Shown one piece after another: positions 1 through 64,000 of a DNA stretch of 64,000 bases. Source of the DNA: Armatimonadota bacterium (GTDB taxonomy: Bacteria > Armatimonadota > Fimbriimonadia > Fimbriimonadales > Fimbriimonadaceae); the NCBI GenBank assembly GCA_022563855.1, contig JADFMN010000011.1:1-64000 (forward strand), read 5' to 3'. The notes below the pieces were generated by a model, which ran no database searches, had not been told where the DNA came from, and saw only the letters and a list, made by a program, of their open reading frames with translations. The stretch's first letter is position 1. Each line of letters begins with the position of its first letter. Both the position numbers and the translations under genes were made by a program.

Positions 1-680
1 ACGTGCGAGATCGCGCCCTCTTCTCCGAGCTGCCGCACGGCCTGGATCGGGTCGGCGCCCTGCCACCAGAGGTGCGAGGGGTCGAAGTTCGCGCAGATCC
101 GGTCGCCGTGCTTGCCGACCCCGTTTCTCAGCTTGAGAAGCGTGTCGTTCGAGTAGACCACGAAGCCGGGGTGCATCTCGATCCCAAACTTGACGTTGTG
201 CTCGGCCAGGAACGCTGCCTGCTTCTTCCAATACGGGAAGACCTTGCGCTTCCACTGCCACTCCAGCACGTCGCGGAACTCGTCGGGCCACGCGCAGGTG
301 ACCCAGTTCGGGTTCTTGGCGCGCGCGTGGTCGCCGGGGCAGCCGCTGAAGCCGTTGACGCACTCGATCCCCAGGGCGCTGGCGAGCTTGACGGCCTGGA
401 CGAACGCCTGGTGGTGCTCCTCGGCGATCTCCTTGACCGGGTGGAGCGGGTTGCCGTGGCACGAGATCGCGCTGAGGATCAGCCCGCGCGACTCGATGTT
501 CTTCATCAGCCTGTCGCGCTCGGCCTTGCTCTCCAGGAGCTTCTCGACCTCGAGGTGGGCCGAACCCGGGTAGGCGCCCGCGCCGAGCTCGACCGCCTCG
601 ATACCCTCCGCGACGACGATGTCGAGCGTCTCGTCGAGCGTCTTGTCGCCGAACAGCGCCGTGAAAATTCCGATCTTCAT
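1..680 (-). CDS. Sugar phosphate isomerase/epimerase (partial, C-terminus off window)
   Basis: The minus strand reads from ATG at 680 without a stop to the window edge, giving 226 residues that begin MKIGIFTALFGDKTLDETLD. This is the N-terminal pattern of the xylose-isomerase-like TIM-barrel family (IolE/YcjR type). Expected metal or catalytic positions are visible: a Glu in FGIEMHPGF and the Asp/His pair in NFDPSHLWW. Family members isomerise or epimerise sugars or inositol derivatives, but the substrate cannot be told from sequence. The C-terminal part lies outside the window. The long open frame on the opposite strand is a shadow. Confidence 0.88.
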   Translation of the reverse strand, partial: MKIGIFTALFGDKTLDETLDIVVAEGIEAVELGAGAYPGSAHLEVEKLLESKAERDRLMKNIESRGLILSAISCHGNPLHPVKEIAEEHHQAFVQAVKLASALGIECVNGFSGCPGDHARAKNPNWVTCAWPDEFRDVLEWQWKRKVFPYWKKQAAFLAEHNVKFGIEMHPGFVVYSNDTLLKLRNGVGKHGDRICANFDPSHLWWQGADPIQAVRQLGEEGAISH

Positions 681-762
681 GGTGGTGGCTCAGTTCTACC
701 CGAACCTTGCCCCGCATCGAAATCCGGCTTATACTGTTGCTGGGAATCCCGAGGAGATATCC

Positions 763-1596
763 ATGTTAGTATCAGCACTCACCCTTTTCGCCGCCATCAC
801 CTTGACCAACCAGGACGAAGTTGAAATACCGGTCACAAACGTCTCGGCAAGCTACGTGTATGACTATTTCACGCTGCAGGGTCGATTTACTAGCCCGCTT
901 TATTCGCAGAACAGGCTCGGATTCCTTCCCGATGGAGTCACCATTGAAATCACAACCGGAAAGAACAGTATTACCGCTCAAGGAACGCTTGAAGGAACGC
1001 GAGATCTGGCGCGGATCATCGCCCTACTCGACAAAGAGCCCCAAAACGTAGAACTCGACATTCACGTGTACGCCCGGCCACTAAACCGCACGATTGCGGC
1101 GAAGATGCTGACAGCAACCAACAGCACATGGGAGTACGTTGGACTTGCATCAGATACGACGATTCGCATCACGCCGATAATCAATGGTGACGGCACGATC
1201 GTTATTAGCTACGACCTCGGCACGATGGGATTTGGATTGTACGGAATCGTTAGGATTCGTGCGGGCACGTACGTTTACGCGAGGGTTTACACCGAAGAAA
1301 TCATCGATGAGGCGACAGGAGAGAAGAGGCTCGCGCTGATCATCAGCCATTCCGCAAGCAAGGACGAGATTCCGTCTTTCTTCCAGGACGATGATCCATT
1401 CAAGGACTTGCCTCACGACAGACACGTTCATGGTGATGGCGAAATTCCATCGCGTTTCGTCTCTTCGCGTAGCCGGTTTTCGCGTAGCCGCCGACAGGCT
1501 GTTATCAACGCAGTTGGCGATTTTGCAGTGGACAACCCACCGGCTGGCCTCGACGTGCGGCTCGAACTCATGGCAACGCATGAGAAAACCGATTAG
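763..1596 (+). CDS. Exported protein with a secretin-like short repeat, function unknown
   Basis: The start at ATG 763 was chosen because GAGGAG lies six bases upstream (751-756); a longer frame opens at 619 but lacks such a site. The product is 277 aa with a hydrophobic N-terminus (MLVSALTLFAAITL) that may be a signal peptide. The middle, about residues 50-90, has the rhythm of secretin N-domain repeats (ITAQGTLEGTRDLARIIALL, then a strand with VELDIHVYARPL). The rest is beta-rich. The last ~50 residues are Arg/Ser-rich and less orderly, so the C-terminus may have drifted. The stop overlaps the convergent peroxiredoxin stop by four bases. I do not recognise a defined family. Confidence 0.6.
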   Translation: MLVSALTLFAAITLTNQDEVEIPVTNVSASYVYDYFTLQGRFTSPLYSQNRLGFLPDGVTIEITTGKNSITAQGTLEGTRDLARIIALLDKEPQNVELDIHVYARPLNRTIAAKMLTATNSTWEYVGLASDTTIRITPIINGDGTIVISYDLGTMGFGLYGIVRIRAGTYVYARVYTEEIIDEATGEKRLALIISHSASKDEIPSFFQDDDPFKDLPHDRHVHGDGEIPSRFVSSRSRFSRSRRQAVINAVGDFAVDNPPAGLDVRLELMATHEKTD

Positions 1597-2093
1597 TCCA
1601 AGTTTGCTAAACAAGACTTGATCGCGTCGAAGTCGGGCTGCTCTGGCGGAGTCGGGGTCACCTCTGCGTACCGCACGACGCCCTGCTTGTCGATCACGAA
1701 CGCTGCGCGCTTCGAGCCTTCTCCCATCCCGAGGAAGTCGGGCAGCACCACGTCGTACGCCCGGACGGTCGTCTTCTCGTAGTCGCTCAGCAGCGGAACA
1801 CCGATCTTCTCCGCAGCCGCCCACGTCTTTTGCGCCAAGGCTGAGTCAACGCTGATCGCAAGCACCTGCGCGCCCATATCTTGGTAACCCCCCAGGGCGT
1901 CGGTCATCGTGCACATTTCGGTCGTGCACGGCGGCGTAAACACGCCCGGAAAGAACAGAAGCACGACGTTGCTCTTGCCTGCGTAGTCGCCGAGGCTCAC
2001 CGTAGCCAGCCCAAAATCGTTCGTCTCCGCGCCTTCCATGTTCGCAGACATCAAAGAAAAGTCCGGAGCCTTGCTTCCAACCGAAATCGCCAT
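1593..2093 (-). CDS. Peroxiredoxin (AhpC/TSA or Prx5-like)
   Basis: The 166-aa thioredoxin-fold peroxidase reduces hydroperoxides in the cytoplasm. The opening MAISVGSKAPDFSL and the motif FFPGVFTPPCTTEMC are diagnostic: Thr-x-x-Cys around residue 57 is the peroxidatic site, and a second Cys lies four residues later. The conserved catalytic Arg is probably in SKRAAFVIDKQG. The upstream frame extends further without a family match, so ATG 2093 is the start. The gene is convergent with the exported protein, and their stop codons overlap. The reductant cannot be told from sequence. Confidence 0.9.
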   Translation of the reverse strand: MAISVGSKAPDFSLMSANMEGAETNDFGLATVSLGDYAGKSNVVLLFFPGVFTPPCTTEMCTMTDALGGYQDMGAQVLAISVDSALAQKTWAAAEKIGVPLLSDYEKTTVRAYDVVLPDFLGMGEGSKRAAFVIDKQGVVRYAEVTPTPPEQPDFDAIKSCLANLD

Positions 2094-2334
2094 AACGAAC
2101 CAATTATGACGTTTTTGTACATATTCTGTGCCTCCGCCGGCTGAGCCATTGCCATATTGAAGTCGCCAAACGGCACGCCGTCGGAACTGCCGGGCCTCGC
2201 TTGGACGTCTTGTAGGGTTGTACGAGCTTCGAAATAGTCGAACGTAGGGGACTGCCGCGGAACCTTTCAGTCCGCGATGTTGGTAAAACGGTTGATCAGT
2301 TCCCGGTACAATCAGAAACAGGAAGTCGAATTTC

Positions 2335-3021
2335 ATGAAGAAGATCGCTAGTCTATTGCTGTGCGCAGCCCTTTCAGCGGGCGCTCTGGGAGCCGACAAG
2401 GACGTCGAGGACCTCCTAGCCAAGATGCGGAAGGCGTACCAGGAGACGAAGACAGCCAGCTTTGAGCTTGAGACAACGTTGTTGGCGGTGGAAGGCGACG
2501 TCGTGATCAAGATGAAAGGGTTGTTCAAGTCTCCGAACAAGCTGGCGGTGGACATCGTGATGAACATCGCGTCGGACGAGCGGAAGATCAACGTCATATC
2601 TGACGGAAAGCAGATCTACGCTTCTGCAACCGGCGTCGAGGAGGTCGGCAAGACAGATTTTTCGATCGACAGGTTGAACCAAGCGTTGGGCGCCGCTAAT
2701 CTGGAGGTCCTCTGCTTCTACGATTGGAAGCGGCAGCTATCAACGGATAAAGGGGCAAACATGCACGACAGCACTCTGTCAATCCGTAAGGAAAAGTGGA
2801 AGGGCAAGGAGTGGATCGTGCTCGAGGAATCCGCGCCAAGGGTCGATATTTACGTCGAGTACTTCATCGATCCGAAGACTCACTTCATTTGGAAAACGAT
2901 TCGGATGACGCTCGACAAGGAGTTCACGAACGGCGAGTACGTCCTTACGAAGCTCAAGACTGGGCTGACCATCAGCGACAAGCGGTTCGCCCCGCCGATC
3001 AAGACGGCCCCGCCTGCCTGA
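2335..3021 (+). CDS. LolA/LolB-fold exported protein (outer-membrane lipoprotein carrier-like)
   Basis: The 228-aa product starts with a clear signal peptide (MKKIASLLLCAALSAGALGA). It continues as a LolA-like half-barrel: a helix LLAKMRKAYQETKTASFELE, then paired strands such as VVIKMKGLFKSPNKLAVDIV and INVISDGKQIYAS. The C-terminal part (IYVEYFIDPKTHFIWKTI) also fits the DUF2092/LolA pattern. It probably binds a lipid or hydrophobic ligand in the periplasm; whether it is the true LolA is uncertain. It stands alone, convergent with the 5S gene. Confidence 0.7.
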   Translation: MKKIASLLLCAALSAGALGADKDVEDLLAKMRKAYQETKTASFELETTLLAVEGDVVIKMKGLFKSPNKLAVDIVMNIASDERKINVISDGKQIYASATGVEEVGKTDFSIDRLNQALGAANLEVLCFYDWKRQLSTDKGANMHDSTLSIRKEKWKGKEWIVLEESAPRVDIYVEYFIDPKTHFIWKTIRMTLDKEFTNGEYVLTKLKTGLTISDKRFAPPIKTAPPA

Positions 3022-3068
3022 TAGTCGTGCCCCCTCTGCTCCGGCAGGCTGAACTGCGGTAGCAGCCA

Positions 3069-3101
3069 TAAAAAAAGAGGCCCCACGCAAATCGTGGAGC
3101 C
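3069..3101 (-). terminator. Intrinsic terminator of the 23S-5S operon
   Basis: Just beyond the 5S 3' end, the minus strand forms a 9-bp hairpin (GGCTCCACG, loop ATTTG, CGTGGGGCC, with one GU pair) followed by a T-rich run at 3069-3076. This is a standard rho-independent terminator for the rRNA transcript. Confidence 0.85.
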
Positions 3102-3118
3102 ACTCAAGTTTATCTTCC

Positions 3119-3232
3119 CGCGCATCGTGCATATCTCCCAGGCAGTCGCCCACCAAGTACATCCGCCGCTGGGAGGCTTAACTGCCGTGTTCGGAATGGG
3201 AACGGGTGTGGCCCTCTCGCTGTGGACACGCG
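3119..3232 (-). rRNA. rrf: 5S ribosomal RNA
   Basis: The minus strand contains the universal 5S core (CCCGTTCCCATTCCGAACAC, then GTTAAGC and GTACTTGGTGGG). The ends were set from helix I: CGCGTGTC at the 5' end pairs with GATGCGCG at the 3' end, giving 114 nt. The gene lies about 100 bp downstream of 23S and is followed by an intrinsic terminator. Confidence 0.95.
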
Positions 3233-3277
3233 AAAAGAAATCGCTATTCTGTTTTGCCTGCTTGGACAAATCAGTTT

Positions 3278-3319
3278 GACCGTCGAACAGTTGTGAGCAG
3301 AGTGCGCGTTAAAGGCACC
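3278..3319 (-). other. 23S processing stalk, 3' arm
   Basis: This 42-nt arm is a near-perfect inverted match to 6298-6339 on the other side of 23S. In the precursor RNA the two arms would form a long duplex closing off 23S, the classic RNase III substrate in pre-rRNA. Confidence 0.8.
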
Positions 3320-3330
3320 GGGCCATTATT

Positions 3331-6290
<2,960 letters not shown>

Positions 6291-6297
6291 TAGACTC

Positions 6298-6339
6298 GGT
6301 GCCTTTAACGCACAGACTACTCACAATTATTCGACTGTC
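6298..6339 (-). other. 23S processing stalk, 5' arm
   Basis: This is the partner of 3278-3319. Both arms contain GGTGCCTTTAACGC when read outward from 23S and differ at only a few positions, so the base-paired stalk is conserved. Confidence 0.8.
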
Positions 6340-6398
6340 AAAATGCTCTGCCACAAACGGGCACCGGTACGGGCAGAAACGCCCACCGGCGAACAGGA

Positions 6399-6427
6399 AT
6401 GATACCGGACGCCCAGGTTGGAGTCAA
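6399..6427 (-). promoter_or_regulatory. Sigma70-type promoter for the 23S-5S transcript
   Basis: On the minus strand TTGACT (6427-6422) and TATCAT (6404-6399) are separated by exactly 17 bp. The predicted start near 6392 is about 50 bp before the 23S processing stalk. This strong promoter supports 23S-5S being its own transcription unit rather than the tail of an operon that starts with 16S. Confidence 0.75.
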
Positions 6428-6485
6428 GCCCGGGGACGCGAAATAGCAAAACAAGGACCAGTGGATGCTCGTGGGCGATCGGACG

Positions 6486-6971
6486 CTAGTGCATCTCCAG
6501 GTCGCCAAGCATCGTCTGGATGTAGTTCACCTGGCCGTGGTGATAGGTCAGGTTCCAGGCGTGCAGGCCCAAAACGTCCGCCATCGTCATCACCATTCCG
6601 CCGGCGAACGGCAGCGTCACCTCGTCCTCGAGCCTATCGTCAGGAAAATCGCTCACGATCTGGCAAAGCTCGGACGTTCCGTCCTTTGCCGCCTCTCGAC
6701 ACTTTGCGAGCGTGTTGAAGCTCTTTCGCAGCTTCTCAGACTCCTCCTTGGCGTGATCGTCGAACTCCAGCATTTTGCCGTCGCGGATGAGCCGCACGAA
6801 GAACTGCGGAGACATCGCGATCTCCTGCAGCTGGTTCAGCGCTGAGCGCGCCGTTTCTGCGGGCTTCCAGTCCCTCTTGTCCTCTGGCAGCGCGTCCACG
6901 GCGCGCAGCACGTCGTCCAGTGCACGCTGAGTCTGCTTGACGACTTGGTCCTGGTATCTCATTCCGCTCAC
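6486..6971 (-). CDS. DinB/YfiT-like four-helix putative metalloenzyme
   Basis: This 161-aa helical protein ends with HHGQVNYIQTMLG, the last-helix His signature of the DinB/YfiT (DUF1569-like) superfamily. Members include thiol-dependent transferases with a three-His metal site. The first expected ligand region, around residues 45-60, is less clear, so metal binding is not assured. Its ATG overlaps the transaldolase stop (ATGA), so the two are translationally coupled; an internal ATG three codons on is an alternative start. The reaction is unknown. Confidence 0.75.
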   Translation of the reverse strand: MSGMRYQDQVVKQTQRALDDVLRAVDALPEDKRDWKPAETARSALNQLQEIAMSPQFFVRLIRDGKMLEFDDHAKEESEKLRKSFNTLAKCREAAKDGTSELCQIVSDFPDDRLEDEVTLPFAGGMVMTMADVLGLHAWNLTYHHGQVNYIQTMLGDLEMH

Positions 6972-7648
6972 ACGGACGCCTTGTCGGAAATCGAAAGCCC
7001 AGCCTTGTTCCAGTCGTCCAGAAACCGCTGCAGACCGATCTCCGTCAGCGGATGTTTGAACAGTTGCGACATCACCTTGTAAGGCATCGTCGCGATCTGC
7101 GCGCCCACTTCCAGAGCGTCAGCGACGTGCTGCGGATGGCGGACTGACGCGACCAAGACCTCACTCTTAAAGCCGTACTGCTCGACCATCTCGACCGTTG
7201 CCGCGACCGCCTCCATTCCGTCCCCGCTCAGGTCGTCCACCCGGCCGACGAAGTTGCTGATGATCGTCGCGCCGGCCTTCGCTGCGAGCAGGGCCTGAGT
7301 GACGCTGAACACGAGCGTCACGTTCGTCCGAACGCCTTTCCCTGACAGAGTCGTCACCAACCGGACGCCGTCCTCGATCATCGGGACTTTCACGACGATC
7401 TGCTCGTGCCAGCTCGAAATCTCCAGCGCCTCTTTGAGCATCCCGTCGTAATCGGTCGCGACGACCTCTGCGCTGATCGCCCCGCCGGGAAGCAAGTCGC
7501 AGATCTTCAGAACGGTCTCTCGAAACCCTTTGCCGCTCTTCGCTATCAGGCTTGGATTCGTCGTGACGCCGTCTACGACGCCCCACTCGGCGACCCTGCG
7601 CACTTCTTCGACGTCACCAGTATCCAAGAACAGCTTCATCACGATCAT
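6968..7648 (-). CDS. tal: Transaldolase / fructose-6-phosphate aldolase family (TalC-type)
   Basis: The 226-aa TIM-barrel enzyme of the short transaldolase subfamily transfers dihydroxyacetone units in the pentose phosphate pathway. It shows KLFLDTGDVEEVRR at the start, GVTTNPSLIAKSG, the Schiff-base Lys in VVKVPM, NVTLVFSVTQALLAAKAGA and a C-terminal FLDDW. The family usually has SPFVGR; here it reads SNFVGR, one unusual residue beside the active site. The start may be ATG 7648 or the internal ATG at 7639 (MKLFLDT). It overlaps the DinB-like gene by four bases. Confidence 0.9.
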   Translation of the reverse strand: MIVMKLFLDTGDVEEVRRVAEWGVVDGVTTNPSLIAKSGKGFRETVLKICDLLPGGAISAEVVATDYDGMLKEALEISSWHEQIVVKVPMIEDGVRLVTTLSGKGVRTNVTLVFSVTQALLAAKAGATIISNFVGRVDDLSGDGMEAVAATVEMVEQYGFKSEVLVASVRHPQHVADALEVGAQIATMPYKVMSQLFKHPLTEIGLQRFLDDWNKAGLSISDKASV

Positions 7649-7701
7649 TCTATATGCGAACAGCCCCGCGTGTCACCCCCTGAGCGGATATCCTGTGGCC
7701 A

Positions 7702-9012
7702 ATGTCCGTCGACCGGCTCTCAGACACTATCGTGGCACCGATCACCGCCACCGGCGGCGCGGTCGCGCTCGTGCGGCTTTCGGGGCCGGATTCTTGGAGG
7801 ATCGCAGAAGTCGTCTTTGGAAACTGGCCGCAGAGAATCGAGCCTCGGCGAGCGACGTACGGCAGGTTCTCATCCGGCGACGACGGCCTGGTGATTCCGT
7901 TTCAGCAAGACTCTTCTTATACAGGGGAGCAGGTGGTCGAGATGTCCGTGCACGGGTCTGTCGCCTCCGTTCAGCACCTGCTCGACTCTTGCGTAGGCGC
8001 AGGCGCGCGGATGGCCGAGCCGGGGGAGTTCACGCTCCGCGCCTTCATGAATGGTCGCATGGACCTGACCCAAGCAGAAGGCGTTCGCGACACTGTGGCC
8101 GCGGCTACGGATTCGCAGCTCCGGCAGGCCAACCTCATGCGCGAGGGCAGCCTCCGCGACGAAGTCCGCTGCATCCGCTCCGAGATCGAAGGAGTCCTTG
8201 CGGCGGTGGAGGCCTCCACCGACTTCAGCGAGGAGGTCGGTGATCTGGACCGAGCCGCAGCTCGGAACCGATGCCTCGCAGCCCAAGCCAAGATCACTGC
8301 CCTGCTAGCGACAGAAGATGCGAGCCGCGTGGTGCGCGACGGCGCAAGCGTCGCCATAGTTGGCCTGCCGAACGCCGGTAAGTCCTCCCTCCTCAACGCT
8401 TTGATCGGCGCAGACCGCGCTATCGTCACCGAGGTCCCCGGCACAACACGCGACACGGTCGAGGCCGAGCTCTCCTGGAAAGGGCTCCTCGTCCGCCTAA
8501 TCGACACCGCCGGACTCCGCGAATCGGACGATCTGATCGAGTCTCTGGGCGTCGAGCGGTCCCGCTCAGCCATCGAGAACGCCGATGTCGTCCTCTACAT
8601 CTACGACAACGCGGTCGGCTGGCAGGATGAGGACGATGAACTATGCCGGCCGATCGGGCGCCCCTGCATCATCGTCGCGAACAAGATCGACCTCAATCCG
8701 CACGCAGAGCAGGGACTCCCCGTTTCGACGGTGACCGGCCACGGGTTGGAGCGTCTCGTCGAAGCCGTGCGGAAGCTCGTCCTCCAAGAGCCGACCAGCC
8801 CTGCTCTTATCAACAGCCGTCACGCCCCGCTGTTACAAGGCGCGCGCGAAGCGCTGGACCGCGTACACGAGACCCTCTCTTGCCCAGTTCCGGACGACCT
8901 GGCGGCGGTCGATCTTCTGGCAGCTATCAGGCTACTCGGAGAGGTCACAGGCGAGACCGCCACTCCCGATGTCATCGATCGCATCTTCCACGATTTCTGC
9001 ATTGGCAAGTAG
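7702..9012 (+). CDS. mnmE: tRNA uridine-34 modification GTPase MnmE
   Basis: The 436-aa protein has the full MnmE layout. The N-terminal tetrahydrofolate-binding domain (about 1-115) includes GEFTLRAFMNGRMDLTQAEG. The helical domain holds an embedded Ras-like G domain with Walker A GLPNAGKSS (221-229), PGTTRD, DTAGLR and NKID. The C-terminus is the invariant FCIGK, whose Cys is needed for modification. With MnmG it installs carboxymethylaminomethyl-type groups on wobble U34. The length is slightly short but normal. The gene starts about 50 bp from the divergent transaldolase gene. Confidence 0.96.
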   Translation: MSVDRLSDTIVAPITATGGAVALVRLSGPDSWRIAEVVFGNWPQRIEPRRATYGRFSSGDDGLVIPFQQDSSYTGEQVVEMSVHGSVASVQHLLDSCVGAGARMAEPGEFTLRAFMNGRMDLTQAEGVRDTVAAATDSQLRQANLMREGSLRDEVRCIRSEIEGVLAAVEASTDFSEEVGDLDRAAARNRCLAAQAKITALLATEDASRVVRDGASVAIVGLPNAGKSSLLNALIGADRAIVTEVPGTTRDTVEAELSWKGLLVRLIDTAGLRESDDLIESLGVERSRSAIENADVVLYIYDNAVGWQDEDDELCRPIGRPCIIVANKIDLNPHAEQGLPVSTVTGHGLERLVEAVRKLVLQEPTSPALINSRHAPLLQGAREALDRVHETLSCPVPDDLAAVDLLAAIRLLGEVTGETATPDVIDRIFHDFCIGK

Positions 9013-9028
9013 CGGGTATACCAACGCC

Positions 9029-11131
9029 ATGTCGCTCTGCCTTAGAGTCGTCTTGCTGTCGGTCATCATGGCCGCCTTCGTCACGACCTATCCAGAAGTG
9101 AGACTGGATGACAGGCCGCGGGTCCTCCTGATCGGCGATTCGATCTCGCAGGGGTACACCAAGTTCGTGCAAGAGCAATTGGCTGACGAGGCGGAGGTGC
9201 TTCGAATTCCGGGCAACGGGCGACACACCGGGTTCGGCCTGGAGAAACTCGACGAATGGCTGGGGGACGAACCGTGGGACGTCATCCACTTCAATTGGGG
9301 GCTGCACGACCTGGCGTACCGCAGCCCCGGCGTCAACCTGGATAAATTCAAGGGCACGGTATCCACATCGCCGGAGGATTACGAGAAGAACCTCGAAGCT
9401 TTGGTCGTGCGACTGAAAGAAACTGGCGCAAGGCTCATCTGGGCAAGCACTACTCCGGTGCCGCCCGGCGAGGCTGGACGCTACGTCGGCGACGACACTC
9501 GCTACAACTGGATAGCACAGAAAGTCATGTACCGTCACGGAGTACCGATCAACGACCTTCACGCAACGATCATGAAGATCGGCTATGAGGCGTTTACTGG
9601 TCCTGGCAACGTGCATTTCAAGCAAGAAACATCGCGGGTGCTTGCGGGTGAAGTGGCAGAGAGCATACGCGCCGCGATCGCGAAAGAAGTAAACCACCCG
9701 AACATAGTCTTGATCCTCGTAGACGACATGGGGTGGACCGATGTGGGAGTGTACGGTTCGACCTACTACGAGACGCCGAACATCGACCGGTTGGCAGCCA
9801 ACGGAATGAAGTTCACGCAAGGGTACGCCGCATGCGCGGTCTGTTCGCCGACGCGATACTCAATACTAACGGGCAAATACCCAACGCGCAGCGGGATCAC
9901 CGATTGGATCAGGCCGCTGGAGGGCGTTGATTGGAGCGAAGAGCAAGTCAGAGGCAGACCGGAGTTTCAGGGCGGTCCAGATCGACAACTCCTCACACCG
10001 ACGAACCCGCGATGGATGGAGCGGGACGAACTGACCATTGCAGAGGTGCTGCGATCGAAGGGGTACGCGACCGGTTTCATCGGCAAATGGCACCTCGGCC
10101 CGAAGGGGTACTGGCCGGAAGACCAAGGGTTCGATTTCAACCTCGGCGGCAACTCTTACGGTCACCCGCCTGACTACTTCGACCCGTATCCGCCGGTTCA
10201 CCAGCGCACAACGTTTCCTAACCTCGAGCCACGTCTAAAGGGCGAATACCTGACCGACCGGGAGGCAGACGAAGCCGTAGCGTTCATCCAGAGAAATCGC
10301 GACCGACCGTTCTTCTTGATGGTCGCGCACTACGCCGTGCACTCGCCGATCCAAGCCAAGGATGATCTGATTGCGAAGTACGAGGGAAAGCCAAAGACCA
10401 ATCAAAAGGAGCCGGTCTATGCGGCGATGGTCGAGAGCGTCGACGAGGCACTCGGAAGCATCGTTGAAGCGCTTGCGAGCGAAGGGCTCCTTGAGAATAC
10501 GCTGATCGTTTTCACATCGGACAACGGCGGCGCGGTCCACTTCCCCGCTACTGACAATGCACCGCTTCGCAAAGGCAAGGGCTACCCGTACGAAGGCGGG
10601 ATCCGCGAGCCGTACATCTTTCATTGGCCTGGTCACGTTCCAGCCGGCCGGGTGTCCGACCAAATCATCATGAGCACCGACCTATTTCCGACGTTTGCTC
10701 AAATTGCCGGTGCAACTGGTCAGGACTCGTTGTCAATCGACGGTATCGATCTGTCGAATGTGATCACAGGAAACGGCATCCTTGACCGCGAGGCGCTGAC
10801 GTGGCACTTCCCGCACTACTGGTGGGACACGAACATCACGCCGTACTCCATCATCCGTGACGGGAACATGAAGCTCATCTATCGGTATCAGCAGGACAGC
10901 TACGAGCTGTACGACCTGGACACCGACCTGTCGGAGCAACGAGACCTCTCAGCCTCGCGGCCATCGACCGTCAAAGCTATGAAAGCCAAGCTGGATCGGA
11001 TGTTGCGCTCGCAAGGCGCCAAATTCCCGAAGCCGGACCCTGATTTCAAGTCCGGAGACGAGCAGCAATATTATTTGCTGGGAATCGACTCCAACTCGGA
11101 ACGCGACGATTCTCGACCCGTAAATATATAA
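9029..11131 (+). CDS. Exported SGNH hydrolase-sulfatase fusion protein
   Basis: The start is ATG 9029, which gives a signal peptide (MSLCLRVVLLSVIMAAFV); the open frame extends back into mnmE without support. Residues about 30-215 are an SGNH/GDSL esterase with GDSISQGY (nucleophile Ser), an NWGLHDL block and a late His in NVHFK. From about residue 222 (NIVLILVDDMGWTD) the protein is a type I sulfatase. It carries the formylglycine motif CSPTR (Cys about 272), GKWHLG, and DNGG with the C-terminal Lys/His region. The two domains would remove acetyl and sulfate esters from polysaccharide. A formylglycine-generating enzyme must be encoded elsewhere. The total is 700 aa. Confidence 0.88.
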   Translation: MSLCLRVVLLSVIMAAFVTTYPEVRLDDRPRVLLIGDSISQGYTKFVQEQLADEAEVLRIPGNGRHTGFGLEKLDEWLGDEPWDVIHFNWGLHDLAYRSPGVNLDKFKGTVSTSPEDYEKNLEALVVRLKETGARLIWASTTPVPPGEAGRYVGDDTRYNWIAQKVMYRHGVPINDLHATIMKIGYEAFTGPGNVHFKQETSRVLAGEVAESIRAAIAKEVNHPNIVLILVDDMGWTDVGVYGSTYYETPNIDRLAANGMKFTQGYAACAVCSPTRYSILTGKYPTRSGITDWIRPLEGVDWSEEQVRGRPEFQGGPDRQLLTPTNPRWMERDELTIAEVLRSKGYATGFIGKWHLGPKGYWPEDQGFDFNLGGNSYGHPPDYFDPYPPVHQRTTFPNLEPRLKGEYLTDREADEAVAFIQRNRDRPFFLMVAHYAVHSPIQAKDDLIAKYEGKPKTNQKEPVYAAMVESVDEALGSIVEALASEGLLENTLIVFTSDNGGAVHFPATDNAPLRKGKGYPYEGGIREPYIFHWPGHVPAGRVSDQIIMSTDLFPTFAQIAGATGQDSLSIDGIDLSNVITGNGILDREALTWHFPHYWWDTNITPYSIIRDGNMKLIYRYQQDSYELYDLDTDLSEQRDLSASRPSTVKAMKAKLDRMLRSQGAKFPKPDPDFKSGDEQQYYLLGIDSNSERDDSRPVNI

Positions 11132-11170
11132 TAGAAGCACGTCCTTTGATAGCATAAGGCTCAAGAACCA

Positions 11171-13775
<2,605 letters not shown>

Positions 13776-13789
<14 letters not shown>

Positions 13790-14453
13790 GGCGACGGCCC
13801 TCGTCGCTGATCCACTGTTCGCATTCCGGGTAGTCCGGACAATGGCGCTCAACCAGCGTCCAGAATCGACGCGAGTGGTTCATGTGCCTGAGGTGGGCCA
13901 GTTCGTGGATGATGATGTAGTCCAGAATCTCCTCCGGAGCCATGATCAGCCGCCAGTTCAGCGAGATCGTTCTCTTCGACGAGCACGAACCCCAGCGGCG
14001 CTTTTGATCCCGGACGATCACGCGACTGGGCGACACTCCCATCTCCAAGGCCCGCTCAGCCACCGCGTTGGAAAAGGCCGGTCTAGCCTGCTTCGTCATC
14101 CACCCTCGCACCGCCTCCTTTCTCGCCTCTCGGCTCTTGCCTGGCGCCAAGAATTCGCCGTCCTGGAACAGCACCAGCTTGATCGGGCTCGGCATGATCG
14201 GATACCCGTCGCCCTGGTACGGAATCGCGTCGGGGCTGATCCGATCCAGATCGGTCAGGAGCTCTCCGAGCTGCCGGCCGATCCAGTTTTCGTGGATGTA
14301 CAGCGCCTCGTTGACATCCTGGAGCGTGTACCTGCGAGGAACGGTCACCAGGACCCCCTCAGGTTCAACTGAGAGGCGAATTCCGCGAGCGCGAGGTGAA
14401 ACTCGGAGGCTGACCGCCGCTATGTATCCAGAAAATTCGCGCTCGGCGATCAT
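13776..14453 (-). CDS. YgjP/DUF45-type zinc metallopeptidase
   Basis: The 225-aa protein has the M48-like C-terminal motif HELAHLRHMNHSRRFW (HExxH-like HELAH plus a downstream His). It also has the family signature RRWGSCSSKRTISLNWRL. The N-terminal half (RVSPRARGIRLSVEPEG, VPRRYTLQDVNEAL) is typical of the YgjP group, often annotated as SprT-like or M48. The substrate is unknown. The gene reaches 14 bp into the 3' end of clpB on the opposite strand. Confidence 0.88.
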
Positions 14454-14535
14454 TGTTTCATTCTAACCCCAAAGGCCGGACGATGCACCAATTCGCCAGG
14501 GAAATTAAGGGAAACTGGGAAGGTTGCTGTGCGCC

Positions 14536-14734
14536 GTGACGGACCAAGTCCTCTGCCCCAGGTTCAACGCCGGATTTGCAGGACTGGCGACCGTGATCAT
14601 CGACCTCAGAGCCCCGCTTTCATCATGATGGCCACTCCACATTCAATATGGGCGAGAGCGAGCCTCTGCACGCCTGGGAGATCTACCAGCACGACCGTTC
14701 GGGTGTCATGATTGAGCCAGGCGAGCCCGCCTGA
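14536..14734 (+). pseudogene. Possible small frameshifted coding remnant upstream of ilvC
   Basis: A GTG-initiated frame (14536-14628; VTDQVLCPRFNAGFAGLATV...) stops where another frame becomes protein-like (14621-14734; ...GESEPLHAWEIYQHDRSG...) and ends six bases before ilvC. A single indel near 14620 would join them into a ~68-aa product. I do not recognise the family. It may be a decayed gene or chance. The remainder of 14454-14740 shows no other gene. Confidence 0.25.
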
Positions 14735-14740
14735 CGACCC

Positions 14741-15733
14741 ATGCCGACCATCATTCCGGAGTCCGACATCGACCCCAGCCTGATCAAGGGCAAGACCGTA
14801 GCAATCATCGGCTACGGCAACCAGGGCCGCGCCCATTCACTGAACCTGCGGGACCGCGGCATCACAGTCTTGGTGGGCCAGCGTCGCGGAGGGCAGGGGT
14901 GGAAGAACGCCGTCTCCGACGGCTTCGAGCCAACCTCGTTAGGCGAGGCGACGTCGCCGGCGGACTTTGTCGTGCTCGCACTTCCCGACGAGAGCATGGC
15001 GGAGGTGTACGAAGAGCAGATCTCAAAGGCGATGACGCCGGGGAAAACGCTGCTCGTCTGCCACGGGTTCTCAATCCATTTCGGTTTCTTAAAACCTCGC
15101 CAGGACATCGACGTCGTGCTGGCCGCGCCAAAGGGATCGGGAGCATCGCTGCGAAAGGAGGTCTCCGAGGGGCGTTCCATGGCCGGGCTCGTAGCGGTGC
15201 ATCAAGACGTATCCGGTCAGGCGCTTGGGATAGCGCTGAGCTACACATGGGGGATCGGCTGTCACTCGACCGTCATCCACACGACGTTTGAGGAGGAGTG
15301 CGTCACCGACCTCTTCGGTGAGCAGGCGGTCTTGTGCGGTGGGATACCGGAGCTGATCAAGGCTGCGTTCGACACTCTAGTCGAGGCCGGGTATTCGCCG
15401 GAGAGCGCGTATCTCGAATGCCTGCACGAGGCGAAGCTGATCACCGACCTGCTGTACGAACGAGGGCTGACTGGCATGCGCGAAGCGATCAGCGACACCG
15501 CCGAGTGGGGCGGCTATCGGGCAGGCAAGCTGCTGATCGACGAATCGGTCAAGGAGCGAATGCGACAGGTGCTGGGCGAGATTCGCTCAGGAAAGTTCGC
15601 CGAAGAGTGGGTCGCCGAAAGTAAGACCGGCAAGAAGCGATTGCACCATATGCGTGAAGAGGAGAGCCGCCACGCGATCGAAGACGTCGGCCGGCGACTG
15701 CGCGAGCGAATGCTGAAGATGGACGACAACTAG
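14741..15733 (+). CDS. ilvC: Ketol-acid reductoisomerase (class I), divergent cofactor loop
   Basis: The 330-aa enzyme of valine, leucine and isoleucine synthesis converts acetolactate to dihydroxy-isovalerate. Visible are the Rossmann motif GYGNQG (24-29), the metal-site block LFGEQAVLCGG, ECLHE, and SDTAEWG. The loop after strand 2 reads GQRRGGQGW, where NADPH enzymes usually carry GLRxGSKSW, so both phosphate-binding Ser are absent. FSIHF and AAPKGSG are also slightly off consensus. It stands alone rather than with ilvBN. The stop codon lies inside the first unit of a short tandem repeat. Confidence 0.88.
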   Translation: MPTIIPESDIDPSLIKGKTVAIIGYGNQGRAHSLNLRDRGITVLVGQRRGGQGWKNAVSDGFEPTSLGEATSPADFVVLALPDESMAEVYEEQISKAMTPGKTLLVCHGFSIHFGFLKPRQDIDVVLAAPKGSGASLRKEVSEGRSMAGLVAVHQDVSGQALGIALSYTWGIGCHSTVIHTTFEEECVTDLFGEQAVLCGGIPELIKAAFDTLVEAGYSPESAYLECLHEAKLITDLLYERGLTGMREAISDTAEWGGYRAGKLLIDESVKERMRQVLGEIRSGKFAEEWVAESKTGKKRLHHMREEESRHAIEDVGRRLRERMLKMDDN

Positions 15734-15763
15734 GCGACAACTAGGCGACAACTGGGCGACAGC
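15725..15763 (+). repeat. 11-bp tandem repeat (GACAACTAGGC), 3 units and a partial
   Basis: Units begin at 15725, 15736 and 15747, and a partial follows. The ilvC stop codon TAG lies in the first unit. Related units occur on the other strand within mqnD (29071-29120) and, more degenerate, at 48024-48060. Confidence 0.75.
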
Positions 15764-15802
15764 AAAGCAGGCGACGCATCCAAAAGAGCGCGGGCCTTGC
15801 GC

Positions 15803-15862
15803 GATATGTGCTGTACAATATAGTTTGATTAAGCGTTATAACTTTGGAGACTGGAGAAAGCT
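15803..15862 (+). promoter_or_regulatory. Cassette promoter/leader, unit 1
   Basis: This stretch is almost identical to the region upstream of the next three PEP-CTERM genes. It includes TGTGCTGTACAATATAG with a -10 candidate TACAAT (15814-15819), a shared 5' leader, and GGAGA ahead of ATG 15863. Repetition of an intact copy before each gene suggests a functional promoter, though no clear -35 is seen. Confidence 0.6.
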
Positions 15863-16543
15863 ATGAGAAAGTACGTCCTGATACTCGCGCTCGCGATGCC
15901 GCTCACTGCGGCGGCGCAGTTCTTCGACCACTTCGAAGGCGACAGGCTGCAAGGCCACTGGCGGTTCACCAGTTGGGGCCAGCAGTGGGAGCACAGCGTC
16001 AGCGACAGCATGCTGCACGTGACGAGGGTCTTCGGCCAAGCCGAGATTCACGGCGTGCACATTCTGGCGGAGCTGCCTGCGCTGGCGGACTTCGACGCGG
16101 TCTCCCTCATGGGCTTGGAGCCGGACGGGGCGCGGCGTGGCATAGGCCTGACGATTTGGAACCGTGAGCCCACCGGGTTCGGATGGGCACCAGCGATCAT
16201 GGTCTACTTCGAGCGGCAGGGTACAGACCCGGTAGTGATCGTCTCTTTCAACAACGGAATCGACGGATCTGTCGAAGTTCCGGCTCCCCCACCCGGAATG
16301 CACGAGTTTAGACTGAGACGCACCGGGACGACGCTCGAGGCGTTCCTCAATGGGGAACTGCTGCTGCGTTCCTCGGATTCGCGTATGCTGTCCGGCAACT
16401 GGGTAGGGCTGCGCTTTAGCAGCAGCGACCCGGTCGCGTTCAACCCCCTGCACGTTGACATGGTTGGGGTTGTTCCAGAGCCAGCCTCACTAATAGTGTT
16501 CGCAGCAGAGGGGCTCTATCTTCTGCGCAGAAGGAGGTCGTGA
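15863..16543 (+). CDS. PEP-CTERM protein with ConA-like lectin fold, paralogue 1
   Basis: The 226-aa product has a signal peptide (MRKYVLILALAMPLTAAAQ) and a beta-sandwich domain of LamG/ConA-like type. The latter opens FFDHFEGDRLQGHWRF and includes PGMHEFRLRRTGTTLEAFLN. The C-terminus is a PEP-CTERM sorting signal: VPEP, a hydrophobic span and LLRRRRS. Exosortase-type processing would place it at the cell surface or matrix. It is about three-quarters or more identical by eye to the copies at 17902 and 18743. The Arg codons at its 3' end (AGAAGGAGG) also form a Shine-Dalgarno sequence for the ORF starting at 16547. Its ligand is unknown. Confidence 0.88.
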   Translation: MRKYVLILALAMPLTAAAQFFDHFEGDRLQGHWRFTSWGQQWEHSVSDSMLHVTRVFGQAEIHGVHILAELPALADFDAVSLMGLEPDGARRGIGLTIWNREPTGFGWAPAIMVYFERQGTDPVVIVSFNNGIDGSVEVPAPPPGMHEFRLRRTGTTLEAFLNGELLLRSSDSRMLSGNWVGLRFSSSDPVAFNPLHVDMVGVVPEPASLIVFAAEGLYLLRRRRS

Positions 16544-16546
16544 GAG

Positions 16547-16693
16547 ATGGCAAGCAGTTGGGAGACAGTTCAGAATTGGCCGAGCTATCTGGCCGCAGTC
16601 CACAGTATTCACTTGCCAAGCGGCAAGGTTCTGATCTGGGCGAAATGTGCTGTACAATATAGTTTGATTAAGCGTTATAACTTTGGAGACTGA
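16547..16693 (+). pseudogene. Truncated N-terminus of the kelch oxidase, copy A (48 codons)
   Basis: The first 31 codons match the start of the full oxidase at 19421 (MASSWETVQNWPSYLAAVHS here, MAGSWDTVQNWPSYLAAVHS there). The frame then runs into the next unit's promoter and leader and stops at 16693. The stop TGA overlaps the ATG at 16693 (ATGA), so translation could feed into the next gene. It has a strong Shine-Dalgarno, so a short peptide may be made. It is best explained as the junction of a tandem duplication. Confidence 0.8.
16642..16692 (+). promoter_or_regulatory. Cassette promoter/leader, unit 2
   Basis: Nearly identical to 15803-15862, with TACAAT at 16653-16658. It lies inside the truncated oxidase ORF. 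The second GGAG of the leader is changed to GATG here, which creates the ATG at 16693. Confidence 0.6.
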
Positions 16694-17739
16694 TGAAAGT
16701 GATGAGGAAGTACGTCCTGATACTCGCGCTCGCGGTGCCGCTCAGCGCGGCAGCGCAGTACACGATCATAGACCTGGGAACCCTGGGCGGTGACTGGAGC
16801 GGCACGGGGGGCATCAATGCCTCTGGTCACGTCGTCGGCTACTCCCACATTCCCCCGAGCATTTCTAGAGCGTTCCTTTGGCGGAACGGCGGGATGTTCG
16901 ATCTCGGCGTTCTTCCAGGTTACGATAGGGGCGACGCATCCGCAGTCAATGACTCCGTCTGGGTCGTGGGGGTGTCGATCCGTGGATATGAGCCTGAGGA
17001 GCGCCGTGCGACTCTTTGGCGCGGAGGAACGATCACCGACCTGGGAACCCTCGGAGGCTCATACAGTACAGCTAGCGGCGTCAACAATTCCGGCCAGGTT
17101 GTAGGTTCGGCGGAACCTAACGCAGGCGGTGGCCATGCTTACCTCTGGGAGAACGGGTTTATGACCGACCTCGGCACGCTGCCGGGTGAACTGTTCAGCG
17201 GTGCTGCGGACATCAACGAGCAGGCCCAGGTCGTCGGTTATAGCTACCGCACGGATTTCCGGGCTGTTCTCTGGGAGAACGGCGCGATTACAGACCTGGG
17301 AACGCTCGGGGGCGAAGACAGCTCGGCCTACGCGATCAACGATTCGGCTCAGGCAGTCGGCAGTTCGGAGCTCTCACCCGGAGGATCGGAGCACGCGTTC
17401 CTGTGGGAGAGCGGAGTCATGACCGATCTGGGCACACTGCTGGGCAACGAAAGCTCGGCATTCGACATCAACGCTGCCGGCGACGTTGTTGGTTGGAGCG
17501 GCAGGCGCGCATTCCTGTGGAGAAACGGGGCGATGACCGATCTGAACGACTTGCTTCCGACCGGCTCTGGGTGGGAACTTCGCTACGCTAACGGGATCAA
17601 CGACGCGGGCCAGATTGTCGGTCAGGGGATAATAAATGGGCGTTACCATGCGTACCGGATGACTCCTGTTCCCGAGCCTGGAACGTTTGCCGCGCTGAGC
17701 GTCGCTCTTCTCGTGCTGCTCAGACGACGGAGGAGATAG
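16693..17739 (+). CDS. PEP-CTERM protein with HAF repeats
   Basis: The 348-aa exported protein begins MKVMRKYVLILALAVPLSAA; ATG 16702 would match the start of its paralogues' signal peptides. The body is about seven HAF-type repeats of ~40 residues, each with a TDLGTLGG strand, a SxAxxIN turn, and VVG followed by AFLW. They probably fold as a beta-propeller-like extracellular domain. It ends VPEPGTFAALS plus a hydrophobic stretch and RRRRR, a PEP-CTERM signal. It shares promoter and signal peptide with the ConA-type neighbours but has an unrelated body. It occupies unit 2 of the cassette. Its function is unknown, presumably at the surface. Confidence 0.85.
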   Translation: MKVMRKYVLILALAVPLSAAAQYTIIDLGTLGGDWSGTGGINASGHVVGYSHIPPSISRAFLWRNGGMFDLGVLPGYDRGDASAVNDSVWVVGVSIRGYEPEERRATLWRGGTITDLGTLGGSYSTASGVNNSGQVVGSAEPNAGGGHAYLWENGFMTDLGTLPGELFSGAADINEQAQVVGYSYRTDFRAVLWENGAITDLGTLGGEDSSAYAINDSAQAVGSSELSPGGSEHAFLWESGVMTDLGTLLGNESSAFDINAAGDVVGWSGRRAFLWRNGAMTDLNDLLPTGSGWELRYANGINDAGQIVGQGIINGRYHAYRMTPVPEPGTFAALSVALLVLLRRRRR

Positions 17740-17741
17740 AG

Positions 17742-17840
17742 ATGGCTGGAAGTTGGGAAACTATCGCTGCGAACGATTGGCCTTCCGGTCTGATCGCCGT
17801 TCACATGATCCACCTTCACACCGGCAAGGTTCTGATCTGA
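17742..17840 (+). pseudogene. Truncated N-terminus of a kelch oxidase, copy B (32 codons, diverged)
   Basis: The frame MAGSWETIAANDWPSGLIAV...TGKVLI stops at 17838-17840. It is homologous to the first 30 residues of the oxidase but clearly more diverged than copies A and C, so this unit is older or derives from a different oxidase paralogue. GGAGGAG at the end of the HAF gene would serve as its ribosome binding site. Confidence 0.7.
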
Positions 17841-17842
17841 TC

Positions 17843-17890
17843 AAAAATGTGTCGTATAATGAATTTGGTAAGCTGTTAAACATTGGAGGC
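17843..17890 (+). promoter_or_regulatory. Cassette promoter/leader, unit 3 (diverged)
   Basis: Aligned with the other leaders, but the -10 is a perfect TATAAT (17855-17860) in place of TACAAT. The downstream leader differs at several positions. Conservation of the -10 while flanks drift supports the promoter call. Confidence 0.6.
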
Positions 17891-17901
17891 TGGAGAAAGT
17901 G

Positions 17902-18585
17902 ATGAGAAAATATGTTCTGATACTCGCGCTCGCGGCGCCGCTCACGGCGGCGGCGCAGTTCTTCGATCATTTCGAAGGAAACGAGCTCGCCGAACACTGG
18001 GAGTTCTACAGTTGGGGCCAGCAGTGGGAGCACAGCGTCAGCGACAGCATGCTGCACGTGACGAGGGTTTTCGGCCAAGGCGAGATATCCGGCGTTGGCA
18101 TTCTGGCGGAGCTGCCAGCGCTCGGGGATTTCGACGCGGTCTCCCTCATGGGCTTGGAGCCGGGCGGGGCGCGTCGTGGCATAGGTCTTGCGATTTGGAA
18201 CGGTCATCCCGTAGGAGCATTTGCAAGGGCACCAGCGGGAATGGTCTACCTAGAGCGGCGGGCTGCAGACCCAATACTGATCGTCGTTTTCAATAACGGA
18301 ATCGACGGGTACATCGAAGTTCCGGCACCCCCGCCCGGAATGCACGAGTTTAGACTGAGACGAGCCGGGACGACGCTCGAGGCATTCCTCAACGGGGAAC
18401 TGCTGTTGCGTTCCACGGATTCGCAAATGCTTGCCGGCAACCGGGTAGGGCTGGGCTTCAGCGGGCGCGACCCCGCTGTGTTCAACCCGTTGCACGTCGA
18501 CCTGGTGGGTGTTGTTCCAGAACCGACCACCCGAATGGTGTTGGCAGCAGGCGCGCTCTATCTTCTGCGCAGAAGGAGGTCGTGA
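17902..18585 (+). CDS. PEP-CTERM protein with ConA-like lectin fold, paralogue 2
   Basis: The 227-aa paralogue of the protein at 15863 has the same signal peptide (MRKYVLILALAAPLTAAAQ), FFDHFEGNELAEHWEF opening, PGMHEFRLRRAGTTLEAFLN strand pair and a VPEP...LLRRRRS sorting tail. The start is ATG 17902 with GGAG upstream; a GTG directly before it is less likely by comparison with paralogue 1. Differences cluster in the central loop (residues ~95-125), which may shape the ligand site. The tail Arg codons again contain AGGAGG ahead of the next ORF. Confidence 0.87.
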   Translation: MRKYVLILALAAPLTAAAQFFDHFEGNELAEHWEFYSWGQQWEHSVSDSMLHVTRVFGQGEISGVGILAELPALGDFDAVSLMGLEPGGARRGIGLAIWNGHPVGAFARAPAGMVYLERRAADPILIVVFNNGIDGYIEVPAPPPGMHEFRLRRAGTTLEAFLNGELLLRSTDSQMLAGNRVGLGFSGRDPAVFNPLHVDLVGVVPEPTTRMVLAAGALYLLRRRRS

Positions 18586-18588
18586 GAG

Positions 18589-18720
18589 ATGGCAAGCAGT
18601 TGGGAGACAGTTCAGAATTGGCCGAGCTATCTGGCCGCAGTCCACAGCATTCACCTGCCAAGCGGCAAGATACTGATTTGTGCGAAATGTGCTGTACAAT
18701 ATAGTTTGATTAGAAGTTAA
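18589..18720 (+). pseudogene. Truncated N-terminus of the kelch oxidase, copy C (43 codons)
   Basis: Thirty codons are almost identical to the start of the full oxidase (19421), including ATACTGATTT. The frame then switches to the next unit's leader and ends at 18720. The junction is at the same oxidase codon as in copy A, which is expected if one duplication event was copied by unequal recombination. Confidence 0.8.
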
Positions 18721-18731
18721 ACATTGGAGAC
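18683..18731 (+). promoter_or_regulatory. Cassette promoter/leader, unit 4
   Basis: Carries TACAAT at 18695-18700 and the shared leader, but is shorter by a few bases around TAGAAGTTAAACATTGG. It precedes the PEP-CTERM gene that is coupled to the intact oxidase. Confidence 0.6.
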
Positions 18732-18742
18732 TGGAGAAAGTG

Positions 18743-19417
18743 ATGAGGAGATACATTCTGATACTCGCGCTCGCGGTGCCGCTTACTGCGGCAGCGCAGT
18801 TCTTCGACCACTTCGAAGGCGATAGGCTGGCTGGCCACTGGCGGTTCACCAGTTGGGGCCAGAGCTGGGAACACAGCGTCAGCGACAGCATGCTGCACGT
18901 GACGAGGGTTTTCGGCCAAGCCGAGATTCACGGCGTGCATATTCTGGCGGAGCTGCCAGCGTTGGCGAACTTCGACGCGGTCTCCATCATGGGATGGGAT
19001 TCGGGTAGCGTGGGTCGTGGCATGGGCCTGACGATTTGGAACGGCGCTAACCTGAATAGAGATATCGCTACAATTGGGTACCGCGAGCCGCGGAATGCAG
19101 ACCCAGTAGTGATCGTCTCTTTCAACAACACCCGAGACGGATACATCGAAGTTCCGGCTCCGCCACCCGGAATGCACGAGTTTCGGCTGAGCCGGACCGG
19201 GACGACGTTGGAGGCGTTCCTCAACGGGGAACTGCTGTTGCGCTCCACGGATTCGGACATGCTGTCCGGCAACTGGGTAGGGCTGGTCTTCGGTGCGCGC
19301 GACCCCGCTGTGTTCAACCCGTTGCACGTCGACCTGGTGGATGTTGTCCCAGAACCGACCACCCTAATGGTGTTGGCAGCAGGCGCGCTCTATCTTCTGC
19401 GCAGAAGGAGGCCGTAA
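18743..19417 (+). CDS. PEP-CTERM protein with ConA-like lectin fold, paralogue 3
   Basis: The 224-aa third paralogue has signal peptide MRRYILILALAVPLTAAAQ, then FFDHFEGDRLAGHWRF and PGMHEFRLSRTGTTLEAFLN. The tail is VPEP with a hydrophobic span and LLRRRRP. It differs from the other two mainly in residues ~90-120. Three bases after its stop comes the full oxidase, whose Shine-Dalgarno is embedded in the tail codons (AGAAGGAGG). Co-translation implies that the lectin-like protein and the oxidase act together. Confidence 0.87.
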   Translation: MRRYILILALAVPLTAAAQFFDHFEGDRLAGHWRFTSWGQSWEHSVSDSMLHVTRVFGQAEIHGVHILAELPALANFDAVSIMGWDSGSVGRGMGLTIWNGANLNRDIATIGYREPRNADPVVIVSFNNTRDGYIEVPAPPPGMHEFRLSRTGTTLEAFLNGELLLRSTDSDMLSGNWVGLVFGARDPAVFNPLHVDLVDVVPEPTTLMVLAAGALYLLRRRRP

Positions 19418-19420
19418 GAG

Positions 19421-21382
19421 ATGGCGGGCAGTTGGGATACAGTTCAGAATTGGCCGAGCTATCTGGCCGCAGTCCACAGCATTCACTTGCCAAGCGGCAA
19501 GATACTGATTTGGGGTTTCCAAATCGACTCTATCACGGTCGCAAGGCTTTGGGACCAGCAAAACCCGGGCACGTTCGAGAACGTCGACCACACCGGGACG
19601 GATCTGTTCTGCGCCGGCCACGCGCACCTGGACTTCCGGGCAGCAGCGGAAGAGCTCGGCCAAGTGCTGGTCGCTGGCAGCAACTGGGACGGTGGAGACC
19701 CGCTGCAGAGCAAGAAGGACGTCAGTTTCTTCAAGCCGGCGACTCTGCCGCCGGATCAGTGGGACCGCGACCCGAGCTATTTCATGAACCACCAGCGCTG
19801 GTATCCGACGATCACAACCTTGGCAGATGGTCGGTTGACGGCGTTCATGGGTTACAAAGAGCAGGCTGTGCCGCCGCCGCCGCCACCGGTAGTATCCACC
19901 ATCCCCGAGGTGTATCTGCCCCAGAAGAACGTCTGGTCGGAACTGCCTGCTAGTTCGCAACTGCCAGATCTCTACCCCTTCATGTTCGTATCGAAAGTGC
20001 GCGGCGTCGGCGACAAACTCGTTAACGCCGGGCCCGGCCCCGACGCTCGCGCCCTTGACCTGATCACGCTCACATGGGAAGATTTTCCCTCACACCCGAC
20101 CTACAACGGCCAGCATCACGGATCAGTCGCCATCTACGAGCCGGGGAAGGTGCTGCAGAGCGGCGGGGCACCCAGCCACCTCGGTGAAGGGATCGCCGAT
20201 GCCATCGTCATAGATTTCAGCGATGACAGCCCGCAATGGTCCAGCGTAGACCCGATGAAGAAGAAACGGCGCAACCATAACCTGGTGCCCTTGCCGGACG
20301 GCACGGTCCTCGCGGTGGGCGGCAACCGGATTGGCCAAGACCCTGACAATGTGCCGCCGGGCGAAAGCGTTGATCCCGTATACGAACCGGAGATCTTCAA
20401 CCCTGCAGACGGAACGTGGGGAGATTTGCTCGCACCAATGCCTGCGGACCATCCCAGGTGGTACCACTCAACGGCCGTTCTGCTTAAGGACGCTACCGTT
20501 CTGGTCGCCGGAGGCAACGGTTCGCCAGGTTTCAATACAAGGTCCGGAGACATCTTCTCGCCGCCGTACTTGGACGGGAGCCCGATTCGATGCAGCATCC
20601 AGAGCTTCCAAAGTGAAATCAATTACGGGGACACGTTCCAAGTGACCGTGGACCTTGAAGGCGGGTCGGTCGTCGAAAAGGTAAGCCTGCTGCGCCTCGG
20701 CGCAGTAACGCACTCGTTCGACCAGAACCAGCGGTTTGTCAACCTCGTCTTCACCGAAGTGCTGCCGCCGCCGACGGAGGGCATTCAACGGCTCCAAGTG
20801 GTGGCCCCAGCAAACGCAAACGACGCGCCGCCCGGCTACTACATGCTGTTCGTCGTCAATCAGAGTGGGGTACCTTGCCAAACGGCTGCCTATATCCGCG
20901 TCTCGGACGGTCTGGAGCACGTCTACCCGGAGAGCTTCAACGTCACGGTTGGTCAGCTCGCTTCCGGCGCTCTCTCCGACCTTTGGCAAAGCGACAACCA
21001 GTACGTCACGATCGAGGACGCGCCCGGTCCTTCACCACCTCAACCCCCGTTCCAGATTGAAGTAGAAACGACGTCGCCGCTAAGCAGCGTTGCCGAACTC
21101 ACGATCAAACTGGAGGCATCCTGCGGGCTTGTCGGAGACCAGCGCATCGAGCTGTTCAACTATGAAACCAACCAGTGGGACGAGGTGGACACCCGTACGG
21201 CGACAGGCTCGGACAGCGTGGTGGAGAAGACCGTCGCTCTAAACCCGAACGACTACATGAAGCCTGAGGGTTTCGCCATGAAGGCGCGGATCAGCTGGTT
21301 CGACCCCGGCGGCCCGGGACTCGAGAGGATAGCGAAAGTCGACGAAGTTCACTGGTCCCTCAAGCCAGCGCCCGTGCCGTAG
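19421..21382 (+). CDS. Kelch-propeller copper radical oxidase (galactose/glyoxal oxidase-like)
   Basis: The 653-aa protein has an N-terminal seven-blade kelch-type propeller (about 1-375), then a DUF1929 domain (about 378-495) and an extra C-terminal beta domain (about 505-650). All ligands of the galactose oxidase copper-radical site are present by motif: Cys64 in DLFCAGH (the Tyr-Cys partner), Tyr128 in RWYPT, Tyr348-His349 in RWYHS, and His431 in VTHSFDQNQR. The family oxidises primary alcohols or aldehydes, making hydrogen peroxide. No signal peptide is visible at this start, which is odd for the family. The substrate is unknown. Confidence 0.87.
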   Translation: MAGSWDTVQNWPSYLAAVHSIHLPSGKILIWGFQIDSITVARLWDQQNPGTFENVDHTGTDLFCAGHAHLDFRAAAEELGQVLVAGSNWDGGDPLQSKKDVSFFKPATLPPDQWDRDPSYFMNHQRWYPTITTLADGRLTAFMGYKEQAVPPPPPPVVSTIPEVYLPQKNVWSELPASSQLPDLYPFMFVSKVRGVGDKLVNAGPGPDARALDLITLTWEDFPSHPTYNGQHHGSVAIYEPGKVLQSGGAPSHLGEGIADAIVIDFSDDSPQWSSVDPMKKKRRNHNLVPLPDGTVLAVGGNRIGQDPDNVPPGESVDPVYEPEIFNPADGTWGDLLAPMPADHPRWYHSTAVLLKDATVLVAGGNGSPGFNTRSGDIFSPPYLDGSPIRCSIQSFQSEINYGDTFQVTVDLEGGSVVEKVSLLRLGAVTHSFDQNQRFVNLVFTEVLPPPTEGIQRLQVVAPANANDAPPGYYMLFVVNQSGVPCQTAAYIRVSDGLEHVYPESFNVTVGQLASGALSDLWQSDNQYVTIEDAPGPSPPQPPFQIEVETTSPLSSVAELTIKLEASCGLVGDQRIELFNYETNQWDEVDTRTATGSDSVVEKTVALNPNDYMKPEGFAMKARISWFDPGGPGLERIAKVDEVHWSLKPAPVP

Positions 21383-21431
21383 AATCGGCCTCGCTCGTTG
21401 GGGAGACGCTCGCCGCGGCGGCTCAAGTTGG

Positions 21432-21474
21432 CAGTTGACAGTTGACAGTTCTCGGGACTCAATACTCGGGACTA
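21432..21474. repeat. Short intergenic tandem motifs (GACAGTT and CTCGGGACT)
   Basis: The gap after the oxidase holds repeated CAGTTGACAGTT and two CTCGGGACT motifs, related to the CCCGAGT run at 44172-44223. No gene is visible here. Confidence 0.4.
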
Positions 21475-21481
21475 GCCAGCC

Positions 21482-22726
21482 CTACCGATAGAAGTCGAAC
21501 TCTTCGAGCCGCCTTCTCAGCGCCTGCAGGAACTTCCCTGCGGTCATGCCGTCGACCAGCCTGTGGTCGTAAGTGAGCACAATGTTCACCATCGAGCGGA
21601 TCGCGATCGCGTCGTTGATCACGACCGGGCGCTTTTTGATGCCGTAAATCCCGACGATGCCGGCCTGCGGCGCGTTGATCATCGGAGTGCCGAGCGTCGC
21701 TCCGTACGTGCCGGGGTTGGTCAGCGTGAACGTCCCGCCCTTGACGTCCTCCGTGCCGAGCTGGCTGGCGCGCGCCCTTTTGGCGATCTCAGCCAGGTCT
21801 CGCGCAACTTCGACGAGCGTCTTCTTGTGGCAGTCGCGGATCACCGGAACGATCAGTCCGCCGGTGCCGTCCTCGCCGAGCGAGACGGCGATGCCCATGT
21901 GCACGGCGCGGTTGGTCACAACCTCGTCGTCGTCCGTCAGCGAAGAGTTGAGCGCCGGGAACTCGACCAGCGTATTGGTGATCGCCTCGATGAAGAACGG
22001 AGTGTAGGTCAGTTTTACGCCGTGCTGTTTCTGGAATGACTCTTTGTTGTTCGTGCGGAAATCAACGACGGCCGTGAGGTCGACTTCGATCAGCGTGCTG
22101 ACGACGGGCGACTGCGCTGAGCGCACCATGTGGTCTGCGATCATCTTGCGCATTCCGGTCAGCTTCGTGACCGTTTGCTCTGGGCCAGCGACTGTCGGCG
22201 CGCTCGGCCTAGCGTCCAGCTTTGGTACAGCTCCGCCGTTCTTCAGGTAGGCAACAAGGTCCTTCTTCGTGACCCTGCCGCCCTGGCCTGTTCCGCTGAT
22301 CGCGGCGAGCTGGCTGTCGCTGATCCCGCTTTCGCGAGCCATCGCTCGCACGACGGGCGTAAACCACTTGCGATCGCCGGATGGTGTGACTACCGGCTCA
22401 TTGGCAGCAGTCGCGACGGCGGCTACGGCAACCTTTGTTTCCACCGATGCCGATGCTCCGCTGGCGATCATCTCCCTTGCCTTGGCCTCATCCTCCTCGA
22501 TGACGCCCATCTTGTGGAACACCTCGACTTCGTCGCCTTCGGGCACGGTGATCTCGACGAGGATGCCCGTTGCCGGCGAAGGGAGCTCAGTGTTGACCTT
22601 GTCGGTCATGATCTCCACGACCGGTTCGTCCTCCTTGACGAAGTCGCCAACCTGCTTCAGCCACTTGCTGACCTGTCCTTCGTGGACCGATTCGCCCAAC
22701 TCAGGGAAAAGTATCTCGACAGCCAT
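21482..22726 (-). CDS. 2-oxo acid dehydrogenase E2 (dihydrolipoamide acyltransferase)
   Basis: The 414-aa E2 core protein has an N-terminal lipoyl domain with lipoylated Lys43 in MTDKVNTE. The peripheral E1/E3-binding domain is around 120-160 (FTPVVRAMARESGI, GTGQGGRVTKKDL), and the catalytic domain ends with the active-site DHRLVDG. The single lipoyl domain and EIMTDKVNTELPSP resemble branched-chain or succinyl-type E2. The exact complex cannot be assigned because E1 and E3 are not adjacent. It acts in the cytoplasm. Confidence 0.93.
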   Translation of the reverse strand: MAVEILFPELGESVHEGQVSKWLKQVGDFVKEDEPVVEIMTDKVNTELPSPATGILVEITVPEGDEVEVFHKMGVIEEDEAKAREMIASGASASVETKVAVAAVATAANEPVVTPSGDRKWFTPVVRAMARESGISDSQLAAISGTGQGGRVTKKDLVAYLKNGGAVPKLDARPSAPTVAGPEQTVTKLTGMRKMIADHMVRSAQSPVVSTLIEVDLTAVVDFRTNNKESFQKQHGVKLTYTPFFIEAITNTLVEFPALNSSLTDDDEVVTNRAVHMGIAVSLGEDGTGGLIVPVIRDCHKKTLVEVARDLAEIAKRARASQLGTEDVKGGTFTLTNPGTYGATLGTPMINAPQAGIVGIYGIKKRPVVINDAIAIRSMVNIVLTYDHRLVDGMTAGKFLQALRRRLEEFDFYR

Positions 22727-22804
22727 GTCTTTACCTTATTGTATCCTTTCATCTCATTGGACGACATGGTCCGGCCTAAAGAGGCGCGAAAGGTTTTTGA
22801 GCGG

Positions 22805-23746
22805 CTACACCGTCGCGCTGGCTTCCATGAAGCTCTTGAGGTCAGTCTCGCTGATGTGGGGCTCGCCGGGGGAGACGTTGTTCAGCTTGCCCTCCTTCAT
22901 CCATACGATCAGCTCGTCGGTCAGCGAGAACAGGTGGTCGAACGAGTCGACGACGAAGTACAGCGGCTGGAATTTGTCGATCTCGAAGTACTGGTTGACC
23001 ATCCACTCGAGCTGAGCCGGATACCGCTGCGCGTCCTTGTCCTCGATCGAGTACACGATTTCGCCTTGCGAGCTGAGGATGCCGCTGCCGTAAACCTTGT
23101 ACCCCTTCCCCGTCTTGTCCTTCATGAGCCCAAACTCGACCGTGAACCAGAAGAACCGCGCCATCGCTTTGATGATGCTGGTCAGGCGGCGCACCTTCTC
23201 CTCCTCGTCTGGCATCGCGTTGCAGATCTCGGCGGCCGTGTGCGCAGCGTCGCCGAACCGGACCAGCGCGTCGGCGAACGCCGGGTCGGTGTGCATCGGC
23301 ACGTGGCCCGCGATGTCGTGGAAGATGTCGGGCTCGGGCAAGTAGTCCAGCTCGTCCTTGTGTCGAATCGTGATCGTAGTTGGGAACACGCGATTCCGCA
23401 AGCTCTCCATGAACTTATACGCTGGTATGTAACCGGCGACGGCCTTGGCCTTGAAACCAGTCAGCTTGGAGAGCTTCACATTGACGTCGTCGAGCAAGGG
23501 CACTTTGTTCGGGTCCATCATCAGGCTGCCGATGCCCTTCATGAAGTGTTCGTTGGCGTACTTCTCCCAGCTCGGAAGCATTCGTGCGTAGAGACGCCGC
23601 CAGCACTCGTGGTTGTCCTCCGAGTACAGACCGTACGGTTGATCTATGTAAAGATCGTCCCCACCGCGCACCTCCTCGATATACGGCGCCATGTTGGTCG
23701 TCATACCGACGCCCGGTTCAAACTTCTCTGCGATTTTGTTTGCCAT
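22805..23746 (-). CDS. Aromatic amino acid hydroxylase (phenylalanine-4-hydroxylase-like)
   Basis: A pterin-dependent, iron(II) monooxygenase of 313 aa from ATG 23746; an in-frame TTG at 23779 would add 11 residues. The iron ligands are visible as HDIAGH (His143, His148) and Glu204 in WFTVEFGL. Other family blocks are PEPDIFHDIAGHVPM and YGSGILSSQGEI. It would convert phenylalanine to tyrosine or hydroxylate a related substrate. It lies downstream of the E2 gene on the same strand with a ~78-bp gap. Confidence 0.92.
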   Translation of the reverse strand: MANKIAEKFEPGVGMTTNMAPYIEEVRGGDDLYIDQPYGLYSEDNHECWRRLYARMLPSWEKYANEHFMKGIGSLMMDPNKVPLLDDVNVKLSKLTGFKAKAVAGYIPAYKFMESLRNRVFPTTITIRHKDELDYLPEPDIFHDIAGHVPMHTDPAFADALVRFGDAAHTAAEICNAMPDEEEKVRRLTSIIKAMARFFWFTVEFGLMKDKTGKGYKVYGSGILSSQGEIVYSIEDKDAQRYPAQLEWMVNQYFEIDKFQPLYFVVDSFDHLFSLTDELIVWMKEGKLNNVSPGEPHISETDLKSFMEASATV

Positions 23747-23873
23747 TCCCGTACGAGCCTCTCTAAAGTCGCTCCGCAATCTAGAGTATTGGCGATCTAC
23801 ACTCTATTCTAACGCCTTCGACGAGTCAGGAGTAGCTCTCCCGCGGGGAATTCTCCAGCCGTTTGAGGGAACC

Positions 23874-24248
23874 TCAGTGCTCCAAGCGATGACGACGGTC
23901 GAGGTAGATGAGGAAGGCGATGACGACCAGCAGGGCCACCGACGGGGCGTAGAGGGTGGCCTCATGGAGCATGCGCGAGTTGGTGCTCGCTCGCGTGTAG
24001 TCTAGGTACAGGCTGTCATGCGCCGACCGGTACGGAGTTACGCCGAGCAAGACGCCAGCAATGAGCGGAAAGACGGCTAACCACTTGATCAGCCTAGACA
24101 TGCCGCGCTGTTCAAGCATTCGAGAAACCACCAGTACAATCGCGGCGATGACGATCGGGACCGACATCAGTATGATCAGTTCCTGCGCCCCCATCTTGTC
24201 TTCAGAAACTTGGAACAGCTGCGCGATAAATATTCCCATTCTGCTCAC
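23874..24248 (-). CDS. Small three-helix membrane protein, function unknown
   Basis: The 124-aa product has three hydrophobic spans: about 22-42 (LIILMSVPIVIAAIVLVV), 54-70 (WLAVFPLIAGVLLGVTP) and 100-117 (ALLVVIAFLIYL). The tail is basic (DRRHRLEH). No family is recognised. It lies between the hydroxylase and a response regulator, all on the minus strand but separated by ~100-bp gaps. Confidence 0.6.
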   Translation of the reverse strand: MSRMGIFIAQLFQVSEDKMGAQELIILMSVPIVIAAIVLVVSRMLEQRGMSRLIKWLAVFPLIAGVLLGVTPYRSAHDSLYLDYTRASTNSRMLHEATLYAPSVALLVVIAFLIYLDRRHRLEH

Positions 24249-24342
24249 CGGAACTCAGTTTGGCCGCAAGTCGCGTGCCATTGCATGATAAGTGAACACA
24301 GGCACGGCAATTACCGTGCCCGCGTCAATTCACAGTCTGGGA

Positions 24343-24762
24343 TCAGTCCAAGTCGTACCGCTTCGATCCCTTGCCTTCACCGTCCCCAACATCACCCTTT
24401 GCGATGCGTTGGACGAAGCTGACCAACTCTCGCGGGTTGAACGGCTTGGTCAGGTACATGTCAGCGCCGAAGTGGTAACCCTCGAACACGTCCTTGTCCT
24501 GCGCCTTTGCCGTCAACATGATGACTGGAAGCTTTTCGGTAGCCGGATCCTTACGAATCGACTTCAGCACTTCAAAGCCGTCCATATACGGCATCATGAC
24601 GTCGAGGACGAGAAGATCGGGCTTTTCAGCTTTGACCTTCTCCAGGCCCTCCTTGCCGTCATACGCCGTCACGACTTCCCAGCCCTCCCTCTCCAAGTTC
24701 ACTTGAATCAGGCGAACGATGTGCCGCTCGTCGTCACAAACCAGTATTTTCAATGCCGCCAT
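24343..24762 (-). CDS. Single-domain response regulator (CheY-like)
   Basis: A 139-aa receiver domain with the acidic pair Asp10-Asp11, phospho-acceptor Asp54 in LLVLDVMMP, Thr84 and Lys106 in TKPFNPREL. No output domain follows, only a short charged tail (GDGEGKGSKRYDLD). The role is signal relay, perhaps for a hybrid or distant histidine kinase. The GAF-GAF kinase at 26911 is on the other strand about 2 kb away, and pairing is not established. Confidence 0.93.
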   Translation of the reverse strand: MAALKILVCDDERHIVRLIQVNLEREGWEVVTAYDGKEGLEKVKAEKPDLLVLDVMMPYMDGFEVLKSIRKDPATEKLPVIMLTAKAQDKDVFEGYHFGADMYLTKPFNPRELVSFVQRIAKGDVGDGEGKGSKRYDLD

Positions 24763-24884
24763 TCAACGCGTACCTTGCCTCTTCCGAGTTCAAGCATCGT
24801 ACCCTAATCGTTCTACACTGTCAATCGAGTTTCGGGCCGTCCTGCGGTCCCGTTTCCAGCTTGGCCAACAGGTACCCTGAACCT

Positions 24885-25670
24885 GTGCAGCTATGCCGGT
24901 TCGTTCTGAAGGAGCAGCCCGATCAAGTTCGGTCCGGCATCATGCTCGACGACAGATACTACGAGACCGATGGAGATCGAGCCGTCGGAATCCGCGACCC
25001 AGGACAGATCGCGCTGCTTCCTCCAGTCGGCGCCCCCCCGTCCATCCGGGCCTTCAACCAGTATCACGACGGGCACGGCCAGGTTCAGTATACGTATCAG
25101 TACTTGAACTCCAGCGGCATATACGGACCGAACGCTTCGATTGACGTTTCTTCGTTCGGAACGTCGTTCGACATTGACGTTCGCATTTGCGGGGTTATTA
25201 GGGACGCCGGCGAGTTGATCGAGCCCGAGGAAGCCGTTGGGTTCACGCTTGGGTATTCGATCCTCATCGTGATCGTCTCGCTCGAGCTTGCGCTGGAGGA
25301 GGAGCAGCACAACTTGCCGACCGGGCCGTCACAAGATATCGCGACTTCCATCGGCCCGTTCCTGACAACCCCCGAAAGCCTGACGGAGTTCATGGTCGGA
25401 TCAAACCCCACCGCGTTCAACTGGAAGTACGACGTAAAGGTGAACGATCAAGAAATCATGCACGGCCTGGACGAATCCAACAAGCCGTTTGCTGAGCTGT
25501 TGTCGTACGCCAGCCGGATTCGCCGATTGCAAAGCGCCGACGTCATCGCCTGGCCGAAACTTGAGAAAGCCCCCATGGAGGATTCGCAACTCGGTCGGCC
25601 TCTCACGTCCGGGGACCGAATCGAGGTCAGCGTCGATGGGCTCGGCAAGCTCGTCGCCAACTTGGAGTAA
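24885..25670 (+). CDS. Fumarylacetoacetate-hydrolase-fold protein, probably without catalytic metal site
   Basis: The GTG at 24885 gives MQLCRFVLKEQPDQVRSGIM, the usual FAH-family N-terminus; a longer frame begins inside the oppositely oriented response regulator. The 261 aa follow the FAH fold with ALLPPVGAPPSIRAF, FDIDVRICGVI, EEAVGFTLGYSI and a C-terminal LTSGDRIEVSVDGLGKL. The acidic metal ligands that normally occur in YExELAVVIG and NDVSxRD appear lost: the second block reads ILIVIVSLEL. It could be a structural or binding relative. The next gene starts four bases after its stop. Confidence 0.75.
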   Translation: MQLCRFVLKEQPDQVRSGIMLDDRYYETDGDRAVGIRDPGQIALLPPVGAPPSIRAFNQYHDGHGQVQYTYQYLNSSGIYGPNASIDVSSFGTSFDIDVRICGVIRDAGELIEPEEAVGFTLGYSILIVIVSLELALEEEQHNLPTGPSQDIATSIGPFLTTPESLTEFMVGSNPTAFNWKYDVKVNDQEIMHGLDESNKPFAELLSYASRIRRLQSADVIAWPKLEKAPMEDSQLGRPLTSGDRIEVSVDGLGKLVANLE

Positions 25671-25674
25671 GCGA

Positions 25675-26901
25675 TTGGAATCGATCAGCAGTTCTACGCT
25701 TGACAACGGAGTTCGCGTTCTCGTCGAGCCGATTACGCACGTCGGCTCCGCATCCATCGGTCTGTGGTGCAGCACAGGTAGCACGTGCGAAACGCCTCGC
25801 GAAGCTGGCATAACGCATTTCATCGAGCATATGTTGTTCAAGGGAACGGCAAAGAGGAGCGCCCTCCAGATCGCTGAGGAGATCGAGGGACGCGGCGGGG
25901 CGCTGAACGCCTTCACCGACAAGGAGAACACGTGCTACTACTGCCGCGTGCTCGCCGAAGATACCGAGGTCGGAATCGACGTCCTAGCGGATATGGTCTG
26001 CGATTCTGCTTTGGCCGAAGAGGAGATGGAGCGCGAAAAGGGGGTTGTCCTCGAAGAGATCAAGCGCTCGGACGATGAGCCGAGCGACCATGTTCACGAA
26101 CTGCACATCCAAGCGCTTTGGAAAGACAGCCCGTTCGGCAAGCCGGTGCTAGGAGTCCCGGACACGGTCTCTTCGTTCTCGCCGGACGACCTTCGAAACT
26201 ACATGGCCCGACGGTACAACGGCGCAACGATTCTTCTTGCAGTCGCCGGCAACGTCGATCCGGAAGACGTTCGAAACTGGGCAGAGGAGAGCCTGGGGGG
26301 CATCCCTGCGGGCGATCGTGGAAACGGGCTTGCACGGCCGGAAGGCGCGGCCGGCGAGAACATCATCGCGAAGGACATCGAGCAGGTGCACTTTTGCATC
26401 GGCGGCGACGGGGTCTCGATGCACGACGACGACCGTTACGCTGCGATCGTCATGGACGGCGTCCTCGGCAGCGGCATGAGCAGCCGCCTTTTCCAAGAGG
26501 TTCGAGAAAAGCGAGGTCTCGCTTACGCAATCGGCTCGTACATGTTGTCTTACAGCACGGGCGGCGCGTTCACGGTCTTCGGCGGCACCGGGATGAAGAC
26601 GTGGCAGCAGGTTCAGGATATAGTGCGATCCGAGTTCGACAAGCTCATGAAGAGCGGTGCTCCGGACGGGGAGCTGGAGAAGGTGAAGAAGAACTTCGCA
26701 GGACACGTCGTCCTCGCGCTAGAGAGTACGAGCACCCGAATGATGCGCATGGCGCGGAATGAGATCAACTACGGTCGGCAGATTCCGGTAGAGGAGACTC
26801 TTGACGCCGTCCGAGCGGTGACGAACGATCAACTGATGACTATTGCAAACCGTGTTCTGAGCAAGGACAACACGAGCACGACTGCGATCGGCCCGTTCTA
26901 G
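25675..26901 (+). CDS. M16 family zinc protease (processing peptidase-like)
   Basis: The TTG start at 25675 has GGAG seven bases upstream and follows the FAH-like stop closely; the open frame extends upstream but overlaps that gene. The 408 aa contain the inverted zinc motif HFIEH (His48, Glu51, His52) and the distal Glu in the EEEMEREKGVVLEE block. The C-terminal half has SRLFQEVREKRGLAYAIGS. Members of this group (PqqL/MPP-like) degrade or process peptides. The gene is likely co-transcribed with the FAH-like and kinase genes. Confidence 0.9.
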   Translation: MESISSSTLDNGVRVLVEPITHVGSASIGLWCSTGSTCETPREAGITHFIEHMLFKGTAKRSALQIAEEIEGRGGALNAFTDKENTCYYCRVLAEDTEVGIDVLADMVCDSALAEEEMEREKGVVLEEIKRSDDEPSDHVHELHIQALWKDSPFGKPVLGVPDTVSSFSPDDLRNYMARRYNGATILLAVAGNVDPEDVRNWAEESLGGIPAGDRGNGLARPEGAAGENIIAKDIEQVHFCIGGDGVSMHDDDRYAAIVMDGVLGSGMSSRLFQEVREKRGLAYAIGSYMLSYSTGGAFTVFGGTGMKTWQQVQDIVRSEFDKLMKSGAPDGELEKVKKNFAGHVVLALESTSTRMMRMARNEINYGRQIPVEETLDAVRAVTNDQLMTIANRVLSKDNTSTTAIGPF

Positions 26902-26910
26902 AGGTGCTGC

Positions 26911-28527
26911 TTGGCAAACTTTCAGCCTATCGTTTCCCTCAAAGATATCTTGACCGACTTAAGGGCAGCCATGGTTCGGTCGCGGAATGAGGAGCAGCTG
27001 CTTCAAGAGGCGGCGACAGTCGTAAAAGAATCGACCGATTGGGACGCCTGCGATATTCTGATCAGCGGCCCAGGGAACGCTCTGGTGCTTGTGGCCAGCA
27101 CGCTCTCTCCGGAGTACGCCGGTCGATTTCGGCTCGGTCCGGGGCGGGGTACGGCGTCGCGGGCGTACTCCTCATTCGAGCCTGTCATCGTGCAGAGCGG
27201 CTTGCAGTCTGACCCTGATTACACGGTTCACCCAGGAATACCGGAGCCGCCGTATGACGCAGCATTCGGCATGGCCTTGAACGACCGCAAGGGACCTGTC
27301 GGCGTTCTTTTTCTGCGGCGCCTGGATTCATGGAGCCCGACTGACGACGAACTTGAGTATTTGAAGGCGGTCGTCAACGACGTCTCGTTTGCGCTGGAAG
27401 TTTTCCGCGGCGGCTACGATGCAGCCGCCATCGGCGACAAGTTGAGCGTCGTCAGCGAGGTTTCGCGGTCTATTGCAGCCAGCCCGTATCTCGAGGAGAT
27501 CCTACAGCTGCTCGTCAATCTGACTGCGCAGCGGTTCCGCTACAAGGTAGTAACCGTGAGACTGCTGGACGAACGCCGGCAAGAGCTCGTCTTGCGCGCC
27601 ACGCAGGCGACGAACAAGGCGTATCAGCGCAAAGAGGCGATCAAGCTCGGGCAGTCGATCGCAGGCCGGGTCATCGAGAACAAGAAGACGATGATCGTTG
27701 AAAACGTGCAGGAGGACGAGGACTACATCGGACACGATCTGGCGAGAGAGCAGGGCTTGAAAAGCATGGTCTGTGTTCCGCTCTTGCTACACGGCCGCGC
27801 AGTCGGCGTCATCACCTGCTACACGGATCGCATCAGGAAGTTCCGCGCTGCAGAGATCGCTGCTCTTGAGACGCTGGCCGAACAGGCGGCGATCAGCATC
27901 GAGCACGCGCGGCTGCAGGTTCGCAACACCTTGATGCAAGAGATGCACCACCGCGTCAAGAACAACCTGCAACAGGTTGCGTCTCTGCTCAGACTGCAGA
28001 AAAGACAGAGCTATTACAAGACTCTGGACGAAGCGTTGGAGGATTCGCTCAGCAGAATTCTGGCGATTGCGGCAGTGCACGAGCTTCTCAGCCGCGAGGA
28101 CTTGGATCACGTCAGCATCATGACGATCGCCAAAAGCTTGGTCCAGCACCAACAGCAGTCGTTCATGCTGCCTGGCAAGAGCATCAGTTTTACGGTTACC
28201 GGCGAGGACGGCTTCCTCAACACGACTCAAGCAACACAGGTCGCGCTGATCCTCAACGAACTTTTGCTGAACGCCGTCGAGCACGGATTCAAGGTGACTG
28301 ACGTTGGGGAGATCATCATCAAAGTAGACGTATCCGGCGACGCAGTCGCGCTCGTAATGAGCAACTCAGGCGACCCGCTGCCGGACGACTTCGATCAGTC
28401 GAAGGGGAGGCTCGGAATGCAGATCATGCGTTCGCTCAGCCAAGCGCTCGGCGGCGAGTTCTTGCTGTCGATGAAGGACGGGCTGACCGTCGCAGACTTG
28501 CGGTTCACCCGCTCGACGGCGGAGTAA
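26911..28527 (+). CDS. GAF-GAF sensor histidine kinase (HisKA_2 type)
   Basis: The 538-aa cytoplasmic kinase from TTG 26911 (GAGGTG upstream) follows the M16 gene by nine bases. It has GAF1 (~20-165) and GAF2 (~185-335, with GRVIENKKTMIVENV). The dimerisation/phospho-acceptor helix MQEMHHRVKNNLQQVASLL is near 343-361, and an HATPase domain carries LNELLLNAVEHGF. There is no membrane segment. The HHRVKNNLQ motif is typical of kinases that often pair with ANTAR or stand-alone receivers. The signal bound by GAF is unknown. Confidence 0.92.
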   Translation: MANFQPIVSLKDILTDLRAAMVRSRNEEQLLQEAATVVKESTDWDACDILISGPGNALVLVASTLSPEYAGRFRLGPGRGTASRAYSSFEPVIVQSGLQSDPDYTVHPGIPEPPYDAAFGMALNDRKGPVGVLFLRRLDSWSPTDDELEYLKAVVNDVSFALEVFRGGYDAAAIGDKLSVVSEVSRSIAASPYLEEILQLLVNLTAQRFRYKVVTVRLLDERRQELVLRATQATNKAYQRKEAIKLGQSIAGRVIENKKTMIVENVQEDEDYIGHDLAREQGLKSMVCVPLLLHGRAVGVITCYTDRIRKFRAAEIAALETLAEQAAISIEHARLQVRNTLMQEMHHRVKNNLQQVASLLRLQKRQSYYKTLDEALEDSLSRILAIAAVHELLSREDLDHVSIMTIAKSLVQHQQQSFMLPGKSISFTVTGEDGFLNTTQATQVALILNELLLNAVEHGFKVTDVGEIIIKVDVSGDAVALVMSNSGDPLPDDFDQSKGRLGMQIMRSLSQALGGEFLLSMKDGLTVADLRFTRSTAE

Positions 28528-28562
28528 TCCCCTCTCCCTTGGGGGAGGGTTAGGGAGGGGGT
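28528..28562. repeat. Dispersed palindromic repeat, GGGAGGGTTAGGGAGGGG family
   Basis: A 35-bp imperfect palindrome (CCCCTCTCCC then GGGGGAGGG TTAGGGAGGGG) fills the gap between the kinase and mqnD stops. Relatives are at 29160-29212, 33829-33870 and twice at 47785-47908. Confidence 0.7.
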
Positions 28563-28567
28563 GCGTG

Positions 28568-29647
28568 TCAATCGATCACGTCAATAGCTGTCGCTGGCAC
28601 CATCCCGATCGCACTGCCGAGGCCGAGCATCAGCCGGATCGCCTTGATCCCGTCTTCGCCCATGTCGCGGGTGCGGTCGTTGACGTACATGCCGACGAAC
28701 TCGTCGCTGGTTTCGCGATCCATGTCGCGGGCGAACTGCAGTGCGTAGTCGAGCGCTTTTTCGCGGTTGTCGAGCCCTGCGGCGATCGACTCGCGCATGC
28801 AGCGGGAGACGTCCGCACAGCGCTCTGTGCCGAGGTCTTTGCGCACGACGTTCACTCCGAGCGGCAGCGGCAGTCCGCCGGTGCGCTCCTGCCACCACTT
28901 CCCCATGTTCACGATCTCGACCAGCCCCTCTCTTTCGTAAGTGAGTTGGCTTTCGTGGATGATCAGCCCAGCCTTCACCTTGCCGCTCTTGATCGCGGGA
29001 ATGATCTCGTCGAACGGGACGACCGTGAACTTCGGCTTGAGAAAGCCTGCCGCCTGTCCTTCTGCCGTCGTCTGGTTGTCGCCTGGTTGTCGCCTGGTTG
29101 TCGCCTGGTCGACCTGGCGACCATCGGACGACGGTGCAGCGGGCGACGTTCTACCAGTCCCCCCTCCTCCATTCTTGCCGCGAGGCGAAATGGAGGAGGG
29201 GGTTAGGGGGTGGAGGTCAAGCGCCCGAGCCACAGCTTCCCCGCTCACTTTCTCCAAGCCGTCAGACCACGGCAGTCCGCCAGTGTAATGGTCGGCGAAC
29301 CACAGGTGAAGCTGCAAGAACGCGCTGGTCAGCTCGCCAGGAACAGCGATGACTGTGTCTTTTAACTCATCAAGAGGGATGGGCTGCTCTGCGACGATCA
29401 TCGGGCCGTACCCCTCGCCGAACGAGCCACCGTGCCTGAGCAGCGCGTATCTGTCGGCGATCTTCGAGAAAGCGTGGACGGAGACGGCGCTCGACTCAAG
29501 CCGCCCTTCCATCGCCCACTCGTTGAGCGTCTGGATATCGCGCAGGATGTGCTCGTAGTCGTCGTTAGTCTGGACGACCCCCGTCGCGAGCCCCCAGAAC
29601 ATAAACGCGTCGTCGCTGTCAGGCGAATGCCCAAGCTTGATCTTCAC
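28568..29647 (-). CDS. mqnD: 1,4-dihydroxy-6-naphthoate synthase MqnD with an in-frame repeat insertion
   Basis: The futalosine-pathway menaquinone enzyme. The N-terminal part (MKIKLGHSPDSDDAFMFWGL, TLNEWAMEGRLE, LLRHGGSFGEGYGPMIVAE) and the C-terminal part (KAGLIIHESQLTYEREGL, GKWWQERTGGLPLPLG) match the family well. The protein is 359 aa where the family is usually ~270-290. The extra ~65-80 residues (about 140-207) are Gly/Thr/Pro/Gln-rich and encoded by two dispersed DNA repeats that keep the frame. The active-site His in IIHES is retained. The insert sits between the two lobes of the periplasmic-binding-like fold. Confidence 0.88.
   Translation of the reverse strand: MKIKLGHSPDSDDAFMFWGLATGVVQTNDDYEHILRDIQTLNEWAMEGRLESSAVSVHAFSKIADRYALLRHGGSFGEGYGPMIVAEQPIPLDELKDTVIAVPGELTSAFLQLHLWFADHYTGGLPWSDGLEKVSGEAVARALDLHPLTPSSISPRGKNGGGGTGRTSPAAPSSDGRQVDQATTRRQPGDNQTTAEGQAAGFLKPKFTVVPFDEIIPAIKSGKVKAGLIIHESQLTYEREGLVEIVNMGKWWQERTGGLPLPLGVNVVRKDLGTERCADVSRCMRESIAAGLDNREKALDYALQFARDMDRETSDEFVGMYVNDRTRDMGEDGIKAIRLMLGLGSAIGMVPATAIDVID
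29071..29120 (-). repeat. 11-bp tandem repeat inside mqnD
   Basis: CCTGGTTGTCG occurs three to four times with 11-bp period, followed by related CCTGG motifs. It is the reverse-complement relative of the units after ilvC (15725). Translated, it gives repeats around RRQPGDNQ. Confidence 0.75.
29160..29212 (-). repeat. Palindromic element inside mqnD
   Basis: Two 14-bp arms (29160-29173 and 29189-29202; CCCCCTCCTCCATT and its complement) enclose a 15-bp loop, followed by TTAGGGGG as in the other copies of the GGGAGGGTTAGGG family. Here it is read as protein within mqnD. Confidence 0.8.
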
Positions 29648-29798
29648 GGTCTGATGTTACCGGAGCCCCTACGCAGTCCCAGACCCTCGACCCTTGAACC
29701 TTGACCCTCGCACCCCGTATCTCACGCCCCCTGCTCCCTGCAACAATGCCAAGCATGATCAGCCGGGCCACCCGCCACCGGTAAACTCGGCTCTGGCC

Positions 29799-30965
29799 AT
29801 GGCTAAAGAAACGCTAGACGATAGGAGATTGGGGAGCACCGTCCGTGGGACACTCCAAGTCAGTGCAGTTGTCTTCGGTTTCGTGGCAATCTCCAGAAGT
29901 GTCAGCAATCAGGAGGAGTTCCATATCTTGTGGCTAGCTGTTGCTCTGCCCATGGTCGCGTATGCGACGTATTTTCTGTCGCTCACAATCCACGAGCTGG
30001 CGCACCTCGTTGCTGGATGGCTCACGGGACAGCGACTCTACTCGCTGCACGTTGGCCCGCTAATGATCTTTCGCCAGGGGCGACGATTTGTTTTCACTTT
30101 GGGACAAAGCCACCCTCTGTCCGGACACTGCGGAATGGGGCTCAAACCTGTCACCGGTGTTTTTGTTCGGGAACTCCTATCCATCATAGTCGCGCCACTG
30201 GCTTCAATCGCCTTTCCGTTTGGAATTTTCTACTTTTTCGCATCTCAATCGGATCCGGTTTCGACAACTCAACAGATCATATCTATGGCGGCATTCCTTC
30301 CCGCTTGTCTGGGAGCAGCTACCACGTTTCTCATGCCTCGTGAAAGTGACATCGCTCACATTCGGGATCTCTTCGATAGACCTCAACTTGTCAAGGTCGA
30401 CAGTGCATCGAACTACCTACACTGGGAAACGTGCTGCGGTGTCCGCCCGAAGAACTTGAGTCCGGTTCATTTGGAGGTCATTCGGCAATCACAGCCGGAG
30501 TCTGAACCGTCGATGCATGCTGATTGGATGCTCTGGCAGTATGCCTTTGACGTCGGGAACACGGAGGTGAAGGCAGAAGTCACAGATCGACATCGTGAGA
30601 CGACGGCCATGCTCTTAGAGTCCGACGTGGATTCCCTTGATGACGCCCTTCGCTGGCAGATGTTCGTCCTCATCCTCGACGGTCAACTTGCCGTAATCCG
30701 AGATAGGAACGCTGACATGGGCGAGTACGTCGTCGACCAATTCGATCTATGGAACGAGGGCGATGACTATGTAGACTATTGGATCGAGGCTCTGCGCCTT
30801 GCAGTATTTGCGATCAAGCAGGACAATCGCCGGTACGAGGTCGCAAGTAGTCTCTATCACGACCTGACCTCGGCGCCGTTCACGCATTACGACGAGGATT
30901 ATGTGCGCGACCACGTCACCCGATGGGTGCCGGATTTCGACTTCTCAGCCGCGGACGAACGATAG
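29799..30965 (+). CDS. Putative site-2-protease-like (M50B) membrane protein
   Basis: The product of ATG 29799 (MAKETLDDRRLG) is 388 aa; the frame opens 105 bases earlier in low-complexity DNA without a convincing start. Several N-terminal transmembrane spans surround a zinc motif HELAHLVAG, typical of M50 proteases, in the stretch YFLSLTIHELAHL. A second membrane pair follows (~150-205). The C-terminal ~180 residues are soluble and acidic with Trp/His-rich patches. The expected NPDG-type second motif was not found, so activity is uncertain. Base use is more AT-rich than in neighbours, hinting at transfer. Confidence 0.65.
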   Translation: MAKETLDDRRLGSTVRGTLQVSAVVFGFVAISRSVSNQEEFHILWLAVALPMVAYATYFLSLTIHELAHLVAGWLTGQRLYSLHVGPLMIFRQGRRFVFTLGQSHPLSGHCGMGLKPVTGVFVRELLSIIVAPLASIAFPFGIFYFFASQSDPVSTTQQIISMAAFLPACLGAATTFLMPRESDIAHIRDLFDRPQLVKVDSASNYLHWETCCGVRPKNLSPVHLEVIRQSQPESEPSMHADWMLWQYAFDVGNTEVKAEVTDRHRETTAMLLESDVDSLDDALRWQMFVLILDGQLAVIRDRNADMGEYVVDQFDLWNEGDDYVDYWIEALRLAVFAIKQDNRRYEVASSLYHDLTSAPFTHYDEDYVRDHVTRWVPDFDFSAADER

Positions 30966-31083
30966 CCAGTCCTCTACTGTCGCGTCGACGGGTGGCACTG
31001 TTGTTCGGATTTGATAGGAAATGGGTGACACGAGGACGGGAAACGGACGGGCCCGGGTTGGTTTTACGGGGGATGGTGGGGTG

Positions 31084-31251
31084 TTTTCAAGTGGAGGTAT
31101 GGCATTTTCACGTGGAGGTACGGCATTTTGACGTGAAGGTCCGGCAAACAGACGTGAGGGTGCTGCGAAGAGACGTGACGATGCGGCGATTCGACGTGAC
31201 GGTGCGGTGTTTCCACGTGGAAAAGTGACGTTTCCACGTGGAAATGCGGCG
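31084..31251. repeat. Array of eight 21-bp direct repeats with ACGTG core
   Basis: The core A(A/C)GTG starts at 31089, 31110, 31131, 31152, 31173, 31194, 31215 and 31236, exactly 21 bp apart each time. The outer bases drift, but the last two units contain the perfect palindrome TTTCCACGTGGAAA (31210-31223 and 31231-31244). The region 30966-31386 holds no convincing gene. Because the period is a multiple of three, open frames with a seven-residue repeat appear in several frames, but none has family support. Confidence 0.85.
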
Positions 31252-31386
31252 TTTCCCAGCCTCTTTGCCACATTTCCGAGGCACAAAACCTAAAGTAATC
31301 TGTGAGGTTTGCCGATAGTGAGAACGGTAGAGCCTTCTGGAGGAAACGAAACGGGAACGCGGCTGGACCGAGGAAGAAGCACGACC

Positions 31387-32037
31387 ATGAGCTACAACAA
31401 GCTGACCGACGGATCCCTCATTGCATGGCTCAACAACTTCGTCAACGTCGCGACTGCGAACGCGGCGGCCCTGGGAATCGATGCGCCGGACCAGGCCGAG
31501 ATCGATGCCGCGCGGGACGATTTCACCGCTGCTTATAACGCGAAAGTCGCCGCTGCTGCCGCTGCGCTTTCGGCGACCGCAGGCAAAGACATCGAGCGCG
31601 CAAACTCGCTCACTGTCGTCGGAAAGTTCAACGCAGAGTGGCAGGCCAACCCGGCCATCGCGCAGACGCTCATCGGCGAACTCGGTCTGACGATCCGCGC
31701 AGACGGGCTGAGCAAGGTCGGTGTTTTCACTCCGTTGAAGTTTGTCGCTACGGGCAATGGGAACGGCGAAGTCAAAATGAAATGGGACCGCAACGGCAAC
31801 AAGTGGGGCTGTACGTTCACGATCGAAGTGAGCTATGACAGCGGCGACAGCTGGCAGGTCGTGACCAGCACAACACAGGCCAAGAAGACTCTGACCGGCG
31901 TGACGATCCGCCCGGCGGTCTACCGCGTCCGCGCCGAGCGCAACGCACAGTTCAGCGCTCCGTCTTCCGGCTCCGCGATCTACGTCCCGGCTGGCGAAGC
32001 CGCTCCTGTCGAGCCTTCGCTGGGGTTGGTCGCGTAG
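31387..32037 (+). CDS. Helical N-domain plus fibronectin-III-like protein, function unknown
   Basis: The 216-aa product of ATG 31387 (MSYNKLTDGSLIAWLNNFVN) has a helical N-terminal half (~1-105) rich in Ala with LGIDAPDQAEIDAARDDF and LIGELGLTIR. The C-terminal beta-sandwich is fibronectin-III-like (KMKWDRNGNKWGCTFTIEVS, VYRVRAERNAQFSAPSS). This arrangement is common in small uncharacterised bacterial proteins. There is no signal peptide. It follows the 21-bp repeat array, which could lie in its control region. Confidence 0.7.
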   Translation: MSYNKLTDGSLIAWLNNFVNVATANAAALGIDAPDQAEIDAARDDFTAAYNAKVAAAAAALSATAGKDIERANSLTVVGKFNAEWQANPAIAQTLIGELGLTIRADGLSKVGVFTPLKFVATGNGNGEVKMKWDRNGNKWGCTFTIEVSYDSGDSWQVVTSTTQAKKTLTGVTIRPAVYRVRAERNAQFSAPSSGSAIYVPAGEAAPVEPSLGLVA

Positions 32038-32112
32038 CTCTGCCAGGTGCCACTGCTGTTTGGATGTCTGTGCAAATCAGCAGTGCGGGAGTCTGACTTC
32101 TAGTGCACAAGA

Positions 32113-32137
32113 CCCTCCACACTTCGAGTGTGGAGGG
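32113..32137. repeat. Hairpin CCCTCCACACT, copy 1
   Basis: A perfect 11-bp stem with loop TCG. It is a duplicate of the hairpin at 33917-33941, carried along with the adjacent methyltransferase gene fragment. Confidence 0.7.
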
Positions 32138-32150
32138 ATTCGAAAACCCG

Positions 32151-32399
32151 TCAAAGCCACCGCCGCACGCGTGAGCAATACTCCTCGTAAGAAGCCCCGA
32201 ACGTCCGCAGCAAATACTCCTCTTCGCGCGCGATGACGGTGCGGCCGACGAGAAAGACCGCCAGCGGCAACAGCACGAGCGGCCAGAACACCCCGACAGG
32301 AGTCCTGCCCCCAAGAGAAGAAACGAGAACGAAGTAACCAGAAAGCAGGGCGGTATGTCGTCGACCAACGAAGACCGAGATCGCAATCCGTTGAGCCAA
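32151..32399 (-). pseudogene. Internally deleted copy of the ICMT-like methyltransferase
   Basis: The C-terminal 45 residues (PLVLLPLAVFLVGRTVIARE...RRWL) are almost identical to the gene at 33955-34413. They are joined directly after VGVFW, so about 45 residues including the NPMYVG cofactor block are missing. The N-terminal part does not match. This is a broken duplicate. Confidence 0.75.
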
Positions 32400-32463
32400 T
32401 GACGGAACGCCATCTCTAGAAATTGTAACACCGCCAGACCGTCAGTTAGCCAGAGGTATCATT

Positions 32464-33633
32464 GTGTGCATGATAGGGTTGGTCTTAGGATTGATGGCTC
32501 TGGCCGCGCCCACAGACGGCGCGCTGCTTCTTCGCATCGAAGCGATGGTGGGAGAGCGCATGGTGTTCGAACAGTACACCGCAAAAGCGGACGACTGGGA
32601 GTACACCGGCTACGAAAGAATCGAACTCACCGCAAAGACCGAGGACCGTCTCACCTGGAAACTAACGAGTTCGGCAAAGCCAGGCACGAGCTGGAGCAGC
32701 GTGAGCGACACCAAAGGCCAAGTCGTAATGAGCAAAGAGAGACCAGCGCAACAAACCATGACGAAGTCCGGCAGCAGCCTCGTGCCATCACAGATGCAGT
32801 TCCCGGAGACACCGGTCGACATAGGCGACGAATGGACGGTCACCTACGCAGACGGGCAGAAGGTCTACTACAGGCTTGAAGGAGTCGAGACGGTGAACGA
32901 GACAGATTGCGCCAAGATCCTCTCCTGGGCGACGATAAACTTGGGCACAGCCAAGGCCCAGGTCGAATCGACCTGCATGATCGAGGTCGCGACCGGATGG
33001 CTGTACCAAAGACGGACGAGCCAGAAGTTCCAGCTCGGCGAAGTCGTGACGTGGACCCGAAGAGCGACGCCTGTCAAAATGCGGCTCAGCGGCAAAAAAG
33101 GCGACACGATAAAGCTGGTCGCCGAGCACGCAGGCAGGACACCGACGAAAGGCGAACAGTTCTGGTCGACGATAGAGCTGGTCAAAGTCAGCCAAGGCCA
33201 ATTCACATGGAAGACCAATAGGCTGAACGATGAGGACGGCGCCTTTTGGACCACCGTCACCGATTCGCGCGGCGTCGTCAGCAGCCTTAGCAACAACGGC
33301 ACTACGGACAAGAAGGTGGAAGGCGCCACCAACACCCCCGCGCTCATTGTGTTCCCCGAACAAGGCCTCCTGCCCGGCGACAGCTGGGTGCACACGCACG
33401 GCTACGACGACTACATACTCGACTACGACTACACCTTCCTCGGCCCGGAAAAAGCGCGTGGGATCGACTGCTGGAAGATCGAAGGCAGGGCCAAATGGGA
33501 GGACGTGCACGGTATGAACTCGGTCGTTGTGGTCATGTGGTACGAAAGGTCGACCGGCTGGATAGTCATGTCCGCCAACCGGATCGACTACAAGCACCGA
33601 GGTCTCGCCACCATGACCATCGTCCGGGGTTAG
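32464..33633 (+). CDS. Exported protein with two tandem homologous domains, function unknown
   Basis: The 389-aa product starts at GTG 32464 or ATG 32470 (MIGLVLGLMALAAPTDGA, a signal peptide). Two ~180-residue halves resemble each other. Each has a WKL/WKT strand after a charged segment, then a W-x-SVSDTKGQVV or WTTVTDSRGVVSS turn. A QFPETPVDIGDEWTV or VFPEQGLLPGDSWVH segment comes next, and then a Cys near AKILSWA or DCWKIEG. The residues ERSTGWI/VATGWLY close each half. No known family was recognised. It is presumably periplasmic. Confidence 0.75.
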   Translation: MCMIGLVLGLMALAAPTDGALLLRIEAMVGERMVFEQYTAKADDWEYTGYERIELTAKTEDRLTWKLTSSAKPGTSWSSVSDTKGQVVMSKERPAQQTMTKSGSSLVPSQMQFPETPVDIGDEWTVTYADGQKVYYRLEGVETVNETDCAKILSWATINLGTAKAQVESTCMIEVATGWLYQRRTSQKFQLGEVVTWTRRATPVKMRLSGKKGDTIKLVAEHAGRTPTKGEQFWSTIELVKVSQGQFTWKTNRLNDEDGAFWTTVTDSRGVVSSLSNNGTTDKKVEGATNTPALIVFPEQGLLPGDSWVHTHGYDDYILDYDYTFLGPEKARGIDCWKIEGRAKWEDVHGMNSVVVVMWYERSTGWIVMSANRIDYKHRGLATMTIVRG

Positions 33634-33683
33634 GCCGAGTGCAGGTGGTCTAGAGCAAATCATGTCGAAGGACGACGTTATTG

Positions 33684-33774
33684 GCGACGTTTCAGTGAGT
33701 AGGGCAACCATCGTGAAAGTCAGCAGCGACGAGTTTAAGATGATGCTCGAATCCAAGGAAGGCGGCGGGAACAG
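33684..33774 (+). pseudogene. Fragment duplicated from the DUF1579-like gene
   Basis: The translated segment GDVSVSRATIVKVSSDEFKM is nearly identical to residues ~130-150 of the protein at 36515. Only ~30 codons are present, with no start or stop context of its own. It is a remnant of segmental duplication. Confidence 0.7.
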
Positions 33775-33828
33775 TGCTGTTCCGGACGCCGACCGGAACA
33801 AAGTGGCACGCGAAGAGATCGGAAAGTC

Positions 33829-33870
33829 CCCTCTCCCTACTCCTAAAGGGAGAGGGTTAGGGAGAGGGAG
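33829..33870. repeat. Dispersed palindromic repeat, GGGAGAGGGTTAGGGAGAGGG variant
   Basis: CCCCTCTCCCT, a short loop, then AGGGAGAGGG and TTAGGGAGAGGG. Same family as at 28528, 29160 and 47785. No gene here. Confidence 0.7.
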
Positions 33871-33916
33871 CGAACTGTACGAGCACCTTCTGTCGATGCA
33901 TGATTCCTTTACTGAA

Positions 33917-33941
33917 CCCTCCACACTGCGAGTGTGGAGGG
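33917..33941. terminator. Hairpin downstream of the ICMT-like gene, copy 2
   Basis: An 11-bp perfect stem (CCCTCCACACT/AGTGTGGAGGG) with loop GCG lies 14 bases past the methyltransferase stop. There is no strong T-run, so it may be a weak or factor-assisted terminator. Confidence 0.4.
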
Positions 33942-33954
33942 ATGCGAAAACCCG

Positions 33955-34413
33955 TCAAATCCAGCGCCGCACGCGGGAGCGGTAATCCTCGTACGAAGAC
34001 CCGAAAGTCCGCAGCAGGTACTCCTCTTCGCGCGCGATGACGGTGCGGCCGACGAGAAAGACCGCCAGCGGCAACAGCACGAGCGGCCAGGCTGGGGAGA
34101 ACGCAAACGACAGGCCGACGTAAGCTACCGACATCCCGACGTACATCGGGTTGCGCGTGAAACGGTACGGGCCGACGACCACGAACTCCGTGGCGGACTT
34201 GTTCGGCATGATCGTCGTCCGCCGCGACCAGAACACTCCGACCGACACGAACATCAGCCCGAGCCCAGCCACGACCAGGACTATGCCGGGCAGCTCCAAG
34301 AACGCAGGCAGGGACCAGGCAAAAAGCCGGTGCAAGCCAAGCCCCAGACCGAACGCCGCCGCGAAGATGAACGGCGGCGGAACGTGCACGCCGGGAGAGT
34401 CAGCTTTGGTCAC
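33955..34413 (-). CDS. Isoprenylcysteine carboxyl methyltransferase-family membrane protein
   Basis: The 152-aa integral membrane protein has the family core GPYRFTRNPMYVG (SAM-binding), followed by two hydrophobic spans and ARExYLLRTFGSSYEDYRSRV. This places it in the ICMT/PEMT (NnrU-like) superfamily, methylating a lipid or membrane-bound acceptor of unknown nature. There are four predicted membrane segments. A deleted duplicate lies at 32151-32399. Confidence 0.85.
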   Translation of the reverse strand: MTKADSPGVHVPPPFIFAAAFGLGLGLHRLFAWSLPAFLELPGIVLVVAGLGLMFVSVGVFWSRRTTIMPNKSATEFVVVGPYRFTRNPMYVGMSVAYVGLSFAFSPAWPLVLLPLAVFLVGRTVIAREEEYLLRTFGSSYEDYRSRVRRWI

Positions 34414-34450
34414 CGCACGATTGTACGTCTATCTGAGCGCCGTGCGCGGC

Positions 34451-35431
34451 TCACCCAGGTGGCGGGATCGGACGTCCTGCGCTGTCACGCCTGAGGCCAT
34501 AGTCCGCTGGGAGCGGCACCGCCGACCTCTTGAGCTTCAGTTTCAGGGATCCCTTGACCTCATTCCACTCTTCTTCGGTCAGGAATCTCGCGTGGGTGTC
34601 CATGAACGACACAAGACGGCGTCCATCCGGCCACAGATGCGACTCGTAGAACATCACTGTCCCAACTGGATCAGGAATACCAGCTATGTTGACGCCAGCG
34701 ACCGCCATGTTGAACAGGAAGCGGCTGCCGTTGGGATTGAGCGTGTTCCACAACTCGAAGTTCTTCATGTAGGGATAAATCAGATACTCTACCGTTCTAG
34801 TGGACTGCGCGTAGGGCGTGATGTCGTCGTAGTCCGTAGCGTATATCATCATTGCAGTGGACACCTGCCTGATATTGCTGAGCGCGGTCGTCTGTGCTCT
34901 CGTTCCAACCATCTCCTCGTTCATCCTCGAAACGTCTGCAAAGAGGTCCCCGAAAAGCTCGCCGTACTTCTCGGGCGTGAGGTCCGCGAGCGGCTTGATA
35001 CTCATAATGTTGTCAAGGTTGACTAGGTCGAGATGCAGCGCGAGGCCCTGGGACGGTTCATGCTCTCCTTCCATCGCCACCATGACTTCGAACGCGTCGG
35101 TTTGGTACGTCACGAGATACCCCGTGCCCCCGATCTCGACGACGTCGCCCTTGGTCCAACGAGCGTCGAAATACCGAATCCTCTCTACCTGCTCGGCAAC
35201 GGTGTCGGCCTCACCTACCGTGTCCATGTACATGTACGGCCCCATCATGCCAAGTAGCGAGTCGATACCTATCTTGATCGCCATGTACTCGTCCGTCAGA
35301 TCCTCGATCGTCAGGTACTGCTTGAGCTTGAGGGTGCGCCGCAGGTCGGACTGCACTGATTGCGCGGTAGCGAAGTAAGGCAGGATGAGCGAAGCAGCGA
35401 TAGCTAGACCTTGAATCCGATTGATATTCAT
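34451..35431 (-). CDS. Exported protein with a pilin-like C-terminal domain
   Basis: The start ATG 35431 gives a signal peptide (MNINRIQGLAIAASLILPYF). Residues ~30-180 form an unrecognised domain. From about residue 185 the sequence SNIRQVSTAMMIYATDYDD and the later block ending ...FMDTHARFLTEEEW match the C-terminal part of prepilin-like, DUF1559/H-X9-DG proteins abundant in Armatimonadota and Planctomycetes. The N-terminal pilin methylation helix is absent. The product has 326 aa. It lies ~100 bp downstream of the candidate selenoprotein gene on the same strand. Confidence 0.7.
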   Translation of the reverse strand: MNINRIQGLAIAASLILPYFATAQSVQSDLRRTLKLKQYLTIEDLTDEYMAIKIGIDSLLGMMGPYMYMDTVGEADTVAEQVERIRYFDARWTKGDVVEIGGTGYLVTYQTDAFEVMVAMEGEHEPSQGLALHLDLVNLDNIMSIKPLADLTPEKYGELFGDLFADVSRMNEEMVGTRAQTTALSNIRQVSTAMMIYATDYDDITPYAQSTRTVEYLIYPYMKNFELWNTLNPNGSRFLFNMAVAGVNIAGIPDPVGTVMFYESHLWPDGRRLVSFMDTHARFLTEEEWNEVKGSLKLKLKRSAVPLPADYGLRRDSAGRPIPPPG

Positions 35432-35529
35432 TAATCTCACCTGCACCGATGTTGGCATATCCGGGCATCAGACTGGCAAGAAGCGGACAGGCCGTACCGG
35501 CCTGTCCGTCTATTGATCGCTGGGCTAAT

Positions 35530-36372
35530 TCAATTGACCTGGAACGGCATGTCTTTCGGCAGGTCGAACACGACTTTAAGGTCAGAGTCGGTATCCGAAT
35601 TGAGCCGCACCGCGGCTCCACCGCCACCGCCTCATCCGTAGTTGATACTTCCACTGCCGATCGTCCTGCCGTAGCCGTCGACGACGCGGAACGGCATCGC
35701 AATCCGCCTTCCGTTCTGATAAATCGTAACGCCCCCGCGACCGTACGTGAGCGCCATGTTGACGTTTGTATTAGAACCGCGCCGTACCAGGCGACCGCTC
35801 TGCAGAATCTTTCTAGGAACAGACACTGTTGTAATCTCGCCTGCCTTAACAACCAGCTTCGCGAAGTTGATACTGGTTGCCGTGATCATCCATTCAGTGC
35901 CGTCCTCGCTCTTCTTGACGGCACGGTAGCCGACGACAGTGTAGGTGCCCGGAGCCAACGCCCGCGTTTCGCCGGCCTGCCCTTTCTTGTCCCACGAAAG
36001 TCTAATCTCCCTTTGATGTGCGTCGCGCAAAATAACCGCGCCCTCACCGATCGACGACTTCACTCCGGATTGACCGCGTGCTGCCTTCTCCTTGATGAGT
36101 CGCGGATAGTTGTCCCTGTCAGATGTCAAATACGCTGCGAGCGCCCCACGGACGCTCTCTGGAGTGCCGGTTCACGTTGTTCCAGCGATGCGATCGATCC
36201 ACGCCTTGTCCGTCTTGAACTGCGGATCCGGTCTCACGTGGCAAGACGCGCAAGACGTTTCAAACATCTTTGCGACGTCCTGGTCCTGGTGTTGGACAGC
36301 CGTGCCGCCTGGCACTGCGACGGCAGCGCCGACTAGTCCCAGTCCGATTAAAGGAGCGTATCTACTCAACAT
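35530..36372 (-). CDS. c-type cytochrome-like protein with two in-frame TGA codons (candidate selenoprotein)
   Basis: One frame runs from ATG 36372 to TGA 35530-35532 (280 codons) with only two internal stops, both TGA (36174-36172, codon 67; 35634-35632, codon 247). The N-terminus is a signal peptide followed by a haem-binding motif CASCH (Cys41, Cys44, His45). Protein-like sequence continues across the first TGA (DKAWIDRIAGTT, then TGTPESVRGALAAYLTSDRD). A beta-rich domain follows (~90-246), and a Gly-rich segment plus AAVRLNSDTDSDLKV follows the second TGA. A short-loop hairpin follows each TGA. Read conventionally, the region would be a 66-aa cytochrome fragment and a 165-aa orphan. A pseudogene with two nonsense mutations is the main alternative. 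Confidence 0.6.
35602..35618 (-). promoter_or_regulatory. SECIS-like hairpin after the second TGA
   Basis: GAGCCGC-GGT-GCGGCTC forms a perfect 7-bp stem. The loop begins 21 bases after the TGA and its first two bases are G, which fits the bacterial SECIS pattern as I recall it (loop ~16-37 nt after UGA, G in the first loop positions). Confidence 0.45.
36139..36157 (-). promoter_or_regulatory. SECIS-like hairpin after the first TGA
   Basis: GAGCGTCC-GTG-GGGCGCTC forms an 8-bp stem with one GU pair. The loop begins 23 bases after the TGA and its first base is G. Placement is nearly the same as for the hairpin after the second TGA. Confidence 0.45.
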
Positions 36373-36514
36373 CACGCCGCAGTATACGGTTCGCACCGCC
36401 AAATTGAGTTCCCGTTCGTCGGATTGCCCGCAAAAAGAGGCACCTTAGAAAGCGAACCCGCTCCCACTTCAGGCAAAATGAGATAGAAGCGGTCGCAGCC
36501 GCTCGGAGTACGAC

Positions 36515-37033
36515 ATGAGAAAAACACTGCTGATCGTTTCCGCCGTTTTTGCTGCAAGCCTCTGCATGGCCCAGCCAAATACCGAGCCATCCGACGAGAT
36601 TAAGAAGTTCGATTGGATGGTCGGAGAGTGGGTCTCATCTTCCGTCTGGAATATCGACGGCATGGAAATGCCGGTCGAAACCAAAGTTTTGGCCGTCTGG
36701 GACGGCCAGTTCCTGCGACACACTACCGTTAGCGACTTTGGAATGATGGAGATGACTGAGACCATGATGTTCGGCTACGACGCGAAGAACAAGTGGTACT
36801 TTTCCAGCGCTTACACGAACATGGCCCCGATGCCGCGCGTCGAGTACGGCAGGCTCGTCGGCAGCACGCTCGTGATGATCAGCGACCCTTGGGAGATCAT
36901 GGGCGACGTTTCCGTGAGCAGAGCGACAATCGTGAAGGTCAGCGACGACGAATATACGTTTACGCTGGAATTCAAGGAAGGAGGCTCTTGGACTCTGATC
37001 AACGAATCGACTTTCAAGCGCGTCGAGAAGTGA
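36515..37033 (+). CDS. DUF1579-family exported protein
   Basis: The 172-aa protein has a signal peptide (MRKTLLIVSAVFAASLCMAQ) and the DUF1579 beta-barrel pattern: FDWMVGEWVSSS, an FLRHTTVSDF strand, MFGYDAKNKWYFSSAY and a closing WTLINESTFKRVEK. The function of the family is not established. A fragment of this gene is duplicated at 33684-33774. It is divergent from the cytochrome-like gene with a ~140-bp gap. Confidence 0.8.
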   Translation: MRKTLLIVSAVFAASLCMAQPNTEPSDEIKKFDWMVGEWVSSSVWNIDGMEMPVETKVLAVWDGQFLRHTTVSDFGMMEMTETMMFGYDAKNKWYFSSAYTNMAPMPRVEYGRLVGSTLVMISDPWEIMGDVSVSRATIVKVSDDEYTFTLEFKEGGSWTLINESTFKRVEK

Positions 37034-37104
37034 GACGGTAGAGCGCTAAACAGCGGCTGAGGTGCGAACAGAAGTTACGCTGCCAGGCTGAAGGGCAGGT
37101 CGCC

Positions 37105-39165
37105 CTATCGAGCCCAAACGAACTTGACCGTGACCCTGCTTCTCCACTCATCTGCGTTTGGATCGCCAATGATCACGAACCAGTCCATTCCCGTGAAGCC
37201 GGAGCTGCTGTACGAGACAAAGTAGTTGTTGGTGCCATCACGCGATACAAATCGCCCGGTGAGCGACTGCCTGGCGTCGATCTCCCAGCCCAGCGTTACG
37301 ATCGTCTGCTCCGTCCTACCGTTGAAGTCAAGGAACGAGTGACGCAGCCCGACATCGATACTGCCCGGAAACCGGTAATTGCCCTTGATGCTGACGAACT
37401 CCGTCCGCTCTCCCGCCCTTTCGCCGAAGTTGTAATCAAAACCGAAAGACCGGAACCGGTTGCTGACGTTGAAGTCCGCGCCGATCGAGACCGTCTTCTC
37501 CTCTTCGTCTTCAAACCTCTCCGTCTGTCCGGAGATGCTGAGCCGAATGTCAGAACGCAGAGTGCCGGAGATGTTCAGGCTGGCACCCTTCTGCTGATTG
37601 TCTCCATCGAACTTCTTGAAGTCTTGGCCGAACAGAAACACGCTGAACGACCGCAGGGGTCCAGTTCGATATTCAGTGTTGTAATTGGTGAAGAATGACG
37701 CGCCGCGCCGGTTGGTGAAACGGATGAAACCCAGAGCAGGATCGAAATCTGGATCGACCCAGCTATATGTCAGACTGGTCGAGAACTTCGGAATGTTGTA
37801 GCTTAGATTTGCTGATCCTGAAGTATCAGAGACGCCGTTCGTCTCTGAAACGCCATACGATCCTCGAATGTTGTAGTTGCCTCGCGCGATGGTAGCGTTC
37901 GCCTGATATACGTAGTTCCTCAAGCCGGTGTCGCTCGACGCGGACGCAAAAAAGCCGACCCGTGAGCGATTGCCCAGCAAGTGTCGAAAGTTCAGCACGG
38001 CGTCGACTCGCCTCCCGTCCTCTCGCGTCACCAGTATGCCCACCGAGTTCTTCGCGTCGAGGTTGCCGTAGAACTTCGCGCCTTGGTCGAAGTCCTCAAT
38101 CGCCCGACTGTTGAACAGCTGGTCGCTGAATCCGCCTCCTCGGCCGCCGCCGAAAAAGCTCGAGCCCTCGGTGAAGAACGGTCGGCTGTCTCGCTCAAAT
38201 CTTACGGTCCGCGTGAACGAAATCCCCGTAACCTGCTGCTCGATGTTCCTGAAGTCCGGGCTGACGCTCAGTAGCCCGGTCATTTGAGAATTGAACTCGT
38301 ATCGCGCATCCAGTCCTCCGCGTATCGCGAACTCATCGTCTGCGTCCTCGTCGAACTCCGGCGCGATGTATCCGAGCAAACGCAGCTTTTGCTCGCTCGA
38401 CTGTGCAGGTGGTGTTACCGTCTCCCAGATTCCGACCAGATCAGAGAGCCGTCGCAACGTTCTGTTCGCCCAATACGAGTTGACCTGTGTTCTGGCATGA
38501 CCCCGGGCGAAGTTGATGTCCATATCCATATCTTCACCGGAAGGGATGTTTAGAATTGCCCATGGAATGCGCATCTCCGCAACCCATCCGCCTTCTACGA
38601 TCCTCGCTGCAGCCGTCCACTCCCCGCGAAACTCCCTCTTGGCAGATCGACCGCCGGCGATGTTCTCCGAGGTCGTGCCAAGAGCATTCACCCGAAACTC
38701 AGACATCCCCCCCTGTCTGGTGTTGAAAGGGTTGATCGAAAATTCAAGAACGTCCTCACGGACGGTGCTGCCACCGCGGCCACCCCCAACGCCCGACACT
38801 GCGCCCGGCTGTATTTCACGAGCAACGATGCGGTCTGGCTGTGAGTCGCGCGCAAAGAAAGCGACATAGATGGCTTCGTCGTCGTAGCCGAGCCAAATCT
38901 CTGTGTCAGCAACAGGATTGGTCTCGGTGTACGGGTCGATGAAGCCGCTCGCATGAGCCAGGGCTGCCCACTCGCCTTCGGCCAGCACCCCGTCGATGGT
39001 TGGGGTACGCGCGATACGGACGCCCTGCAAACGCGGGACGTCCTCAGAATCGGCGAGTGCGCCGGCGTACAACAGCACTATCGCCGCGGCCAGTCCAAAT
39101 TTCCTATGCAAGCTGTCCAACTGCCTGAACGTTATACATCCAATTTCGTTCACCGTGCGCCGCAT
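37105..39165 (-). CDS. DUF5916-type outer-membrane beta-barrel protein with CBM9-like domain
   Basis: The start at ATG 39165 precedes a late hydrophobic segment (KFGLAAAIVLLYAGALA); in-frame TTG codons at 39120 or 39111 would give a more usual signal peptide. After it comes a CBM9-like domain (TPTIDGVLAEGEW, EIWLGYDDEAIYVAFFARD). A long series of amphipathic beta strands follows, rich in alternating aromatic and polar residues and ending KFVWAR, typical of an outer-membrane barrel. Blocks such as RPFFTEGSSFFGGG fit the DUF5916 family. The C-terminal aromatic-Arg end fits BAM recognition. The role is unknown, possibly glycan binding or uptake. Confidence 0.82.
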   Translation of the reverse strand: MRRTVNEIGCITFRQLDSLHRKFGLAAAIVLLYAGALADSEDVPRLQGVRIARTPTIDGVLAEGEWAALAHASGFIDPYTETNPVADTEIWLGYDDEAIYVAFFARDSQPDRIVAREIQPGAVSGVGGGRGGSTVREDVLEFSINPFNTRQGGMSEFRVNALGTTSENIAGGRSAKREFRGEWTAAARIVEGGWVAEMRIPWAILNIPSGEDMDMDINFARGHARTQVNSYWANRTLRRLSDLVGIWETVTPPAQSSEQKLRLLGYIAPEFDEDADDEFAIRGGLDARYEFNSQMTGLLSVSPDFRNIEQQVTGISFTRTVRFERDSRPFFTEGSSFFGGGRGGGFSDQLFNSRAIEDFDQGAKFYGNLDAKNSVGILVTREDGRRVDAVLNFRHLLGNRSRVGFFASASSDTGLRNYVYQANATIARGNYNIRGSYGVSETNGVSDTSGSANLSYNIPKFSTSLTYSWVDPDFDPALGFIRFTNRRGASFFTNYNTEYRTGPLRSFSVFLFGQDFKKFDGDNQQKGASLNISGTLRSDIRLSISGQTERFEDEEEKTVSIGADFNVSNRFRSFGFDYNFGERAGERTEFVSIKGNYRFPGSIDVGLRHSFLDFNGRTEQTIVTLGWEIDARQSLTGRFVSRDGTNNYFVSYSSSGFTGMDWFVIIGDPNADEWRSRVTVKFVWAR

Positions 39166-39199
39166 TAGTGCATCTGCCTTGACCTGATAGAATGGGAGC

Positions 39200-39997
39200 G
39201 TGGCCCGTAAGCCTAGCCTGAGCCCATCCAAGATCACGACCTATCTTGCCTGCCCGGACAAGTACAAATGGACGTACGTCGACGACCGCGGCAAGTGGTA
39301 CATGCGGTCGAAGTCGTACTTCAGCTTCGGCTCAACGTTGCACAAGGTACTGCAGCGATTCCACGACTCTGGCGACAGTGGAGTCACGACCACGTCTCAG
39401 GCCCTGGCCGCGCTGGACGAGAGTTGGATCGAGGCCGGTTATGCCAGCCAGGACGACATGATGCAGGCGATGGCAGAGGGCAAGGACATCATCGAGAGCT
39501 ACGTGGAGGCTGTTCAGGCGAAGCCGGTGACGGCGGAGACCATTTACATCGAGAAGCTACTACGGGCCGACCTTGGTGAGTTCGTGTTAATTGGCCGAGT
39601 AGACCGGGTTGACGAGCACGAAGACGGCACGCTGGAGATCATCGACTACAAGACCGGTCGGGACACCGTCAGCGCGGAAGACGTTGAGGCGGACATGGCG
39701 ATGTCGTGCTATCAACTCTTGCTCAGCAAGCTTCATCCGAACAAGAGAATCGTCGCGACGATCATCGCCTTGAGAAGCGGCGGACAAGCGACGTCTTCGA
39801 TGAGCCAAGCCGACCTTCAAGAGTTCGAGTCGGATCTCGTCTCGCTCCGGTCAGAGATTCACGACAGAGACTTTGAAGGCATGACGCCGGTTCCTAAAAG
39901 CTTGTGCCCTTCTTGCGACTTCCTGCCGCTGTGCTCGAGGCATGAAGATTTCGAACTGCCAGCCGCCGAGTCCGAGCCCGCTACTCCAGCACAATAA
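39200..39997 (+). CDS. PD-(D/E)XK family nuclease (RecB/Cas4-like)
   Basis: The GTG start at 39200 has GGGAG upstream, and the gene is divergent from the barrel gene. The 265 aa open with SPSKITTYLACPDKYKW, a RecB-type first motif with Cys. The catalytic core is GRVDRVDE...LEIIDYKTG (Asp and Glu/Lys of PD-DExK). The C-terminal CPSCDFLPLCSRH, with Cys spaced as in iron-sulfur RecB/Cas4 nucleases, completes a four-Cys set. No cas genes are nearby, so it is likely a DNA repair nuclease. The convergent lipoprotein gene overlaps its end by 17 bp. Confidence 0.87.
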   Translation: MARKPSLSPSKITTYLACPDKYKWTYVDDRGKWYMRSKSYFSFGSTLHKVLQRFHDSGDSGVTTTSQALAALDESWIEAGYASQDDMMQAMAEGKDIIESYVEAVQAKPVTAETIYIEKLLRADLGEFVLIGRVDRVDEHEDGTLEIIDYKTGRDTVSAEDVEADMAMSCYQLLLSKLHPNKRIVATIIALRSGGQATSSMSQADLQEFESDLVSLRSEIHDRDFEGMTPVPKSLCPSCDFLPLCSRHEDFELPAAESEPATPAQ

Positions 39998-40787
39998 CGC
40001 CGAGAGAGACGTCCGTTTGTCGAACGACAACCACGTCCTCGACTACAGATGAAAACTCAAGTGACGTGTCGGGGTCTGTGTAGCTGACGGTGATCTGATA
40101 GGTGCCTTCGAGCAACGCCCAGACCTTGAACTCGCCCTGTTCGTCCGTCGTCGACGTGTTCACCTCTGTTCCTAACGGATAGTTGTCGCCCTCTGTGTAA
40201 ATCGCAGTTATCAGCGCCCCGTGGACCGGCTCGTCGAGCAGCTCTACGGTTCCGGTGACGGTGCCTGAAAGAACCTCGAGAACCGCTAGGATCACCGGCT
40301 GTAGGAGATACTGCCCATTGCCCTGTCTCCTCAGAGATTTCTCGACGTTGAAGTCCAACAGAATCGTAGTGATATCGCCGCCGGTAACCGTTGCGTCGAT
40401 GTTCACCTTGATTCCAGTCTGGAGCCCGCTTGGAACTGTGACGTCGTGGGTTCCCTGGTCGTCGACCACCTGCACGTCGCTGACGAACAGCCGGACCTGG
40501 GTGTACGTCCCTAGCGGTACGCCAGCAGAACCCAACGGGGCTGCCTCTCTAGTAAGATCGAGCAAGTTCAGCCTGATGCCTGGCTCGGCGATCTCAATCC
40601 ACTGCCCATCGAGATGAGCCTCTACGCGGTCAAACGTGATGTTCAGTTCTAGCACGTTGGAAAGCGGCGCGTCAACGAGGTTGAACGACAGCGTGCCGGT
40701 CGTGCCGAGTTGGGCACCGTCGCCACCACAGCCGAGAAGGCCAAATCCAAGGCTGGCTACGATCGAGATCAGGAAAAACTTCTTCAT
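39981..40787 (-). CDS. DUF4382-like lipoprotein
   Basis: The start at ATG 40787 (MKKFFLISIVASLGFGLLGC) gives a lipoprotein signal with lipobox LLGC; the frame continues upstream without support. Residues ~30-160 follow DUF4382 (TLSFNLVDAPL, ITFDRVEAHLDGQW, LLDLTREAAPLGSAGVPLGT). The C-terminal ~90 residues are a carboxypeptidase-regulatory/CNA-B-like beta-sandwich (GTVTGTVELLDEPVHGALIT). The product has 268 aa and is anchored in a membrane facing the periplasm. Confidence 0.82.
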   Translation of the reverse strand: MKKFFLISIVASLGFGLLGCGGDGAQLGTTGTLSFNLVDAPLSNVLELNITFDRVEAHLDGQWIEIAEPGIRLNLLDLTREAAPLGSAGVPLGTYTQVRLFVSDVQVVDDQGTHDVTVPSGLQTGIKVNIDATVTGGDITTILLDFNVEKSLRRQGNGQYLLQPVILAVLEVLSGTVTGTVELLDEPVHGALITAIYTEGDNYPLGTEVNTSTTDEQGEFKVWALLEGTYQITVSYTDPDTSLEFSSVVEDVVVVRQTDVSLGVIVLE

Positions 40788-40852
40788 CACAAACCCATTA
40801 TACAGGACGGCGCTGCCGGCTGAAACGGTCGCAAGATCGTTACCCAGTAGGA

Positions 40853-42055
40853 TTACCGGCCTGGATACACCGCGCCGTTTGCGCCTTCTATCAGCAGCTT
40901 GGCAGCGAGTTTGAGGTCGTCGAGATCGAGATTCCGCATCGCACCGAGGATCAAGTCCAAGTCGACTTGTCCCGCGCCAGTCATCTCCGTGTATCCGCGC
41001 CAGGAGCATCGATCCTCCAGGCTCCAGGAAACGACGCGGTCGGGGCGAAGCCTGAGCGGCGTCGTCGGCATCGCGTACGAAAAGCTCGCTTCAACCATGG
41101 CAACCGCCCTCGCAACGACTGGCTCATCCCATTCATCGATGGCTTCGAGCAGAGCCGTACGCATATCCGCAATGAAATGCACTTCATCCTCCTCCGCCTC
41201 TCGCTGCATGTAGATACGAGGGGACCAGCCAACTGCAGTCGGCCACAAGACCGCGCCTTGAGAGTACGACCACCCACGTTCCTCCCTCAAGGCTTGAAAC
41301 GCGGCGCTCTCCTTCCCCACTCCGAGAGCGTACAGGGCCAGCAGCGTTCGCACTGCAGCTGTTGCGTCCGGACGAATCGTCTGCCCGGTCAGCAGAAACG
41401 TGCTGATGTTGCCGTCCACGCCCGCAAGCGGCCCGACGCCCCTTCCGAGTCGTGGCGGTCGGCCAATTCTCGGATACTTGTTTCTCGCAAACCGCATCGT
41501 AAACTCCTCCACGCCCTCCCCCTCTGTGACGGCGCCGCCAACAACGATCACGATGTTTTCGGGTCGGAACGAGCGCGTATATAGATCCCGAATGCGATCT
41601 GCCCTCACCTCCGATAGCTCGTAGTCGATCCCCAGCATGGAACTCACCAATGCGTTGCCCGACGCGGACTCCAATCGCCTAGTCGTCGCGAGCACATCGT
41701 CATCGCGGAGCATCGCGTTGGTCAGAACATCGCTCACGAGATCGCCAAGCAACGACAGGCCGCCGATGGGCGCAACGAACTGCACAACCATGAAATCCGA
41801 GAACACTGCAACGCTCGGAGGCACCCCGGCCTGAGACCCGAATGCTTTCAGCTGATTGGGAGTTAAGGACTTGGTGCCCTCTAACAAAATGTTTCCAAGT
41901 ACGAGCCAATTTGCGGTGTAGCGGGCGTCCAACTCGAACGGCGGTTTGATAAACGCCTGCACGACCACAACCTGGCTCGAAGGGTCGATGACCTCGACGA
42001 TCTTCGCCTCCTGTCCAGCGTTAATCGCGACTGCCGCAAGTGCGATCGAAATCAC
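40853..42055 (-). CDS. M16-family protein, non-catalytic subunit-like
   Basis: The 400-aa product shows the M16 fold by pattern (a typical EGTKSLTPNQL helix and SAAFQALREERGWSYSQ in the second half). The zinc motif region reads NWLVLGNILLEG, with no HxxEH. It starts four bases inside the preceding M16 gene (42052-42055 overlap), so the two subunits are coupled. In such pairs one chain is catalytic and the other binds substrate. A signal-like N-terminus (MISIALAAVAINAG) suggests export. Confidence 0.82.
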   Translation of the reverse strand: MISIALAAVAINAGQEAKIVEVIDPSSQVVVVQAFIKPPFELDARYTANWLVLGNILLEGTKSLTPNQLKAFGSQAGVPPSVAVFSDFMVVQFVAPIGGLSLLGDLVSDVLTNAMLRDDDVLATTRRLESASGNALVSSMLGIDYELSEVRADRIRDLYTRSFRPENIVIVVGGAVTEGEGVEEFTMRFARNKYPRIGRPPRLGRGVGPLAGVDGNISTFLLTGQTIRPDATAAVRTLLALYALGVGKESAAFQALREERGWSYSQGAVLWPTAVGWSPRIYMQREAEEDEVHFIADMRTALLEAIDEWDEPVVARAVAMVEASFSYAMPTTPLRLRPDRVVSWSLEDRCSWRGYTEMTGAGQVDLDLILGAMRNLDLDDLKLAAKLLIEGANGAVYPGR

Positions 42056-43200
42056 TGGGGCACTCCTTGGCCCGCCGTGGATTGGAATGAACGCACGGCG
42101 GCGATCAGCTCTTCGGGCGTGAGGACTTTGACCGTGTCACGGGCTCGTTCCAGGTCGAAGCTCGCCGATCGCCGATGCAGCACTGAGTAGATGTTAGCCT
42201 TCTTGCTGGGCGACCGCAGCCAACTGGCCAGTTGCAAGTCGATCAACCGTCTTGCGTCTCTAGCCAACTCCTTGATCTTGTTCGTGCTGTATCTGTCGAG
42301 CGCTTCCAGGCTCTGCGCGTTAGCGTTGGAAACCGAGACCAAGGACCGTCCGACCGTCGGTGTGTACCGAGGCATCGAGCCGCTAATGTCGAGCGAGATC
42401 GCCATCGCCGCGCCGACCGTCGCCAACGTGCGCCGATCCGGAAAACCGTCAACGAGTACCAATCTTACTGCTCCGCCTTCGATCGACGTGGAAAAGCCAT
42501 CGACCGTGGCAGTTTCGCTCGTGGCATCCGGCGGAATCGTATCGCCCGGCGGGTACTCGCCCAGCCAGTTGCGCAGTTGCTCCATCGTTCTTTCGACGTC
42601 TATTGCGCCGATCACGGCCACGGAGAGACGCACCCCGACAGCCAGTTCGGCTTGAATGCTTTCAAGGTCCTCGGGTGTTGCCACAGCCATCGCGTCCAGC
42701 GATCCGTGAGGATCGCGGCCCTGTTCGCCGAACGCCGACGTCCATGCTGCATTGCTCAGCATGGACCCCGAATCCAGTTCAGCCAGCTCGTGCCGCATGA
42801 TTGCGGTCTCCCGGCTCAGCTCGTCAGCATCGACCACAACCGGAGCGAGCAAACGAGGGGCAAGCGCCAGCGCCGTTGATAGTTCGCTGCCCGGACCGAC
42901 GATTTCATAGCGAATGCCGTCGCGCAGAGTCTCGGCGCGCAAGAAAAGCCCTCGGATTTCTAGTTGCGCGTCCAGGCTCTTCTCCGGCCCTTTTGCCGCG
43001 ATGTGCTCCAGCAAGTGCAACCATCCGTGCTGCTCGGATGACGTGGCCACGCCCCGCCGATCGACGAACAGGCTCAGGGCGAAGTCCGTACCGGCGGCGA
43101 ATCTCTCGACGTAAGCCTGAGCGCCGTTTGGAAGCGTCTCCTTCAGCGCAGGCGCGTAATGGACTTGGGGCACAAGGGTGAGGAAAATCGCCGGCAGCAC
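42052..43200 (-). CDS. M16-family zinc protease, catalytic subunit
   Basis: The 382-aa product has the inverted zinc motif HLLEH in GWLHLLEHIAAKG (~residues 62-66) and the distal Glu region ETAIMRHELAEL. The N-terminus (MLPAIFLTLVPQVHYA) could be a signal peptide. Its partner gene overlaps its stop by four bases and has lost the zinc ligands, so the two probably form an M16A/M16B heterodimer that degrades peptides in the periplasm. Confidence 0.85.
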   Translation of the reverse strand: MLPAIFLTLVPQVHYAPALKETLPNGAQAYVERFAAGTDFALSLFVDRRGVATSSEQHGWLHLLEHIAAKGPEKSLDAQLEIRGLFLRAETLRDGIRYEIVGPGSELSTALALAPRLLAPVVVDADELSRETAIMRHELAELDSGSMLSNAAWTSAFGEQGRDPHGSLDAMAVATPEDLESIQAELAVGVRLSVAVIGAIDVERTMEQLRNWLGEYPPGDTIPPDATSETATVDGFSTSIEGGAVRLVLVDGFPDRRTLATVGAAMAISLDISGSMPRYTPTVGRSLVSVSNANAQSLEALDRYSTNKIKELARDARRLIDLQLASWLRSPSKKANIYSVLHRRSASFDLERARDTVKVLTPEELIAAVRSFQSTAGQGVPQ

Positions 43201-43210
43201 GGTTATCAGG

Positions 43211-43954
43211 CTACCTCAGGTAGCTCGCACCGTTGACGTCGATGACGACCCCGCTCAAATACGATGCCTCGTCGCTGAGCAGATAAGCCGCCGCGCCCGC
43301 ACACTCCTCAGGCGTCGCCATTCGTCCAAGCGGTATCTCGGCGACGATCTCCGGCAGCCTGTCGTCCATGCCCTCCCTCGCCATCGCGGTATCCACCCAC
43401 CCTGGAGCGATGGCGAAGTGCTGGATGTTCTCGCCGGCCATCTCGACGGCCAGAGAGCGCGTGAGATTCAGCAACGCCGCCTTGCTCGCGCTGTAGCACG
43501 ACGCCCGCGGTTCGCCGCGATGCGCGACCCGGCTGACGACGTTCAACACCTTGCCGCCGCCGTTTTGCTTGAAGTGACGGCACGCGCGGTGGATCATGCG
43601 GCGAGGCGAGTGCCAGTTCACCTGGAACACTTCCGCAAACGCCTGTTCCACTTCGTCTTCGTCATCTGATAAGAAATCTATGTTCCGGTATGTTCCGGCG
43701 TTGTTGACGAGGGCGTGGAGCGGCCCGTCGGCGATTACTGTGTCGATCAGTGCGCGTGCCTCTGCACCGTCGGCTAAATCGGCCTGGTAAACCCCCGAGC
43801 ACCGCTCGCCCAAAGTTCCCGCAACGTCTTTCGCCTCTGATTCACCAGTGCGGTAGTGAAGAGCCACGCGCCACCCGTCGTCGGCCAGCCTGATCGCGAT
43901 CGCGCGCCCGATCCCGCGCGACGAACCGGTGACGAGCACCTTGCGTCGATCCAT
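43211..43954 (-). CDS. Short-chain dehydrogenase/reductase (FabG-like)
   Basis: The 247-aa SDR has the cofactor motif TGSSRGIGRA, the NNAG block, and the catalytic Ser-Tyr-Lys set with YSASK. The C-terminal segment GVVIDVNGASYL replaces the usual VDGG. A basic residue after the first strand (HYRTGE) favours NADPH. The reaction could be 3-oxoacyl reduction or another alcohol oxidation. The gene ends ten bases before the M16 pair starts and may share its transcript. Confidence 0.9.
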   Translation of the reverse strand: MDRRKVLVTGSSRGIGRAIAIRLADDGWRVALHYRTGESEAKDVAGTLGERCSGVYQADLADGAEARALIDTVIADGPLHALVNNAGTYRNIDFLSDDEDEVEQAFAEVFQVNWHSPRRMIHRACRHFKQNGGGKVLNVVSRVAHRGEPRASCYSASKAALLNLTRSLAVEMAGENIQHFAIAPGWVDTAMAREGMDDRLPEIVAEIPLGRMATPEECAGAAAYLLSDEASYLSGVVIDVNGASYLR

Positions 43955-43997
43955 GGCGATTACTGTGGCATATCGATGCGCTGGCGCAGCTAGGAGC

Positions 43998-44040
43998 GCG
44001 GACTCTTAGTCCGCATCCCGGCCTTCGGACTCTCAGTCCG
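43998..44040. repeat. Two palindromes of the GCGGACT-AGTCCGC family
   Basis: A perfect palindrome-like 17-mer at 43998-44014 (GCGGACT, CTT, AGTCCGC) and a 15-mer at 44026-44040 lie in the sdr-dtd gap. A related copy is at 47922-47934. The gap 43955-44259 holds no gene that I can support. Confidence 0.7.
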
Positions 44041-44171
44041 ATGTGCGCGGTGAGCCAAGGTCGCCCAGGAGGACGACCCTCCATGCGTGTGCCAGATTTT
44101 GGCAGTTTGGCGGTGCGATCGGCCTGCGCTGGCGCGGCTCGCGGGGACGCTCGCCCTCCCGGGACAGTTGC

Positions 44172-44223
44172 AAGTCCCGAGTCCCGAGTCCTGAGTCCCG
44201 AGTCCTGAGTCCCGAGTCCCGAG
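44172..44223. repeat. 7-bp tandem repeat (AGTCCCG/AGTCCTG), ~7 units
   Basis: The run alternates AGTCCCG and AGTCCTG with a strict 7-bp period. A shorter relative is near 21450. It is probably a slippage-prone simple repeat. Confidence 0.8.
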
Positions 44224-44259
44224 ACGTGAGATGGGGAGGGCCAAGTTGAATCACGTCGC

Positions 44260-44706
44260 TCAACAGTCGATCACGAGCGTCACCGGCCCGTCGTTGCACA
44301 GTTCGACCTGCATCATTTCGCCGAACACGCCTGTCTGCACATCGATCTCTCTCTGCCTCAACTCAGAGACGAACTTATCGAACAGCTTTTCTGCTTCTTC
44401 GTACGGAGCCGACTCCATAAACGACGGTCGCCGGGATTTCAGCGCATCGCCGAACACGGTGAAGTTAGAGACCGCCAACACCTGCGCGCCGGACGCCTCT
44501 ACGTCGCAGAGCGCAAGGTTCATTTTGCCCTCGCCGTCGTCGAAGATCCTCATTCCAGCGATTCGGTCGGCCAGTTTCGCCGCAGATAGGTCGGTATCGT
44601 CCTTGTGCGCGCCGACCAACGCCAACAACCCTTTTCCACAGCGGCCGACGACCTCGCCGTCGACCGAAACGGACGCCGACGATACGCGCTGAACAATCGC
44701 CCTCAC
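44260..44706 (-). CDS. dtd: D-aminoacyl-tRNA deacylase
   Basis: The 148-aa homodimeric editing enzyme hydrolyses D-aminoacyl-tRNA. The start MRAIVQRVSSASVSVDGEVV, the SNFTVFGD block (usually SQFTLxGD) and the Gly-Pro motif NDGPVTL are diagnostic. Its ATG overlaps the rel stop by four bases, a rel-dtd pairing seen in many bacteria. Confidence 0.95.
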   Translation of the reverse strand: MRAIVQRVSSASVSVDGEVVGRCGKGLLALVGAHKDDTDLSAAKLADRIAGMRIFDDGEGKMNLALCDVEASGAQVLAVSNFTVFGDALKSRRPSFMESAPYEEAEKLFDKFVSELRQREIDVQTGVFGEMMQVELCNDGPVTLVIDC

Positions 44707-46922
44707 CTTTTGGCGATCCTTCCAAGCACTCGCAGAACACTGATGACGTCTGAGTACTGCCCAACCTTGTTCATCACATCTTGAAGCTCCTGGACGTCCC
44801 GAACGTCTATCGTAAAGTTTATCTCGGCCGTGTGGTTCGGCAGCGTCTTGATCCTTGCTCCCAGCACATTCGTCTTGCTCTCAGCCAAGATCGTCGAGAT
44901 GTCCATCAGCAGCCCGTGGCGATTGACTGTCACGATCTTGAGATTCACGTCGTAGCGGTCGCCGTCGGCGGGCCATTGAAGGCTCGTCAGCCGTTCCGGC
45001 TCCGTGTTGGCAAACCGCAATGCGTTCGGACAGAGACGCCTGTGGATCATGATTCCGCGGCCCCTTGTCACATAACCTACGACGTCCTCTTCCGGAAGCG
45101 GCATGCAGCATCGAGCCCGCTTGAGCATGATGTTGTCTATCCCGGAGGTAATCATCGTCGGCTGGCTGTCCTCAAGCTGTTTTTTGTCGAGTTTGACGTC
45201 ACCCTTCGGATCGACTATGGCGCGGACTTTGTTGAACACGTTCTGGACGCTCGTGAGGCCTTCGCCGACCTTTGCGAAGACGTCAGAACCGGTCTTACAG
45301 CCTCGAATCTTCTCGGCGACCTTCGCCATCACTTCATCGTTCAGCGCCCTTTTCGGATCCAGACCGGCGCTTTTGAGCTCTCGTTGGACAGCTTCTTTAC
45401 CGCGCTTGATGCTCACGTCCTTGTTCAGCTTTCTGAAGTGAGTTCGAATCTTGCTTCGCGCATGCTGCGAAGTCACGAACTCCAGCCAATCAAGGCTGGG
45501 CTGGGCGTTGCTTCGCGTGATCAATTCGACTACGTCGCCGTTCTGCAACTTCGCGCTCAGCTGCACCATCACCCCGTTGACCTTTGCTCCTACGACCGTC
45601 ATGCCGAGTTGCGTGTGTACGCGAAAGGCAAAATCCACCGGCGTCGCGCCCGTAGGCAGATCCAGCACATCTCCTTTTGGCGTGAAAACGAACACCTGCT
45701 CGCTGAACAGGTCCGACGAGACCGTTCTCAGGAAATCGCTGGACGTCTGGCTGTCGCTCGACCAGTCGAACAGCCGCTCCCTCAGCTTCTTCATCTTGTC
45801 GGACTGATCCGCGTCGTCGGTCCCCTCTTTGTAGCTCCAGTGGGCAGCGATGCCGTACTCTGCGACCTCGTGCATCGCCACAGTTCGCATCTGCACCTCG
45901 ACCGATTCGCCGCCGGGACCGATGACCTTTGTGTGCAGCGACTGGTACCCATTCGGCTTTGGCATCGCGATGTAGTCGTAAAAAAGACCGGGGATCGGCA
46001 ACCAAAGTTCGTGAACGAGACCTAGCACGGTATAGCACTCGGCCTGGGTTTCAACGATGACGCGGATCGCAAGCAGGTCGTAAATCTCCTCAAACGGTAC
46101 TTTGTCGATCACCATCTTGTTGAAGATGCTGTACAGGTGCTTGGGCCTCCCCTCGATCTTCGCGTGCGACATCCCCTTTTCGTCCACACGCGTCCTCAGG
46201 CTGGTCATCGCCTCGTTGACTTCGCTCTCGCGCTCGCGGCGCGATTTTGCGACCATCTCGGATATCGTTTGAAATTCCTTCGGATGCAAAACCTTGAAGC
46301 AGAGGTCTTCCAGCTGCCACTTGACTTGCCAAATGCCGAGACGGCCCGCGAGGGGAGCGTAAACGTTCAGCGTTTCGTTGGCGATCCGGCTCTGCCGCTC
46401 AGGCGGCAGCGCGTCGAGCGTCCGCATATTGTGCAACCGATCGGCGAGCTTGATCACCATCACGCGGACGTCCTGCGCCATAGCCATGAGCATCTTGCGC
46501 AGGCTTTCCGCGGCGCGCGTGCTCTCTGCTCGGACTCTCTGCCGTGCGGTCGCGCTCGAATCAACGCTGATTCTGAGTTTCGTCACGCCTTCGACCAACC
46601 GAAGCACCTCGTCGCCAAACTGCTTGCGAATCTCCTGTGCGTTGAGCCAGGTGTCTTCCAAGACGTCGTGCAAGAGCGCCGCGATGATCGAGTCTTCGTC
46701 CATCCTCAGCCAGTTGACGATTCCAGCGACCGCGAGCGGGTGAAGGATGTAATCTTCGCCGCTGGCCCGCGTCTGCCCCTTGTGCGCGGCTTCAGCAGCC
46801 GTGTACCCCGCGCGGATCCGGTCTATCGCGGCGTCTGGCAGGCGTTCTTTGACCGCGTCCAAGAGCGCTTCCAGGCTCTCGGAACCAGTCTTGCCTTCAC
46901 CGTGTTCAGACGGAATCGCCAT
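44703..46922 (-). CDS. rel: Bifunctional (p)ppGpp synthetase/hydrolase Rel
   Basis: The 739-aa stringent-response enzyme has domains in order: HD hydrolase (HDVLEDT and KLADRLHNMRT, intact), RelA/SpoT synthetase (YDLLAIRVIVE, YIAMPKPNGYQSLHT), TGS (VFTPKGDVLDLPTGATPVDF), a helical/zinc-finger region (RARCCMPLPEEDVVGYVTRG) and a C-terminal ACT. The HD motif suggests hydrolase activity is retained. It is operonic with dtd. Confidence 0.95.
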   Translation of the reverse strand: MAIPSEHGEGKTGSESLEALLDAVKERLPDAAIDRIRAGYTAAEAAHKGQTRASGEDYILHPLAVAGIVNWLRMDEDSIIAALLHDVLEDTWLNAQEIRKQFGDEVLRLVEGVTKLRISVDSSATARQRVRAESTRAAESLRKMLMAMAQDVRVMVIKLADRLHNMRTLDALPPERQSRIANETLNVYAPLAGRLGIWQVKWQLEDLCFKVLHPKEFQTISEMVAKSRRERESEVNEAMTSLRTRVDEKGMSHAKIEGRPKHLYSIFNKMVIDKVPFEEIYDLLAIRVIVETQAECYTVLGLVHELWLPIPGLFYDYIAMPKPNGYQSLHTKVIGPGGESVEVQMRTVAMHEVAEYGIAAHWSYKEGTDDADQSDKMKKLRERLFDWSSDSQTSSDFLRTVSSDLFSEQVFVFTPKGDVLDLPTGATPVDFAFRVHTQLGMTVVGAKVNGVMVQLSAKLQNGDVVELITRSNAQPSLDWLEFVTSQHARSKIRTHFRKLNKDVSIKRGKEAVQRELKSAGLDPKRALNDEVMAKVAEKIRGCKTGSDVFAKVGEGLTSVQNVFNKVRAIVDPKGDVKLDKKQLEDSQPTMITSGIDNIMLKRARCCMPLPEEDVVGYVTRGRGIMIHRRLCPNALRFANTEPERLTSLQWPADGDRYDVNLKIVTVNRHGLLMDISTILAESKTNVLGARIKTLPNHTAEINFTIDVRDVQELQDVMNKVGQYSDVISVLRVLGRIAKR

Positions 46923-47007
46923 CTTTTCCAGCTGTCAATCTAATTAGACGCTACGGGCCTCACCTAAATTATATCAGGCAAGCGCAGCTAAACCTAAAGA
47001 CGCACTC

Positions 47008-47736
47008 TCATCGCCCTTGTGCTTCAAGAATCGAGCGAACGAGCTCCGCCTGGGCAGGAGTGTCCACGGCCAGCTCGGTCCCGGCCCCTTCAGACATCTT
47101 GATCCGCACGCCGTTCTCTTGGAATCTCAACTGCTCCAAACCCTCGGTCAGCTCTAGCGGCGATTGTGGCCATTGTGAAAACCTGGCGAGCGCGTCGCGA
47201 GTGTACGAGTACAGTCCTATGTGCTTCTTGACGGCCAAAGATCCCTCGTTGCGCGGATACGGGATCCTCGAGCGTGAAAAGTAGAGGGCGTATCCATCAC
47301 CGTCCAGCACGACCTTCACAACGTCAGGATTCTCAATTTCGTCCGCCGGGCAGTCGCAGTACACGCTGCCCATCTGGATCGAGTCGTCGTCCAACAGGGG
47401 CTTGGCGCACGCCGCGATCGATTCCGATCGAATGAGCGGCTCGTCGCCTTGCACATTCACGTACACATCGGCGTCTACGGTTTCAGCAACCTCGGCTATG
47501 CGATCCGTGCCCGTACGGTGCCCCGAGCTCGTCAACATGGCTTCGGCACCGAACCGCTTGCACGCGTCGATGATCTCTGAATCGGGCGTAGCAACGATCA
47601 CTCGCTCGGCTACTTTGGAATCTACCGCTCGCTCGACGACCCATTGGACCATCGGCTTGCCGAGCAGATCGACGAGGGGCTTGCCAGGGAATCGCGACGA
47701 GCCCATCCGCGCTGGCACAATCACGACGCATCGCAT
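47008..47736 (-). CDS. kdsB: 3-deoxy-manno-octulosonate cytidylyltransferase
   Basis: The start at ATG 47736 gives MRCVVIVPARMGSSRFPGKP; a longer frame begins 18 bases upstream. The 242-aa enzyme makes CMP-Kdo for the lipopolysaccharide inner core. Visible are the nucleotide-binding start ARMGSSRFPGKPL, the VNVQGDEPLI metal motif, and ELTEGLEQLRFQENG. Its presence points to a Kdo-containing outer membrane. Confidence 0.95.
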   Translation of the reverse strand: MRCVVIVPARMGSSRFPGKPLVDLLGKPMVQWVVERAVDSKVAERVIVATPDSEIIDACKRFGAEAMLTSSGHRTGTDRIAEVAETVDADVYVNVQGDEPLIRSESIAACAKPLLDDDSIQMGSVYCDCPADEIENPDVVKVVLDGDGYALYFSRSRIPYPRNEGSLAVKKHIGLYSYTRDALARFSQWPQSPLELTEGLEQLRFQENGVRIKMSEGAGTELAVDTPAQAELVRSILEAQGR

Positions 47737-47784
47737 CTGGGATGAGGTTACCATTACACAATCGAAGGGACTTCGTCTGTTCGG

Positions 47785-47908
47785 ACCCCCTCCCTAACCC
47801 TCCCCCGAGGCTCCGGGGGAGGGGACTGGCCTCAATCCCTCCCCCGGCCTGCGAGCTGCTGCTCGCAGCGCGCTCTCGTGGACGGGGGAGGTTAGGAGGG
47901 GGCCAGAA
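47785..47908. repeat. Paired palindromic repeats of the GGGAGGGTTAGGGAGGGG family
   Basis: Two copies in opposite orientation (CCCCTCCCTAACCCTCCCCC, then GGGGGAGGTTAGGAGGGGG) flank a GC-rich block with GCTGCTCGCAGC. This lies upstream of kdsB in the non-coding stretch 47737-48286. Confidence 0.75.
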
Positions 47909-47921
47909 CACTGCGGACTGA

Positions 47922-48060
47922 GAGTCCACATGCCGGGTTGCGGTCCTTCGATCCTTCGACTGGCTCAGGACAGGCTCAGCTCAGGATGACGTCCGCGCTC
48001 CGTTGGATCGGCGAGCTGGCAACTGCTTGGCGACTATCTGGCGACGACCAGGCGACGGCC
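47922..48060. repeat. Mixed short repeats in the kdsB-lipoprotein gap
   Basis: Contains a GGACTGAGAGTCC palindrome (like 43998), a CTTCGACTGGCTCAGGACAGG motif known as a common intergenic filler in some genomes, and degenerate units of the 11-bp GGCGACnnCCAGGCGAC type. No gene is visible. Confidence 0.5.
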
Positions 48061-48176
48061 CGCAATAAGTCGGCCCCAGACCAAGTCTGAGGCCGACTCT
48101 CTAGCCAGGGAGGCTGCGGTTCATCGCTAAACCCAGCCTCGTATGCCGGGTGCTAAAACCCAACACCTCCCTGGCG
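48060..48176 (-). ncRNA. Candidate structured small RNA (three-way junction plus terminator)
   Basis: On the minus strand a 10-bp closing helix (GCCAGGGAGG, 48175-48166, with CCTCCCTGGC, 48113-48104) encloses two hairpins. One is TGTTGGGT-TTTAGC-ACCCGGCA; the other is GGCTGGGTT, a TAGCGATG loop, and AACCGCAGCC. Both loops share UUUAGC. The hairpin at 48069-48097 follows. I do not recognise an Rfam family. The other orientation is possible but would put the terminator first. Confidence 0.55.
48069..48097 (-). terminator. Perfect 13-bp hairpin, probable terminator of the small RNA
   Basis: GTCGGCC...GGCCGAC with a TCAGAC/GTCTGG continuation gives a 13-bp stem and a TTG loop. It is followed by TTATT on the minus strand, which is only weakly T-rich. 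Confidence 0.5.
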
Positions 48177-48286
48177 TTCAATACTATGGTCATTCATACT
48201 TAGCGTCACCTCCTGTAGACAAAGATTTGCCGCTGGTTCACCAGTGGCTATATATCTTGACGCCGCGAACCCCGATTTGGTTGCAG

Positions 48287-48994
48287 CTATTGCCCTGTCG
48301 ACTTCGCAGATCTCAGGAGTTCTTCGGCAGTATTCTTATCTTTCTTAGCTGCCGACTCTGACATCCTGAGCCCAGCCATCACCTCTTTCAACCCGACCGC
48401 AACGGTTAGCGACACTTTGCCCGCAGGATCTGTCGCCTTGTTGATCATGAGCACACGTTCACGCTTTTGCCAGAACCAATACGCCACGTCCTGACCACCA
48501 ATGGGCGTTGAGGGGAGGCCGAATTCGTCGCGATAAAGCAAGAACTTCTGCTGAACGGTCTCTTCATCGACGCCTTCCCACGTGACCATTGCCTGCACTA
48601 CGTGGGAGGCAGCGGCATCATTTCTCGTGTATAGAATCGCCCCAAAGGAGGCGTCGTTCGACTCCCATCCGATCGCGCTGAACTTCTTGCCAAGGCCTGA
48701 TGGCAGCGATGTTCTCGGGTACGAACCGGCTGGCGCCTTGAACACCCTTAACGCCTGTGATCTGGAATCGCCGACCGATAGCCTGGCGTCCCCTTGGATG
48801 AGCGCAAGATCGCCATCCACGACCTCTTCATCGTAGGAGATGCTCGGGTCAATCGGTGGCCTAGCCTGCGCTTCTGGCTGATCGCTGACCTGTTGCGACG
48901 GCGACGAGCAGCCAGCCACGAGCAGCAAGACAGCCAGCGCGCTAATCGCCGATCGAAACGATTCTGTATTTCTGTATGCCCGCAGGTGCTTCAT
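48287..48994 (-). CDS. Lipoprotein, function unknown
   Basis: The start at ATG 48994 (MKHLRAYRNTESFRSAISAL) leads into a lipobox VAGC, with a Gln/Pro-rich linker after it. The ~210-residue mature part has segments such as SVGDSRSQALRVFKAP and GWESNDASFGAILYTRNDAA, reminiscent of unknown periplasmic proteins. No family is recognised. It overlaps the end of greA by 53 bp in another frame. Upstream in-frame starts inside greA are unlikely. Confidence 0.65.
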   Translation of the reverse strand: MKHLRAYRNTESFRSAISALAVLLLVAGCSSPSQQVSDQPEAQARPPIDPSISYDEEVVDGDLALIQGDARLSVGDSRSQALRVFKAPAGSYPRTSLPSGLGKKFSAIGWESNDASFGAILYTRNDAAASHVVQAMVTWEGVDEETVQQKFLLYRDEFGLPSTPIGGQDVAYWFWQKRERVLMINKATDPAGKVSLTVAVGLKEVMAGLRMSESAAKKDKNTAEELLRSAKSTGQ

Positions 48995-49415
48995 ATTCGA
49001 TCTCATCGCCAACTTTCTTTCCGATGAGGGCCGCTCCGAGCGGCGATGTAATGGCGACCATGTCCTCATCAGCCTCGATTTCGAACGATCCGACGAGCGT
49101 TATCGTGATTTCGCCGCTCCGCTTCAAATCAAGAAGCGCCACTTTCGAACCGAGGTGTGCCTTGCCATCAAAGTCTTCGGGGCGCTCTACGATCCTGGCC
49201 AGCATCACCGCCCTTTCGAGCTGGCCGATTCTGTCGTTCAACCGCTGCTGATTGAGCTTCGCTTCGTGGTACGCGGCGTTCTCCTTCAAGTCGCCGTGCG
49301 CCTTCGCCTCCCGGAGGTTTTGGGCGTTCTTCAGCTTCTCAACCGACTTGAGGTTGTGCAGTTCGGCTTTGAGCTTCTCAAGACCCTCTTGCGTTAGAAG
49401 TACTTCCTCGGACAT
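48942..49415 (-). CDS. greA: Transcription elongation factor GreA
   Basis: The 157-aa factor rescues backtracked RNA polymerase. The N-terminal coiled coil carries the catalytic tip HGDLKENAAYHEAK (with its Asp and Glu), and the C-terminal FKBP-like domain has the ITSPLGAALIGKKVGDEI signature. The start is ATG 49415, 18 bp from the divergent glycosyltransferase start. Confidence 0.96.
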   Translation of the reverse strand: MSEEVLLTQEGLEKLKAELHNLKSVEKLKNAQNLREAKAHGDLKENAAYHEAKLNQQRLNDRIGQLERAVMLARIVERPEDFDGKAHLGSKVALLDLKRSGEITITLVGSFEIEADEDMVAITSPLGAALIGKKVGDEIEYEAPAGIQKYRIVSIGD

Positions 49416-49433
49416 GAACGGTGAAATTCTAGC

Positions 49434-50390
49434 ATGGCGGGCTGTATAACTGTTGTCGTGGGCCGCATCTCCGTCATCGTCGTGAGCTACAACACGCGCG
49501 AGCTTCTCGAAAAGTGTCTAGCGACCCTTGGTGAAGCAGACGAGGTTATCGTCGTCGACAACGCCTCGTCGGACGGTAGCCCGGTGATGGTGCGAGACCG
49601 GTTCCCCGCCGTCACACTGATCGAAAACCGCGCCAACAAGGGCTTCGGCGCCGCTAACAATCAAGGTCTTGACGCGATGTCCGGCGAATACGCGTTGCTG
49701 CTCAACAGTGATGCCGAGGCACGTCCCGGCGCTATCACCCAACTGCGAGAGACGCTGTCGGAGAGCCCTGACATCGTGGCGTGCGGGGGACTGCTAGAAA
49801 GCGACGATGGCGAGGCGCAAAACTCGTGTGCCGGAAAGCTGACGCTCTGGGCGTTGATCTGCGAGCAAACGCTGTTGGAGAAGGCGCTGCCAACCTCCAG
49901 AATCTTCTCCCCGTACTGGAAGACCGCGACTATCCTGGCGACGAATCCGAGCGGCGCGGTCGACGTCGAGCAGGTCATGGGAGCTTGCCTCGCTATGAGG
50001 CCGCTAGAGAGGTTCGATGAGCGCTTCTTCCTCTACTGCGAAGACACAGAGCTGTGTCGACGGCTTCGGAAACACGGTCGCATCGTGTACGTGCCAAGGG
50101 CGCGATTTGGCCATGCGCTCGGCGCCAGCAGCAAGAGCCGTTGGAAGGCGGTTGCTCGCTACAATCGCGGGAAGGAACTGTACTTCAGCATAACGTCCGG
50201 GCGTCTCGTGGCCGTACTTGCGTTCACGATCAACCGGCTGGGGGCGCTGCTCAGACTCCTGATTTGGCTGGCGCCGGCCGTGATTACCCTGGGGTTGGTT
50301 GCGAAGTTCAGGAGTCAAACCGGTCTTTTCTGTCGCGTTCTTCTAGCCCCGCTGACAGGTCCGGCTCGTCCGCCTGATACTGAGCAATAA
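49434..50390 (+). CDS. Family 2 glycosyltransferase (rhamnosyltransferase-like)
   Basis: The 318-aa GT-A fold enzyme has VVVSYNTRELLEKCLATL, the nucleotide motif VDNASSDGS, ANKGFGAANNQG, and the metal-binding LNSDAEARPGA. Later motifs are GACLAMRP and FFLYCEDTELCRRLRKHG. Hydrophobic C-terminal segments (~255-290) may anchor it to the membrane. The start could be ATG 49434 or the GTG at 49458. Its 3' end overlaps the ABC ATPase gene on the other strand by 83 bp. Together with Wzm/Wzt it suggests O-antigen-type glycan assembly. Confidence 0.88.
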   Translation: MAGCITVVVGRISVIVVSYNTRELLEKCLATLGEADEVIVVDNASSDGSPVMVRDRFPAVTLIENRANKGFGAANNQGLDAMSGEYALLLNSDAEARPGAITQLRETLSESPDIVACGGLLESDDGEAQNSCAGKLTLWALICEQTLLEKALPTSRIFSPYWKTATILATNPSGAVDVEQVMGACLAMRPLERFDERFFLYCEDTELCRRLRKHGRIVYVPRARFGHALGASSKSRWKAVARYNRGKELYFSITSGRLVAVLAFTINRLGALLRLLIWLAPAVITLGLVAKFRSQTGLFCRVLLAPLTGPARPPDTEQ

Positions 50391-51093
50391 CGTCGTCGGT
50401 CGTGCCGTCAGCCTCGATCCCCCCGTCCTTCAGCCAAAGGCAGCGATCCGCGACCCGGCGGATCGCCCTCATGTCGTGCGAAACGAACAGGATGGTTCCA
50501 CCGCTAGATTTGAATTGGTCGATGTAGTCGAAGCACTTCTTGGCGAACGAGTAGTCGCCGACCGACAGCACCTCGTCAATGATCAGCACTTCGGCATCGA
50601 CGTTCGCCGCAATGGCAAACCCGAGCCTTGCCTGCATGCCGCTGGAGTAAGCCCTCACCGGTGCGTCGATGTGGTGCTCCAATTCTGAGAACTCGACGAT
50701 CGCGCCGACGCGCTCCTCTGCCTGTTTGCGCGTCAACCCTAGGATCATTGCGTTGAAGACGATGTTCTCCAGACCGGTCAGGTCAGGATGAAACCCTGCG
50801 CCGAGTTCGAGCAGCGGGCCGATCCGACCCTTCACCTCGATCGTGCCCGCAGTTGGCTTGTACACCCTTGCGATGAGCGACAGCAGCGTGCTCTTGCCCG
50901 CGCCGTTGTGCCCGATGATCGCCGCACACTGGCCTTTCGGAATCTGCAGCGACAGCCCGTCCAGAACCGTTAGCTTTTCGATCTTCGGGCGGTTCTTCCA
51001 CCAGAGCAACAGCGTCTTCAACGAGCCGACTCCGCTGTGGCTGAGCAGGAACTCCTTACGCAGATCCTTGAGTTCGATGGCGATTTCGCTCAT
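50308..51093 (-). CDS. Polysaccharide ABC exporter ATP-binding protein (Wzt-like)
   Basis: The 261-aa ATPase has Walker A GHNGAGKST (61-69), signature YSSGMQARLGFA, Walker B VLIIDEVLSVGD and the switch His in VSHD. The start ATG 51093 overlaps the permease stop by four bases. The C-terminus is short, without the carbohydrate-binding extension of some Wzt proteins. It energises glycan export with the Wzm-like partner. Confidence 0.93.
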   Translation of the reverse strand: MSEIAIELKDLRKEFLLSHSGVGSLKTLLLWWKNRPKIEKLTVLDGLSLQIPKGQCAAIIGHNGAGKSTLLSLIARVYKPTAGTIEVKGRIGPLLELGAGFHPDLTGLENIVFNAMILGLTRKQAEERVGAIVEFSELEHHIDAPVRAYSSGMQARLGFAIAANVDAEVLIIDEVLSVGDYSFAKKCFDYIDQFKSSGGTILFVSHDMRAIRRVADRCLWLKDGGIEADGTTDDVIAQYQADEPDLSAGLEERDRKDRFDS

Positions 51094-51977
51094 GGTCGCT
51101 CCACAAATTTCCACTTCAGTCGATTGAAGAAGGCGTAGCCCCAGACCAGTGCTCCAAACGACATGGCGACGGTGATGCCGAACAGCACCCAATTGAAGTC
51201 AAGCGGGGAGATCATCTCCGCTGGCTGTCCAGCCTCGATCGTAATTGAGATCTTGCCGTCTGGAAGCAGCGTCTTGCGATACGCCGTCGATAGCATCGCT
51301 AGCGGATTCAGGTTGTAGACGTAGTACAGCCACTCTTGTCCGGACGACTTGAACGCGTAGTAGACGGTCTCGGCAAAGTACATGACGGGAGTGAGAAAGA
51401 ACATCAGGTACAGACCCACGCCGACTGCGTACTTGACGTCTTCGTAGAACACGTTGAGCGCTGAAATGAAGAACGACATGCCCATGGCCAGCGCCAAATT
51501 GACGAGAAGCAACAGCGGCAGGAATCCGAGCTTCCACGTGAACGGCGAAACCTCGAATCCGCTCTTGGCCCAAACGGCAAAGAGAAACAGGAAGAACACG
51601 CCCAGCGCGAGCAGCAGGTGTATGAAGTTCGCTACGACGCTCGCTATCGGCAGGATTTCACGCGGGAAGTACACCTTCTTGATGATCGGCAGCGAGATGA
51701 GAACCGATTGCGCCGAGTCCATCAGGCACAACTGGAAGAAGATGAACGGCAGGTACACCGCCAGCACCGACGCACTGAAGTTCGGAGTCTCATTTCGCAA
51801 GAACAGCTTGAAGACTATGGTGATGACGAGCACGGTCGCAAGAGGATTGACCAGCGACCACAAGAAGCCAAGCGCGCTGTTCTTGTACCGAATCTTGAGC
51901 TCGCGCTCAACCATGGCCCAAAGCAACTCCCGGAACCGCCACAGCTCCTTGAGTTCTGCAAGCATCGAGGTTTTCAA
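51090..51977 (-). CDS. Polysaccharide ABC exporter permease (Wzm-like, ABC-2 type)
   Basis: The 295-aa ABC-2 permease has an N-terminal amphipathic ELWRFRELLWAMVERELKIRYKNS segment and six membrane spans. The NPLATVLVITIVFKLF core and a C-terminal WGYAFFNRLKWKFVERP tail are typical of polysaccharide exporters. It forms the transport channel for the ATPase encoded next. It lies three bases after the FKBP stop. Confidence 0.92.
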   Translation of the reverse strand: MKTSMLAELKELWRFRELLWAMVERELKIRYKNSALGFLWSLVNPLATVLVITIVFKLFLRNETPNFSASVLAVYLPFIFFQLCLMDSAQSVLISLPIIKKVYFPREILPIASVVANFIHLLLALGVFFLFLFAVWAKSGFEVSPFTWKLGFLPLLLLVNLALAMGMSFFISALNVFYEDVKYAVGVGLYLMFFLTPVMYFAETVYYAFKSSGQEWLYYVYNLNPLAMLSTAYRKTLLPDGKISITIEAGQPAEMISPLDFNWVLFGITVAMSFGALVWGYAFFNRLKWKFVERP

Positions 51978-51980
51978 TTT

Positions 51981-52382
51981 CTAGCCTTTTAGCGGGTTGA
52001 CCCTTACAAGCCTAACAACAACGGTCACGCTGTTTGTTCCAGAATCCTCGCTGCTTGAGATTCCGAACGCACCCCCTGGCCCTGTGACGACGCGACTGCC
52101 GCCAACTCGCAGACCGTCCACGGCTTTGGTCCAGAACGGTTCTGATACCTCCTGCCCGAGCAAGAACGTGTAAGGCAAGCCACGCATCTCGCTATCAATG
52201 AGCGTTCCGCCGTCCGCATCCTGGACCAAGAAGTGAACGGTGACTCGATCCCCTACTTCGGCTCGGTCGCCGTATCCAGGGGCCGTCGTTTCGTACGCCA
52301 GCGGCGCGAGCACGCTTGGCGTCGGCAACGGCGTCGGCACTTGCAGAGTTGCCAATGCCAGTAGGAAGGTGGAGATCATCAT
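51981..52382 (-). CDS. Exported FKBP-type peptidyl-prolyl isomerase
   Basis: The 133-aa product has a hydrophobic N-terminus (MMISTFLLALATLQV) and an FKBP domain. The domain shows GDRVTVHFLVQDADG, LIDSEMRGLPYTFLLG and WTKAVDGLRVGGSRVVTGP; the usual GYG near the C-terminal part is weak. It probably folds extracytoplasmic proteins. It is located immediately before the Wzm gene and shares its operon. Confidence 0.82.
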   Translation of the reverse strand: MMISTFLLALATLQVPTPLPTPSVLAPLAYETTAPGYGDRAEVGDRVTVHFLVQDADGGTLIDSEMRGLPYTFLLGQEVSEPFWTKAVDGLRVGGSRVVTGPGGAFGISSSEDSGTNSVTVVVRLVRVNPLKG

Positions 52383-52456
52383 GCCAAGGGACGAATCGCA
52401 ATCGGCAAAAGCGTCAATCTGGCGCCCGGCAAAGGCAGTCGGCTCACGCCGTCAGT

Positions 52457-53407
52457 TTAGCCGCTGGCATTGGTCGGCTCGCGATCAGTTATCAACAGAT
52501 TTGGGAAATTGCAATACGCGATATGGCCGCCGTTGTCGACGAGCTTCGGCTCGCCCACTCTGCACACATCTTGTACGTTTGGGCACCGTCCTGCGAAGCG
52601 GCAGCCGACGATCTTGATCGTAGGATCGGGGACTTCCCCTTCCGCGATATCGGGCAACTCGCCAAGGCGCTCGAGCGTCGGCGCAGAGTCCAAAAGAGCC
52701 TTCGTATACGGGTGCATCGGGGAGTTGAACACCTGCTCCGTCCGCCCGAACTCGACGATTCGCCCCATGTACATAACGGCCATACGGTCCGCCAAATATC
52801 GAACCGTCAACAGATCGTGCGAGATGTAGAGGAACGCGCATCCTCGCTCTGCCTGCAGTTCGCGAAGCAGGTTGAGAATCTGTGCTTGAATGCTCAGGTC
52901 GAGGGCAGCGGTCGGTTCGTCGCAGATCACCAGCGGAGGACGCAGCGCCAGCGCCCGACCGATCGCCACACGCTGCCTTTCGCCACCGCTGAGTTGGTGC
53001 GGATACCTCTCGGCCATCGTTGGATCGAGGCCGACCTCTGTAAGAAGCCTGGGAACGTCGATCGGTCTGTTCAGCAGCACGCCCGGTTCCGCGAGAATGC
53101 GACCGATCTGCCAGCGCGGGTCGATGCTTGCAAACGGATCTTGCCAGACGATGCCGATCTTTGCCGCCAAGTCCCTCGGCATCCGATTTTGCTCCTTTCC
53201 TTGGAATCGGATGGTTCCGCTGGCGAGCTTCTCAAGGCCGAGGATCGCGACGGCCAAGGTCGTCTTGCCGCATCCTGATTCGCCTACCACGGCTACCGTC
53301 TCCCCGACGTTTACTTCGATAGACACGCCGTCCAGGGCTCGAATCGACCCGCCGGGCGTTTTGAACGAAATCGAAGCGTCCCGAACACTCAGCAAAGCCT
53401 CAGACAT
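52457..53407 (-). CDS. Oligopeptide/dipeptide ABC transporter ATP-binding protein (OppF-like)
   Basis: The 316-aa ATPase has Walker A GESGCGKTT, Q-loop WQDPFAS, signature LSGGERQR, Walker B LVICDEPTAALD and the switch His. The C-terminal oligopeptide domain contains the Cys cluster CRFAGRCPNVQDVC. No permease or binding protein is next to it; an SBP_bac_5 lipoprotein lies at 61104. The gene abuts nadK (53407/53408) without a gap. Confidence 0.93.
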   Translation of the reverse strand: MSEALLSVRDASISFKTPGGSIRALDGVSIEVNVGETVAVVGESGCGKTTLAVAILGLEKLASGTIRFQGKEQNRMPRDLAAKIGIVWQDPFASIDPRWQIGRILAEPGVLLNRPIDVPRLLTEVGLDPTMAERYPHQLSGGERQRVAIGRALALRPPLVICDEPTAALDLSIQAQILNLLRELQAERGCAFLYISHDLLTVRYLADRMAVMYMGRIVEFGRTEQVFNSPMHPYTKALLDSAPTLERLGELPDIAEGEVPDPTIKIVGCRFAGRCPNVQDVCRVGEPKLVDNGGHIAYCNFPNLLITDREPTNASG

Positions 53408-54256
53408 CTAGATCGGCCCTTGGCTCCAAAGCAATCTGTCGGACAGTTTGTCAAAGAAGCTGTTGACATCAGGCGTCAGAAGTTTGGTCGTCCGGGCCGA
53501 CATAGTTATGCGGACAAAATCACCCGTCAAAAGGTGCAGCCGACTGTGTCCATCGCATGAGAGCACAGCCTCCTCGCGGGATTCGACTTTGATCTCAACA
53601 ACCGCCTCGGGCTGCAAGATGAGCGAGCGAGCCGAAAGTGTGTGCGGCATGATGGCGGTCAAGATCAGCGCCTTCATCCTCGGATCGACAACCGGTCCGC
53701 CAGCGGAAAGGTTGTAGGCGGTCGAACCAGTTGGCGTGCTCACCATTACCCCGTCTGCGGGGTAGCGCGATACCTCGCTGCCATCGACATGAACGTCGAA
53801 CGTCAGCATGCGCGTGGTTGCAGACCTCTGCACAACCGTCTCGTTCAGCGAATGCAACGTCGCAACGACCGTTCCGTCTCGAACCAGATCGGTCTGAATC
53901 ATCATGCGCTCAACGGTGCTCAGCTCTCCCGCAACGTACTTCTTGAGAGCCGCCTCCAGTTCACCCGGCCCGATCTGCGTGACGAAGCCGAACCGACCGT
54001 ATTGGGCGCCGAGGATTGGGGTTCCGGCATCGCCGATCATGTGCGCAGCCTTGATCAGCGTGCCATCGCCGCCTATCGCGATCACAAAATCAGCTTGGCC
54101 AAAGTCGTCTTGAGACACTATCGGCACCTCGATGATGTCTGCCGATTCGCGCTCGGCGCAGACCTCGATGCCGTGGGCTTGCAGCCACATCACGGCGTTG
54201 CGCGCGGCCTCTACCGCATCCGGACGAAAGAGGTTGACTAGAAGGTGAGCCTTCAA
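53408..54256 (-). CDS. nadK: NAD kinase
   Basis: The 282-aa enzyme makes NADP from NAD. The motifs are GGDGT (62-66), LNETVV, and GSTAYNLSAGGPVV. The usual GxNxGxLGFL reads GAQYGRFGFVTQI. It ends directly before oppF and begins two bases after the TPR gene stop, so it is inside an operon. Confidence 0.94.
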   Translation of the reverse strand: MKAHLLVNLFRPDAVEAARNAVMWLQAHGIEVCAERESADIIEVPIVSQDDFGQADFVIAIGGDGTLIKAAHMIGDAGTPILGAQYGRFGFVTQIGPGELEAALKKYVAGELSTVERMMIQTDLVRDGTVVATLHSLNETVVQRSATTRMLTFDVHVDGSEVSRYPADGVMVSTPTGSTAYNLSAGGPVVDPRMKALILTAIMPHTLSARSLILQPEAVVEIKVESREEAVLSCDGHSRLHLLTGDFVRITMSARTTKLLTPDVNSFFDKLSDRLLWSQGPI

Positions 54257-54257
54257 C

Positions 54258-56144
54258 TTAGCCGCCGATGGCCTCCAATCGGTTTAGGTTGCGCTGTGCG
54301 TCTTCAAAGTCAGGTTTGAGTTTCAAGGCTTGCTTCAGAGCGGCGATCGCTTCATCTTTTCGATTCTGTCGCTCGAGGGTAATCGCCAGGTTGTTGAACG
54401 CCGGAGCGAACTTCGGATCGGCTTCGATCGCCTGTCGAAACTTCATCTCAGCGTCCTTCGTCTTCGTCTCGCGCAGCAAGTAAAGACCGATGCCGTTCAG
54501 TGCGGGAGCGTTCTTCGGAGCGCTGTTCAGGACGTACTGGTATTGGAACCGTGCCGTGTCGAACTCTCGCCTGTTCCAGAGCGCATTCGCCAGGTCGATT
54601 CGCACATCGTGGCGCGCTGGAAACACGTGCAGATAGTCCTTCCACAGATCGACGGACTCGTCGGCGCGCCCCAGCTTTGAGTAGACAGCGGCAAGATTCA
54701 GCTTGGCGTCCGCCGACTTGGGGTTCAGCCCTACCAGCTTTTCAAAGTGCCCGACGGCCTCTTCGTACCGCTCGGAGCGGTATAGCATGAGCCCGAGGTT
54801 GGTGATCGCGTCGATGTCGGTCGGGTCGATCGTCAGCGCCATTCGATAAGCCCGGTCTGCCCCTGCCAGGTTTCCGGCGCGAGCCCGCATGACGCCGAGG
54901 TTGAACCAGTAAGATGCGTTATCCGACATCGATCCAGACAACGTTTCCAGCATCGCGAGCGCGTCGTCCTGTCGGTCAAGGCGCGAGTACACTTCGGACA
55001 GCACCAACTTAAACCGGGGATCGTCTTCGCCCTGCTTGAGCGCCATCTCCAAATACGCGACGGCTACGGCAGCCCTGCGGTCCTTAGCGAGCGCAAGCCC
55101 TGCGTTGCGGTTGAACAAGCGGCTCTCCGGCACCATGTCGGCAGCCTTCTTGTAGCTCTCGGCCGCTGACGTTGGCCTGCCCAAGTCTTCGAACGCCCGA
55201 CCGAGGTTGTTGTATCCGTATGCATCACGCGGATTGAGCCTCACGCAGTTGCGAAGCGCCTCCACCGCCTCGGTTGGCCGATCGTTCTGCAGATGGATGC
55301 TGCCGATGTTGTACCAAGGTTCCGAAAGCTGCGGCGCCAGCTTGGCGAGGCTTATGTATACGTCGAGCGCCTTGGAGTTGCGCCCGATCTTCACGTATGC
55401 GTTGCCGAGGTTGTTCAACACCTCTAGATCGTTCGGACGCACCGATCGAGCCGTCTCTAAAACCTTCACGGCGTCTTCAGCGCGCCCTCCTTGCAAGTAC
55501 AGGAAGCCGACCCAAGAGAGGGCGACGTCGTTTTGTGGATCGACGACCAATAGCCTTTCGTAAATCGGCAGCGCGTCAAGCCTTCGATCAAGGCGGATGT
55601 ACGCCGACGCCAGATTCATCATCACGAGGGCGTTCTTAGGATCAAGCTCGTGCGCGGCAGCCAGTGCGTCGGCTGCGGATGACACTTCGTTCGTCCGCAA
55701 GTACAGCGATCCCAGGCTGCTCAAGTAATCCGCGTTTTTCGGATCCTGTTTGATGAGGAACTCGAACACCTCGATCGCATCGTCTTGCATGCCCGAACGC
55801 GTGTATGCGATGGCCAGGTCATGACGAAGCGTTGGCTCCTCGGGTCGCAGTCGGACAGCCTGTCTCAGAAGCGGAATCGCCTTGTCCGGATGGCCTTCGA
55901 CCAAGTACACGTAACCGAGCCAGGCAACGACGTCGTGGTTCTCGGAGTCTCGCCTGTACAGCTCCTCGAGCGCCTTGATCGCGATCTCTATCTTCCCCGC
56001 CTTGTAATCTTCGACCGCCGCGACGACCTCTTCCTCGACAGATCTGACTACCGGAGGTTCTTGCTGACCAAAGGAGACAGCAGACAGCACGGCCAACGAT
56101 AGCCCGACCGCAAGTTTACACATCAGTTTTTTCATCGTTTCCAC
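54258..56144 (-). CDS. Exported TPR-repeat protein
   Basis: The 628-aa protein begins METMKKLMCKLAVGLSLAVL (signal peptide; ATG at 56135 is also possible). The rest is about 16 tetratricopeptide repeats of 34 residues with the usual W/L-G-Y-A-F-P positions. Examples are YNIGSIHLQNDRPTEAVEAL and YNNLGRAFEDLGRPTSAAES. It is a protein-binding scaffold, perhaps for envelope assembly. The target is unknown. Confidence 0.87.
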   Translation of the reverse strand: METMKKLMCKLAVGLSLAVLSAVSFGQQEPPVVRSVEEEVVAAVEDYKAGKIEIAIKALEELYRRDSENHDVVAWLGYVYLVEGHPDKAIPLLRQAVRLRPEEPTLRHDLAIAYTRSGMQDDAIEVFEFLIKQDPKNADYLSSLGSLYLRTNEVSSAADALAAAHELDPKNALVMMNLASAYIRLDRRLDALPIYERLLVVDPQNDVALSWVGFLYLQGGRAEDAVKVLETARSVRPNDLEVLNNLGNAYVKIGRNSKALDVYISLAKLAPQLSEPWYNIGSIHLQNDRPTEAVEALRNCVRLNPRDAYGYNNLGRAFEDLGRPTSAAESYKKAADMVPESRLFNRNAGLALAKDRRAAVAVAYLEMALKQGEDDPRFKLVLSEVYSRLDRQDDALAMLETLSGSMSDNASYWFNLGVMRARAGNLAGADRAYRMALTIDPTDIDAITNLGLMLYRSERYEEAVGHFEKLVGLNPKSADAKLNLAAVYSKLGRADESVDLWKDYLHVFPARHDVRIDLANALWNRREFDTARFQYQYVLNSAPKNAPALNGIGLYLLRETKTKDAEMKFRQAIEADPKFAPAFNNLAITLERQNRKDEAIAALKQALKLKPDFEDAQRNLNRLEAIGG

Positions 56145-56242
56145 CCAACGGGCTGCCCTCTATAACTCAAATCGATCAATCAACACAGATTCTCTCCGCC
56201 CATAGTGTATACGATTCTGTCCGCACAGTATGCGTACTTGAC

Positions 56243-58510
56243 TCAGCCCGACATGATGTCTGGCAGCGCGTTTTCGTACACCGAACGAAGCCGTTCAGGT
56301 TCAAAATCGATCACTCGCTTCCCGTTCGCCGATATCCTCAGATTGGGCTCGGACTTGCCGGATCGACCGACCTTTTGCAACCTGATTCCGGACGGAAGCA
56401 AATTATCAATCTCGTTGCACGATTCGGGCCGGAAGCAAATGAAAACAAAACCTGGCAATTCTGCAAACAGCGCCGAATCTGCGCGGGTTGAAAATCGGTA
56501 AGCCTCGCCTGCCAAATCGACCGTGCAGCCGACCAACCCGGCGATGGACATTTCGGCGAGCGCGACCGCCGAACCTCCTTCGCTCACGTCGTGCGCGGCG
56601 AGCAGAAGACCTCGAGCCGCCAAGGAAACCAAGCACACGCAAATGTCTTTCTCCGCTGCAAGGTTTGGAGCGACGGGACATCCGTCTTCTGTCCCATGGA
56701 CCAACGCCAGGTACTCGCTCGCGCCAAGCCCCTCTTGGTCTCCGATCCCGTTCTCATACCACAGCAGCCCGATATCGGCTGGCTCTTTTGGGAGGCCGAG
56801 GCCGACGGAGTCGGACGCACGATCCAAGACCCCCAGCATCCCGATCAGCGGCGTCGGCAACACTTCGCCGAGCGAACTTTCGTTGTAGAAGCTGACGTTG
56901 CCGCTGACTACCGGCGTCCCCAGCGCGCTGCAGGCGTCGGCGATACCACGAACAGCGCCCTCAAACTGCCAGTAAACGTGCGGCAGCGTCGGGTTGCCGA
57001 AGTTCAATCCGTCGGTAACTGCAACAGGGCGCGCGCCGCAGCAGGCAACGTTTCTCGCCGCTTCCACGACCGCGAGCTGACCGCCGACGTATGGATCGGC
57101 GAACACCCACCGCCCGTTGCCGTCGATCGTGAGCGCAAGGCCCTTCTCAGTGCCACGGGGGGCAAGCACCGCCGCGTCCGCCGAGCCAGGCAGCCGCACG
57201 GTCTGGGTTTGCACCTGTTGGTCGTACTGCTCGTACACCCACCGCTTCGACGCGATCGCCGGACTGCTCAGCAGGGCAAGAAGGGCTTCTTGCGGATCGG
57301 CGACATCTACGCCTTCAATCGAGTACTCCTTGGCTTGGCGGTACTGTTTGGGCTCTTCTAGCGGCAAGGTGTAGCTCGGGCACTCGTCGGTCAGCAGTCG
57401 CGCCGGCAGCTCAACTGCGAGTTCGCCGTGTCTGGTGCACCGAACGACCCCGTCGTCCGTCACTTCCCCGATGACGACCGCGTTCACCTCCCATTTGCGG
57501 AAAACGTCGATTACTTCGTGCTCTCGACCCCTTTCTGCGACGCAGAGCATCCGCTCTTGGCTCTCGCTGAGCATCAGTTCGTATGCGCTCATGTCGTCTT
57601 CGCGCATGGGCACGAGGTCAAGATCGACCCGCATACCGACTCCGCCACTGGCAGACATTTCGCAGGTGGAGCACGTGAGTCCTGCCGCGCCCATATCTTG
57701 GATGGCGACGACCGCGCCCGTTGCCAGCGCTTCGAGCGTCGCCTCGATCAACAGCTTCTCCTCGAACGGGTCTCCGATCTGCACGTTCGGCCGCTTGTCT
57801 GCGCCGCCGTCGCCAAGAGCATCGCTGGCGAACGTGGCACCGTGAATGCCGTCCTTTCCGGTAGCCGAGCCTAAGTAGATGACCGGATTCCCCGGCCCGG
57901 CAGCGGCGGATGTGGGGACTGAGTCCAAATCGACGATCCCCAAACACATCGCGTTGACCAGCGGGTTGCCGCTGTAGCGGGGGTGGAACGACACCTCACC
58001 GCCGACCGTCGGCACGCCGACGCAGTTGCCGTACCTTGCGATCCCGGCTACGACGCCAGAGAAGAGATACCGGTTTCTCGCCACAGTCTCGGAGTCCTCG
58101 TCGCCATCGACGATCGGACCGAACCGCAGCGAGTTCAGCACAGCGATCGGCTGTGCGCCCATGGTGAAGATGTCGCGAATGATCCCTCCAACGCCAGTCG
58201 CGGCGCCTTGAAACGGTTCAACTGCCGAAGGGTGGTTGTGCGACTCGACCTTCATGACGACCCCCAGGCCGTCGCCGATGTCCACGACTCCCGCGTTTTC
58301 GAGCCCATCGCCCTCGATCGCCGCCTTGTACTTGTCGAAGTACGCCAAAATGGGCCGAGAGTACTTATAACCGCAGTGCTCGCTCCACATGACCGCAAAC
58401 ATGCCCAATTCAGTCAGATTCGGCTCTCGTCCCAAAAGCCGCAGAACGCGGTCGTACTCGTCCGTCGTCAAACCCATTGAGAGGTAGGTCTCAGGAACGA
58501 TGGCGGGCAT
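56243..58510 (-). CDS. purL: Phosphoribosylformylglycinamidine synthase subunit PurL
   Basis: The 755-aa purine biosynthesis enzyme (small PurL, working with PurQ and PurS) shows [45 protein letters not shown] and [15 protein letters not shown]-synthase-related repeats follow, with HDVSEGG near the end. The start overlaps the divergent gene by 11 bp. PurQ and PurS are not in the window. Confidence 0.96.
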
Positions 58511-58961
58511 GAGTCGAAGTATAACCGGTGGCTTGGTCGCCCTAGGGCTGGTGCTTTTGGTGGCGCTGGCGATCTACGGCACGGGTGGAACGCGCGACCG
58601 CTGGTTGGGCGAGTGGACAGGCGAGCTGGATATTGTCAGTCCGGAGGCGCCGCCGGATGGCTTCGCCCGAACATTGAACACGCTGATCGTCAAAATCAAA
58701 CTGGACGGAACGTTCGATATCACCGCTTCCGGAATGGGCTCAAACGGAAAGTGGCGGTTTGCTGGCGATGAACTGCGCCTCAAGACAACGCACGTTATGG
58801 GCAAGTCGATCGCAGACGGCGGCCCGAACGCCGTCAAGGCGAACAAGGAGATCGTGCTAACGTGGAACGGAGATGGGACGATCACGTTCATAGACCCCGG
58901 CTCTGACGATCCGAGTCCCGTGGTTCTATCGCCGGCCCCGCAACGCAACGCCGCTCAATAG
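58500..58961 (+). CDS. Small exported or membrane-anchored protein, function unknown
   Basis: The 153-aa product (ATG 58500 or 58509) has one N-terminal hydrophobic span ([20 protein letters not shown]). A beta-rich domain follows with a [11 protein letters not shown] opening and repeated strands such as [20 protein letters not shown], similar to small lipocalin-like or DUF proteins. The C-terminus is Pro-rich. No confident family. Confidence 0.65.
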
Positions 58962-58979
58962 CGTATTCTAGGCGTAACT

Positions 58980-59537
58980 ATGCTCGTTGGTATTTGGATA
59001 TTCGTGATTTTGGTGGGCGTGATCGTCGTGGGGATCATCGTCGCGTACAACGGTCTCGTTTCCGACCGCCGACAAACGATGAACGCCTGGAGCCAGATCG
59101 ACGTGCAGCTCAAGCGCCGATACGACCTCATCCCGAACTTGGTTGAGACGGTCAAGGGGTATATGAAGCACGAGCAGGAGACGCTTGAGAAAGTCATCCA
59201 GGCTCGAAACAGGGCCATCAGCGCAAAAACCGTGGGTGAAAAGGCGCAGGCGGAGACGGCGATGGTCGCGGCGCTCTCCGGGTTCTTCGCCCTCTCGGAG
59301 GCGTATCCGGACCTCAAAGCCAACGAGAACATGCAGCAGTTGCAAGAGGAACTGAGCAGCACGGAGAACAAGATATCGTTTGCTCGCCAGTACTACAACG
59401 ACATCGTCACCCGCTACAACACAAAGCTCGAAGCGTTCCCTACAAACTTGATCGCGAACATGGGCTCGTTCAAGGCGCGAGAGCTGTTCGAGATCGCAGA
59501 CCCGGTTGTGCGCGAGGCGGTCAAGGTGAAGTTCTAG
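58980..59537 (+). CDS. lemA: LemA family protein
   Basis: The 185-aa protein has one N-terminal membrane helix (VGIWIFVILVGVIVVGIIVA) and then a long helical domain. The LemA signature is YDLIPNLVETVKGYMKHEQETL, with the later TENKISFARQYYNDIVTRYN. Its function is unknown. It sits near the inner membrane with the helical domain exposed. Confidence 0.93.
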   Translation: MLVGIWIFVILVGVIVVGIIVAYNGLVSDRRQTMNAWSQIDVQLKRRYDLIPNLVETVKGYMKHEQETLEKVIQARNRAISAKTVGEKAQAETAMVAALSGFFALSEAYPDLKANENMQQLQEELSSTENKISFARQYYNDIVTRYNTKLEAFPTNLIANMGSFKARELFEIADPVVREAVKVKF

Positions 59538-59568
59538 CGACCGTTGGGCGCATCTAAAAACAAACTGA

Positions 59569-59602
59569 CCCCGAGCGCATCGTGCGCCGGGGCTCGCTTG
59601 CT
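59569..59602 (+). terminator. Probable terminator after lemA
   Basis: CCCCG and CGGGG frame a bulged GCGCA/TGCGC stem with a TCG loop. It is followed by a loosely T-rich stretch. The interval 59600-59870 after it holds no gene that I can support. Confidence 0.55.
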
Positions 59603-59870
59603 TTAGGCTGATCCGATTCCTGCGAACCGAGACCATCGACAGGTCGCAGCCGCCGTGCCGACATCAAACGTCTGATCCCCTCGGGAGCAGTTGATGCCTT
59701 CAGCACTTTGAGCCCAGGTATTTCTGCCAGGCTCTGTGCCGGTCCCATCCGCGCTAGGACAACTTGCGCAACGATGGAGACGCACACGGCGTTGGATTCG
59801 ACCTACGCCTCGCCGAATATATCGGCACGTTTGTCTAACTACTTTATACGCTAAATTTACGGTCTCGTTG

Positions 59871-61097
59871 CTATTTTCTCGCCTGCCGCAAGACGGATGG
59901 CGCCATTCCGAACCTTTTCGCGAAGGCCCGGCTGAAGTGAGCGGAGCTCTGGAAGCCCACCGTTTTGGCAACGCCGGTCACTGGAGAGTTCGACCTGAGC
60001 AACAGCTCGCGAGCCTTCTCCAGCCTTAAAGAAACCAGGTATTTGTTGAACGGCTGCGACGTGGCCTGCTTGAACAGATGTCGAAAATGCGATGTGCTGA
60101 GACACAATTCCTCGGCAACGCTCTCATCGTCGATCTCTTCAGAGAAGTTGCGCTCTACGATGACCAGCGCGCGATCGATCAACGCGTTCCCCGACGAGCC
60201 TTGCACGGGCATGACCGACTCGGTAATGCGCCACACCGTTTGCACGGTGTAGTTTGCTATAGCCCTCGCAGACTCTTGGTTCTCTAACTCCCTAGCGGCT
60301 TCCAACTGCAGCTTGTGCATCGAGCGCGGGGCGTCCATCTCGATCAGAGCAGCTGAGATGACGGCGAGGAACGTCAGGGCCAGTCCTCTCGCTTCGTCCA
60401 GATCATCCTCGCAACTGGCTACCCCATCGAACAGTTGGTGCATCGCGCGGTCGAACCGAGCGCGATCGCGAAGACGGAGGATCGAGCCCAGCTCCGAGAG
60501 CGCGACCTTGTTCCCGTCGCCCCGGAACGGACAGGCGTCCACTTGCTGGTATTCGAAGTACGCTGCAAAGACGACGAAGCTCGCAGGCGTCCCAAGGTCT
60601 TTGACCACGACCCGATCTGGCTTGAGCCCGCTCGGGATAGCGATGGAAAGCGCATCTACGCGCACGCTTTCGCCGTCTATGGTCGCCGCTCCGACAGTCT
60701 CGATGCTCGTTCCATCGCCGTTGACGCGCCGAATCGCGCTGCCGTCCGTTGCATCGCCGTAATGACGGCCCTGGATGAGGTCGCGCCTGTGCAAGACGGT
60801 TTCGCCGTCAAGAAACTGGACCGATCCTCCGACAGCGCCGGAAGCCTCAACGTCACCGCGGGCGTATAACGCGAACACGCCGAGAATCACGAGGCGCGAG
60901 AGTCGCCCATCGCAGTCCGGAGGCTGTATCTCAAGCGTGTACGGAAGGGCCCGGGCAGGATGCAGACGTCCGGCGCCGCCGTTGCTCTGCCATCCGGTTC
61001 CTCCGGCGAACGGAAACTCCGCGGGAGGATCGAGCGGCCGCCACTCAACCCCTTCTGCGGGTCTGCGAATTACGGCCTCTACCAGTCGGACATCCAT
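59871..61097 (-). CDS. AraC-family regulator with an N-terminal beta-sandwich domain
   Basis: The 408-aa protein has a C-terminal AraC-type double helix-turn-helix (about 305-405; RHLFKQATSQPFNKYLVSLR, GFQSSAHFSRAFAKRFG). Residues 1-185 are a beta-rich domain (VEWRPLDPPAEFPFAGG, YTLEIQPPDCDGRLSRLVI) resembling galactose-binding domains; residues 190-300 are a helical linker. There is no signal peptide. It starts six bases after the stop of the peptide-binding lipoprotein gene, so it may regulate that operon in response to a sugar or related ligand. Confidence 0.82.
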   Translation of the reverse strand: MDVRLVEAVIRRPAEGVEWRPLDPPAEFPFAGGTGWQSNGGAGRLHPARALPYTLEIQPPDCDGRLSRLVILGVFALYARGDVEASGAVGGSVQFLDGETVLHRRDLIQGRHYGDATDGSAIRRVNGDGTSIETVGAATIDGESVRVDALSIAIPSGLKPDRVVVKDLGTPASFVVFAAYFEYQQVDACPFRGDGNKVALSELGSILRLRDRARFDRAMHQLFDGVASCEDDLDEARGLALTFLAVISAALIEMDAPRSMHKLQLEAARELENQESARAIANYTVQTVWRITESVMPVQGSSGNALIDRALVIVERNFSEEIDDESVAEELCLSTSHFRHLFKQATSQPFNKYLVSLRLEKARELLLRSNSPVTGVAKTVGFQSSAHFSRAFAKRFGMAPSVLRQARK

Positions 61098-61103
61098 CGG
61101 TAT

Positions 61104-62705
61104 CTACCGTTCGACGACGACCGTGGTGTGCGGCAGGTGGCCGAACAGCGATTCGCGCAAACCCGACACGTTCGATCGGTGAAGCTCAACGTCGCGCTGG
61201 AAGTAGATCGGAATCCAGACCGCGTCGTTCAGAACTACGTCTTCCGCCTGTTGATACAGCGGGATGCGTTCATCCATGTCCATCAACGTATCGGCCCTGC
61301 GGCAGAGGGCGTCGAATTCTGGATTCGAGTACCCGAACTTGTTCTCCGGCCCCCACGTCGCCAGCATGTGGCTCAGGAAGTTCTGCGGGTCGAGGAAATC
61401 GGCAGCCCACCGCATATGGAAGAACGAGAGTTCGCTGCGGTTGTACTTCTCCAAGTAAGCGCCCCATTCGAGCGTCCGAATCGTAATCTCCACACCCAAC
61501 ACCTCGGAAACCATGCTTTGTACGGCCTCACCGACGATCCTGACGTCTGGCCGCATCTCTCGGTAGTTCAACTCGAGCGGCGGCATCCCGCGCCCCCCGG
61601 GGTATCCGGCTTCGGCCAAGAGCGCCCGCGCGCGAGCAGGGTCGTATTCGAACGCCGGGGCGTCAGGTCGATGTCCGGGCACTCCGGGCGGAACAATTCC
61701 GTTTGCGACCGTGTTCACACCGCCTAAGTATTCGTTGACGATCTTCTTCTTGTCGATCGCCAAGGCGAACGCCTGACGAACGCGCACGTCTTCGAACGGT
61801 TTGTAATTTGCCGGGCTCAGTCCGACGTACCAAATCGCAGGTCGATCGAAGTACTTGAGGTCTTTCTCCCATTCGGTTCCCATGAGCCCATCGAGGTCTT
61901 GGCGGGCCAGCATGACGAGATCGACCTCGCCTTGCTTGTAGACGTTCAGCCGCGTCACGGCATCTTTGATGATCAGCCTTTCGATGGTCTTCGTCTTCGC
62001 CGGGCCGCCGTGATAACCTTCGTACCGCTCAAGCACGACGAGCAAATCCGGTTCGTATTTGACGATTCGGAACGGGCCTGTGCCGACCATCTGTTCTATT
62101 CTGGAAATCTTGCCGTTTAGCGGAACGGCTTCCTTTGGCAGGACGGCTGACACCAAGTACGTCAGCTTGCCCAAGAAGTACGGAGTTTTCTGTTTCAGGG
62201 TGATCTCGATCGTGTACTTGTCGATAACCTTGATGCCGGAGACCTCGTTTATCGGATTCTCTGGATCTGCACACTCAGACAGCCCGACGATGTCGCTCAA
62301 ATAGGCGTCGATCGTTACGGACTGCACTCCAGAGCGGCAAGCCCGCTCAATCGACCACTTGACGTCCGAGGCCTCGACTTCTCGACCGTTGTGGAACGTC
62401 ACGCCCTCCTTGAGATGAAAGGTCCAAACTATTCCGTCTGCACTCTCCCAGCTCTCGGCGATCGCGCCGGTGACCCTGCTATTCGTGTCCCACGTGACAA
62501 GCCCTTCGTAAATCTGCTGAAGGAGGTCAAGCGTGTCGCCGTCCTGCACGTTGCCCGGATCGAACGACGTCGGGGTCGTGATGATCGGATAACGGAACGT
62601 GTCAGCCTGTCGCTCCGCCTGTCGTTTTGAAAATCCGCAGCCACCGTTGGACGCCGCTAGCGCGGTTACGACGATGACGAGGAACACATGATGCAAAGCC
62701 CGCAT
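61104..62705 (-). CDS. ABC transporter peptide-binding lipoprotein (SBP_bac_5)
   Basis: The 533-aa product has a lipoprotein signal (MRALHHVFLVIVVTALAASN, lipobox NGGC). The body is a family 5 solute-binding protein: TTPTSFDPGNVQDGDTLDLL, VTFHNGREVEASDVKWSIERA, GTGPFRIVKYEPD and VRQAFALAIDKKKIV. It binds oligopeptides or other small ligands for an ABC importer. The permeases are not in this window. The gene lies between recO and the AraC regulator with gaps of 12 and 6 bp. Confidence 0.92.
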   Translation of the reverse strand: MRALHHVFLVIVVTALAASNGGCGFSKRQAERQADTFRYPIITTPTSFDPGNVQDGDTLDLLQQIYEGLVTWDTNSRVTGAIAESWESADGIVWTFHLKEGVTFHNGREVEASDVKWSIERACRSGVQSVTIDAYLSDIVGLSECADPENPINEVSGIKVIDKYTIEITLKQKTPYFLGKLTYLVSAVLPKEAVPLNGKISRIEQMVGTGPFRIVKYEPDLLVVLERYEGYHGGPAKTKTIERLIIKDAVTRLNVYKQGEVDLVMLARQDLDGLMGTEWEKDLKYFDRPAIWYVGLSPANYKPFEDVRVRQAFALAIDKKKIVNEYLGGVNTVANGIVPPGVPGHRPDAPAFEYDPARARALLAEAGYPGGRGMPPLELNYREMRPDVRIVGEAVQSMVSEVLGVEITIRTLEWGAYLEKYNRSELSFFHMRWAADFLDPQNFLSHMLATWGPENKFGYSNPEFDALCRRADTLMDMDERIPLYQQAEDVVLNDAVWIPIYFQRDVELHRSNVSGLRESLFGHLPHTTVVVER

Positions 62706-62717
62706 AGCAACTGCATT

Positions 62718-63461
62718 CTACTCGTCATCGACAGCCAGTCCCTCCACAACGGTCCGTAGGGTCGGCAACCGGCGGTCGAGTGCCGCGCGCCAGAACTCGA
62801 ACAAAACCGTGATGCACTCGCTGGATCGGCGCAAATTCCCCGGCGGCACCTCTAATTCTGCGATTCTCTCAATCCCGATGAGGCTCTTCCTGTCCACCGT
62901 AAAGCAGTCCGGCGTCTGGGCCGCCAGGTTCGGCGCGATCGCCCCGCCAGCAACCGGCGAAACAGATATCTCGTCGCCGCTGAGCTGTCGATCCGACGTG
63001 GCGCACACTTGCCAGTCGGGCATCTGGCCTTCCATAGCCAAGACTCGGGACAAGAACCAGGCAAGCGCAGGCTGCCACCGATCAGCAGCTTCAAGGCACG
63101 CCAGCGCTGTCTTGAGGGTTTCGAAGACCTCCTGCGATTCGGCCTCGTACGGCAAAAGCTCAGCTACGAGTTCGACCGTCGCTAGCGCTGCGGTGAGGCG
63201 GTCGTAATCGCGCCTCAGTGCCGGGTGCCCGGTCGCCGCCTGCGCCTGCGTAACGAATCTCCTGTGTTTTCCTGCAGCAACGTGGAACTGCGCAAGAACG
63301 AGCGGTTCGCTGACGCCAGCCAAGCGAGAACCGGCCTTTCGCGCGCCTTTGGCGATGAGATCGACTTTGCCAATCTCGAAAGTAAGAACCGTCAGCCGCC
63401 GATCAGACTCGCCGCTGTCGGTGCGGCGCAAGACGATGCCGGTAAGCGTGGTCTGGGACAA
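62718..63461 (-). CDS. recO: DNA recombination protein RecO
   Basis: The 247-aa product of TTG 63461 follows the upstream stop codon directly. The N-terminal OB-fold (TGIVLRRTDSGESDRRLTVL, GKVDLIAKGARKAGSRLAG) and helical C-terminal domain are typical. The zinc-finger Cys set usual in RecO is reduced: only one Cys (VCATSD) is visible in the expected region. It mediates RecA loading in the RecFOR pathway. Confidence 0.88.
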   Translation of the reverse strand: MSQTTLTGIVLRRTDSGESDRRLTVLTFEIGKVDLIAKGARKAGSRLAGVSEPLVLAQFHVAAGKHRRFVTQAQAATGHPALRRDYDRLTAALATVELVAELLPYEAESQEVFETLKTALACLEAADRWQPALAWFLSRVLAMEGQMPDWQVCATSDRQLSGDEISVSPVAGGAIAPNLAAQTPDCFTVDRKSLIGIERIAELEVPPGNLRRSSECITVLFEFWRAALDRRLPTLRTVVEGLAVDDE

Positions 63462-64000
63462 CTACCCGCCGAAGAATATGACCTTTGTCTGATCGAGCCA
63501 CTCGAGCCAGATGTACGCCATCCGGTCGATCTCGAGCGAGAACCTCGCCATGACGGTGGAGCCGAAAATCGCCCCGAAGCCGATCATCAGCAGCCAGCGG
63601 CCCAAGGTGTTCGTCGACAGGAGGAACTTGCTCTTCATCTCGAAGCTGAAGAAGAAGTAGCTCAGCGCAGCTAGCAGTGTAATAACGAACACGGCGTTCG
63701 AGATCGCCTGGCTCAAGTACAGCTGTTGAGACACTACCAGCGCTTCGTCGGGGGTCATGCCAGCCGTGGATGGCACCGTAAACGAATCCCATGTCGTCGG
63801 AAAGATCGGCAACATTGAGCTGTGAATCTGCGGTCCCCACCTGGTCCACCAGACTGAAACCTGTTGGCCCGACCAGAATCCGAGAATGATCCCAATCGGT
63901 ATCCGGCTCAGCCAGTTGTACTTCTTGGTGAAGACGAAGTACCCCATCAACCCAATCGGCAGCAGGAACATGAACGGCCAGTAGCCCAATGTCTCGATCG
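63462..64000 (-). CDS. Polytopic membrane protein, N-terminus off window
   Basis: The frame is open at the right edge and ends at 63462. The visible ~178 residues have about four or five membrane spans (GYWPFMFLLPIGLMGYFVF, AVFVITLLAALSYFFFSF, GRWLLMIGFGAIFGSTVMAR). The final charged/aromatic segment is YIWLEWLDQTKVIFFGG. No family is recognised. Its stop is directly followed by the recO TTG, so the two are translationally coupled. Confidence 0.7.
   Translation of the reverse strand, partial: IETLGYWPFMFLLPIGLMGYFVFTKKYNWLSRIPIGIILGFWSGQQVSVWWTRWGPQIHSSMLPIFPTTWDSFTVPSTAGMTPDEALVVSQQLYLSQAISNAVFVITLLAALSYFFFSFEMKSKFLLSTNTLGRWLLMIGFGAIFGSTVMARFSLEIDRMAYIWLEWLDQTKVIFFGG

Follow-up and report, generated by a model that had tools for sequence, protein, structure and literature searches.

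The minus strand of the window, as the whole analysed stretch of 64,000 nucleotides is called here, carries a frame of 280 codons that is read from 36372 to 35530 and interrupted by TGA at codon 67 and at codon 247. It is the single copy of this gene in a genome of 3.18 Mb and 22 contigs. The locus very likely encodes a haem selenoprotein with two selenocysteines (Sec), representing a new family absent from the searched catalogues. This identity is based on comparison, without experiment, and is given a probability of about 0.93, which does not extend to the mechanism. An earlier note, made from sequence alone, had proposed a two-Sec haem protein with this frame, these two TGA codons and a CASCH motif upstream of the first. 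All of this held, with the motif at codons 41–45; the note was silent on the strand. The comparison supports the candidate, and selenium incorporation remains an inference. The features of the locus are:

35530..36372, minus strand: selenoprotein gene, 280 codons and a TGA stop, with two in-frame TGA codons that are shared by homologues
36286..36372, minus strand: probable N-terminal export signal, residues 1–29, a hydrophobic stretch inferred by eye
36121..36300, minus strand: short c-type cytochrome-like domain, residues 25–84, from AlphaFold2 models and a cytochrome c profile match at CxxCH
36238..36252, minus strand: haem-binding motif CASCH, residues 41–45; CxxCH is invariant in 49 of 49 proteins
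36172..36174, minus strand: TGA codon 67, Sec site 1; 35 TGA and 14 Cys among 49 proteins including the window
36139..36157, minus strand: SECIS 1 hairpin, 8-bp stem, loop GUG from +23
35566..36102, minus strand: all-beta region, residues 91–269, without Pfam or NCBIfam family
35632..35634, minus strand: TGA codon 247, Sec site 2, in the motif YGUGG; TGA in 72 of 72 proteins
35602..35618, minus strand: SECIS 2 hairpin, 7-bp stem, loop GGU from +21
35530..35532, minus strand: TGA stop, codon 281; the nearest homologues have TAA or TAG close by
35485..35507, minus strand: perfect inverted repeat (GGACAGGCC..GGCCTGTCC) just 3' of the stop, read from the sequence

We regard the TGA at codon 281 as the true stop because the four nearest homologues end near this position with TAA or TAG. 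The inverted repeat behind it may be a transcription terminator, a reading that rests on its letters only. It is not usable as a SECIS element because its distance from the stop TGA is too large. Two open reading frames of the window, 33662-33985 and 36515-37033, have the near-identical peptide GDVSVSRATIVKVS in common. The latter encodes a DUF1579 protein and the former resembles a partial copy of it.

A first search yielded four relatives, all with two TGA codons and all from the same family and order. The search was widened with a profile over 291 genomes of the phylum and a scan of GTDB genomes, and the phyla of two new loci were sampled with 392 and 338 genomes. A single-sequence scan of genome contigs gave no match, so that an alignment was required as query; a plasmid search was also without match. 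The 48 full-length homologues belong to Armatimonadota (Fimbriimonadia), Planctomycetota and Verrucomicrobiota (Roseibacillus). In the alignment of 49 full-length proteins, window included, sites 1 and 2 are TGA/TGA in 35 and Cys/TGA in 14, and no other residue occurs at either site. In 23 additional proteins, the beta-domain is present without the cytochrome part, each time with TGA at site 2. Together with the 49 full-length proteins, site 2 is thus TGA in 72 of 72 proteins. Cysteine therefore replaces Sec in 14 of 49 proteins at site 1 and in 0 of 72 at site 2. Cysteine forms of site 2 were findable as easily, since the search profile carried a C in this column. The coverage is a sample, and a Cys form of site 2 may exist elsewhere. 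The alignment of Cys or TGA at codons 67 and 247, suggested as a check by the earlier note, thus found site 1 occupied by TGA or Cys and site 2 by TGA alone.

Few columns are identical in all 49 proteins: the Cys pair and His of CxxCH, site 1 (with Sec counted as Cys), site 2 with the Gly that follows it, and one Arg. Site 1 comes after the haem His at a spacing of 22 residues in 49 of 49. A conserved Met or other obvious ligand after CxxCH was not present in the 49 aligned proteins. The frames contain no stop besides the two sites in 48 of the 49. The exception is locus L069 (genome G515; frame 1486-2328, plus strand), where a conserved Trp codon (TGG) reads TGA. This third in-frame TGA is likely a sequence error or a local change rather than a third Sec. 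Close pairs have dN/dS ratios of mostly 0.13–0.5 before, between and after the TGA codons. One pair reaches a dN/dS of about 1 in the stretch after site 2, with very few changes; this short stretch is less informative due to the RNA hairpin located there. Purifying selection mostly acts across all three segments. The pseudogene signs named in the earlier note, relaxed dN/dS and frameshifts, were thus largely absent.

Variation within the family was observed in two groups. A divergent Planctomycetota subgroup (L092-L098) has Cys at site 1 and an additional Cys directly behind the haem His (CxxCHC); its site-2 motif is changed from YGUG to T/S-U-G, and the SECIS-like hairpin is kept. Seven loci (L028, L029, L032, L033, L035, L036 and L038) encode longer exported proteins of about 400–480 residues with an unnamed N-terminal region and a C-terminal Sec domain with the motif HYGUGFTC; L029 and L036 had no Pfam or NCBIfam family match. 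On a quick tree, two branches hold the proteins with Cys at site 1, which implies a minimum of one switch between Sec and Cys, and probably two. Armatimonadota members lie among those of Planctomycetota, which suggests gene transfer. The tree has several long branches and low support near the base.

Each TGA is followed by a short-loop hairpin. At site 1 it is GAGCGUCC-GUG-GGGCGCUC with 8 bp and the loop starting at +23, at site 2 GAGCCGC-GGU-GCGGCUC with 7 bp and the loop starting at +21. The loop positions, the stem lengths and the G as first loop base in both had been described in the earlier note and held exactly. Hairpins of at least 6 bp at the SECIS position were found at 86% of the Sec-type sites 1 (n=35; mean best energy −10.3 kcal/mol) and at 96% of sites 2 (n=72; −9.6 kcal/mol), compared with 12% of 7249 internal codons of the same genes (−2.3 kcal/mol). 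The hairpins after both TGA codons exceed chance. The clearest natural control is the Cys form of site 1: genes with Cys there lack the hairpin (mean best energy −2.8 versus −10.3 kcal/mol, p=2.5e-6), and the energy is not distinguishable from that of internal codons (p=0.21). The hairpin thus goes with the TGA.

Base pairing was also conserved across members. For site 2, eight two-Sec members had 96% paired cells with two-sided changes in 5 of 7 pairs. None of 500 shuffles equalled this in pairing and covariation, and sliding the partner strand cut the pairing to 25–48%. For site 1, the eight members had 89% paired cells and a weaker, modest covariation. In larger sets, site 1 (30 sequences) had 23 two-sided cells, compared with at most 18 in any shuffle; for site 2 (40 sequences), the count was 64 and the highest shuffle value 34. 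The shuffles were not corrected for relatedness. By this comparison, the SECIS stems at both sites are kept by compensatory change, with a G in the loop.

The genome encodes the complete Sec machinery, whose presence had been proposed as a check: a tRNA-Sec (74 bits, anticodon TCA), SelB (C7:98286-100109, 345 bits against a cut-off of 242), SelA (C9:60253-61563, 513 bits) and SelD (C4:338766-339668, with one in-frame TGA of its own). SelB and tRNA-Sec would decode TGA 67 and TGA 247, helped by the hairpin after each, and the comparative evidence for this step is strong. Across 151 relatives, SelB was over the cut-off in 83, including all seven carriers of the set (Fisher p=0.017). In Planctomycetota, selA was present in 37 of 39 carriers versus 12 of 20 non-carriers (p=0.002); the 37 include one gene truncated at a contig end and just below the cut-off. 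A full selA was not found in the draft genomes of the carriers G343 and G504.

The two-Sec gene lies apart from the sel genes in the window genome. The neighbourhoods of the two-Sec form offered no common partner gene in the loci examined and no clue to the substrate. One-Sec relatives are located directly upstream of selA in five Armatimonadota genomes (L106 in G258, L107 in G268, L108 in G240, L109 in G271 and L110 in G232), where they carry the motif YGUGGxC. They are tandem genes in three of these, with three copies in G268 and two each in G240 and G271. No family model names these proteins beside selA. The selD gene follows selA in four of the five genomes; in G232 the contig ends there. 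This arrangement suggests that the beta-domain is a main client of the Sec pathway in several Armatimonadota. As a separate observation, L108:1971-3584 (minus strand) encodes a SelD that has no TGA; its N-terminus is extended by a Cys-rich stretch, and an AhpD/CMD domain is fused to its C-terminus. Similar open reading frames are present in L106 and L109.

An AlphaFold2 model based on the 49-sequence alignment reached a pLDDT of 91.9 and a pTM of 0.87. It predicts helices at residues 25–40 before CxxCH, 53–64 before site 1 and 72–84 after site 1, followed by an all-beta region. Pfam and NCBIfam scans of the protein, all 49 members and four one-site relatives assigned no family. Profile matches to cytochromes c in the PDB were weak and cover the CxxCH stretch only. 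Foldseek searches of both models against the PDB gave only generic beta-sandwich matches with low TM-scores, and the fold of the beta-region was therefore left unassigned. The best Foldseek match, DUF3823, had an E-value of 1.4e-4, but a TM-score of about 0.2, and was rejected. Cytochrome c assembly proteins are present in all seven genomes tested. From the motif, the model and an export signal recognised by eye, we infer a probably exported product. Its N-terminal domain of three helices would hold one covalently bound haem c, and the all-beta domain comes next in the chain. Two points go beyond the earlier note: the C-terminal half is an unrecognised all-beta region outside the cytochrome, and one-Sec relatives without the cytochrome part have site 2 as well.

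The comparison shows that both TGA codons are decoded, almost certainly as Sec. In a pseudogene or truncated gene, the TGA codons would be real stops and the downstream frame a relic. Genes in metagenome-assembled genomes sometimes carry errors, and L069 has its extra TGA at a Trp codon. Against this, 35 homologues have the same two TGA codons, the frames are intact and under purifying selection, the hairpins covary and the Sec machinery is complete, which leaves hardly any room for a relic. The TGA codons could instead be read as another amino acid, by code reassignment or ordinary suppression; an open frame alone cannot in principle name the residue. However, TGA ends the two-Sec gene and other genes here, Cys is the sole alternative at site 1, the hairpin tracks the TGA, and the tRNA-Sec of the genome has a TCA anticodon. 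This alternative can be dismissed with similar confidence, and the statement of the earlier note that TGA is otherwise a normal stop and not reassigned held. Its possible refutations were a lack of Sec machinery, homologues without Cys or Sec or ending at the two sites, and decay of the gene. Wherever these tests were run, they favoured the selenoprotein reading.

For the function, we propose that the selenoprotein is an exported, haem-coupled redox enzyme. Sec2, in a Gly-rich YGUGG turn of the beta-domain, would be the catalytic selenol; a catalytic role is likely because site 2 never varies. Sec1, or Cys1 in 14 homologues, would be its resolving redox partner in the haem domain. Sec1 or Cys1 and Sec2 would form a diselenide or selenenyl-sulfide, and electrons may pass to or from the haem. 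A Cys at position Sec2+4 is present in 20 of the 23 one-site proteins, which lack the haem domain, versus 0 of the 49 two-site proteins (p=6e-15). Since this Cys is confined to one-site proteins, site 1 is suggested as a replacement partner of Sec2. The contrast is confounded by ancestry. The mechanism as worded is an inference with slightly less than even odds. Tentative candidates for the substrate are peroxides, oxyanions of sulfur or selenium, and metalloid compounds.

Other roles of the two sites are conceivable. Site 1, as Sec or Cys, may be the distal axial ligand of the haem iron, and Sec2 a separate catalytic or substrate-carrying selenol. The distal Met of class I cytochromes c lies between two helices after CxxCH, and site 1 has the same location. 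Its spacing of 22 residues to the haem His is constant, it is occupied by Sec or Cys only, and behind CxxCH there is no conserved Met and no other obvious ligand. TsdA is a precedent for a Cys ligand doing chemistry (PMC4423706). The spacings known between His and ligand in class I cytochromes c are longer than 22 residues, and the ligand reading leaves the Sec2+4 contrast between one-site and two-site proteins unexplained. Without structure or spectroscopy, it is no more than a possibility. The same caution applies to a bolder version, a natural c-type cytochrome with Sec-ligated haem iron (Cys in sister lineages) that is coupled to a Sec2 without Cys form in 72 proteins. Redox partner and haem ligand are not exclusive, and site 1 might conceivably be both. 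In a third reading, there is no interaction between the two Sec: the role of Sec2 is to bind a metal or a substrate in the beta-domain, the haem domain only relays electrons, and site 1 is structural or protective. It is in line with the existence of site 2 alone in 23 one-site proteins and with the absence of Cys at site 2, which suggests a job that sulfur does poorly. But site 1 is restricted to Sec or Cys with the strictness of a catalytic residue, and the Sec2+4 contrast suggests that it replaces a partner of Sec2. We consider the non-interacting reading unlikely.

The haem proteins with two Sec appear to form an unlisted selenoprotein family that extends over three phyla. Since none of the 72 relatives has a Cys form at site 2, this site would escape catalogues that rely on Cys/Sec pairs, and this may explain why the family was overlooked. 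It provides a natural test of selenium versus sulfur: site 1 tolerates Cys, and site 2 apparently does not.

A May 2026 inventory comprises 119 prokaryotic selenoprotein families, among them two c-type cytochromes with one Sec each (PMC13188914); none of the 119 appears to share the two-Sec haem architecture or the motif. The open-access literature searched contained no matching report for Armatimonadota or Planctomycetota. Subscription papers, preprints and the supplement of PMC4807772, a Porphyra planctomycete paper that lists selenoproteins there, were outside the scope, and prior notice is possible. The two cytochromes, ExtKL (NF040886) and a tetrathionate-reductase-family octahaem cytochrome (TIGR04315), are likewise c-type haem proteins with a predicted Sec (PMC13188914). 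They are multihaem proteins with one Sec, whereas members of the window family combine a single CxxCH with two Sec and a beta-domain, and none of these members matches the models of the two cytochromes. Two Sec per chain are also known from the double selenoproteins MbdU (NF045648), MduS and the HUGP/GUXX-star fusion (NF041212; PMC13188914), but their domains differ and no NCBIfam match at an E-value of 0.01 links them to the family. The motif GUxG of hypothetical protein DG (NF049953; PMC13188914) resembles YGUGG; its model had no match in the window genome or among family members.

TsdA and SoxA (PMC4423706) are comparable by analogy, with a possible chalcogen ligand near a c haem that would be active in chemistry. 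They have no sequence match to the window family, which differs by its one haem, a mostly Sec-type site 1 located 22 residues after the His and the extra beta-domain with Sec2. In the open-access literature searched, Sec–haem ligation was found only for engineered cytochromes P450 (cited in PMC11273360), which would share selenium ligation of the haem iron if the ligand reading is true. These are laboratory replacements in a b-type haem enzyme and not natural. To our knowledge, there is no earlier natural selenolate-ligated haem, and site 1 would be the first if it is indeed an iron ligand.
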